The position numbers were made by a program, and so were the translations under genes. From Cryomorphaceae bacterium (GTDB lineage: Bacteria > Bacteroidota > Bacteroidia > Flavobacteriales > Schleiferiaceae): a stretch of DNA of 34,051 nt. Below, piece after piece: positions 1 to 34,051 of this stretch. Positions within the stretch are counted from its first letter, which is position 1, and every line of letters starts with the position of its first letter. The notes beneath the pieces were generated by a model, which saw only the letters and a program-made list of their open reading frames with translations, was not told the DNA's origin and ran no database searches. The stretch covers positions 82,275-116,325 of the forward strand of contig PXCF01000139.1 of assembly GCA_003566715.1 (NCBI GenBank), read 5' to 3'.

Positions 1-790
1 TGGTGCCTACCGATACAACTTTCTTTCTGTTGTCGATGGCTTTGTTGACGATATTGGCTTCTTCTTGGGTGATGATGAGTCGCTCAGAGTCCATTTTGTG
101 CTTCGACAAATCTTCTACTTCCACCGGGCGAAATGTGCCCAATCCAACGTGAAGAGTGATTTCTGCCGTTTCTATGCCTTTGATTTCAAATTTCTTCAGC
201 AATTGCTTGCTAAAGTGAAGGCCACTCACTGGAGCGGCTACGGCGCCTTCGTGCTTGGCAAAAATGGTTTGGTAGCGCACATCATCTTCTTCGTCCGCTT
301 CGCGGTTGAGATATTTAGGGATGGGTGTTTGCCCCAAGCGCTTAAGCTTTTGTCTGAACTCTTCGTAAGAACCGTCAAATAAGAAGCGTAGGGTACGGCC
401 TCTGCTGGTGGTGTTGTCAATAACTTCTGCGACCAATGAGTCTTCATCGGTGCCAAAAAATAATTTGTTTCCGATGCGTATTTTTCTCGCCGGGTCAACC
501 AATACATCCCATAAACGGGTTTCTTTATTGAGTTCACGAAGCAAAAAGACTTCGATACGGGCATTGGTTTTTTCCTTGTAGCCGTACATACGGGCAGGAA
601 ATACTTTGGTGTTGTTGATGACGAAGCAATCACCTTCGTCAAAGTAATCCATGATATCGCCAAAATGCTTGTGTTCAAATGTGCCGGTCTTGCGGTCAAC
701 AACCATCATACGGGCGTCATCGCTGTGAGTAGCGGGGCGATCAGCTACCAATTCTTTAGGCAGTTTGTAGCTGAAATGGGATAACTTCAT
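1..790 (-). CDS. queA: tRNA preQ1(34) S-adenosylmethionine ribosyltransferase-isomerase QueA, 5' part
   Basis: QueA transfers and isomerises the ribosyl part of S-adenosylmethionine onto preQ1 in tRNA, making epoxyqueuosine at wobble position 34; it acts in the cytosol. The minus-strand reading frame is open from 790 to the window edge, giving about 263 codons of a protein usually near 350 residues, so the C-terminus lies outside. Recognisable family segments are [19 protein letters not shown] at the N-terminus, [11 protein letters not shown], and [13 protein letters not shown] followed by [14 protein letters not shown] chose the start at 790 because family members begin with MKLS-type sequence; an in-frame ATG at 799 would add MKK. 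A TAnnTTTG promoter element lies about 50 bases upstream. The gene diverges from the peroxiredoxin gene. Family assignment is secure from the motifs. Confidence 0.93.
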
Positions 791-841
791 TTTTTTCATA
801 AAGCTTACGGGCTTTTAAAATGTTAGTGAAAAATAAGCCTG

Positions 842-875
842 CAAAACTACGAATAAATTTATTTCTTAATCCCAA
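842..875 (-). promoter_or_regulatory. Candidate promoter of queA (Bacteroidota type)
   Basis: On the minus strand TAGTTTTG (849-842) matches the Bacteroidota -7 consensus TAnnTTTG. A TTG at 875-873 lies 23 bases upstream, within the 17-23 base spacing reported for the phylum. The predicted transcript would start near 836, about 45 bases before the queA ATG. Confidence 0.55.
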
Positions 876-905
876 GGTTATCTCAAAATGCATGAGAATC
901 GATAA

Positions 906-919
906 AGAGATGCGTCTCT
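906..919. repeat. Short GAGACG-type palindrome between queA and bcp
   Basis: AGAGATGCGTCTCT forms AGAGAT/GTCTCT arms around GC with one G-U pair. It resembles a shortened form of the palindrome at 2365-2384: both have a 5' arm containing AGAT and a 3' arm ending CGTCTCTA. It may be a dispersed repeat or a small structured element; two copies are too few to decide. Confidence 0.3.
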
Positions 920-960
920 ATTTTAAGCCATGTATAAACCTTTAGAAGGGGTTTCTTTGT

Positions 961-968
961 TACATTTG
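961..968 (+). promoter_or_regulatory. Promoter -7 element of bcp, decides its start codon
   Basis: TACATTTG is an exact TAnnTTTG match ending 36 bases before the ATG at 1005. Transcription starting near 973 would exclude the upstream in-frame ATG at 930, so the start at 1005 is preferred. No convincing TTG -33 element is visible at the usual spacing. Confidence 0.55.
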
Positions 969-1004
969 TGGTTATACAAATACGAATACAAAAACGATAA
1001 TCTT

Positions 1005-1457
1005 ATGACACACTTAAAGCCAGGAGATGATGCTCCAAATTTCGCAGGAAAAGACCAAAACGGAAATACCATCTCTCTCAACGACTATAAGGGAAAAAAG
1101 GTCGTGATGTACTTTTATCCCAAAGACGATACCCCCGGCTGCACAGCTCAAGCATGTAATCTACGTGATAATTATACGGAATTACAAAAAGCAGGCTATA
1201 ACATCATTGGTGTAAGTGCTGATAAGGAGGCCAAACACCAAAAATTCATCGAAAAGTACGATCTGCCATTTCCGCTTATTGCCGATACCGAAAAGGAAAT
1301 CATCCAGTCGTTTGGTGTGTGGGGGAAAAAGAAGTTTATGGGACGTGAATATGATGGCATACATCGCGAAACATTTGTAATCAATGAAGAGGGGAAAATC
1401 GACAAGGTGATTGACAAGGTGAAAACTAAAGATCACACTGCACAAATTTTAGATTAG
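1005..1457 (+). CDS. bcp: Thioredoxin-dependent peroxiredoxin, BCP/PrxQ type
   Basis: This is a cytosolic peroxiredoxin that reduces hydrogen peroxide and organic hydroperoxides using thioredoxin. The 150-residue product has the AhpC/TSA fold signature YFYPKDDTPGCTAQAC, with the peroxidatic cysteine at residue 46 and a second cysteine at residue 51. That five-residue spacing is the mark of the atypical two-cysteine PrxQ class. The open frame reaches back to 930, but those 25 extra residues do not resemble the family and they cover the predicted promoter, so I use MTHLKPGDDAPNF at 1005 as the start. The next gene begins 12 bases after the stop, so the two are probably co-transcribed. Length and motifs fit the family well. 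Confidence 0.92.
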   Translation: MTHLKPGDDAPNFAGKDQNGNTISLNDYKGKKVVMYFYPKDDTPGCTAQACNLRDNYTELQKAGYNIIGVSADKEAKHQKFIEKYDLPFPLIADTEKEIIQSFGVWGKKKFMGREYDGIHRETFVINEEGKIDKVIDKVKTKDHTAQILD

Positions 1458-1469
1458 GAATAGTTTCCA

Positions 1470-2312
1470 TTGTACCATATTCCCAACATACCCGACGAAG
1501 CCAAGTGGAAACCACTGTTGGGTGGGTCCATCAATGAGGTTTACCGTTTGTCTCTACCCGACGGCACATCCGTGGTGGTAAAAGTCAACCGTTCCTCTCG
1601 GTATCCGGGTATGTTTGCCGCCGAAAGTGAGGGCCTCAATCGATTGAGGCCTTTTTTAAATGTGCCACAAGTAAGTGGTGTGATGTCTCATCAAGGTAAT
1701 GATTTTCTTTTGCTGGAAGATTTAGGTGAAGGGGTGCCAACAAAGGCTTTTTTCACCTCTTTAGGTGAGCAGTTGGCACGAATGCACCTGGAAAAACAAA
1801 ACCTCTTTGGACTCGATCACGACAATTACATTGGCAGTTTGCCTCAGTCTAATATGCAGACAGATGATTGGCGCGATTTTTTTATAAACCAACGCTTGAC
1901 GCCTTTGGTGAAATCTGCTTTCGATAAAGGATTGCTCAATCGCGATGACTTGATCGCATTGGAATCACTGCGAGCCCGTCTCGATAGTTTATATCCAGAA
2001 GAACATCCTTCACTGCTTCACGGAGATTTGTGGTCGGGGAATGTGCACTGTGCTGAAAATGGCGATGCGTATTTTATCGACCCGGCCGTTTACTGTGGGC
2101 ATAGAGAAATGGACATAGCAATGACCAAGATGTTTGGCGGTTTCGACCAAGTATTTTACGATGCTTATCAAGAGGTTTATCCTTTAGAAAAAGGTTGGGA
2201 GCAACGCATCATATTGTGGAATACTTACCCCAATCTCGTGCACCTCAATCTCTTTGGAAACAGCTATGTAAAAGGTGTAAGAAAGGGGTTGAATTATATA
2301 AAGTTTGTGTAG
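1470..2312 (+). CDS. Fructosamine kinase family protein (FN3K/ketosamine-3-kinase), TTG start
   Basis: Proteins of this family phosphorylate ketoamine adducts on glycated proteins or free amines, which then break down and repair the glycation; bacterial substrates are less well defined. The 280-residue product is close to the usual length of about 290. Visible features are a glycine-rich loop (LLGGSINEVYRL) near residue 15, VVVKVN with the ATP-binding lysine, LLLEDLGEG as the hinge region, the catalytic-loop motif LLHGDLWSGNV with aspartate 186, and FIDPAVYCGHREMD with the metal-binding aspartate 204. The only start that keeps the glycine loop is TTG at 1470; the first in-frame ATG is internal, after the ATP-binding lysine. 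It lies 12 bases behind bcp, suggesting an oxidative and carbonyl damage-repair pair. The exact substrate is not known. Confidence 0.85.
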   Translation: MYHIPNIPDEAKWKPLLGGSINEVYRLSLPDGTSVVVKVNRSSRYPGMFAAESEGLNRLRPFLNVPQVSGVMSHQGNDFLLLEDLGEGVPTKAFFTSLGEQLARMHLEKQNLFGLDHDNYIGSLPQSNMQTDDWRDFFINQRLTPLVKSAFDKGLLNRDDLIALESLRARLDSLYPEEHPSLLHGDLWSGNVHCAENGDAYFIDPAVYCGHREMDIAMTKMFGGFDQVFYDAYQEVYPLEKGWEQRIILWNTYPNLVHLNLFGNSYVKGVRKGLNYIKFV

Positions 2313-2364
2313 ATAGGTCTGATGGCTGCATTATGCAAGCCCAATTCTAATAAATAATTCCTGA

Positions 2365-2384
2365 AGATGTTGCACGCAACGTCT
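2365..2384. repeat. Imperfect GAGACGTTGC palindrome between convergent genes
   Basis: AGATGTTGC and GCAACGTCT flank a two-base AC centre, giving a nine-pair stem with one G-U pair, followed by CTAC. It abuts the stop codon of the Ig-like lipoprotein gene and sits in the 72-base gap between convergent genes. It could work as a bidirectional terminator without a T-tract, or be one copy of a dispersed palindromic repeat related to 906-919. Confidence 0.4.
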
Positions 2385-4055
2385 CTACTCTTCTTCCAAA
2401 ATTTCTTCTTCCACTTCTTCGGAAATGGTATCATTCAAAGACGGTAGGTAATCTTCCGGCCGCATGATGTCCTCCGCAGGAATATTCCAGGTGTATTCGA
2501 TTTCCCAATTGGCCTTAATTTGCACTTCATCACTGTTGACGATGATGGGCTCGGGGAGTCGATTTTGAAGAAAGTTTCCGGGATCCCATTTGCCGTTTCC
2601 GTTCCAATCTACCACGGCTTGCATTTTGTAGGAACCTGGGTTTATAAAGGGCAAAGTAATAACCGTGGTGTCGGTTATGACTTGAGTTTTCACCAACGTT
2701 TCACCCGTCAAAATATCAATCACCAGTGAATCTAATCTTCCGGGGTTAACGGTGATTTCCAGTTTACCTAAGTCTTCTTTATCCGGCACATTAAATTTAA
2801 GGTGAATGGAGTCGCTGTTTTTGCTGTTGTCCCAATATGTAAAGGCATTGGGGGGGAAGCTGATTTTAAATTCCCCCATCCCTTTTCTAGGGAAGTGTAT
2901 TGTATAGGAACCGTCGGGATTCACGTCTACGCTATCTACATGAAATTTCACAGAATCTCGCTTAATCAATATTCCGCTTGAGTCCAAGTTAATAATCGGG
3001 ATATTCGCAGTAAATATAGCTTTTTTATTAGGTGTGAGATCAGTTCCAAAAACAGTTTTGTGACGATAATTAAATTCTTTCAGTGTGCGTTTTTTAATAT
3101 TGACTGTGTCGACGGCTGTTCTTGTGGTATAGACAAACTGCACGGTATCTGTAATGGCCTTTTCAAACCATAGTGTGGCGGTGTCAGAAGACATATTCAT
3201 TACAACCTTTGGAGCATTCACTCTTGGATAGATGACGTCGATGTTAATGGTGTCGAGCGGGCGATTAAAAACCAATCGAACCCCTTGAGGATGTATTAAG
3301 CGTTCTTCCGTTTTTCGAAGCTTGGGTATTGGCGTAAAAGCGCGGATTTCCAACATATCGTGCTCGTCATTCGCCGGGTTTATTGGATAGGGAAGAAAGC
3401 CGCCTTTTTCTAAATCCGGATCGTATTTAAAATTGCCGTTTTCGTCTTCAAAAATCACCAAACGGTATTCGCCTTCTTTGAGGTACCTGAGTGTAAAGCT
3501 GCCACTGCTCTCAGACATGGTGTAGTAATATGGCTTTTCTAATATAGGTGTGGAATCGTTCTTTTCTCCATTCCAAGTGTATAAACCAACAATGGCATCA
3601 TCTAAGGGAGACTTGTCTTCAACGGTGCGCACTTTTCCCGTAACAGTGAGCGAGTCGATGTGGTCACCGGTAGAAAATACGTACATAAAGTTTTTCAGTA
3701 TGTTGCCTTCGTTGAGGTCTTTGATGCCGTCGCCAAACTGAAACACATAAGTGGTATTTTCTTTCAACGTATCTTCCCATTCTACGATGATACTTTTAGA
3801 GCGAATGCTTCCTTTTACTTTGCTTTTTAGTGGCGGTGATACGGTAATGTCGTTTGATATTCCACCCGGTTGGAGAAACTCATCAAAGAAAATAGCGAAA
3901 GAGTTCTTATCGAAAAACAAACCCTCATTTTTCGGTACCGTACTCAGTACTTCTGGTGGATCTTTATCAATTGGACCACCCTCTACGGTGCCGATATTGG
4001 CACAAGCTAATGCCGTCAAATAAATAACAATGAGGGCAAAAATCAGGCGTATCAT
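2385..4055 (-). CDS. Putative lipoprotein with SbsA-type Ig-like domain
   Basis: The 556-residue product starts with a signal peptide (MIRLIFALIVIYLTALAC) whose cysteine 18 is the probable lipidation site, although position -3 is alanine rather than the usual leucine. The next residues, CANIGTVEGGPIDKDPPEV, match a Bacteroidota lipoprotein family that carries a bacterial Ig-like domain (SbsA_Ig/Big_5 type, about residues 30-115). Later segments (around residues 135-225 and 470-510) resemble carboxypeptidase-regulatory beta-sandwich repeats with DxNGNxxxDP motifs that look calcium-binding. The C-terminus is very acidic. The start codon overlaps the gldA stop by 4 bp, so the two are probably translated together. 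The function is unknown; an envelope role linked to gliding or secretion is inference from position only. Confidence 0.75.
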   Translation of the reverse strand: MIRLIFALIVIYLTALACANIGTVEGGPIDKDPPEVLSTVPKNEGLFFDKNSFAIFFDEFLQPGGISNDITVSPPLKSKVKGSIRSKSIIVEWEDTLKENTTYVFQFGDGIKDLNEGNILKNFMYVFSTGDHIDSLTVTGKVRTVEDKSPLDDAIVGLYTWNGEKNDSTPILEKPYYYTMSESSGSFTLRYLKEGEYRLVIFEDENGNFKYDPDLEKGGFLPYPINPANDEHDMLEIRAFTPIPKLRKTEERLIHPQGVRLVFNRPLDTINIDVIYPRVNAPKVVMNMSSDTATLWFEKAITDTVQFVYTTRTAVDTVNIKKRTLKEFNYRHKTVFGTDLTPNKKAIFTANIPIINLDSSGILIKRDSVKFHVDSVDVNPDGSYTIHFPRKGMGEFKISFPPNAFTYWDNSKNSDSIHLKFNVPDKEDLGKLEITVNPGRLDSLVIDILTGETLVKTQVITDTTVITLPFINPGSYKMQAVVDWNGNGKWDPGNFLQNRLPEPIIVNSDEVQIKANWEIEYTWNIPAEDIMRPEDYLPSLNDTISEEVEEEILEEE

Positions 4056-4957
4056 GACGCTTCTTTGCCGGTAAGATTACGGAATACTTCTTCCAATCCC
4101 AATTCGTAGGGGCGACTCTCTTCAATGACAAATTTATTGTCAACAGCAAATTTAAATAGTTCCTGACCTAAGTCAATATGTTTTTCAGACTCTACCAACA
4201 ATCCTTTGTCGAGCTGCTTAACACGAACCACTCCATTGATTTTTCTTAAAGCGGAGGTGCTCACATTACCCGTAAATCTCACGAGCACGGCTTTGGTTTG
4301 TGAAGCATTGCGAAGCGCGTCTGCGGGTTGGTCGGTGAGTATATTGCCTTTGTTGATGATGATCACACGGTCGCACAGCATTTCCACTTCTTGCATGATG
4401 TGGGTGGAAAGCATAACCGTTTTTTCTTTTCCAAGCTGTTTAATGAGTCCGCGAATTTCAACAAGCTGATTGGGATCTAAGCCGGTGGTAGGCTCATCGA
4501 GTATCAGTACTTCGGGGTCGTGGATGAGCGCTTGAGCCAAACCAACACGTTGGCGATATCCCTTCGATAACTGACCGATTTTTTTATGACGCTCGGGGCC
4601 GAGGCCGGTAAGATCTATCATGTCTTCTACCCTTGACTTTGGCACATTGTTGATGGCGGCAACAAAACGCAAAAATTCCACTATGTACATGTCGAGATAC
4701 AGTGGATTCGTTTCCGGCAAATAACCAACGCGCTTTTTCACTTCCAAAGGGTCGTCGTCAACACTGTAACCACAAACACGTACATCACCCGAAGTTTTTG
4801 GTAAATAACAAGTGATAATTTTCATCATGGTGGACTTTCCGGCACCGTTGGGACCAAGAAAACCAACCACCTCTCCTGAAGATATGGAAAAGCTCACGTC
4901 GTTAAGTGCACGCTGCTCTCCATATGTTTTGACGGCATTTTTTACTAGAATAGACAT
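4052..4957 (-). CDS. gldA: Gliding motility-associated ABC transporter ATP-binding protein GldA
   Basis: GldA is the cytoplasmic ATPase of the GldAFG ABC transporter, which is needed for gliding in Flavobacterium johnsoniae; its substrate is not known. Numbered from 4957 (301 residues), the Walker A motif GPNGAGKS is at residues 35-42, the ABC signature LSKGYRQRVGLAQAL follows near residue 133, and Walker B LILDEPTTGLDP and the H-loop STHIMQEVE come after. The frame is open back to 4993, but a TAnnTTTG element at 4998-4991 overlaps that region, and the family start MSILVKN fits 4957. It is the first gene of a two-gene unit with the downstream Ig-like lipoprotein. No gldF or gldG is in the window. 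Similar multidrug-type ATPases are the main alternative, but the length and N-terminus fit GldA. Confidence 0.82.
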   Translation of the reverse strand: MSILVKNAVKTYGEQRALNDVSFSISSGEVVGFLGPNGAGKSTMMKIITCYLPKTSGDVRVCGYSVDDDPLEVKKRVGYLPETNPLYLDMYIVEFLRFVAAINNVPKSRVEDMIDLTGLGPERHKKIGQLSKGYRQRVGLAQALIHDPEVLILDEPTTGLDPNQLVEIRGLIKQLGKEKTVMLSTHIMQEVEMLCDRVIIINKGNILTDQPADALRNASQTKAVLVRFTGNVSTSALRKINGVVRVKQLDKGLLVESEKHIDLGQELFKFAVDNKFVIEESRPYELGLEEVFRNLTGKEAS

Positions 4958-4990
4958 GGTTGCGAAATTAGTTCGTTTTGATTGCTCATA

Positions 4991-4998
4991 CAAACTTA
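4991..4998 (-). promoter_or_regulatory. Promoter -7 element of gldA
   Basis: On the minus strand TAAGTTTG matches TAnnTTTG exactly. It ends 34 bases before the ATG at 4957 and overlaps the alternative ATG at 4993, which supports the shorter GldA. No clear -33 TTG is seen. Confidence 0.5.
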
Positions 4999-5189
4999 AA
5001 ATGAAAATTATCTGCGGTAGATTGAAAAGACTTTAAATATCCAAATCCTGTTAAAACTAGACCATCTGACGATCGACGCTTTACATACATTTCCGGAATT
5101 TTACTGTAAAGTGGTGTTTTGTTATTTATTTAAGATATGCCCGTCGTCATTCGTTTTTGCAAAGATCACTGAAAATGGGGTTTGTCCTT

Positions 5190-5197
5190 TACTTTTG
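5190..5197 (+). promoter_or_regulatory. Promoter -7 element of the histidine kinase operon
   Basis: TACTTTTG matches TAnnTTTG exactly, about 68 bases before the kinase ATG at 5266. This would give a leader of roughly 60 bases. No -33 TTG is seen at a normal distance. Confidence 0.45.
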
Positions 5198-5265
5198 TGC
5201 AGAGACAAGCCCGAGCGCCTGTCCATAATTCATGGATGTAATAATCTTTCTGGAAGGATTTAAGT

Positions 5266-8136
5266 ATGATAAAACACCTTCTGTTGTTAAGTGCTTTTTT
5301 GTGGACTTTGTTAGACACATCACTGCTGGCAAACTACCACATCAAGCGCGTTTCTGTTTCCGAAGGCGTGCTGGTCCCACTGGTGAGCCAGACCTACATA
5401 AGCGAAGATCAAAATGTATGGTTAGCGACGATGGGGCAAGGGTTGCTTTGGTGGAATGGCCATGCCTTTGTTCCGCCATTTTCTGAAAATACGTTACAAG
5501 ACCCCTTTATATTAGAGTTATTCGAAAAAGGTGGTGATTTCTATATGTTGACGGAACAATACATGGTCAAGTATGATGGTTATACATATACACATATACG
5601 TTTACCGGAATCAGAAAGAATAGTATCGTCTTATTTTTATGATGATAATCTATATGTTTTATCTCAAGGAAATGGACTTTGGTTGTATAGCGACAGCGTT
5701 TGGGATCATTTGACACAAGAAACAACCACCTTAAGATTCAACGACGTGATTTTTACAGAAAATGCCTGGTGGTTTGCTACGTCATCAGGGGTTTGGGAAA
5801 TAGGTGAAGAAATCAATCAAGTGGGTCTTTCAGGTGTACATGTTCGCAAGTGGTATACCACGCCGGAAGGGGTTTTGTATGCAGCAACGACAAAAGGATT
5901 ATATCGCTGGGATGGTGCGTTTTATGCGGTTATTGAATCGGTTGATGTGCGAGATATTGCGTATCACAACGGAGAGATATTTGTAGCAACCAGCAATCTC
6001 GGTATTTTGGCAGAACATCAAACGTCCATAACAACCTCAAGTGGGGCACACAATAATCAAATGCGCTCCATTGCCTTTGATCGTGCGGGAAGACTTTGGT
6101 ATACGACCTCAGATGGTATGGGGGTGGTCACCAGTTTAAAAGAACGCACATTTTTACAAGATGATACCAAGTATTATCGTGGCTTGATTTCTCAAAACAA
6201 AGATATTTGGTTGACGGGGAATATGGGGTGGATTCTAGAGAGAGAATCAGATACCATTATTGGTAGACTTGAGCCGGGGATTGTATTTGCAATGACTGAA
6301 GACAACGATGGCAATGTCTTGATTGCCGGAGAAAATGGTATAGATATCCGCTCTCCAGTTGGCAATCGATTGTCATTTCTTCGTGAGTCTCTTCCGGATC
6401 CATTTGTTACATCCATGGCCGTGATTGATGACGTTTTGTATTTAGGCTGTGCTAGTGGCATCTATAAAATTGAACGTTATCTTGATCAGCCTAGAGTTGA
6501 CATGATATATGCGCAAGGAGTTTCTCATCTTTCAATCAGAGGACAACAGTTGATTGCGCTATCATTTATCAATGGTGTTTTGGTGTTTGATTCGACTGGT
6601 AAAGTGGTGGAGAATTACTCAGAATTTGCCGATTCATCGGCTTTGAGCTTACTGCCCTCAGCCTTGTCGGTGGATGATTCAGGTTTTATATGGATGGGAA
6701 CATCAAATGCGGGAGCGTTCATACAGACCAAAAGTGGATGGGAAAATATGATTATTGAAGGAGAACGAACCATTTACGATTGGTACCCCGTGGGGGGAAG
6801 GAGGATGGTGGCTGTAACTGAGAATCACCTTATGATGGTCGATGCCAACAATGATGATTTTTTTGTTTATCGACACCCTTACGAGGCATTCATCCCCAAT
6901 GGATATTCCGATAGGACGTATCCTTTTGGTTTTAAAAATGGGCTTTTGTATTTGACGTCAACACAAGGACGACACACCATACATACAGATTTATTCTATT
7001 ACCCATTGGAAAGTAATGCCGACTGCATGCCTCAACTATGGCGAATGGATTTATATTTTGATATGCATACCCGCTGGAGAGATAAATCTGAGGATTTGTC
7101 GCCATTTACCGGCGTGCCCCAACAAGTGGTTCTAAGCCACAAGGAAAACTATTTGCGCTTTTTGTTTGGTGCGCCCAAACTACCACTTTTAGATGGGCAT
7201 TTGGCATATAGATACCGAATGAACCCCATGGATCCCAACTGGATAGAAATTGATGGGTTACCCGAAGCTGTATACGCAAATATGTCCCCCGGAAGGTACA
7301 CATTTGAGCTACAAGCCCGATGGCCTCACGGACAGTGGTCGCCAGCCAAGCAAATCAGCATCAATATCGTACCGCCCTGGTATAGGACATGGTGGTTTTA
7401 TGTTACTACCATAGCACTATTGGTATTTGGTGTTTATACTGGTGTTAGACTAAGGATCAAACAGCAAAATGAGCGGATAAGGCTTGAGAATGCCGTGTTG
7501 GCAAATGAACGGGTTGCATTGCGATTGCAGATGAACCCGCATTTCCTATTCAATGCTTTAGAATCCATTGGAAGTTTTGTATTGAAAAATGACCCCAAGT
7601 CAACGATGAAGTACCTCAATAGTTTTACCAAGTTGATGCGATTGACGCTTGAAGCTGGTACCGATAAGGATCATCCAGTTGAGAATGAAATAACATTGTT
7701 GACGTCGTACGTAACGCTTGAACAGCTGCGGTTTAGTCATAAATTTGACGTTGCATTTGAGATTGATGAAAATATAGATTACGACATTGCCATACCACCC
7801 ATGTTGGTTCAACCACACGTAGAAAATGCCATTATCCATGGGTTGCGTGATCTTGAGGAGAGAAGGGGTAAGTTGGTGGTTCGTTTTATTCTTACCGACA
7901 CAAATTTGGTGGTGGAGATTGAGGATAACGGTGTAGGACGGGAAGCCAATAGAAGCCAAAAAAGAAAACATCATCGTTCGATGGCTCTTGAAATCAATCG
8001 CAAACGCATTGAATTGCTATCAAAATCATTTCATCGTGAATTTTCGTTGAAAATTCACGACCTTTACCACGAAGGCAAAGCCGCAGGTACCAAAGTTGTA
8101 GTAACCTTACCCATCATTTATTTAGACGATTTATGA
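5266..8136 (+). CDS. Propeller-sensor histidine kinase (Y_Y_Y plus LytS-type His_kinase)
   Basis: This is a membrane sensor kinase of 956 residues. A signal peptide (about residues 1-22) leads into a long periplasmic region with short repeats such as NVWLATMGQGLLWW, LWYTTSDGMG and IWMGTSNAG, typical of two-component regulator propeller blades. A Y_Y_Y-type beta-sandwich ends in SPGRYTFELQARW and PPWYRTWW, just before one membrane helix (about 709-731) and a short coiled coil. The cytoplasmic part is of the LytS/YehU type: LRLQMNPHFLFNALESIG has the likely phospho-accepting histidine 759, and the ATPase has asparagine 854 in the N-box and DNGVG at 887-891. The stop overlaps the response regulator start by 4 bp, so they are a cognate pair. 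The signal sensed is unknown; large polymers are common for propeller sensors. Confidence 0.9.
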   Translation: MIKHLLLLSAFLWTLLDTSLLANYHIKRVSVSEGVLVPLVSQTYISEDQNVWLATMGQGLLWWNGHAFVPPFSENTLQDPFILELFEKGGDFYMLTEQYMVKYDGYTYTHIRLPESERIVSSYFYDDNLYVLSQGNGLWLYSDSVWDHLTQETTTLRFNDVIFTENAWWFATSSGVWEIGEEINQVGLSGVHVRKWYTTPEGVLYAATTKGLYRWDGAFYAVIESVDVRDIAYHNGEIFVATSNLGILAEHQTSITTSSGAHNNQMRSIAFDRAGRLWYTTSDGMGVVTSLKERTFLQDDTKYYRGLISQNKDIWLTGNMGWILERESDTIIGRLEPGIVFAMTEDNDGNVLIAGENGIDIRSPVGNRLSFLRESLPDPFVTSMAVIDDVLYLGCASGIYKIERYLDQPRVDMIYAQGVSHLSIRGQQLIALSFINGVLVFDSTGKVVENYSEFADSSALSLLPSALSVDDSGFIWMGTSNAGAFIQTKSGWENMIIEGERTIYDWYPVGGRRMVAVTENHLMMVDANNDDFFVYRHPYEAFIPNGYSDRTYPFGFKNGLLYLTSTQGRHTIHTDLFYYPLESNADCMPQLWRMDLYFDMHTRWRDKSEDLSPFTGVPQQVVLSHKENYLRFLFGAPKLPLLDGHLAYRYRMNPMDPNWIEIDGLPEAVYANMSPGRYTFELQARWPHGQWSPAKQISINIVPPWYRTWWFYVTTIALLVFGVYTGVRLRIKQQNERIRLENAVLANERVALRLQMNPHFLFNALESIGSFVLKNDPKSTMKYLNSFTKLMRLTLEAGTDKDHPVENEITLLTSYVTLEQLRFSHKFDVAFEIDENIDYDIAIPPMLVQPHVENAIIHGLRDLEERRGKLVVRFILTDTNLVVEIEDNGVGREANRSQKRKHHRSMALEINRKRIELLSKSFHREFSLKIHDLYHEGKAAGTKVVVTLPIIYLDDL

Positions 8137-8885
8137 TTAACGCCATCCTCATTGATGACGAAGCACCCGCAAGAGAGAGTCTGCGGAAGAAGCTTGAATT
8201 GTTTTGTCCGGAAGTTTCAGTATATGCTGAAGCCAGTTCTGTAAAAGAGGCATTAACACAAATGGACAGTACGTGGCCTCAACTCATTTTTTTGGATATC
8301 CACTTGGGTAGTACTTCGGGGTTTGATCTTTTGGAACAGCTTCCAACATTGACTGGTAGCAATCCTATGCCAGAAGTCATCTTTATAACTGCCCACGACG
8401 AGTACGCTATTCGCGCTATTAAGTTTTCGGCTTTAGACTATTTGTTAAAGCCAATAGATGTCGAGGAGTTGGTAAAGGCCATTCGAAAGTTTGAAGAAAA
8501 ACACGATGTTGATGTTCGTGGTTATGATGTCTTGCTAGAGAATCTCCGTCACATCAATACTCGACCCAAACGCATCATGATTCCCGCGGGAGATGGTATG
8601 CAAATTCTAAAAGTAGAGGACATCGTTCGCTGTGAAAGCAGCAGTAACTATACCAACTTTTTTCTGAATAACGGCAATAAATTAATGGCATCAAAAACAC
8701 TAAAGGAGTTTGATCAAATGTTGACCCCTTACGATTTTGAAAGGGTGCACAAATCACATTTGGTCAATATGAAGTATGCCATTAAGTATATGACCTCTGA
8801 CGGAGGGTATTTGGTATTAGAAGATGGGTCCTCCATTCCGGTGGCAAACCGCAAGAAGGACCACTTGATGAAACTTTTTAAATAG
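8133..8885 (+). CDS. LytTR-family response regulator
   Basis: A 250-residue response regulator and transcription factor. The receiver domain (about 1-120) has the acidic pair D8-D9, the phospho-accepting aspartate 55 in LIFLDIHLG, threonine in FITAHDEYAI, and lysine in YLLKPID. The DNA-binding LytTR domain (about 145-250) has the typical ESSSNYTNFFL, SKTLKEFDQML, FERVHKSHLVNMKY and IPVANRKKD blocks. Its ATG lies inside the end of the kinase gene (ATGA overlap), implying coupled translation and a one-to-one pair with that kinase. The genes it controls cannot be read from this window; LytTR proteins bind paired direct repeats. No transcription terminator with a strong stem follows directly, but a weak one precedes era. 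Confidence 0.92.
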   Translation: MINAILIDDEAPARESLRKKLELFCPEVSVYAEASSVKEALTQMDSTWPQLIFLDIHLGSTSGFDLLEQLPTLTGSNPMPEVIFITAHDEYAIRAIKFSALDYLLKPIDVEELVKAIRKFEEKHDVDVRGYDVLLENLRHINTRPKRIMIPAGDGMQILKVEDIVRCESSSNYTNFFLNNGNKLMASKTLKEFDQMLTPYDFERVHKSHLVNMKYAIKYMTSDGGYLVLEDGSSIPVANRKKDHLMKLFK

Positions 8886-8987
8886 TCATTTTTTTAGACA
8901 CGAACCATCAACGACTAGCGTTTTCTTTACATGCCCAACCATTTAAGTATCTATCTTAAATACTTCTTTAGGTTTGTTTTGTTGTGA

Positions 8988-9011
8988 TCACTGAAAGTGA
9001 AGCTTTTTTTT
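8988..9011 (+). terminator. Weak terminator-like hairpin upstream of era
   Basis: TCACT (8988-8992) and AGTGA (8996-9000) pair around a GAA loop and are followed by AGC and eight T. The stem has only five pairs, so it may end the kinase-regulator transcript weakly. Just downstream GACCTTTG (9014-9021) is a near match to the -7 promoter element and could serve era. Confidence 0.35.
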
Positions 9012-9037
9012 GCGACCTTTGACGCAAAGTATTTAAA

Positions 9038-9931
9038 ATGGAAGAAGTTTCTAAAGATTCCCACAAAGCGGGATTTATTAATATCATTGGTCGGCCTAAC
9101 GTAGGTAAGTCAACTTTGTTAAATGCCCTGCTGGGAGAAAATCTCAGTACGACCAATCCCAAGGCGCAAACGACTAGGCACCGTATTCTAGGTATTTTAA
9201 ATGGCGATGACTATCAATTGGTTTTTTCCGATACTCCTGGGGTTATTGACCCTGCCTATTTGATGCAGAACACCATGATGCGCTTTGTAGACGAAGCCCT
9301 AGAAGATGCCGATGTCTTACTGTTGATGATAGAGCCTGAAGCAAATAACCCTTTTGATGATTCTTTTATAGAAAAGGTTAAAAAAGCCGGTGTTCCTGTT
9401 TTGTTGTTGATTAATAAAATTGATCAGACCAATCAGAGTGGCTTAGAGCAGGTTCATGCCTTCTGGAAAACCATCCTGCCAGATGTAGAGTTTTGGAACG
9501 TTAGTGCATTGCATAAGTTTCAGTTAGATGCTTTAAAAAGTAGGCTGATTGAACTACTTCCTGTTTCACCGCCTTACTATGCGAAGGACACCCTAACGGA
9601 TAAGAGTGAGCGTTTTTTTTGCGAAGAAATTATTCGCGAAAAAATTCTTCGATTTTACGATAAGGAAATTCCCTATGCCGTTCAAGCCATCGTTGAATCC
9701 TTCAAAGAGGAAGAAGACATCATTCGAATTCGCATGACCATTTATGTGGAGCGGGAATCCCAGAAAAACATCATTATTGGCAAGGGTGGAAGTGGCATAA
9801 AGCGCGTAGCAATATCTGCCAGAGAAGACATGGAAGATTTTTTTGGTAAAAAGATTTTTTTGGAACCTTTCGTTAAAGTGGCAAAGAATTGGCGTAAAGA
9901 TGAGTTAAAGCTCAAGCGTTTTGGATATTAA
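9038..9931 (+). CDS. era: GTPase Era
   Basis: Era is an essential GTPase that binds 16S rRNA near its 3' end and acts in 30S subunit maturation. The 297-residue protein has the G1 motif GRPNVGKS at residues 18-25, the G2 region with QTTRHRI, G3 DTPGV near residue 67, and G4 NKID near residue 128. The C-terminal KH RNA-binding domain contains the loop GKGGSGIKRV near residue 247. The E. coli protein is 301 residues, so this is full length. It stands alone on the plus strand and is closed by a strong terminator shared with gldJ, which converges on it. Confidence 0.97.
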   Translation: MEEVSKDSHKAGFINIIGRPNVGKSTLLNALLGENLSTTNPKAQTTRHRILGILNGDDYQLVFSDTPGVIDPAYLMQNTMMRFVDEALEDADVLLLMIEPEANNPFDDSFIEKVKKAGVPVLLLINKIDQTNQSGLEQVHAFWKTILPDVEFWNVSALHKFQLDALKSRLIELLPVSPPYYAKDTLTDKSERFFCEEIIREKILRFYDKEIPYAVQAIVESFKEEEDIIRIRMTIYVERESQKNIIIGKGGSGIKRVAISAREDMEDFFGKKIFLEPFVKVAKNWRKDELKLKRFGY

Positions 9932-9968
9932 GCTATAGAGGATTAATAAGCCTATTATTTCATATTAC

Positions 9969-10002
9969 AAAAAAAGCCATCTGATTAGAGATGGCTTTTT
10001 TT
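9969..10002. terminator. Strong bidirectional terminator between era and gldJ
   Basis: A perfect 14-base inverted repeat with arms at 9969-9982 and 9989-10002, the GC-rich part being AGCCATCT/AGATGGCT, and a six-base loop GATTAG. The outer arms are seven A and seven T, so it has a T-tract on both strands and can end era (plus) and gldJ (minus). Confidence 0.9.
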
Positions 10003-10020
10003 GTGGTATTGCTTGACTTT

Positions 10021-11607
10021 TTACTTACTCATACGGTAAGGCTTAAAGCGTTTTTGTTTCGGTTGTTTGGGTTTTTTACGTCGCTTGAGGTCGCTTTGCA
10101 TTCCCAAACGATCCATGGCGCAACGGAATCCGATGTAGTCGGTTGATTGCTCTTGGTGAAGGAATCGGCGTGTACCCGGACTAACATAGTACTGACGGTC
10201 TTTCCAGCTGGCACCTTTGTACACGCGAACATCATCGCCAATTAAGGTTGTTTCACCATGACCATACATGACTGGACCTTCCTCCGGACCATCGTCGCTG
10301 TCATAGAAAATACTGGACTCCAGATCTCCATCTTGATAGTCACGATAATCTGCTTGTTGATAATTTCTGCGGTCAAGGTTTTCTTCTTCCGTTACATCGC
10401 GAACAGGAAGCTGTCCAGGTAAACGGCGAATGTTCCCGTCTTCATCAGTTTGAGGCTCGATGAGCATTTCAAGAGCGCCGATGCCTTGATAATCTGAATC
10501 CCAAGTCTCAAATTCATTACCGCGATAAGCACGGAAGTCACTCACGTCCTCAAAGTTTAGTGGGCGATACACGTCCATTACCCACTCAGCTACGTTACCT
10601 TCCATGTCGTATAAACCATATGAATTAGGTGGGTAGAACATCACTTGCATGGTTATATCAGCTTGGTCATTAAGCCAGCCACCGAGACCCATGTTATCAC
10701 CACGTCCTCTTTTAAAGTTACCTAACATATCACCCTGAGAGCGTCCATCTGATTTACGCATGGAGTTTGAGTTCCAGGTAAACTTGTTGCCATCAGTAAG
10801 ACGTTCAAATTCACGGTTACCAATGTTGCCGTAAGCAGCGTATTCCCACTCAGCTTCTGTTGGTAGACGATATTTGGGTAGAAGAATACCATCTTCAATT
10901 CTTGCGGGTCGGCCTTCACGTCCGGCAAATTGCGAATTGTGACGGACATCTTTAAGTCCCTTTTTGTTTTGTTGGGTGTATTCACCTTGCATATAAAGGT
11001 ACACTTCAGAGTTGAAGTGATCTGCATCTTGTTGATCGGGCATGTGGTTAAGAACCCCTTTGTCGATGAGAATTTGCTCATTGACGCGGTCGGTACGCCA
11101 AGATGCGTATCTCATGGCTTGTACCCAGTTAACGCCAACAACAGGGTAAAGGTTATAGGCTGGGTGACGAAGGTAATTTTCTACGTAAACCTCGTTGTAG
11201 GCTAGTTTGTCTCTCCATACCAAAGTATCAGGAAGGGCGCCGGTGAAGATTTCCGGGTAATATTCAATATCGAATACTCTTTCCAACCAATACAGGTATT
11301 CGCGATAGTCGAGGTTGGTAACCTCACTTTCGTCCATGTAAAAAGAAGATACAGTAACGCGTCTAGGTATATTGTTCCATTCGCGGTAAAAGTCTTCTTC
11401 TACACGCCCCATGGTAAATGTACCACCTTCTACAAATACCAGTCCCGGACCAGTTTGCTGTCCTTTGTAGTTTAGGTTGGCCATAAAACCACCATTTTTC
11501 TTGTCATTGATTTTCCATCCAGTCGTTTGAGATGCTTTTTTGCTACATGAAACTGTAACAAAAGCTGTGGAAACCAGTAGTGCCAGGAAGAGTTTATTCA
11601 TCTTCAT
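10021..11607 (-). CDS. gldJ: Gliding motility lipoprotein GldJ
   Basis: GldJ is an outer-membrane-associated lipoprotein of the formylglycine-generating-enzyme (SUMF1) fold, a paralogue of GldK/PorK. In F. johnsoniae it is needed for gliding and for T9SS function and stability of other Gld proteins. The 528-residue product has a signal peptide with lipid-site cysteine 21 (VTVSC), then the family blocks TGPGLVFVEGGTFTMG, GALPDTLVWRDKLAYNE, NYLRHPAYNLYPVVGVNW and RLPTEAEWEYAA, and near the end YIGFRCAMDR. I do not see the cysteine pair of true formylglycine enzymes, as expected for this structural branch. The C-terminus is strongly basic. It follows the porP/sprF gene by 69 bases on the same strand and probably shares its transcript. 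Alternative ATG at 11601. Confidence 0.92.
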   Translation of the reverse strand: MKMNKLFLALLVSTAFVTVSCSKKASQTTGWKINDKKNGGFMANLNYKGQQTGPGLVFVEGGTFTMGRVEEDFYREWNNIPRRVTVSSFYMDESEVTNLDYREYLYWLERVFDIEYYPEIFTGALPDTLVWRDKLAYNEVYVENYLRHPAYNLYPVVGVNWVQAMRYASWRTDRVNEQILIDKGVLNHMPDQQDADHFNSEVYLYMQGEYTQQNKKGLKDVRHNSQFAGREGRPARIEDGILLPKYRLPTEAEWEYAAYGNIGNREFERLTDGNKFTWNSNSMRKSDGRSQGDMLGNFKRGRGDNMGLGGWLNDQADITMQVMFYPPNSYGLYDMEGNVAEWVMDVYRPLNFEDVSDFRAYRGNEFETWDSDYQGIGALEMLIEPQTDEDGNIRRLPGQLPVRDVTEEENLDRRNYQQADYRDYQDGDLESSIFYDSDDGPEEGPVMYGHGETTLIGDDVRVYKGASWKDRQYYVSPGTRRFLHQEQSTDYIGFRCAMDRLGMQSDLKRRKKPKQPKQKRFKPYRMSK

Positions 11608-11676
11608 AATGTCAATTTTTTGGCGATTGTGCTTTGTTTGTGTTTAAACGTCGGGAAAAGGTTGTTATGAGTATAA

Positions 11677-12669
11677 CTAAAACTTAGGACATTTTATTGT
11701 CTGAGTCTTTTTGCGTCTTTCCGGACATGGGAATTCGTAGACAACACTGATTTCGTGTGCGCCACCTGCGCCCATAGAAACTTTATTGACGGTGTAGTCG
11801 AAACTGTATCCGATTCTCATTGGTAAATCATCGGGAGAGAAACCCAATAATACAATGACCGCATCGGGATTGATACTGGCATGTCTGTAGGCCAATCCAC
11901 CGGTAAGAACACTGTAGTTAAAAGAAACACCTCCAAAAAACTGTTCAAACTCCCCTTGACGCTGGTAAACAAAATTTGGAATCAATGATGTTTTCTCTTC
12001 ACCTACATATCGTTGTCTTCCCAAGGGAATATTTGCACCGGCGTGAACGGTTGCCTTAAACGGTAAACGACTTTCGCTAAAGAAACGCTCATCCGGTTCT
12101 GTTAAGTGATGACCAGCTATACCAACATAAAAGTTTTCCGAGTAACCAATAAAACCAATACTTAAATCAACGTGAGTGTTTACTTCATTGGGAGGTCTTT
12201 GTTCATTGGTTTCCAAAACAAAACCAAACAATGGATCTATCTGATCCGGGAAGTTTAGGTTATCCCAATTGATGCTTCGAGAGCGTACCGTAGCTTGAAA
12301 ACCTGCTAGTACAGAAAATTTCCTGGTTACAGTTAGGTGATAGGAATAAACGCCACTAAACTCGGTCAAATTTAACGCGCCATCACCAGCCATATCTCTC
12401 ATGGCTAAGAATCCTAACCCACCGTTAATGTTATCTACGTATTGGTCGTAGGAAGCACTAAATGTTTGGTATACATTTAAAGCAGGAAACTGATTCCTGT
12501 AATTAAGGTGTACCTTCGGACATCGACCAACACCTGCAAAAGCCGGGTTGAGATAGATAGGGTTGGCGTAGTATTGAGAAAAGTGAGGGTCTTGTGCTTT
12601 GACCTCAGGCGAAATAGCAAATGCCATAACGCAAAACAATATAGCCTTATTCCATAATTTTCGTCTCAT
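11677..12669 (-). CDS. PorP/SprF family T9SS outer-membrane protein
   Basis: This family forms outer-membrane beta-barrels linked to the T9SS. PorP is part of the P. gingivalis system, and SprF is needed for secretion of the adhesin SprB in F. johnsoniae. The 330-residue product has a signal peptide ending near VKAQ and then the family start DPHFSQYYANPIYLNPAFAG. NYRNQFPALNVYQTFSASYDQ, LGFLAMRDMAGDGALN, a run of alternating strands, and the later LPMRIGYSFDYTV follow. It is the first gene of a minus-strand unit with gldJ. SprF genes are commonly found next to a giant adhesin gene; here there is none, and the partner is gldJ, which recalls the porP-porK order. Confidence 0.9.
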   Translation of the reverse strand: MRRKLWNKAILFCVMAFAISPEVKAQDPHFSQYYANPIYLNPAFAGVGRCPKVHLNYRNQFPALNVYQTFSASYDQYVDNINGGLGFLAMRDMAGDGALNLTEFSGVYSYHLTVTRKFSVLAGFQATVRSRSINWDNLNFPDQIDPLFGFVLETNEQRPPNEVNTHVDLSIGFIGYSENFYVGIAGHHLTEPDERFFSESRLPFKATVHAGANIPLGRQRYVGEEKTSLIPNFVYQRQGEFEQFFGGVSFNYSVLTGGLAYRHASINPDAVIVLLGFSPDDLPMRIGYSFDYTVNKVSMGAGGAHEISVVYEFPCPERRKKTQTIKCPKF

Positions 12670-13083
12670 CTGCCTATGGTTGTCAATTTAAGTTTTTCTA
12701 GCCAGTAATGCCTTGTTCAAGCATGTTTTGGTAATAGTTTCGGGTCTTATTTCAAACGACAATGTTACGAATAAATTTTAATTCAACGATAATTTTTTGA
12801 GAAATTTCGGGATATTCAAATAAGTGTTTTTTGTCAAGTGTATGAAAAAGAGGTGTTAACGGTAAACTTTTTTTATGAAGTCTCTCGTTTTAAAGATGTG
12901 TTTTTAACATTTGTCATCACTTGTAAGGACCAAAAAAGTTAAATTAATCATCATTTTTACGGTAATGAATTGCCCATGTGTTTATACTAGGTGTTTTTGC
13001 ACATTAAAATATAAAATGGTTTTGTTTGATGAGGTGGATGTTCCGTAAACATTTAGCCATTGTTTTTATTAGATAGGTGAGGT

Positions 13084-13140
13084 CACAAACATGTCCTTTT
13101 AGTACCTCTGTTTTAGCACAACAATGTTTGTGTTTTTTTT
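13084..13140 (+). terminator. Terminator-like hairpin upstream of porU
   Basis: CACAAACAT (13084-13092) pairs perfectly with ATGTTTGTG (13124-13132) across a 31-base loop, followed directly by eight T (13133-13140). No gene on the plus strand precedes it for more than 3 kb. It may therefore end a small RNA or attenuate a longer porU leader. The long loop weakens the case. Confidence 0.4.
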
Positions 13141-13154
13141 ATAGTGCTTCACAC

Positions 13155-13162
13155 TAACTTTG
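13155..13162 (+). promoter_or_regulatory. Promoter -7 element of porU
   Basis: TAACTTTG matches TAnnTTTG exactly, 35 bases before the porU ATG. A TTG at 13128-13130 lies 24 bases upstream, slightly longer than the usual spacing, and falls inside the 3' arm of the hairpin at 13084-13132. Confidence 0.5.
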
Positions 13163-13197
13163 TCGTTTGATACGTTTAAAAAAGCAAATCAATAGTA

Positions 13198-16100
13198 ATG
13201 GTTAAACATCTTTCTGCTTTTCTTTCGCTTATATTTATATTTTCCTTCGGTCAAAGCTCTGCACAAACGAATACTGTAAGCTTTGATATCAATTGGGAAG
13301 CACCCGCCAAAGATCTAGAAGGTACTGTGTTTAAGTGTGAAGATTGCTTTTCTTTAAAGCCAAGTAACATACCTGCTGTTGAGCTAATCGTTCCCCTAGA
13401 AGAAGCATCAGATATCCAGTCTTTTAATGTATTGGTGAGCGATTATAAAAGATTGAATAACGAAGAGGAAAAGGAGGTTTCTTACTGGGAAGAATCGGAC
13501 TTGTCTGGTTACGAAGCAATAGTGACCACTGTCAACGGCAAGCCTCATTTACGAGCTGTTATTCCGGTTGTTCGAAAGGATGATAGTAATCGCTGGATTA
13601 AGGTGGATAAAATGTCGGTTAGTTATCGCTTGGCTGCTAAGACAGAAACATCCAGAAAGTCTTTTAGATCCCAGAGTGTTCTGGCTTCCGGAAATTGGTA
13701 TAAAGTATCTGTCACTAAAGATGGGGTGCATAAAATTACACCTGAGTTGTTGCGGGAGCTCGGCGTGTCGGGTTCTGTGTCTTCAAATAATGTTCGTGTA
13801 TACGGCAATCGCGGAGGTATGTTGCCGGAGCGCGTCGGAGACCCCTTTGTTGACGACTTAGAAGAAATTCCCCTTGCCATGTTTGACGGAGGTGACGGTC
13901 AATTCGACGGGAGTGACTACGCTCTTTTCTTTGCCAAAGGACCTCATCAATGGAGCTATAATTCTCAAAATAATAGATTTGTTCACCAATACAATATTTA
14001 CAGTGACGTCAATTATTATTTTATCAGAATAGGAGGAAATGGGAAACGCATTGCCAATATACCGACTTCTGGTGCAGCCAGCAATCAGACGGCTACAACC
14101 TTTGATGATTTTGATTTTATTGAGGAGACCAAAGTCAACCTTCAACGCACAGGAAGATTGTGGTTTGGAGATGTGTTTGATTTCAATCTCTCCTATAATT
14201 ATAACTTTAGCTTTCCCAATGTTGTCACCAGCGAGCCAATCAAGATTCAATTCCGTGCCGCCGCAAGAACCAGAACCCCAGGCGTTTTTCTAACGGTCAA
14301 TCACCAAGGTAGCCAGGTATTACAATTGAATCTTTCTCCGTTTGACCCGAATCCTGATGCACAAATTTTCGCTACTTTAAATGCTACTGAAGGAAGTTTT
14401 TTAGCTAATGGAGGAAACGTGCCGTTAACGGTTACACTCAACAATCAAGTGAACCCGGCAGCTACTGCTTGGTTAGATTTCATTGCGCTCAATGCCAGAC
14501 GGTCTTTGATCTTTGTGGGAAATGAGTTGATATTTAGAGATGTAAACACGGTCGGTAACGGAAATGTAACGCGCTTCGTCATCGATAACGCGCCATCATC
14601 GGCTGTGCTGTGGGATGTAACAGACCCTTTAAATACCTCCGAACTTACGCTGAATAGAACTGGTAATCAGGCAAATTTCACGGTGGAAACCGATTCGCTT
14701 CGGACATTTGTCATGGTGAATGGTTCAAATTTTCCAGTACCAAGGGCGCAAGGTGCGGTTGAAAACCAAAATCTGCACGGTATGTCGTCTCCCGATATGC
14801 TGATTATCAGTCATCCTAGGTTTATCGGTGCGGCCGAGCGTTTGGCTCAATTTAGAAGACAGCACAATGGGTTTGATGTGAAAATTGTTACCCCAGAGCA
14901 GATTTACAATGAATATCACAGTGGCGTGCAAGACATCAGTGCCATTCGAAACTTTATTAAGTCATTGTACGTAAAAGCCCCGGATGGTGCTGGATTGAAG
15001 TATGTCTGTTTGATGGGTACTGCTTCTTACGACTATAAAGATGTGGAGCCCAACAACACCAATTTTGTGCCTGTCTATCAATCATTTGCCAGTCTGTCGC
15101 TGCGCAACTCATTTATTGCCGACGATTTTTATGCCTTTTTAGATGAAGGTGAAGGGATTTCACTAACCATAAATACGTTAAATGTTGCTCTAGGTCGTAT
15201 AACGGTTAGAACCTCTGCCCAAGCCAATACCGTAGTAGATAAAATTATTCGCTACGAAACCCACCCCGATAGATTTGGTGCTTGGAGAAGTAGAATCATG
15301 ATGGTTGCCGACGATGTCGATGATGCTTGGGAGAGAGAGTTTATGGATTTCAGTGAGCGGATAGCGGATACCATTACCAATAACCATCCATTCTACAATA
15401 TAGTAAAAGTTTATGCAGATGCTTTTCAACAGGTTTCTACCGCTGGAAGTCAGCGCTATCCCGATGTAGAGGCAGAGATTTTTCGACGGGTACAAAATGG
15501 CGTTTTTATTACCAACTTTATTGGCCATGGTGGAGAAACAGGTTGGGCGCAAGAACAAATTTTACGGCTGGAACAAATTAATAATTGGTCCAACCTAGAT
15601 CGTTTGACCATTTTTGTAACCATCACTTGTGATTTTAGTCGCTTTGATGAAGTCTGGCGAATAAGTGCAGGGGAACAAGCACTGCTTAACCCACAAGGGG
15701 GAGCCGCTGCGCTTCTCAGTACAACGCGACAGGTTTTTGCATTTCCGGCACAAGTGCTTAACGTGTTGTTGTTTCAGGTTTATGTCGATAAGGTCAGGTC
15801 GGGAAAATATACTCTGGGAGATTGGATGAAAGACACGAAAAACATCACCAACAGTTCAGTAACCATAGACTTTGCTCTCTTAGGGGATCCGGCAACAACG
15901 GTGTCTTTTCCCGAGTATGATGTGGTGACGGAAGGAATGCGCGACATGTTGCTTGACCAGCCAACCGATACCATTCGTGCACTTGGTAAAACCAACGTTA
16001 CGGGGAGAATTGCCCAACGCAGTAATGGCGTTCTGGTGAGTGGCTTCAATGGAGAAATGGACGTGTCTGTCTTTGATAAACCCGTTCAAAGACAAACCTT

Positions 16101-17004
16101 AGTCAATGACGGTGTTGGCGACCCGTTTGTCTTTACGACACAGACCAATGCGCTATACAGAGGTAGAGTGAGTGTAACCGGAGGTAGATTTGACTTTACC
16201 TTTATAGCACCGGTAAACATCAACTTTAGTTTTGGTCCAGGTAAGTTTAGCTACTACGCGGCCTCCGGAGGTTCAGAAGCAGCGGGTGGTGATAATACCC
16301 CAATCATTGGTGGACTCGATACCAATGCCAGACCGGATGAAGAAGGCCCGGAAATTGAGCTCTACATGAATGATGAGTCCTTTGTGTTTGGTGGGATGAC
16401 CAATGAAAACCCCGATTTGTTTGCCGTGTTGTTTGACTCGTCAGGCATAAACACGGTGGGCAACAGCATCGGACACGACATCGTTGCCACCCTTGATCAC
16501 CAAACCGAAAATGCCATTGTGCTCAACGACTATTATACTGCTGAGCTAAACTCATTTAGGCGCGGAAGCATCCGCTATCCATTTTTCAACCTAGAGGAAG
16601 GCCCTCATCATTTGTCCCTCAGAGCTTGGGATGTGCACAACAATCCTTCAACGGCACAAACCGAATTTGTGGTGGCTGCATCGGCCGAGTTGGCGCTTAA
16701 ACACGTACTCAATTACCCCAACCCATTTACCACACGAACGAATTTTCAATTTGAACACAACCGACCTAACCAACCGCTGGAAGTCATGGTGCAAATATTC
16801 ACCGTAAGTGGAAGATTGGTGAAAACCATCCAGGCCAATGTATACAGTCAGGGCAACCGGGTGGCGGACGATTTGCCTTGGGATGGTTTGGACGATTTTG
16901 GTGATAGAATAGGTAAGGGCGTATACATTTATCGACTCAAAGTGCGGTCAACCCTTGACGATGCTTATGCAGAAAAAATGGAAAAACTCGTAATTTTGCG
17001 CTAA
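13198..17004 (+). CDS. porU: T9SS C-terminal signal peptidase / sortase PorU
   Basis: PorU is the gingipain-type (C25) protease at the cell surface that removes the C-terminal signal from T9SS clients and attaches many of them to surface lipopolysaccharide. The 1268-residue product has a signal peptide (to about residue 23, SSAQ) and a long beta-rich N-terminal part. The C25 catalytic domain (about 535-905) runs from MLIISHPRFIGAAERLAQFR through GHGGETGW, with catalytic histidine 777, and TITCDFSRFD, with catalytic cysteine 811. A C-terminal T9SS-type domain follows (LNYPNPFTTRTNFQF to the end), which in known PorU is kept rather than cleaved. Its partner PorV is encoded next. The promoter is probably at 13155. 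Length fits the family (1150-1300). Confidence 0.95.
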   Translation: MVKHLSAFLSLIFIFSFGQSSAQTNTVSFDINWEAPAKDLEGTVFKCEDCFSLKPSNIPAVELIVPLEEASDIQSFNVLVSDYKRLNNEEEKEVSYWEESDLSGYEAIVTTVNGKPHLRAVIPVVRKDDSNRWIKVDKMSVSYRLAAKTETSRKSFRSQSVLASGNWYKVSVTKDGVHKITPELLRELGVSGSVSSNNVRVYGNRGGMLPERVGDPFVDDLEEIPLAMFDGGDGQFDGSDYALFFAKGPHQWSYNSQNNRFVHQYNIYSDVNYYFIRIGGNGKRIANIPTSGAASNQTATTFDDFDFIEETKVNLQRTGRLWFGDVFDFNLSYNYNFSFPNVVTSEPIKIQFRAAARTRTPGVFLTVNHQGSQVLQLNLSPFDPNPDAQIFATLNATEGSFLANGGNVPLTVTLNNQVNPAATAWLDFIALNARRSLIFVGNELIFRDVNTVGNGNVTRFVIDNAPSSAVLWDVTDPLNTSELTLNRTGNQANFTVETDSLRTFVMVNGSNFPVPRAQGAVENQNLHGMSSPDMLIISHPRFIGAAERLAQFRRQHNGFDVKIVTPEQIYNEYHSGVQDISAIRNFIKSLYVKAPDGAGLKYVCLMGTASYDYKDVEPNNTNFVPVYQSFASLSLRNSFIADDFYAFLDEGEGISLTINTLNVALGRITVRTSAQANTVVDKIIRYETHPDRFGAWRSRIMMVADDVDDAWEREFMDFSERIADTITNNHPFYNIVKVYADAFQQVSTAGSQRYPDVEAEIFRRVQNGVFITNFIGHGGETGWAQEQILRLEQINNWSNLDRLTIFVTITCDFSRFDEVWRISAGEQALLNPQGGAAALLSTTRQVFAFPAQVLNVLLFQVYVDKVRSGKYTLGDWMKDTKNITNSSVTIDFALLGDPATTVSFPEYDVVTEGMRDMLLDQPTDTIRALGKTNVTGRIAQRSNGVLVSGFNGEMDVSVFDKPVQRQTLVNDGVGDPFVFTTQTNALYRGRVSVTGGRFDFTFIAPVNINFSFGPGKFSYYAASGGSEAAGGDNTPIIGGLDTNARPDEEGPEIELYMNDESFVFGGMTNENPDLFAVLFDSSGINTVGNSIGHDIVATLDHQTENAIVLNDYYTAELNSFRRGSIRYPFFNLEEGPHHLSLRAWDVHNNPSTAQTEFVVAASAELALKHVLNYPNPFTTRTNFQFEHNRPNQPLEVMVQIFTVSGRLVKTIQANVYSQGNRVADDLPWDGLDDFGDRIGKGVYIYRLKVRSTLDDAYAEKMEKLVILR

Positions 17005-17080
17005 TATTGCAAATTGAATTGAAAGTTTTGCGTAGACGCAATTTCGTGCTCAAATCAACGTTTCACTTAGATAAATGACA

Positions 17081-17088
17081 TAATTTTG
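17081..17088 (+). promoter_or_regulatory. Candidate -7 element upstream of porV
   Basis: TAATTTTG matches TAnnTTTG exactly in the 180-base gap after porU. It would give porV its own transcript with a leader of about 90 bases. The AT-rich context raises the chance of a random match. Confidence 0.35.
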
Positions 17089-17184
17089 TGATGAATAACA
17101 AAAATATGTTTAACCTTACAATATTAATAACACCATTTTACACCCATGCAGTGTGAATTAATATCAACAGAATTGACGCGTAGA

Positions 17185-18351
17185 ATGAATATTCCCCATC
17201 GTTTATTTGTCATGTTATTTATGTTGTTGACAACATCTGTCGGCGCCCAATTAAATACAATTGACAGAAATGTGGTTACCACCGCTGTTCCCTTTTTGGC
17301 CATTTCGCCTGATTCTAGGAGTGGTGCCATGGGTGACGTAGGTGTAGCTACCAGCGCCGATGCTAATTCCATTCACTGGAATCCTGCCAAGCTCGCCTTC
17401 TTAGAAGATGGCGCGCGTTCTTTTGCCTTGTCTTATACGCCATGGTTACAGCAGTTGGTTCCCGATATCAACTTGGCTTACCTGTCGTACGCCCATCAAT
17501 TAGATAAAAACCAAGCCTTTGCCGTAGATTTTCGCTTCTTTAGTCTGGGGGAAATTCAATATACGGATCAGCAGGGCCTCGATATCGGCACTTACTCTTC
17601 TAATGAATTTGCATTGAGTGGTGCCTATGCCCTCAAACTTTCAAGAAATCTCTCGGCTGGGGTGGCTTTGAGGTATATTTATTCAAACCTAACTCAAGCT
17701 GCTGGCGCACAAGCCATCGGTCAGAACATTACACCCGGACAGTCTTTTGCATCGGATGTTAGTTTGTTTTACGAAGGCGAGCGCTTTGTGATGGAAGGTG
17801 GACAAACCGGACGCTTTTTGGCCGGATTAAACATATCTAACCTCGGAACGAAAATCCGCTATACCGAAACCACGCCATCGGACTTTATTCCTACCAATCT
17901 TCGCTTAGGTGCCGGGTTCATTTGGGGCATAGACCAATATATCGATCTCGGGTTACACTTGGAGGCCAATAAGTTGATGGTGCCTACACCGCCTCTTCGC
18001 GATAATGAAGGTAATATTATTGCCGGAATGGAAAATGATGTGCCTTTCTTTCAAGGCGTATTTCAATCATTTTACGACGCTCCCGGAGGGTTTACGGAAG
18101 AAATGCAAGAGGTTGTTATTAATGCCGGCGTTGAAATGTGGTACGACCAAAAGTTTGCCCTTCGCGCAGGTTACCAGCACGAAGCCATCGATAAAGGTGG
18201 ACGTCAATACGCTACGTTGGGATTGGGCTTGCGTTTTAATGTGTTTGGCCTAGACTTTTCATATCTAATTCCCACGACAAGAGTGCGTAATCCTCTGGAA
18301 AACACCTTGCGTTTTACCTTGTTCTGGAACCTTCATAAAGCTGAGTCTTAA
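17185..18351 (+). CDS. porV: T9SS outer-membrane protein PorV (LptO)
   Basis: PorV is an outer-membrane barrel of the FadL-like superfamily. It receives clients leaving the secretion pore and passes them to PorU. The mature protein begins after GAQ near residue 21, with the family block FLAISPDSRSGAMGDVGVATSADANSIHWNPAKLAF, and continues as alternating barrel strands to the end (LRFTLFWNLH). I chose the ATG at 17185 because it gives a compact signal peptide (MNIPHRLFVMLFMLL). The frame is open back to 17146, which would place 13 non-hydrophobic residues in front. The 388-residue length suits the family. It lies downstream of porU and directly abuts cdd. In F. johnsoniae porU and porV are also adjacent. 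Confidence 0.95.
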   Translation: MNIPHRLFVMLFMLLTTSVGAQLNTIDRNVVTTAVPFLAISPDSRSGAMGDVGVATSADANSIHWNPAKLAFLEDGARSFALSYTPWLQQLVPDINLAYLSYAHQLDKNQAFAVDFRFFSLGEIQYTDQQGLDIGTYSSNEFALSGAYALKLSRNLSAGVALRYIYSNLTQAAGAQAIGQNITPGQSFASDVSLFYEGERFVMEGGQTGRFLAGLNISNLGTKIRYTETTPSDFIPTNLRLGAGFIWGIDQYIDLGLHLEANKLMVPTPPLRDNEGNIIAGMENDVPFFQGVFQSFYDAPGGFTEEMQEVVINAGVEMWYDQKFALRAGYQHEAIDKGGRQYATLGLGLRFNVFGLDFSYLIPTTRVRNPLENTLRFTLFWNLHKAES

Positions 18352-18822
18352 TTGAAATCGCACAACATCAACATTCAATATACCGAGTTGGAGGTAGATG
18401 AATTGTCTGGTGAACTTCTGAAACTTTATCAATCGGCCAAGAAAGCATCCCAAACAGCCTACGCCCCGTATTCGAAATTTCACGTAGGTTCAGCACTGTT
18501 AATGGATGATAAAACGGTGATAACCGGATCTAATCAGGAAAATGCTGCCTATCCTTCAGGCCTGTGTGCTGAACGCGTAGCACTCTTTTTCGCCGGTGCA
18601 CATGCGCCGCAATCAAAAGTATTGGTTTTAATGGTGTATGTGCCCGGAGTCAACCGTCCTGCAGCGCCATGTGGAAGCTGTTTACAGGTTATGGCTGAAA
18701 CGGAAGACCGTCAAAGCAATCCATTCAAAGTCATATTAGCTAATGATGAGCGTGTATTCATGATGAATGATGTGCAAGCCTTGCTTCCATTTCGCTTTGG
18801 AAAAAGAAATTTACTGAGTTAA
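18352..18822 (+). CDS. cdd: Cytidine deaminase, TTG start directly after porV stop
   Basis: This enzyme deaminates cytidine and deoxycytidine to uridine forms in pyrimidine salvage in the cytosol. The 156-residue product is of the small tetrameric class. Zinc ligands are cysteine 72 in LCAERVALF (with catalytic glutamate 74) and cysteines 107 and 110 in PCGSCLQ; ENAAYPSG precedes them. No ATG is available in the right place: the reading frame begins with TTG at 18352, immediately after the TAA of porV (18349-18351). Translation is therefore probably linked to termination on porV. The linkage to the T9SS genes looks positional rather than functional. Confidence 0.92.
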   Translation: MKSHNINIQYTELEVDELSGELLKLYQSAKKASQTAYAPYSKFHVGSALLMDDKTVITGSNQENAAYPSGLCAERVALFFAGAHAPQSKVLVLMVYVPGVNRPAAPCGSCLQVMAETEDRQSNPFKVILANDERVFMMNDVQALLPFRFGKRNLLS

Positions 18823-18989
18823 CTTTCAGAACCTGAAGGCGTTTATCCGTCTTCGACTGTTTGTCTATCTTGGTGGCAAGCACTTGTAATAAGCGGATAT
18901 CCATCATTAGGGATATTTTCTAATGTTATATCATTGGTCACAACATTTTGCATTCTATTTTTGCGTGCGAAACTGATTCGTATAATTGG

Positions 18990-19020
18990 TTGCCGTACTT
19001 ATAAATTTTATTCACCTTTG
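18990..19020 (+). promoter_or_regulatory. Candidate promoter of pdhA
   Basis: TTG at 18990-18992 and CACCTTTG at 19013-19020 are 20 bases apart. The second element differs from TAnnTTTG at the first base only. It ends 13 bases before the pdhA ATG, implying a very short leader. Confidence 0.45.
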
Positions 19021-19033
19021 AAGTGTTATCGCT

Positions 19034-20035
19034 ATGGCGAAGAAAAAACGTTTGACAAAGAATATATACCTTCAGTGGTATGAAGACATGCTGTTTTGGC
19101 GCAAGTTTGAAGACAAAGCTTCGGCCCTTTACATCCAACAAAAAATTCGCGGGTTTTTGCACTTATATAACGGTCAGGAAGCTGTTTTAGCAGGGTCGGT
19201 ATTGGCGATGGAAGAAGGTGATAAAATGATCACCGGTTATCGCAACCATGTCCAACCAATAGCACTTGGTGTAGATCCGCGGAGAATCATGGCAGAGTTA
19301 ATGGGTAAAGAAACCGGAACCAGTAAAGGTAAAGGTGGATCCATGCACATGTTTTCTAAAGAGCATCACTTTTATGGCGGTCACGGAATCGTTGGAGGGC
19401 AAATTCCTCTCGGTGCCGGTTTGGCTTTTGCGGATAAATACAAGGGCAATAAAAATGTGACTTTGACGTATATGGGCGATGGTGCCGTAAGACAAGGCGC
19501 CTTCCACGAAACGCTCAACATGGCCATGTTGTATAAGTTACCGGTGGTCTTTATTGTAGAAAATAACGGATATGCCATGGGAACCTCCGTTGCCCGTAGC
19601 GCCAATCACACCGATATCTACAAATTGGGTCTGGGGTACGAAATGCCTTGCGACTACTTTGACGGAATGGATCCCGCAGCCACCTACGATGCCATGCATG
19701 AAGCTGTAGAAAGAGCTCGCAAAGACAATACGCCTACACTTTTAGAAGCGAGAACCTATAGGTATAAAGGTCACTCTATGAGTGATGCTCAGCAGTACCG
19801 AACCAAAGACGAAGTTGCAGAGTATCAAAAGGTAGACCCAATCACCATCGTACTCAATGTCATTAAAGAGAAAGAGTACGCCACCAAAGAGGAAATCGAA
19901 GAGATTGATAATCGCGTTAAGGCCCGCGTGAAAGAATGCGTAGATTTTGCTGAAAACAGTGATTTCCCTAGCGACGAAGCGATCTATGAAGATATCTATG
20001 CCCAGGAAGATTATCCATTTTTGAAAATACAATAG
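19034..20035 (+). CDS. pdhA: Pyruvate dehydrogenase E1 component, alpha subunit
   Basis: This is the alpha half of the thiamine-diphosphate E1 enzyme, which decarboxylates pyruvate and passes the acetyl group to E2. The 333-residue protein has GFLHLYNGQEAV, GYRNHVQP, the region GGSMHMFSKEHHFYGGHGIVGGQIPLGAGLAFA, and the thiamine-diphosphate binding motif GDGAVRQGAFHETLNMA ending in VENNGYAMG. RYKGHSMSDAQQYRTKDEV matches the conserved phosphorylation-loop region of E1 alpha. The E2 gene starts four bases after the stop, so they form one operon. The E1 beta partner is not encoded here and must lie elsewhere, as in other Flavobacteriales. Branched-chain E1 alpha is an alternative, but the sequence and E2 neighbour favour pyruvate. 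Confidence 0.95.
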   Translation: MAKKKRLTKNIYLQWYEDMLFWRKFEDKASALYIQQKIRGFLHLYNGQEAVLAGSVLAMEEGDKMITGYRNHVQPIALGVDPRRIMAELMGKETGTSKGKGGSMHMFSKEHHFYGGHGIVGGQIPLGAGLAFADKYKGNKNVTLTYMGDGAVRQGAFHETLNMAMLYKLPVVFIVENNGYAMGTSVARSANHTDIYKLGLGYEMPCDYFDGMDPAATYDAMHEAVERARKDNTPTLLEARTYRYKGHSMSDAQQYRTKDEVAEYQKVDPITIVLNVIKEKEYATKEEIEEIDNRVKARVKECVDFAENSDFPSDEAIYEDIYAQEDYPFLKIQ

Positions 20036-20039
20036 TACT

Positions 20040-21293
20040 ATGGCAGAAGTAATTAAAATGCCCCGTCTGAGTGACACCATGCAAGAAGGAACCGTAGCTA
20101 AATGGCACGTAAAGGTTGGTGATAAAGTCAATGAAGGCGATCTCTTGGCTGAAATTGAAACCGATAAGGCCACCATGGAGTTTGAGTCTTTTGAAGAAGG
20201 CGTTTTGCTACATATTGGCGTTGAAGAAGGTGGAAGCGCACCCGTGGATTCCATTTTAGCCATTCTTGGAGAAAAAGGTGAAGATATCCAATCACTGCTA
20301 GATGGCGACGTTGCTGATGATGATGTGGATGAAGATAAAGCATCTTCAGCATCTGATGATGAATCATCAGAAGACAGCAAATCTGAAGAAACCAAAGAAG
20401 AGCCGTCTAAAAAGGCAGAATCCCAATCAAGTGGAAGCGACGAGGACGATCGCTTGAAGGTTTCCCCATTAGCTAGAAAAATGGCTGAGGACAAAGGGAT
20501 TGACCTTGCGGATGTGAAGGGTAGTGGCGATGGAGGTCGTATCGTGAAACGCGATATTGAAGACTTTAAACCACAATCGAAACCAGCAGCTGTTTCGACA
20601 GCTGCCAGTGGCGATGCTTACGACGAAGAGCCCGTATCTCAAATGAGAAAAACCATTGCTCGTCGTTTGAGTGACTCTAAGTTTACGGCACCACATTTCT
20701 ATCTCACCATGGAAATCAACATGGACAAAGCTCTTGAGACCAGAAAGTCTATCAATGCTGCCGATGATGTGAAAATTTCTGTCAATGATATGATCATTAA
20801 GGCATGTGCTGTTGCGCTAAAACAACATCCGGCTATCAACTCATCATGGATGGGGGATACCATACGTCGCAACCACCACATCAATATTGGTGTAGCGGTT
20901 GCCGTTGATGAAGGTCTATTGGTGCCGGTCGTTCGCAATGCCGATCAAAAAGGTTTGATGACCATTGGCAATGAAGTTAGAGATTTTGCCGGAAAAGCTC
21001 GCGACAAGAAACTACAGCCTGCTGATTGGGAAGGAAACACCTTTACCATTTCCAATTTGGGGATGTTTGGTATCGACGAATTTACCGCCATCATTAATCC
21101 ACCTGACGCTTGTATCTTGGCTGTTGGTGGGGTAAAAGAAGTGCCGGTTGTTCGCGATGGTTCCCTTAAAGTAGGAAGCGTAATGAAAGTGACACTCAGC
21201 TGCGATCACCGCATCGTAGATGGGGTTACCGGAGCGAAGTTTTTACAAACAGTGAAGGGTATGTTGGAGGATCCAATGCGCATGCTCCTTTAA
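20040..21293 (+). CDS. pdhC: Pyruvate dehydrogenase E2, dihydrolipoamide acetyltransferase
   Basis: E2 forms the core of the pyruvate dehydrogenase complex and transfers acetyl from lipoamide to coenzyme A. The 417-residue protein has one lipoyl domain (residues 1-78) with lipoylated lysine 43 in ETDKATMEFE. A flexible acidic and serine-rich linker (about 90-135) is followed by the E1/E3-binding domain (about 138-178, VSPLARKMAEDKGIDL, GGRIVKRDI) and a second linker. The catalytic domain starts near 195 (VSQMRKTIARRLSDSK) and includes SCDHRIVDGVTGA, with catalytic histidine 390 and aspartate 394. It follows pdhA by four bases. The operon ends at the strong hairpin 21316-21341. E3 is not in the window. 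Confidence 0.96.
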   Translation: MAEVIKMPRLSDTMQEGTVAKWHVKVGDKVNEGDLLAEIETDKATMEFESFEEGVLLHIGVEEGGSAPVDSILAILGEKGEDIQSLLDGDVADDDVDEDKASSASDDESSEDSKSEETKEEPSKKAESQSSGSDEDDRLKVSPLARKMAEDKGIDLADVKGSGDGGRIVKRDIEDFKPQSKPAAVSTAASGDAYDEEPVSQMRKTIARRLSDSKFTAPHFYLTMEINMDKALETRKSINAADDVKISVNDMIIKACAVALKQHPAINSSWMGDTIRRNHHINIGVAVAVDEGLLVPVVRNADQKGLMTIGNEVRDFAGKARDKKLQPADWEGNTFTISNLGMFGIDEFTAIINPPDACILAVGGVKEVPVVRDGSLKVGSVMKVTLSCDHRIVDGVTGAKFLQTVKGMLEDPMRMLL

Positions 21294-21315
21294 TTGCAAT
21301 ACACATACAACTATG

Positions 21316-21341
21316 AAAAGACGGGGCATGCCCCGTCTTTT
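21316..21341. terminator. Strong bidirectional terminator after pdhC
   Basis: AAAAGACGGGGC (21316-21327) pairs with GCCCCGTCTTTT (21330-21341), with a practical loop of CATG, and runs into further T. It sits between the convergent pdhC and permease genes and can act on both strands. Confidence 0.9.
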
Positions 21342-21382
21342 TTTTAGATGCCTCGTCCTTTTTGCAAATATTGTAAGATTTG

Positions 21383-22639
21383 CTATCTAAAAGCAATGGT
21401 TTTTGCCGGTTTGATGCGGCTGATGTAGAGACTAGGTAATAAGAGGCAGAGCAAGCAGAACGCGATGGTTACGGCATTGATGCCGACAATCCACGACCAA
21501 TGAAGGTGAATGGGAACAGCGCTGACGTAGTATACCGACTGATCGAGTTTGATGGGTTCAAAGTAGTACTGCACAAAGGCAAAGCCCAAACCTATAAAGT
21601 TTCCCCATAAAAGTCCTAGAGAAATAAGATAAGCGCTTTTGTTGAGGAATATTTTTCTTACTAAAGCATTGCTGGCGCCCATGGCCTTTAGTGTGCCAAT
21701 CATGCGGGTACGTTCTAAAAGCATAATCATTAAGGCAGAAGAAATGTTGATGGCCGATACAATGAGCATCACAATAAAAATAATGAGTATGTTGACGTCA
21801 AATAGATCTACCCATTGAAAAACCTGCTCGTACTGAGCGCGTGCAGAAATAGCCTCTACATCGTAAGGAACACGTTCACGAATTACAGCAGCCATTTCGT
21901 CCATGTCGTATCCCTTGTCGAGAAAGATTTCAAATCCACCAACCGCGTTGCTGTCCCAACCATTGACGCGAAGTAAATGCCTTAAATCACCCAGTACCAG
22001 TTGCTCGTCTATCTGCTCCAGACCGGTGCTGTAAATCCCACTTATATAAAAGTAACGCAATAATGGCGGCTGAGGTGCCGGTCTAAAAAAATACATGGCA
22101 ATGCGCTCTCCTTCATCAATAGCCAGCAAATCATACAGGTACCGGGATACGAGGATACTGTCATTAGGTTGCTCCAACGTCAAATCGGGAACTTTACCGG
22201 ATTCCAATGAATTTTCAATAAAAGGCGCATTGTATTCAGCGTCTATGCCCTTAAAAATGGCACCCTCAAAAAAAGATGCAGACTTAATAATGCCTGCTCG
22301 ATTTCCTACAGCCTGCATTGCAGTAACACCAGGTAAGGCTGCTATGTCTTCAATCCATTCCGATTCGGGTAAAATAGGCGAATGTTCCAGGCCAATACTG
22401 CTTTCGTAAGACCTTAGTGAAACGTGCCCGGAAAATGACGTTAGTCGATTTTTGATTTCAATTTGCAATCCCAATCCGGTAGCCATTGAAATAATCATGA
22501 CCGCAACGGAAAAGGCAATGGCCGCAACGGACAAGCGAATGACCGGTCTGCTGAAACTCTTTTTGGCGTTGGTGGCCGCAATTAAACGGCGCGAAATAAA
22601 CCAAGCTGTTGACAAAGTGAATGGGTTTTGAATAGACAA
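21383..22639 (-). CDS. FtsX/LolC-type ABC transporter permease
   Basis: This is an inner-membrane permease of the MacB/FtsX superfamily, in the branch that includes LolC and LolE, which extract lipoproteins from the inner membrane. The 418-residue protein has the usual layout: an N-terminal cytoplasmic stretch FISRRLI, one membrane helix (about 33-60, IRLSVAAIAFSVAVMIISMA), a large periplasmic domain (about 60-270), and three C-terminal helices. The FtsX motif LMIMLLERTRMIGTLKAMGA joins the first two of these. The matching ATPase is not adjacent, which is common for this group in Bacteroidota. It lies 46 bases behind recQ on the same strand and is the last gene of that run. The Lol role is likely but not proven by sequence alone. 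Confidence 0.8.
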   Translation of the reverse strand: MSIQNPFTLSTAWFISRRLIAATNAKKSFSRPVIRLSVAAIAFSVAVMIISMATGLGLQIEIKNRLTSFSGHVSLRSYESSIGLEHSPILPESEWIEDIAALPGVTAMQAVGNRAGIIKSASFFEGAIFKGIDAEYNAPFIENSLESGKVPDLTLEQPNDSILVSRYLYDLLAIDEGERIAMYFFRPAPQPPLLRYFYISGIYSTGLEQIDEQLVLGDLRHLLRVNGWDSNAVGGFEIFLDKGYDMDEMAAVIRERVPYDVEAISARAQYEQVFQWVDLFDVNILIIFIVMLIVSAINISSALMIMLLERTRMIGTLKAMGASNALVRKIFLNKSAYLISLGLLWGNFIGLGFAFVQYYFEPIKLDQSVYYVSAVPIHLHWSWIVGINAVTIAFCLLCLLLPSLYISRIKPAKTIAFR

Positions 22640-22685
22640 ATGATCGATGGCAGCATCACAATGTCACTTGTAAAACAATTGCGGT

Positions 22686-24869
22686 TTAGTTGGCTACTTC
22701 AGACATAAACTTGATGCGTACCATACGTAGTTCTTCTTCCGAAAACTCTCCATCAAACTCGTCCATGGCATCATCAATGCTGTCGGAATCAGATTCCATA
22801 AAATACTCGTAGATGTCATCAACCTGATCTTCATCCATGATGCTGTTCAGGTAATAGTCTATGTTAATTTTGGTGCCTGAGTTAACAATTATATCGATTT
22901 CGTCCAACAGTTCAGATAATTCCAGACTCTTGGCGCGTGCAAGGTCGTCAAGAGGGATTTTTCTATCGGTACTTTGAATGATATAAACCTTTAGTCCGGA
23001 TTTATTGACAACGGATTTAACCACTAAATCCTCGGTTTTTTCAATATCGTTATCTTCTACGTATTGCTTGATTAGCGAGATAAAGGGTTGTCCAAATTTA
23101 TGAGCCTTTCCTTCTCCAACCCCCGGTAGTTGCTTTAATTCGTCAATGGACGTAGGGTAATGGGTTGCCATTTCACTCAGACTGTTTTCTTGAAATACGG
23201 CATAAGGGGGAACCCCTTTCTTTTGCGCTTCTTTACGGGTAAGGTCTTTGAGCATATTGAAAAGGTTGCTGTCTAAGGCCGTAGCACCCTTTTGCATGCT
23301 CACCATATCATCCCCATCGGCGTCGTCATAATTGTGATCCTTGCTGATTAAAAATTCAGTTGGATTCTCAAAGAATGCTTTCCCTTTTTCATTGACCTTC
23401 AATAATCCGTAGCTTTCAATATCTTTGTCGATGAAACTGCGAACAATCAATTGGCGAATCACTGTCATCCAGTGTCTTTCGTCCTTGTCTGCCCCTTCTC
23501 CAAAAATGTCGGATTGATTTACTTTGTACGCCTTAATGCGTGAGGTTAATTCACCAATCAGAATTTGGGCAATTTGTGGTGCTTTAAACTTGCTGTTGGT
23601 CTCTGAAATTGCCCGAATAACCAGCGCAGCATCTTCTCTGGCATCAAATTGCTCTCGGGGATGACGACAGTTATCGCACATTTCTTTGCAGTTGTCGTCG
23701 TCGAAAACTTCTCCAAAGTAATACAACAAGTATTTTCGGCGACAGCCACCATTTTCTACGTACCCCACCGTTTCTGCAAGGAGCTGCTTGCCAATTTCTT
23801 GTTCGGCAACGGGCTTGTTGTGCATAAACTTCTCCAGCTTCTCAATGTCTTTATAGTCATAAAAGGCCAGACAAATACCTTCTCCGCCATCGCGTCCGGC
23901 ACGCCCGGTTTCTTGATAATAACTTTCCAGACTTTTAGGAATGTCGTGGTGAATGACAAAGCGTACATCAGGCTTGTCGATACCCATACCGAATGCAATG
24001 GTTGCAACGATGACATCGGTTTCTTCCATTAGGAACATGTCTTGATGTCGCGCCCGCGTGGTCGCGTCAAGTCCGGCGTGATAGGGGAGTGCTTTAATGC
24101 CGTTCACCTGAAGTGTTTGGGCAATCTCCTCTACTTTTTTCCTGCTCAAACAGTAGATGATGCCACTTTTGCCAATGTGTTGACGAACAAACTTAATGAT
24201 TTCCTTTTCGATGTTCACCTTAGGGCGAACTTCATAATAAAGATTTTCACGGTTAAAAGACGTTTTAAACACGTGTGTCTCATCCATCCCAAGATTTTTA
24301 ATGATATCAGATTGAACCTTGGGTGTAGCGGTAGCGGTTAACGCAATTATTGGACGCTGGCTTATGCGCTGAATGATGCTGCGTAGATTTCGGTACTCCG
24401 GACGAAAATCATGACCCCACTCAGAAATACAATGGGCTTCATCAATGGCGTAAAATGAAATGTTTTGCTGCGCCAAAAAATCGATGTTGTCGTCTTTTGT
24501 CAATGACTCAGGAGCCACGTAAAGCAGTTTGGTTTCCCCACTTTCAATATCTGCCCTTACTTGAAGGAGTTCCTTTTTAGAAAGCGAAGAATTCATGACG
24601 TGTGCAACGCCATGAGTGGTAGAGTAGCCTCGTAACGCATCAACTTGATTTTTCATCAAGGCAATCAGTGGGGAAACCACGATTGCGGTTCCTTCAGACA
24701 TCAAAGCCGGAAGTTGATAGCACAGCGATTTACCTCCTCCGGTAGGCATAATGACAAAGCCATCGTTGCCGTCGAGCAAGTTATTGATTACGGCTTCTTG
24801 ATTGCCCTTAAAAGTATCAAATCCAAAAAACTCTTTCAGCTTGTTGCTGGCACTTATTGTGTGATTCAT
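22686..24869 (-). CDS. recQ: ATP-dependent DNA helicase RecQ
   Basis: RecQ is a 3'-to-5' DNA helicase working in recombination and fork repair. The 727-residue protein has motif I MPTGGGKS at residues 41-48, the DEAH box at 143-146 (AIDEAHCISEWGHDFRPEY), TATATPKV (motif III), and motif VI YYQETGRAGRDG. A zinc-binding domain follows, with CRRKYLLYYFGE and CKEMCDNC. A winged-helix RQC region comes next, then an HRDC domain (about 545-625, with LPGVGEGKAHKFG). A further C-terminal part of about 90 residues is highly acidic. The product is longer than E. coli RecQ (about 610), as is usual for one Bacteroidota RecQ type. It is 153 bases downstream of arsC and 46 bases upstream of the permease gene. 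Confidence 0.95.
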   Translation of the reverse strand: MNHTISASNKLKEFFGFDTFKGNQEAVINNLLDGNDGFVIMPTGGGKSLCYQLPALMSEGTAIVVSPLIALMKNQVDALRGYSTTHGVAHVMNSSLSKKELLQVRADIESGETKLLYVAPESLTKDDNIDFLAQQNISFYAIDEAHCISEWGHDFRPEYRNLRSIIQRISQRPIIALTATATPKVQSDIIKNLGMDETHVFKTSFNRENLYYEVRPKVNIEKEIIKFVRQHIGKSGIIYCLSRKKVEEIAQTLQVNGIKALPYHAGLDATTRARHQDMFLMEETDVIVATIAFGMGIDKPDVRFVIHHDIPKSLESYYQETGRAGRDGGEGICLAFYDYKDIEKLEKFMHNKPVAEQEIGKQLLAETVGYVENGGCRRKYLLYYFGEVFDDDNCKEMCDNCRHPREQFDAREDAALVIRAISETNSKFKAPQIAQILIGELTSRIKAYKVNQSDIFGEGADKDERHWMTVIRQLIVRSFIDKDIESYGLLKVNEKGKAFFENPTEFLISKDHNYDDADGDDMVSMQKGATALDSNLFNMLKDLTRKEAQKKGVPPYAVFQENSLSEMATHYPTSIDELKQLPGVGEGKAHKFGQPFISLIKQYVEDNDIEKTEDLVVKSVVNKSGLKVYIIQSTDRKIPLDDLARAKSLELSELLDEIDIIVNSGTKINIDYYLNSIMDEDQVDDIYEYFMESDSDSIDDAMDEFDGEFSEEELRMVRIKFMSEVAN

Positions 24870-24981
24870 ATCAAAACATTAACTCTGATAACGGTCTTAT
24901 ATTACTGTGGACAAAACATATTTTCGCTAAGATAAACACGTTTTGTTGGTGAAAAAAACAAAGGTTTCGAAAGGTAGAAAA

Positions 24982-25013
24982 TTATTGCATATGCGCCAAA
25001 TAATTTGCAATAA
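24982..25013 (-). terminator. Possible weak terminator after arsC
   Basis: TTATTGCA and TGCAATAA arms (25013-25006 and 24989-24982 on the minus strand) form an eight-pair stem around a 16-base loop, followed by TTTT. It lies just past the arsC stop. The AT-rich stem and large loop make it weak, but it may separate arsC from recQ. Confidence 0.35.
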
Positions 25014-25022
25014 AAAAGTCGA

Positions 25023-25373
25023 TTATTTGTCTAAAAGATCTATTTCGGAAGCCGGACGTGCTATAACAGCACGGTTTTCTTTAACAACGATGGGGCGTTG
25101 CATGAGTTGAGGGTATTCAATCATGGCGAATACGAGTTCTTCATGAGAAAGCTCTTTATCGGCAAAGGTGTCTTTCCATACAGTTTCGTTTTTTCTAATA
25201 AGGTTGTCTGCAGGAATGTCCAATGCCTCGAGCACATCGCTGAGTTGATCAAACGTCAGTGGCTCATTGATATAATTTACGATGTCTATGGTTGCGTTTT
25301 TATCTTCTAAAAAAGCCAATGCTTCACGGCTTTTTTTGCATCGTGGGTTGTGGTAGATGGTATAGTAGCTCAT
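25023..25373 (-). CDS. arsC: ArsC family reductase (glutaredoxin-type arsenate reductase-like)
   Basis: This is a small thioredoxin-fold protein of the ArsC/Spx family. Glutaredoxin-dependent ArsC reduces arsenate to arsenite. The 116-residue product has the motif YHNPRCKKSREAL with the catalytic cysteine 12, then LTFDQLSDVLEALDIPADNLIRKNE and MQRPIVVKENRAVIARP. These match the arsenate-binding arginine regions of ArsC. It follows prfB by 18 bases and shares its strand. No other arsenic gene is nearby, so it may be a general housekeeping oxidoreductase of the family rather than part of a resistance operon. Confidence 0.87.
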   Translation of the reverse strand: MSYYTIYHNPRCKKSREALAFLEDKNATIDIVNYINEPLTFDQLSDVLEALDIPADNLIRKNETVWKDTFADKELSHEELVFAMIEYPQLMQRPIVVKENRAVIARPASEIDLLDK

Positions 25374-25391
25374 AGGTTTTTTATTTAATAT

Positions 25392-26495
25392 CTAATTGGT
25401 TTCTTGTGACGCTTGACCTTGCATCATCAGGAATGCTTTTAAAAATTTATCGATGTCACCATCAAGTACCCCATCGGGATCCGTACTGTCAACGCCGGTT
25501 CGCACATCTTTTACCAACTTATAGGGGTGGAGTACATAGTTGCGAATTTGAGACCCCCATTCAATTTTCTTTTTACCCGCCTCAATTTCTGCGCGCTTGG
25601 CATTACGTGCTTCGATCTCCATTTCGTATAATTGAGATTTTAGCAATTGTATGGCTTTTTCGCGGTTTTGAAGTTGAGAGCGCGTTTCAGTGTTTTCAAT
25701 AACGATGCCTGAGGGCTTGTGTTTTAAACGAACACCCGTTTCTACTTTATTGACGTTTTGTCCCCCAGCCCCGGATGATCGGAAGGTATCCCATTCGATT
25801 TCTGCCGGGTTGACATTGATTTCAATGGTGTCGTCTACAAGAGGATAGACGTACACCGATACAAAGGAGGTGTGACGCTTCGCATTGGAGTCAAACGGAG
25901 ATATACGCACCAAGCGGTGTACGCCGTTTTCGCCTTTGAGATTGCCAAAAACAAAATCCCCTTCAATTTCCAGCGTAACGCCTTTCACCCCGGCTACATC
26001 ACCCGGTAGATAGGCCAATTCTCGCACTTTAAAAGATTGTCGTTCTGCCCAACGGATATACATGCGCATAAGCATTTCTGCCCAGTCACAACTTTCTGTT
26101 CCTCCCGCACCGGCAGTTATTTGTACAACGGCATTGAGTTTGTCTTCTTCGCCGGAAAGCATATTGCGGAATTCCAATTCTTCAATTTTGTCAATACACA
26201 ACTTTCGCAGGCTCTGAAGTTCTTCATCTTCGATCAAGCCTTCTCGGTGAAACTCTTCGCCATTTTGCCATTCATCATAGTAGTTCATGGCATCTTCATA
26301 GCCGTTAACCCAAAACTTAAGGTTACGGATGTGCTTCATCACGGCCTCTGCGTTTTTTGGGTCTTCCCAAAACTCAGGCGCAGCGGTCTTTTCCTCTTCG
26401 TTGATGAGTTCTATGCGTTTGCCTTCAATATCGAGGTAGCTCTTAAGTGCCTCAAGGCGTTTGCCAATGGTTTGTGTATCTTCGCGCTCGGTCAT
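25392..26495 (-). CDS. prfB: Peptide chain release factor 2, without programmed frameshift
   Basis: RF2 ends translation at UGA and UAA. The 367-residue protein has the stop-codon recognition tripeptide SPF in [12 protein letters not shown] and the peptidyl-hydrolysis motif GGQ near residues 242-245 in [12 protein letters not shown], followed by the C-terminal [11 protein letters not shown] and GGVLD-like [12 protein letters not shown] segments. In many bacteria an in-frame UGA near codon 25 forces a +1 shift that regulates the gene. Here the matching place reads CTC GAT in [10 protein letters not shown], with no stop, so the gene is continuous. I chose ATG 26495 (MTEREDTQ) rather than the upstream 26537, because a promoter element overlaps the longer version. 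The arsC gene follows after 18 bases. Confidence 0.95.
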
Positions 26496-26500
26496 AGCTG

Positions 26501-26508
26501 CAAAAATA
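26501..26508 (-). promoter_or_regulatory. Promoter -7 element of prfB, near-leaderless start
   Basis: On the minus strand TATTTTTG matches TAnnTTTG exactly and ends only five bases before the ATG at 26495. The transcript would begin at or very near the start codon, so prfB may be translated from a leaderless message. The upstream ATG at 26537 would not be transcribed. Confidence 0.5.
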
Positions 26509-26730
26509 CGCCTCCAAAGTCGGAAAAAAAATGCCAATACGACATTATCTCATCGTAATTGTTATACCTTTATGCCCTTAAACATACTGCTTAAACATTC
26601 GGACTATGGTGGGGCGGTGCCTTGCAGCTGTCAGGAATATCTATAGAGCAACACAATTCACCCAAGCAAATCCTTATTTGGATAGGGTGGTGATACGTTT
26701 AACCGTTAAATAAATAGAAAAAACAATCGG

Positions 26731-27750
26731 ATGAAACGCATAGATTTGAGAAGCGATACTGTAACGCAACCAACAGAAGCGATGTTAGAAGCGATGATGA
26801 AAGCAGTGGTAGGAGACGATGTCATTGATGTGGATCCAACGACGAGAGCTCTGGAAGATCAATTGGCCAAGGATTTTGGATTTGATCGGGCATTGTTTTG
26901 TCCGAGCGGAACCATGGCCAATCAAATAGCATTGATGCTGCATACCCGACCCGGTGACGAAATAATCTGTGACGCTCTGTCACACATTTATTGGTATGAA
27001 GGAGGAGGGCCAGCTGCCAATGCGGGTGTCTCCTTGCGTTTGCTCCCCGGGGAGCGTGGTTGTTTGACAGCGGATCTCGTGGCCAGCGCCATGAATCCTG
27101 AAAATGAGCATGCCGCACGTACAGCGCTTATTTCTCTAGAAAATACAGCCAATAAAGCGGGCGGGACTTGTTACGAATTAGAGGAAATAAAGGCCATTCG
27201 CGCACTGGCCAATAAGTGTGAGTTGCCCGTTCATTTAGATGGTGCCCGTTTGTTTAATGCCTTGGTTGCCAAAAGTCAAAAGCCACAACAGTACAAAGGA
27301 TTATTTGATACCATGAGTATATGTTTGTCTAAAGGCCTTGGTTGTCCGGTCGGAAGTGTGTTGTTGGTCAATCATGCGCAGTACTATGAAGCTCGCCGAA
27401 TTCGCAAGCGATTGGGTGGCGGTATGCGTCAATCAGGGTTTTTGGCTGCAGCGGGCCTTTATGCGCTGAATAACCATATTGATCGCTTGGCAGAGGATCA
27501 CCAAAGAGCGGAAGCATTGGCCAATATCCTTTCCGAATGTGATTGGGTGAAGCAGGTGGTAAAGCCACAGACCAATATAGTTATCTTCTACCCTCACAAA
27601 GACGCTGACAATATCATTAAATTGTTAAATGAAGCCGGAGTAGACATAATATCGATGGGTGGTGGTGCTTTGAGAATGGTCACGCACATGCATATTACGA
27701 ATGAAGACATTGATGTTTGTCGACGTATATTTTCTAAACTGGCCGTTTAG
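26731..27750 (+). CDS. ltaE: Low-specificity L-threonine aldolase
   Basis: This pyridoxal-phosphate enzyme cleaves threonine and allo-threonine to glycine and acetaldehyde. The 339-residue product has the family start IDLRSDTVTQPTEAM, then GDDVIDVDPTTRALED, PSGTMANQIAL, and HLDGARLFNA, whose aspartate contacts the cofactor. The cofactor-binding lysine 201 lies in ICLSKGLGCPVGS, and RKRLGGGMRQSG follows. The fold type and length match aldolases of this group. It diverges from prfB and is followed after 46 bases by manC, which has its own promoter element. TACGTTTA at 26694-26701 is a one-mismatch -7 element that may serve this gene. Confidence 0.94.
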   Translation: MKRIDLRSDTVTQPTEAMLEAMMKAVVGDDVIDVDPTTRALEDQLAKDFGFDRALFCPSGTMANQIALMLHTRPGDEIICDALSHIYWYEGGGPAANAGVSLRLLPGERGCLTADLVASAMNPENEHAARTALISLENTANKAGGTCYELEEIKAIRALANKCELPVHLDGARLFNALVAKSQKPQQYKGLFDTMSICLSKGLGCPVGSVLLVNHAQYYEARRIRKRLGGGMRQSGFLAAAGLYALNNHIDRLAEDHQRAEALANILSECDWVKQVVKPQTNIVIFYPHKDADNIIKLLNEAGVDIISMGGGALRMVTHMHITNEDIDVCRRIFSKLAV

Positions 27751-27765
27751 CCTATTAATAATCCG

Positions 27766-27773
27766 TATTTTTG
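27766..27773 (+). promoter_or_regulatory. Promoter -7 element of the mannose-1-phosphate guanylyltransferase gene
   Basis: TATTTTTG matches TAnnTTTG exactly, 23 bases before the ATG at 27797. It lies in the 46-base gap after ltaE, suggesting separate transcription. Confidence 0.5.
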
Positions 27774-27796
27774 TCGCTCAAATATAATAAGTAATC

Positions 27797-28876
27797 ATGC
27801 AGCAAAATCATTTTGCCCTTATTTTGGCAGGTGGTGTTGGAAGTCGATTTTGGCCTAAAAGCACGTCGAGATTTCCGAAACAATTTCACGACATCCTTGG
27901 AACCGGTTTATCTTTATTGCAAATGACCTATGATCGGGTCAAGTGCTTTATCCCCGAAGAAAATATACTGATCAGTACCTCAGAACAATACGTCGATTTG
28001 GTGAAAGAGCAATTGCCAAATTTGCCAGTTAAGAATATTCTTACTGAGCCAGCTAGGAGAAATACTGCACCTGCCATTGCATATGGTATGTTTAAAATAT
28101 CTAAGCGTAACCGCGAGGCGTCCGTCGTTATATGCCCCAGCGATCACTTGATTACTAAGGAGGCGTTGTTTTGTGAGCATTCAAAAAGTATATTGCTTCA
28201 CTGTGAGAAAAACAATAGTTTGGTCACCATGGGGATTACTCCACATGCCCCACATACAGGCTATGGTTATATTCAGCATATTGATGATGGCAGCGATTTT
28301 CTTTCAAAAGTGAAGACGTTTACGGAAAAACCGGATGAAGAAATGGCTCGTCAGTTTCTGGATAGTGGTGATTTTTTATGGAACGCAGGAATCTTTTACT
28401 GGTCGGTAGCATCTTTTATACAGGCTCTGGAGATTCACATACCTGATTTGTATGCATCAATGAAAGAACATGCCGTTAGCTTTGATGAAGCCAATGAGGA
28501 TAGCGTGGTTCGTTCATTTTATCCCCGTCTAGAAAACGAATCGATTGATTATGCGTTAATGGAAAAGGCGCGTAACGTCTTTGTGTTTCCTGCGGATATA
28601 GGTTGGTCCGATTTGGGCGCCTGGGGGGCATTATATGAACAAATTTCTTCGGATGAAAATAGTAATGTTTGTATCGGAAAGAGTGTTCTGATGTATGACT
28701 CAACCAACAACTTGGTGCATATTGATGGTGATAAAACAACGGTTATAGAGGGGCTTGAGGATTACATCGTGGTTGATACACCAAACGCTTTATTGATTTG
28801 TAGAAAGCAGAGCGAGCAAAGAGTACGTGATTTTGTGAAAGATGTAAAAATTAAGCAAGGAGAACGCTTTGTATAG
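27797..28876 (+). CDS. manC: Mannose-1-phosphate guanylyltransferase
   Basis: The enzyme makes GDP-mannose from mannose-1-phosphate and GTP, feeding polysaccharide, lipopolysaccharide or glycoprotein synthesis. The 359-residue protein begins with the nucleotidyltransferase signature LAGGVGSRFWPKSTSRFPKQF, followed by EPARRNTAPAIAYG, CPSDHLI, TPHAPHTGYGYIQ, FTEKPDEEMA, FLWNAGIFYW and DIGWSDLGAW. All match the GMP family. It lacks the C-terminal isomerase domain of the longer bifunctional ManC/AlgA proteins, as is usual in Bacteroidota. No other sugar-nucleotide gene is beside it. In this phylum GDP-mannose also supports surface glycans that anchor secreted proteins, but a link here is only inference. 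Confidence 0.94.
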   Translation: MQQNHFALILAGGVGSRFWPKSTSRFPKQFHDILGTGLSLLQMTYDRVKCFIPEENILISTSEQYVDLVKEQLPNLPVKNILTEPARRNTAPAIAYGMFKISKRNREASVVICPSDHLITKEALFCEHSKSILLHCEKNNSLVTMGITPHAPHTGYGYIQHIDDGSDFLSKVKTFTEKPDEEMARQFLDSGDFLWNAGIFYWSVASFIQALEIHIPDLYASMKEHAVSFDEANEDSVVRSFYPRLENESIDYALMEKARNVFVFPADIGWSDLGAWGALYEQISSDENSNVCIGKSVLMYDSTNNLVHIDGDKTTVIEGLEDYIVVDTPNALLICRKQSEQRVRDFVKDVKIKQGERFV

Positions 28877-29018
28877 GTATTGTGTATTACTTTTATAGAC
28901 TTGTTTACAACAATTAAATGATTCGCACTGCTTTTTTGTGGTTTAAAATGATCCACTTCAACGTGTGATTGTCTGCTTTCGACCAAAGAAAGGGCATGCT
29001 GGAATAAAAACGTTTAAA

Positions 29019-29026
29019 TAAATTTG
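29019..29026 (+). promoter_or_regulatory. Promoter -7 element of the large outer-membrane protein gene
   Basis: TAAATTTG matches TAnnTTTG exactly, 35 bases before the ATG at 29062. No TTG is seen at the usual -33 spacing. Confidence 0.45.
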
Positions 29027-29061
29027 CCTTGAACGCATAATTTAAACATATAGTTCATCGG

Positions 29062-32000
29062 ATGAGTAGAGTTCATAGAATAATAATTGTGTTGATGCTG
29101 GGGATTCTTCAGCCAATAAGTGCACAGTTTTTCTATGGCACCTACATGGATTTCGGAAAAAATCGTGTCCAATTTACGGATTTTGACTGGAATGTATACC
29201 GACTGGATCAGCTGGACGTGTACTATTATGCCAACGATCGAGTGCTGCCAAGAAAGGTGGCGCTGATGACGCAGAAAAACATTTCTTCTTTACAGCGTCA
29301 GCTAGAAACCAGTTTTGATGGACGTGTTCAGGTTATTCTTTTTACTACACTTACAGACCTAAAACAAAGCAATCTCATCCCAATAGATGACATTCCGTTT
29401 AATACCGGTGGGGTCACACAAATCGCCGGCAGCAAGATATATTTATACTTTGACGGAAATTATCAAGAACTCGAGCAGCGCTTGCGAAAAGCGCTTGCGG
29501 AATTGATGATTACTTACATTATGTATGGAGATCTATCGGAATCCATCAGGAATAGCACGCTACTCAATTTGCCCGATTGGTATTTAGATGGACTGGTGTC
29601 TTATCTCTCAACTCCTTGGACGGTAGAAATCGACCGTGAAATGCGGGAAGGTATTTATACCCGTCGTTTTAAAAGGTTTAACGCACTCACCGGCGATGAA
29701 GCAGAGATTGCCGGTCATGCACTTTGGCATTTCGTTGCCGAGACTTATGGGAAGAGTGTGATAAGGAATATCCTTTACATGACCTTGGTTAACCGCAACG
29801 TAGAAACAGGTTTTCAGTACATTTTGGGCATAGAAATGGGCCAGCTAATCAAAAATCTTCAAGCCTACTACCGAGGGCAATATCAGCAAATGATTGACAA
29901 TGATAAGGTAGAAGGAGAGGAATTAAAACGCAGTAGGAAATCGCGTGAGTTTGCGCATATTGCCAGCACGGCTAATGGAAAACACATTGCATATGCAGAA
30001 CACAACCTCAACGAATTTCGGGTGTATATCTACGATGTGGAAAAAAAGAGGCGGAAGCGCATCTACAAAGGTGGATATAAAATAGCCACCTATCCTGACC
30101 GGAGTTTCCCCATTATGGATTGGCATCCCAACAATCGCTTATTGGCCTTTATGACGGAAGAAAAAGGGTTTATATGGTTGTATTATTACGATACGGAAAA
30201 AAAGAAACTCGACAAACGCCCTTTTTATGGTGTCGATAAAGTCAATCAATTTCAATATTCACCGGATGGTCGTCAATTTGTTTTATCAGCAGTCAAAAAT
30301 GGACAGTCTAATATCTTTTTGTATAACATCCTTAGTACTTCCTATAAGCCTCTAACTTCAGATGATTACATAGATCTATGGCCGTCTTTTATCAATGGGG
30401 GAAGAGATGTGGTTTTTACCAGTGATCGGCCCGATGAGCAACTGACACCTGGAAAACGCGTGGATTCATTCAGCCGCGCACAAAATGTATTCATTTACAA
30501 GTTGTCGGAGGGAGCAGAGCAAACGCTCAGACGTGTCACCAATACATCAAATGTCAGCGAGGTTTCACCCACAGAATGGAAGCCAGGGTATCTTCATTAC
30601 ATCCGCAGATATAATGGTGTACGCAATGATTTTCTTGTGGTCATGGACTCAAATATTGCCTTTGTAGATACCATTACGCACTATAATTATACGTTTGAAA
30701 GTTACCCTATTTCAGATTTAGATAGAAATATTGAGCACGCAGCCTTAGGTGGAGATAACATGTTTTATGTGGTGAAGAGAAAAAAACGATTTCGTATTTT
30801 TAAAGCAAATCGAACGCACCCTTCACGTTTCTATACAGAGTCTAGTGTTCCGGAATTAGAAGCGAGAGATGTTCAGGAAGAGGAGGATATGGATGATGTT
30901 GGGTTGAGGTACATCAGTGTTCCAGACATTTCATACGAAATAGATATCACCAATTACCAATTCGATGAAGATGTACTTCGCGATTTGGGACTCCATCAGG
31001 AGCAGATTAAAGAACGAGAAAAAAAGCTCAAAGAACAAAGACCGGTACTCAGTTCGCGTACCATCGAGGAGCCAGTCACCCAAGAAGCGTTTGAGATGCC
31101 ACCGAGAAGAAACTATTTTTTGTCTTTTTATCAAGACGAATTGACGTTTCAGTTTGATAACACCTTTTTAAATCCACAATATCAGCCATTTACCGGCAGG
31201 GCTGATGTGGGTATGCTCAATCCGGGTTTTAATGGATTACTTCGGGTAGGCGTCACGGATTTGCTCAATGATTACAAAGTTACTTTGGCGGCTAGAACCA
31301 ATTTCACACCATTACCCGGAACCAGTATCAGTCCCAATCACGAGATATTTGTTGGTTTTCACAATTACAAACGCCGACTAAACCAAGAGACTTTTCTCTA
31401 TAGAAGAAGTCACTTAAACGTAATGAGTTTTGCGGAAATTGAGCGCTTCTTTAGTCACGAAGTCATGCATCAATTGACTTATCCTTTGTCACCGGTGAAA
31501 GCGCTGCGGATTTCGGGTGCAGTGCGAATGGATCACCAAGTATCACTTTCACGAGAACAGATAAGCTTGCAAGCTCCTACGGAATTTCAGTATTTTGGCG
31601 TCATGAGAGCGGCATATATTTACGATAATGTTCGCACATTGGGTATTAATTTGTGGGAGGGAACCCGTTATAAATTGTTTACCGAATACTATCGTCGTTT
31701 GGATGAATCGCCCAGTGGATTACATACGTTGGGTATAGATGTTCGTAAATACAATACGGTGCACGGGCCTATCATCTGGGCAAACCGCTTTGCGGCAGGT
31801 ACTTCGTTTGGATACGAAAAGTTGGTGCATTTTCTAGGCGGGGTTGACAACCAGTTTGCACCCCAAATCAACGAAGCGACCCCCATTGCTTTTGAGGAGA
31901 ATTATGTTTTTCAAACACTGGCAACCAATATGCGAGGTTTTTTTCAAAATGCTCGCAATGGCAACAATTTTTCAGTTATTAATTCGGAAGTTAGAATTCC

Positions 32001-32322
32001 GTTGTTCCGCTATTTGTTAAAACGCCCTATTTTAAACGAATTCGTTAATAATTTCCAAGTTGTTCCATTTTTTGATGTAGGTACGGCGTGGAATGGATTT
32101 AACCCTTATGGAGAGCAAAACGCCATTAATTCACAAGTGATTGATCGAGGTAATATACGCGTGATTATCGATAGCAATAAAGAGCCAATTATTGCTGGGA
32201 CCGGCGTTGGACTTCGCACCAAGCTATTTGGTTACTTCGTTCGCGTGGATTGGGCCAAGGGCATCGAAGATGGCATATTCTTGCCGCGCGTTTTCCATTT
32301 TTCTATTGGAACCGATTTTTAA
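29062..32322 (+). CDS. Outer-membrane protein with inactive peptidase-like, TolB-like propeller and barrel domains
   Basis: I recognise parts rather than a named protein. The 1086-residue product has a signal peptide (cleavage near residue 22, ISAQ). Residues about 45-280 resemble a peptidase MA-like (gluzincin) domain: LRKALAELMITY at 141-152 sits where HExxH is expected but keeps only the glutamate, and LPDWYLDGLVSYLS at 170-183 matches the following WxxEGL motif with aspartate. Residues about 295-560 form TolB/WD40-like repeats (IASTANGKHIAYA, MDWHPNNRLLAFM, FQYSPDGRQFVLSA, WPSFINGGRDVVFTSDRP). A charged linker (about 600-680) leads to a C-terminal region of alternating strands ending in HFSIGTDF, as in BamA-like outer-membrane barrels. 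It would display the propeller in the periplasm. Function unknown; it stands alone between promoters. Confidence 0.7.
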   Translation: MSRVHRIIIVLMLGILQPISAQFFYGTYMDFGKNRVQFTDFDWNVYRLDQLDVYYYANDRVLPRKVALMTQKNISSLQRQLETSFDGRVQVILFTTLTDLKQSNLIPIDDIPFNTGGVTQIAGSKIYLYFDGNYQELEQRLRKALAELMITYIMYGDLSESIRNSTLLNLPDWYLDGLVSYLSTPWTVEIDREMREGIYTRRFKRFNALTGDEAEIAGHALWHFVAETYGKSVIRNILYMTLVNRNVETGFQYILGIEMGQLIKNLQAYYRGQYQQMIDNDKVEGEELKRSRKSREFAHIASTANGKHIAYAEHNLNEFRVYIYDVEKKRRKRIYKGGYKIATYPDRSFPIMDWHPNNRLLAFMTEEKGFIWLYYYDTEKKKLDKRPFYGVDKVNQFQYSPDGRQFVLSAVKNGQSNIFLYNILSTSYKPLTSDDYIDLWPSFINGGRDVVFTSDRPDEQLTPGKRVDSFSRAQNVFIYKLSEGAEQTLRRVTNTSNVSEVSPTEWKPGYLHYIRRYNGVRNDFLVVMDSNIAFVDTITHYNYTFESYPISDLDRNIEHAALGGDNMFYVVKRKKRFRIFKANRTHPSRFYTESSVPELEARDVQEEEDMDDVGLRYISVPDISYEIDITNYQFDEDVLRDLGLHQEQIKEREKKLKEQRPVLSSRTIEEPVTQEAFEMPPRRNYFLSFYQDELTFQFDNTFLNPQYQPFTGRADVGMLNPGFNGLLRVGVTDLLNDYKVTLAARTNFTPLPGTSISPNHEIFVGFHNYKRRLNQETFLYRRSHLNVMSFAEIERFFSHEVMHQLTYPLSPVKALRISGAVRMDHQVSLSREQISLQAPTEFQYFGVMRAAYIYDNVRTLGINLWEGTRYKLFTEYYRRLDESPSGLHTLGIDVRKYNTVHGPIIWANRFAAGTSFGYEKLVHFLGGVDNQFAPQINEATPIAFEENYVFQTLATNMRGFFQNARNGNNFSVINSEVRIPLFRYLLKRPILNEFVNNFQVVPFFDVGTAWNGFNPYGEQNAINSQVIDRGNIRVIIDSNKEPIIAGTGVGLRTKLFGYFVRVDWAKGIEDGIFLPRVFHFSIGTDF

Positions 32323-32642
32323 TTACTCCCTTTTTTAAATAGTGAATGATGTCTCTAACGATGACATTGTTTGATTATACGACTAAACCTATTATCGCTA
32401 AAGAAAGGTTAAAAAAATGCTGTTCTTGCGATTGTTCGTTTTTGTATAAAAGTAAGATAATTCATATAAAAAATATTAAGTCGCTAATCCTTAATGAGTT
32501 GATTTAAAGTCATTTGATTTTGTCGAAAATATTCTATATAAAAACATATACGTGTTTGTAATTAACTGAAAACAAAGAGTTGAGATATTCTGGGTGCGTG
32601 TTGGTCTGTCGTAAAAGTACCTGTTGGTTCATTGCTTTTTGT

Positions 32643-32650
32643 TAACTTTG
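32643..32650 (+). promoter_or_regulatory. Promoter -7 element of the last gene
   Basis: TAACTTTG matches TAnnTTTG exactly and is identical to the porU element at 13155. A TTG at 32624-32626 lies 16 bases upstream, slightly short. The leader to the ATG at 32728 would be about 70 bases. Confidence 0.5.
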
Positions 32651-32668
32651 CCTATTATAAAATTAAAG

Positions 32669-32705
32669 AAACGTTACTTTAATTAGCGATGGAGTAACGT
32701 TTTTT
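32669..32705 (+). terminator. Terminator-like hairpin inside the leader of the last gene
   Basis: AAACGTTACT (32669-32678) pairs perfectly with AGTAACGTTT (32693-32702) across a 14-base loop, and the T run continues to 32705. It falls between the promoter element and the start codon, so it could attenuate transcription or protect the message. Confidence 0.5.
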
Positions 32706-32727
32706 AAATCATCAAAAAAATGTGATT

Positions 32728-34051
32728 ATGTTTAGAAAGCTATTATTTGCCTGTCAACAGAAGGTGAAGTTGATGACCACAAACGCTTTTCTTTTATTGA
32801 GCTTTGTGGGGTTTGCGCAAACCAATATTGCGCCTCAGGCTACGGTAACCGGCAGCGATTGTCGAACCGGACAATGTTCAGACATCAACAACCTCAACTT
32901 TGGTACATGTGGAACACAGCAAATGTGGATCAGCACCAGTAATCCTCCAAGTTCAACACCAGGGGTAGACTGGATTCAGTGGGATTTTCCTGGGCCGGTA
33001 TCGTTTGATGAATTTATTATTCACCATGCGAATGCTACATCACGATCGCTTACAGGTGCGTTAATCCAGTATTGGGATGGAGCAGCCTGGGTTAACCATC
33101 ACACATTTAGTAATTTACCGCAACAGTGTGACAACTCCGTAACTTTTCCAAGATTAACGGCGCAAACATTTCGTATCACGGCTTTTCAAATGACAGGAAG
33201 CGGACAAACGTCAAATCCAAATTTTCGTGAGATAGAAATTATACAAGCTTCTACTGCGCCAAATGATGCAGGGGTTTCTCAGCTAATCTCACCCAATGCG
33301 TTTTGTCCCGGAAATGAAGACGTCATTGTGCGCGTTACAAATTTTGGAACTAATCAGATTGATTCTGTTCAACTAACATGGACATTTAATGGAACTCCTC
33401 AGGGAAGTCAATGGATCACCACACCACTTGATACATTTGGAGGTTTGGGTTCTCCGCACACCGACGTCAACTTAGGTTCTTTCGCCTTTGCCGCTAATAC
33501 AACTTATGATATTGTAGCTTGGACATCTCTACCCAATGGCGTTGCCGATACAGTAACCAGTAACGATACACTAAGCGCAACGGTTTCCCCAGCAATTAGT
33601 GGTACGTACACCATAAATGATGCGCAGCCTACTGCGGGAAGTAATTTCAATTCCTTCGAAGACTTTGCAGATTTTCTAGATTTAAATGGCGTTTGCGGTC
33701 CTGTGATTGCTAATGTTGACCCTTCGTCCGGGCCATACGATGAACAAGTTGAATTTGGAGATATCGTTGGTGTTGACAGCATAAATACCATTACCATCAA
33801 TGGTAATGGAAGGGTGCTGCGACACAACGCTGCCGGTAGTGCAGATAGAACAACACTTACGTTTAGTGGAGCAAAATACATCACGGTGGATAGCTTAACC
33901 ATTGAAGCAAATGGCTCCAGCCACGGTTGGGTTGCCCACATCACCGGCGGTTCCGAGCACCTTACCATTCGCAATTGCTCCATCATGGCGAGTACAACCA
34001 TTACGGGTACCTTTTCTGCCGGTATTGTGACCAGTGGGTCACCAACAAGTG
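32728..34051 (+). CDS. Secreted multidomain protein: discoidin-like, CARDB-like and beta-helix regions, 3' end missing
   Basis: The frame is open from ATG 32728 to the window edge (441 codons) and is truncated there. The N-terminus has a signal peptide ending at VGFAQ near residue 31; ATG 32773 is an alternative start giving a more compact signal. Residues about 32-171 look like a discoidin (F5/8 type C) domain: NIAPQATVTGSDCR, then VDWIQWDFPGPVSFDEFIIHH, and FRITAFQMTGSG. Residues about 177-289 resemble a CARDB-like adhesion fold (NDAGVSQLISPNAFCPGNEDV, VRVTNFGTN). From 291 (SGTYTINDAQPTAGSNFNSFEDF) the sequence resembles the right-handed beta-helix start common in Bacteroidota surface proteins (ITINGNGRVLRH, LTIRNCSI). 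It is probably a T9SS-exported adhesin or glycan-binding protein; the sorting domain would be beyond the window. Confidence 0.8.
   Translation, partial: MFRKLLFACQQKVKLMTTNAFLLLSFVGFAQTNIAPQATVTGSDCRTGQCSDINNLNFGTCGTQQMWISTSNPPSSTPGVDWIQWDFPGPVSFDEFIIHHANATSRSLTGALIQYWDGAAWVNHHTFSNLPQQCDNSVTFPRLTAQTFRITAFQMTGSGQTSNPNFREIEIIQASTAPNDAGVSQLISPNAFCPGNEDVIVRVTNFGTNQIDSVQLTWTFNGTPQGSQWITTPLDTFGGLGSPHTDVNLGSFAFAANTTYDIVAWTSLPNGVADTVTSNDTLSATVSPAISGTYTINDAQPTAGSNFNSFEDFADFLDLNGVCGPVIANVDPSSGPYDEQVEFGDIVGVDSINTITINGNGRVLRHNAAGSADRTTLTFSGAKYITVDSLTIEANGSSHGWVAHITGGSEHLTIRNCSIMASTTITGTFSAGIVTSGSPTS

Follow-up and report, generated by a model that had tools for sequence, protein, structure and literature searches.

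What is a peptidase-like domain without a recognisable zinc site doing at the head of an outer-membrane barrel protein? The question is raised by a gene in a 34,051-nucleotide stretch of a Cryomorphaceae bacterium genome (assembly GCA_003566715.1, contig PXCF01000139.1, positions 82,275 to 116,325 of the forward strand), hereafter the window. A preliminary description of this gene, made from the sequence without database searches, proposed a dead metallopeptidase-like domain, a TolB-like propeller and a barrel, and suggested an assembly or binding scaffold. We find that the gene's product is a conserved protein of the outer membrane whose BamA-type barrel follows a metal-protease domain, now inactive, and a propeller.

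Architecture of the protein

The open reading frame at 29062-32322 on the plus strand encodes 1086 amino acids with a signal peptide. Its features are as follows.

29062..32322, + strand: whole gene, comprising signal peptide, pseudo-gluzincin domain, TolB-type propeller, linker and Omp85 barrel (open reading frame, conserved relatives, model)
29062..29124, + strand: signal peptide, residues 1-21 (ISA / QFFYG), without a lipobox cysteine (sequence reading)
29125..29916, + strand: N-terminal domain, residues 22-285, gluzincin peptidase fold without the zinc site (model, Foldseek, VIA-align)
29434..29448, + strand: residues 125-129, strand immediately preceding the active-site helix, candidate edge strand for substrate binding (secondary structure in both models)
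29488..29502, + strand: KALAE, residues 143-147, positional equivalent of HExxH (alignments to intact-site relatives)
29587..29589, + strand: D176, equivalent of the third zinc ligand, the glutamate of WFxEGLAEY (alignment)
29917..30816, + strand: TolB-type beta-propeller, residues 286-585 (NCBIfam TIGR02800, 5.8e-16; PD40; VIA)
30817..31128, + strand: low-confidence linker, residues 586-689 (Pfam scan, model)
30937..30966, + strand: linker motif EIDITNYQFD, residues 626-635 (conservation in alignment A1)
31129..32322, + strand: Omp85-superfamily barrel, residues 690-1086, ending DF, plus stop codon (Pfam PF01103, VIA, motifs)
31930..31941, + strand: MRGF, residues 957-960, counterpart of the Omp85 L6-loop VRGF/Y (conservation)
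32068..32091, + strand: FFDVGTAW, residues 1003-1010, second Omp85-type motif, FxDxG (conservation)

A full-length AlphaFold2 model, built from 29 aligned sequences (mean pLDDT 76.8, pTM 0.55), begins with an alpha/beta domain, followed by the propeller, then a linker predicted with low confidence and finally the barrel; how the three domains are placed relative to one another is uncertain at this pTM. The reading frame and its coordinates stand as originally described, and so do the signal peptide and the succession of the three parts. Directly after the signal-peptide cleavage site lies a conserved QF-YG...FGKNRVQ segment. We infer that the N-terminal domain and the propeller reside in the periplasm.

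The C-terminal part matches Pfam PF01103 (Omp85) at 1.2e-5, above the gathering score; in a whole-genome family search the PF01103 match of this protein was 27.3 bits over cut-off. The barrel closes in the model and, as had been noted, the protein ends in phenylalanine (C-terminal DF). It comprises about 16 long strands (about 692-1083), as in the 16-stranded barrels of the BamA, FhaC and TamA type, and Foldseek and VIA-align grouped it with BamA from Flavobacterium johnsoniae (9n2f, Z 24.6), FhaC (24.4) and TamA (22.1). Two motifs, which we take from established knowledge to be the Omp85 L6-loop motif (MRGF) and the FxDxG motif (FFDVGTAW), are both present, with R958, G959, F1003, D1005 and G1007 invariant in alignment A1. 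The barrel therefore belongs to the Omp85/BamA superfamily rather than being a generic one, an identity that the preliminary description had missed.

The propeller superimposes on TolB with Z 23.5 (VIA-align of the full-length model) and matches TIGR02800, confirming the TolB-like assignment. The score of 58.4 bits against an equivalog cut-off of 343.15 separates it from TolB of the Tol-Pal system itself, and the PD40 match in the Pfam scan fell slightly below its cut-off. Between propeller and barrel, the Pfam scan of the protein and the full-length model show only the low-confidence linker and no POTRA domain. In the linker motif, Y632 and F634 are invariant in alignment A1, and DxxNYxF also appears in the consensus of a mixed alignment. 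EIDITNYQFD, which is partly common to intact-site relatives, is a candidate partner-binding site in this otherwise low-confidence region.

A gluzincin fold without its zinc site

Since fold searches with the full-length model barely tested the N-terminal domain, we modelled it alone (95 aligned sequences; pLDDT 82.5, pTM 0.80). Foldseek and VIA-align matched it to the Vibrio and Grimontia collagenases (M9, Z 15.9), and further to M30 lugdulysin (Z 14.1), M1 aminopeptidases (about 13) and M61 peptidases; it also resembles an M1-like TFIID subunit (7edx_B, Z 12.6). The domain has the gluzincin fold, as predicted, and carries neither HExxH nor a glutamate as third ligand. Peptidase_MA was not matched in a Pfam scan of the window protein, and the assignment of the domain comes from its relatives and the fold search; relatives that retain the site match Pfam Peptidase_MA_2 (PF13485).

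These intact-site relatives, which fall into two types (I and II), fix the register of the site. Their HHELVH aligns with R142-K143-A144-L145-A146-E147, and their WFNEGLAEY with WYLDGLVSY. The dead HExxH site had been placed at AELMI (146-150); its actual equivalent is KALAE (143-147), and AELMI lies one helix turn further along. The replacement of the WxxEGL glutamate by aspartate had been read correctly (D176). Positions 143, 144, 147 and 176 are H, E, H and E in all 36 type I and all 28 type II intact sequences, whereas E180, conserved in the intact relatives, and Y215-R216, invariant in type I, are gone from the window protein. Both histidines, the catalytic glutamate and the third ligand are missing too; the zinc site is lost, and zinc catalysis is very unlikely, as had been supposed.

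The loss extends to this type of protein across the class, answering a point that the preliminary description had left for checking. HExxH occurs in 0/80 named loci and in 0/76 dead sequences, the catalytic glutamate in 0/76, and a histidine at position 147 in 1/76. Glutamates at two of these positions are commoner (E147 in 32/76, E176 in 27/76).

The strand before the active-site helix (residues 125-129) is a candidate substrate-binding edge strand by analogy, and the segment aligned to it is also conserved in the intact-site relatives.

Distribution, a probable single loss and constraint

Relatives aligning over most or all of the length were found in 36 of 60 near genomes, and the N-terminal domain had matches in 205 of the 247 sampled genomes of the class, some of these being an intact-site type II paralogue. 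The 80 named loci comprise dead-type relatives only, mostly from Cryomorphaceae/Schleiferiaceae-like and other Bacteroidia MAGs, with the isolates Thermaurantimonas aggregans and Phaeocystidibacter luteus among them. The sampled genomes of two families of the same order (f3, probably Flavobacteriaceae, and f6) are without the gene, indicating that it is dispensable for outer-membrane assembly in general. A full-length relative (34% identity) also lies on a contig titled Candidatus Saccharibacteria (L163). Candidatus Saccharibacteria are not expected to have an outer membrane, so this contig is probably mis-binned.

All 76 Bacteroidia-type sequences used for a phylogenetic tree are without the motif, whereas HELVHA...EGLAEY is retained by 36 orthologue-like sequences that come from the phylum's other classes. 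The tree, calculated from the N-terminal domain and propeller with the catalytic columns masked (76 dead and 64 intact sequences; unrooted), grouped the dead sequences into one clan with support 1.0 and misplaced none among the 64 intact sequences. The 36 type I intact sequences formed another clan (support 0.97), and type II largely a third group. In each domain, dead proteins resemble type I more closely than type II (N-terminal domain, 25.3 versus 18.9% identity). In this sample, the window's class is the sole source of dead forms, and every type I intact form belongs to another class of the phylum. Since the dead forms make up one clan and the two forms are restricted to different classes, the simplest history on this unrooted tree is a single loss of the site, which likely took place at the root of the class Bacteroidia or close to it. 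It is possible that a third paralogue is involved instead.

The type II intact paralogue (HELVHAFQY...LWMVEGMAEYL) occurs in Bacteroidia families f17, f19 and f126 (loci L293, L296, L298, L299, L300, L301, L309 and L313), and two f19 genomes (G120 and G093) carry both dead and intact types. A wording by which the site is dead throughout Bacteroidia was consequently discarded as too broad.

We compared the window protein with a 92%-identical relative. Nonsynonymous difference was 0.023 in the N-terminal domain, 0.030 in the barrel, 0.052 in the propeller and 0.109 in the linker, at a synonymous difference of about 0.77; constraint was judged by relative nonsynonymous divergence only, because synonymous sites are saturated, and no dN/dS ratios are given. 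The N-terminal domain has the lowest value of all parts, which indicates that it is under selection. The dead domain is the most constrained part of the protein and is not decaying.

Gene neighbourhood and TamB

In most of 20 intact-type loci, TamB and then RNase R lie immediately upstream on the same strand with short gaps (TamB called by PF04357, RNase R by Pfam RNB). A custom profile built from those TamBs detected TamB near 14 of these 20 loci, a non-random set picked from strong matches and mostly one per family, and near none of the 80 named dead-type loci (49 of them at least 15 kb) or of 20 further ones, 0/100 dead-type loci in all. Across 71 intact-type genomes, PF04357 was within 12 kb in 18, from 10 families; TamB is on the same strand in 16 of these, mostly 2.1-2.7 kb upstream. 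Five further divergent TamBs, missed by PF04357, were detected by the custom profile, raising the count to at least 23/71. By our estimate, random placement of TamB would give roughly 0.5. In several genomes (G179, G107, G298, G180) the nearby TamB is the only one detected. The TamBs of the window genome lie on contigs other than the window's (family search).

In two genomes of family f31 (L229, L231), a compact cluster holds BamA (by PF01103), two Skp-like genes, LpxD, LpxC, LpxA, RfaE-type genes, TamB, RNase R and the intact-type gene, the gene names being read from sequence.

The window gene itself is flanked upstream by a mannose-1-phosphate guanylyltransferase-like gene and downstream by a large secreted protein, as named by sequence reading. 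Downstream, 43 to 45 of the 80 dead-type loci (L101-L180) continue in the same orientation with a small membrane gene (TauE/SafE-like) and an amidohydrolase of M20 type. Upstream, a gene with a metallo-beta-lactamase fold is encoded on the opposite strand in 26 of these 80 and in 15 of 20 class loci; these names, too, come from sequence only. The shared TauE-like/M20-like neighbourhood of the dead-type loci gave no functional lead. Elsewhere in the window (10021-18351) are type IX secretion-like genes named in the same way, GldJ/GldK-like, PorP/SprF-like, PorU-like and PorV-like, and PorU- and PorV-like genes are a few genes off in 5 to 7 of the 20 class loci.

A proposed role in outer-membrane assembly

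Outer-membrane biogenesis is suggested by the combination of an Omp85 barrel with TolB-like and gluzincin-like modules, in a family whose relatives are linked to TamB and sometimes also to BamA and genes for lipid A. We give an even chance to the reading that the protein is a TAM/BAM-like Omp85 assembly factor, in which an ancestral quality-control protease became a non-catalytic client-binding domain in the ancestor of Bacteroidia. In this proposal, the barrel would be preceded in the periplasm by two modules, a TolB/BamB-like propeller and a gluzincin-fold domain. The gluzincin domain of the ancestral form, which persists outside the class, would probably have carried out quality control as a protease resident at a TamB-served assembly site, comparable to BepA, the separate M48 protease that assists BAM in E. 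coli. In the Bacteroidia ancestor the zinc ligands and catalytic residues would have been lost once. The dead domain would then most likely hold unfolded or incoming barrel or lipoprotein segments by edge-strand pairing without cutting them, while the propeller would dock partners and the barrel would provide the insertion gate. By analogy, the dead version could have retained such a holding role, the strand before the active-site helix still being present. The Bacteroidia protein may likewise still partner TamB and act in outer-membrane assembly today. The earlier suggestion of a scaffold for assembly or binding agrees with the Omp85 barrel and with the operon that intact-site relatives share with TamB; with the gluzincin fold present and the barrel closed, it is supported, still as a proposal.

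Several observations weigh against an assembly role. The link to TamB is confined to intact-type relatives, and there to about a third of the sampled genomes. RNase R is a cytoplasmic enzyme; since it sits between the two genes, the TamB linkage could be partly housekeeping. No POTRA was detected, although assembly Omp85s usually dock their partners through such domains. Families f3 and f6, as noted above, do without the gene.

The same parts could instead make an envelope scaffold or stress sensor, in which propeller and dead peptidase bind a partner such as a peptidoglycan-associated lipoprotein, LPS or a secretion component, and the barrel is a mere anchor with no insertase activity. The TolB-type propeller and the missing POTRA would suit this, as would the M1-like domain of the TFIID subunit (7edx_B), an inactive domain that acts as a scaffold. 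We consider it unlikely, given that alignment A1 shows no variation in the R958-G959 pair or the FxDxG motif, both features of functional Omp85s, that the barrel is almost as constrained as the N-terminal domain, beyond the needs of a passive anchor, and that relatives share an operon with TamB. The resemblance to secreted collagenases, the nearest peptidase folds, raises the thought of a type Vd-like protein whose N-terminal domains are carried to the surface by its own barrel, leaving the dead peptidase to bind environmental polymers there. PlpD, an Omp85 protein, was long described in this way, but its N-terminal enzyme domain is now shown to stay periplasmic (PMC11116518); moreover, two folded domains of about 560 residues would need to cross, and similarity to the collagenase fold is generic to gluzincins, all of which makes self-display very improbable.

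Strong constraint on the N-terminal domain, together with the frequent E147 and E176, might also be expected of a cryptic enzyme using other chemistry or another metal in the same cleft. That is extremely improbable: no conserved polar set replaces the ligands, and within the clan positions 143, 144, 147, 176, 180, 215 and 216 either vary or hold small/hydrophobic residues. Finally, loss of the zinc site could mean that the domain is decaying baggage on a functional propeller-barrel, a notion made scarcely credible by its retention at full length across the class and by its nonsynonymous divergence, the lowest of all parts.

If the assembly-factor reading holds, one polypeptide unites jobs that E. 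coli divides among BamA, BamB and BepA, and its intact and dead counterparts, being otherwise comparable, could be used to ask what a proteolytic step contributes to outer-membrane assembly. It is also an example of a class-wide pseudoenzyme maintained under strong selection. A bolder possibility, which we regard as doubtful, is a third kind of TAM: in several lineages of the phylum other than Bacteroidia, TamB would be partnered in the outer membrane not by TamA or TamL but by a protease-propeller-Omp85 protein able to insert or destroy clients at one site, from which Bacteroidia would later have derived the protease-dead chaperone encoded in the window.

Comparison with known systems

The propeller-barrel half of the protein is a known combination. 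WD40-Omp85 proteins were described by Heinz and Lithgow in 2014 as a non-POTRA architecture and likened to a BamA-BamB fusion (PMC4104836), and the window protein shares with them a TolB-like WD40 propeller N-terminal to an Omp85 barrel and no POTRA. As POTRA domains are absent, the Omp85 claim amounts to membership of this branch only. A gluzincin domain, its loss and a TamB operon do not figure in that description, in whose text the word "peptidase" is absent, though the domain may be present in those proteins unremarked. A search of literature that takes in few subscription journals returned no description of the gluzincin fusion, its site loss or the TamB operon; one text match for gluzincin, WD40 and Omp85 (PMC8134430) concerns unrelated proteins. 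What appears new is therefore limited to the fused pseudo-peptidase and its context.

TAM surveys list TamA, TamL and BamA as partners of TamB, and TamB without TamA or TamL was noted in 2015 (PMC4494059); the present family would, if the proposal is right, supply a candidate Omp85 partner for such genomes. TamL and TamB form a separate pair that is essential in F. johnsoniae (PMC12045153). TamA and TamL have an Omp85 barrel too, and TamB is a frequent neighbour of the intact-type gene; the window protein differs in having no POTRA, in not being a lipoprotein and in not lying near TamB.

BepA, a zinc peptidase at BAM, promotes or degrades its client and uses an edge strand for both (PMC8423444). 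It too has a zinc-peptidase fold and works in the periplasm, where it assists outer-membrane protein assembly both in a chaperone-like way and as a protease, but it is a separate, active enzyme with a TPR domain, whereas the window domain is fused to an Omp85 barrel and inactive. Members of the Peptidase MA superfamily (PF13485) have the same fold; the window protein is without their catalytic residues and does not match the model. TolB of Tol-Pal has the same propeller fold, while the window propeller scores far below the equivalog cut-off and is fused to other domains. PlpD, a patatin-Omp85 protein, also joins an N-terminal enzyme-fold domain to an Omp85 barrel; it differs in having a patatin, a POTRA and an active enzyme, and in being without the propeller.

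Follow-up and report, generated by a model that had tools for sequence, protein, structure and literature searches.

A predicted stem-loop in the 5'-UTR of a T9SS-protein gene: possibly a mild modulator of the mRNA, probably not an attenuator

Introduction

Stem-loops that lie in the 5'-UTR clear of the start codon stabilise the mRNAs of E. coli ompA, B. subtilis aprE, H. pylori vacA and A. baumannii recA, of which ompA, aprE and vacA encode exported proteins. Such 5' stabilisers have few unpaired nucleotides at their 5' end. In the accessible parts of the literature 5'-UTR stem-loops are described to prolong mRNA life in other bacteria (PMC7509114), and stabilisers of this kind are treated in PMC7509114 and PMC3997798. 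For F. psychrophilum, the available part of PMC9723704 reports 64 structured 5' regions that were seen as transcripts, some of them conserved in other genera. Attenuators that use an intrinsic terminator, whether they work by a leader peptide, a T-box, a riboswitch or a protein antiterminator, likewise have a hairpin followed by a T run 3' of the promoter and 5' of the gene.

The leader described here shares features with all three groups. A stable 5'-UTR stem-loop clear of the start codon was found in the window (16 pairs), which is the whole stretch of 34,051 nucleotides that was analysed, and in the ortholog of the nearest relative compared (G001). About 11 unpaired nucleotides would precede the window stem if transcription starts at 32655, more than in the 5'-terminal stabiliser of the ompA type. 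A further difference to the known stabilisers is that the window hairpin is one predicted from sequence, in a phylum reported to be without Shine-Dalgarno sites (PMC6847099, in the part available). Like the F. psychrophilum leaders the window leader is structured, has no Rfam family and belongs to a host using the TAnnTTTG box, but its hairpin is present in two species and predicted from DNA. It has the hairpin and T run of an attenuator, but nothing in it was recognised as a leader peptide, an aptamer or an alternative structure, and the terminator signature is weak and even weaker in G001. A literature search, judged by titles and the beginnings of abstracts, found nothing on this leader.

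Results

The gene and its product

The window is the last part of contig C82 in a draft genome (G000) of 2.46 Mb. As contig and window stop at the same point, the gene that begins at 32728 is incomplete, with its first 441 codons present (Table 1). Its G001 ortholog, on a contig of 18955 bases, has 1950 amino acids and contains Por_Secre_tail, Ig-like, beta helix and F5/8-type-C-like domains, every one over its cut-off; the part of the protein in the window gives F5/8-type-C-like matches slightly under the Pfam cut-offs. Since the C-terminus of the G001 ortholog is a T9SS sorting domain, we regard the gene product as type IX secreted. The original prediction had called it secreted and adhesin-like. 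A large secreted protein agrees with the sorting domain of the ortholog, and adhesion would be a presumed function. The G000 genome contains 88 matches to T9SS sorting domains, 82 of them over the cut-off, and several of the frames with such matches are interrupted at contig edges, as if repetitive surface genes had broken the assembly there.

Table 1 Features of the leader and the secreted-protein gene, in positions of the window
Feature	Position	Strand	Basis and remarks
-7-type promoter box TAACTTTG, consensus TAHHTTTG	32643..32650	+	Sequence; G001, G004 and G002 orthologs; PMC6847099 (accessible part)
Predicted transcription start	32655..32657	+	Predicted by counting the G in the box as position -5; numbering from PMC6847099 (accessible part)
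Hairpin 5' arm	32666..32681	+	Fold; 11/16 nt (69%) identical in G001
Hairpin loop	32682..32689	+	Fold; 3/8 nt (38%) identical in G001
Hairpin 3' arm including T run	32690..32705	+	Fold; 8/16 nt (50%) identical in G001
A-rich stretch	32706..32727	+	Weak second hairpin predicted, -1.7 kcal/mol here and -1.4 in G001
Secreted-protein gene	32728..34051	+	Start codon ATG 32728-32730; incomplete, contig end

Promoter and predicted transcription start

An exact TAnnTTTG promoter had been predicted upstream of the stem and the start codon, and the box is indeed present there. The 25 nucleotides from 32637 to 32661 that include it are identical to the G001 ortholog region (25/25), while identity falls to 128/271 (47%) in the intergenic DNA 5' of this region and to 7/26 (27%) in the -33 zone, where inspection by eye showed no TTTG with suitable spacing. 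The same kind of box precedes the orthologs of two further genomes of the genus (TAATTTTG in G004, TAACTTTG in G002). Exact TTGTTAACTTTG occurs a single time in the G000 genome, and the 20-nt promoter pattern with up to three mismatches was found in G000 and G001 only, among five genomes of the genus. Consensus, spacing and numbering of the -7 element were taken from the accessible part of PMC6847099; by this numbering transcription would start near 32655, and the leader would measure about 73 nt. For comparison, the median length of a 5'-UTR is given as 24 nt in F. psychrophilum (PMC9723704) and as 32 nt in B. thetaiotaomicron (PMC7366714), in the parts of these papers available to us.

Structure of the hairpin

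As originally described, a perfect ten-pair stem and a T run lie between promoter box and start codon: ten unbroken Watson-Crick pairs (AAACGTTACT/AGTAACGTTT, 32669-32678/32693-32702) enclose a loop of 14 nt. With G-U pairs allowed, the minimum-energy fold comprises 16 unbroken pairs and a loop of 8 nt, and the centroid fold gives the leader stem as well. Six T follow immediately 3' of the CGTTACT/AGTAACG core, and in the minimum-energy fold this T run pairs with AAGAAA. From the 3' end of the hairpin to the ATG there are 22 nt, and about 11 nt would separate the predicted start from the stem.

The fold of 32657-32760 was equalled by 3 of 200 dinucleotide shuffles. In chance sets derived from the 405 nt of intergenic DNA (1000 mono-shuffles and 1000 order-1 Markov sequences), at least 16 pairs never arose within the 73-nt leader (0/1000 in both sets) and arose anywhere in the 405 nt in 2 mono-shuffles and 3 Markov sequences. 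At least ten Watson-Crick pairs appeared in the leader in 4/1000 mono-shuffles and 1/1000 Markov sequences, and anywhere in the 405 nt in 22/1000 and 26/1000, respectively. The whole 34-kb window has four hairpins, the leader's included, in which at least ten Watson-Crick pairs enclose a loop of 3-20 nt; of the three others, two have the scores of terminators at gene ends. Judged by the fold predictions, the RNA hairpin between promoter and secreted-protein gene appears to be real.

An Rfam search of the window gave no match at gathering score. A sub-threshold match to alpha_tmRNA at 32700-32771 (12.6 bits vs 50, E 0.093) was taken as chance. Elsewhere in the window, a 12-pair stem with a 3-nt loop lies at 8034-8060, within the 3'-terminal part of the ORF 5266-8136.

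The stretch before the start codon

Within the A-rich stretch ATGTGATTATG is identical in G001, and position -3 of the start codon is an A. For F. johnsoniae the accessible part of PMC6847099 reports that initiation prefers weakly structured sites and an A at -3, and that an additional AUG near the start is under-represented. An out-of-frame start-stop, AUGUGA, is located at 32720-32725, 8 nt before the true AUG, and is identical in G001. Among 65 other T9SS upstream regions of the genome, ten have an ATG within -21 to -1 and one has a start-stop.

Conservation in the genus

The upstream gene and the secreted protein of G001 are 92% and 93% identical to those of the window. Though the hairpin sequence has diverged, the G001 leader, folded by itself, forms a stem of 15 pairs interrupted by a single bulge where the window has its stem, and the 48-nt core has an energy of -10.6 kcal/mol. 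When the same substitutions were placed at random, this energy was equalled in 49 and the number of pairs in 235 of 5000 simulations. In a structural register set by eye for these two sequences, 14 of the 16 window pairs are kept in G001 and 2 are lost; of those kept, 7 are unaltered, 5 carry a substitution in one arm and 2 in both arms. The null probability of keeping 14 pairs is 3.6%, or 6.8% with a freely placed bulge. The comparison gives moderate evidence that the stem rather than its sequence has been kept between the window and G001.

G004 is syntenic, with an upstream gene of 75% identity followed by the ortholog. The G002 ortholog (80%) and the homolog of the upstream gene sit on different contigs, and no secreted-protein match was found within 1500 bases of that homolog. 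Both orthologs possess the promoter box, and their 29-nt leaders are without any predicted pair. In G003 the 1500 bases 3' of the upstream gene contain no secreted-protein match; its N-terminal matches (49-59%) were taken as paralogs and left out of the ortholog count. The original prediction had staked itself on conservation of the stem in orthologous leaders, which we found in G001 but not in G004 and G002, that is in one of three same-genus orthologs with a readable leader, a comparison that relies on the G001, G004 and G002-C144 rows as several paralog rows had doubtful boxes. A covariance model of the window and G001, built on 7 pairs only, detected nothing convincing beyond its inputs in five genomes of the genus (next E 0.69). 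Among the matches listed in a DNA search of 60 genomes, our own included, were those to the own genome and to G001 and two to G002, the latter within the coding portion of the query; all others listed had E values of 0.0024 or above. The stem-loop seems to be lineage-specific, carried in the two sequences so far by this species and the nearest relative compared.

In the G004 ortholog residues 18-441 are 93% identical to the window protein, and leader and signal peptide are unlike those of the window. With only 75% for the syntenic upstream gene vs 93% for the secreted ortholog, recombination or a strong constraint on the secreted domain are possible.

Terminator scores

By a score of the d'Aubenton-Carafa type, with a cut-off of 0, the leader hairpin reaches -7.8 and the G001 leader -46.8, and the T run comprises six T in the window and four in G001. 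The same score was computed for fourteen 3' ends of genes in the window. Four of these, at +26.9, +19.4, +44.3 and +13.0, are served by two clear terminators; the remaining ten (seven from -35.3 to -66.2, three without a candidate) are all worse than the leader, and some of them lie probably inside operons. At 10 of the 14 ends even the best hairpin falls short of the one in the leader, and weak termination may occur. The two clear terminators, at 9967-10004 and 21316-21341, lie between convergent genes and score on both strands.

A generic terminator scan of 32300-32800 returned 0 sites, with a loop limit of 8 nt that would miss the long-loop form. Since only about 11 nt would lie between the predicted start and the stem, no antiterminator, competing structure or leader peptide would fit there. 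Of the hallmarks of an attenuator, neither an intrinsic-terminator score over the cut-off, nor a switching element 5' of the terminator, nor conservation across the orthologous leaders was found.

Other T9SS leaders of the genome

From the 82 of 88 T9SS matches over the cut-off, 8 were left out as their open frame begins at a contig edge; of the remaining 74 upstream regions 9 were dropped (too short or without ATG), which left 65. With the first ATG of each frame taken as start codon, some therefore wrongly, none of these 65 has an unbroken stem of more than 10 pairs in the 70 nt before the ATG, and the 16-pair stem of the window is the longest of the 66. By fold energy of the same 70 nt, the window (-17.7 kcal/mol) comes second to L142 (-18.5) and is nearly level with L192 (-17.6). 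The stem of L142, GC-rich and followed by T, is situated 5' of the promoter box of its gene and was read as terminator of the preceding gene.

A TAHHTTTG box is present within 130 nt upstream in 20 of the 65, with leaders of 10-90 nt (16/20 at 38 nt or less), and three of the 20 fold at -8 kcal/mol or below. The 90-nt leader of L180 folds more strongly than the window leader (-19.5 vs -17.7 kcal/mol) with an unbroken stem of 8 pairs; L176 has 86 nt, -10.1 kcal/mol and a stem of 10 pairs, L136 66 nt, -8.0 kcal/mol and 8 pairs. The folds of L180, L176, L136, L142 and L192 tell against a special status of the window leader. A structure shared with the leaders of other T9SS genes of this genome, a check of the kind proposed with the original prediction, was looked for and not found.

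Discussion

We tentatively favour, at somewhat less than an even chance, the explanation that the mRNA of this T9SS protein carries a young stem-loop in its 5'-UTR, with a mild effect at the mRNA level. We infer that transcription would start about 11 nt 5' of the stem and that the polymerase would normally read through. The stem would tie the first half of the 73-nt leader into a duplex and leave 22 A-rich, weakly structured nucleotides free for the ribosome. The likeliest effect would be a mild one, in which the mRNA is protected from decay or its early elongation or translation is tuned, and any premature termination would be partial. The stem-loop is perhaps a weak modulator of the mRNA and possibly neutral. 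Against a function speaks that two same-genus orthologs, the syntenic G004 among them, apparently do without the hairpin.

Neutrality ranks second and is a serious possibility: an AT-rich leader would have gained a palindrome in the ancestor of the two species, without measurable effect. The lack of the hairpin in G004 and G002 fits this explanation, as do arm identities (69% and 50%) near the intergenic background of 47%, a pairing kept just modestly above chance, and the 22-26 of 1000 random intergenic sequences that contain a 10-pair Watson-Crick stem somewhere. The energy test (49/5000), the two double-sided changes that retain pairs and a stem that is the longest of 66 T9SS upstream regions speak against it.

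That the hairpin with its T run halts RNA polymerase at about 32702-32706 unless melted by a factor or condition, as proposed in the original prediction, is unlikely in our view. Six T right after the core of a stem 3' of a conserved promoter are what such an element would have, and -7.8 is the fifth best score, after four real-looking terminator ends and ahead of ten ends at -35.3 or below or without a candidate. However, the score is under the cut-off, the generic scan found no site (within its loop limit), the T run is itself paired into the stem, and neither an Rfam match at gathering score nor such a stem in the 65 other T9SS upstream regions was found. Attenuation is ranked below the stem-loop with a mild effect because of the terminator score, which drops further in G001, the shorter T run there, the little space 5' of the stem and its absence in two orthologs. 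A protein-dependent mode of attenuation may exist. Of the original prediction, promoter, stem and large secreted protein stand, and attenuation is weakly supported.

We consider it very unlikely that hairpin and AUGUGA form a lineage-specific module in which partial termination, together with competition between the two start codons, tunes the expression of a giant T9SS surface protein. A late terminator of the upstream gene (29062-32322), for which the promoter match would be irrelevant, is hardly credible and was rejected because of position and conservation. In its favour, the 170 nt that follow 32322 gave no good terminator (best score -39.8). Against it, the hairpin is some 345 nt away from the stop and 3' of the 25-nt conserved promoter region, and its T run is shortened in G001, whose upstream gene is the same. 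Phase variation by inversion was dismissed by the hairpin geometry, since the arms enclose a loop of 8-14 nt and not a promoter-bearing segment, and no other inverted repeats of at least 12 nt were found in 32300-33100.

The favoured stem-loop looks like a real yet ordinary structured leader and not like an on/off switch of transcription. If it is not functional, it calls for caution, as a stem and a T run behind a promoter do not alone make an attenuator. If it is functional, it would represent a 5'-UTR structure quickly gained upstream of a single T9SS surface-protein gene rather than a control of the whole set.
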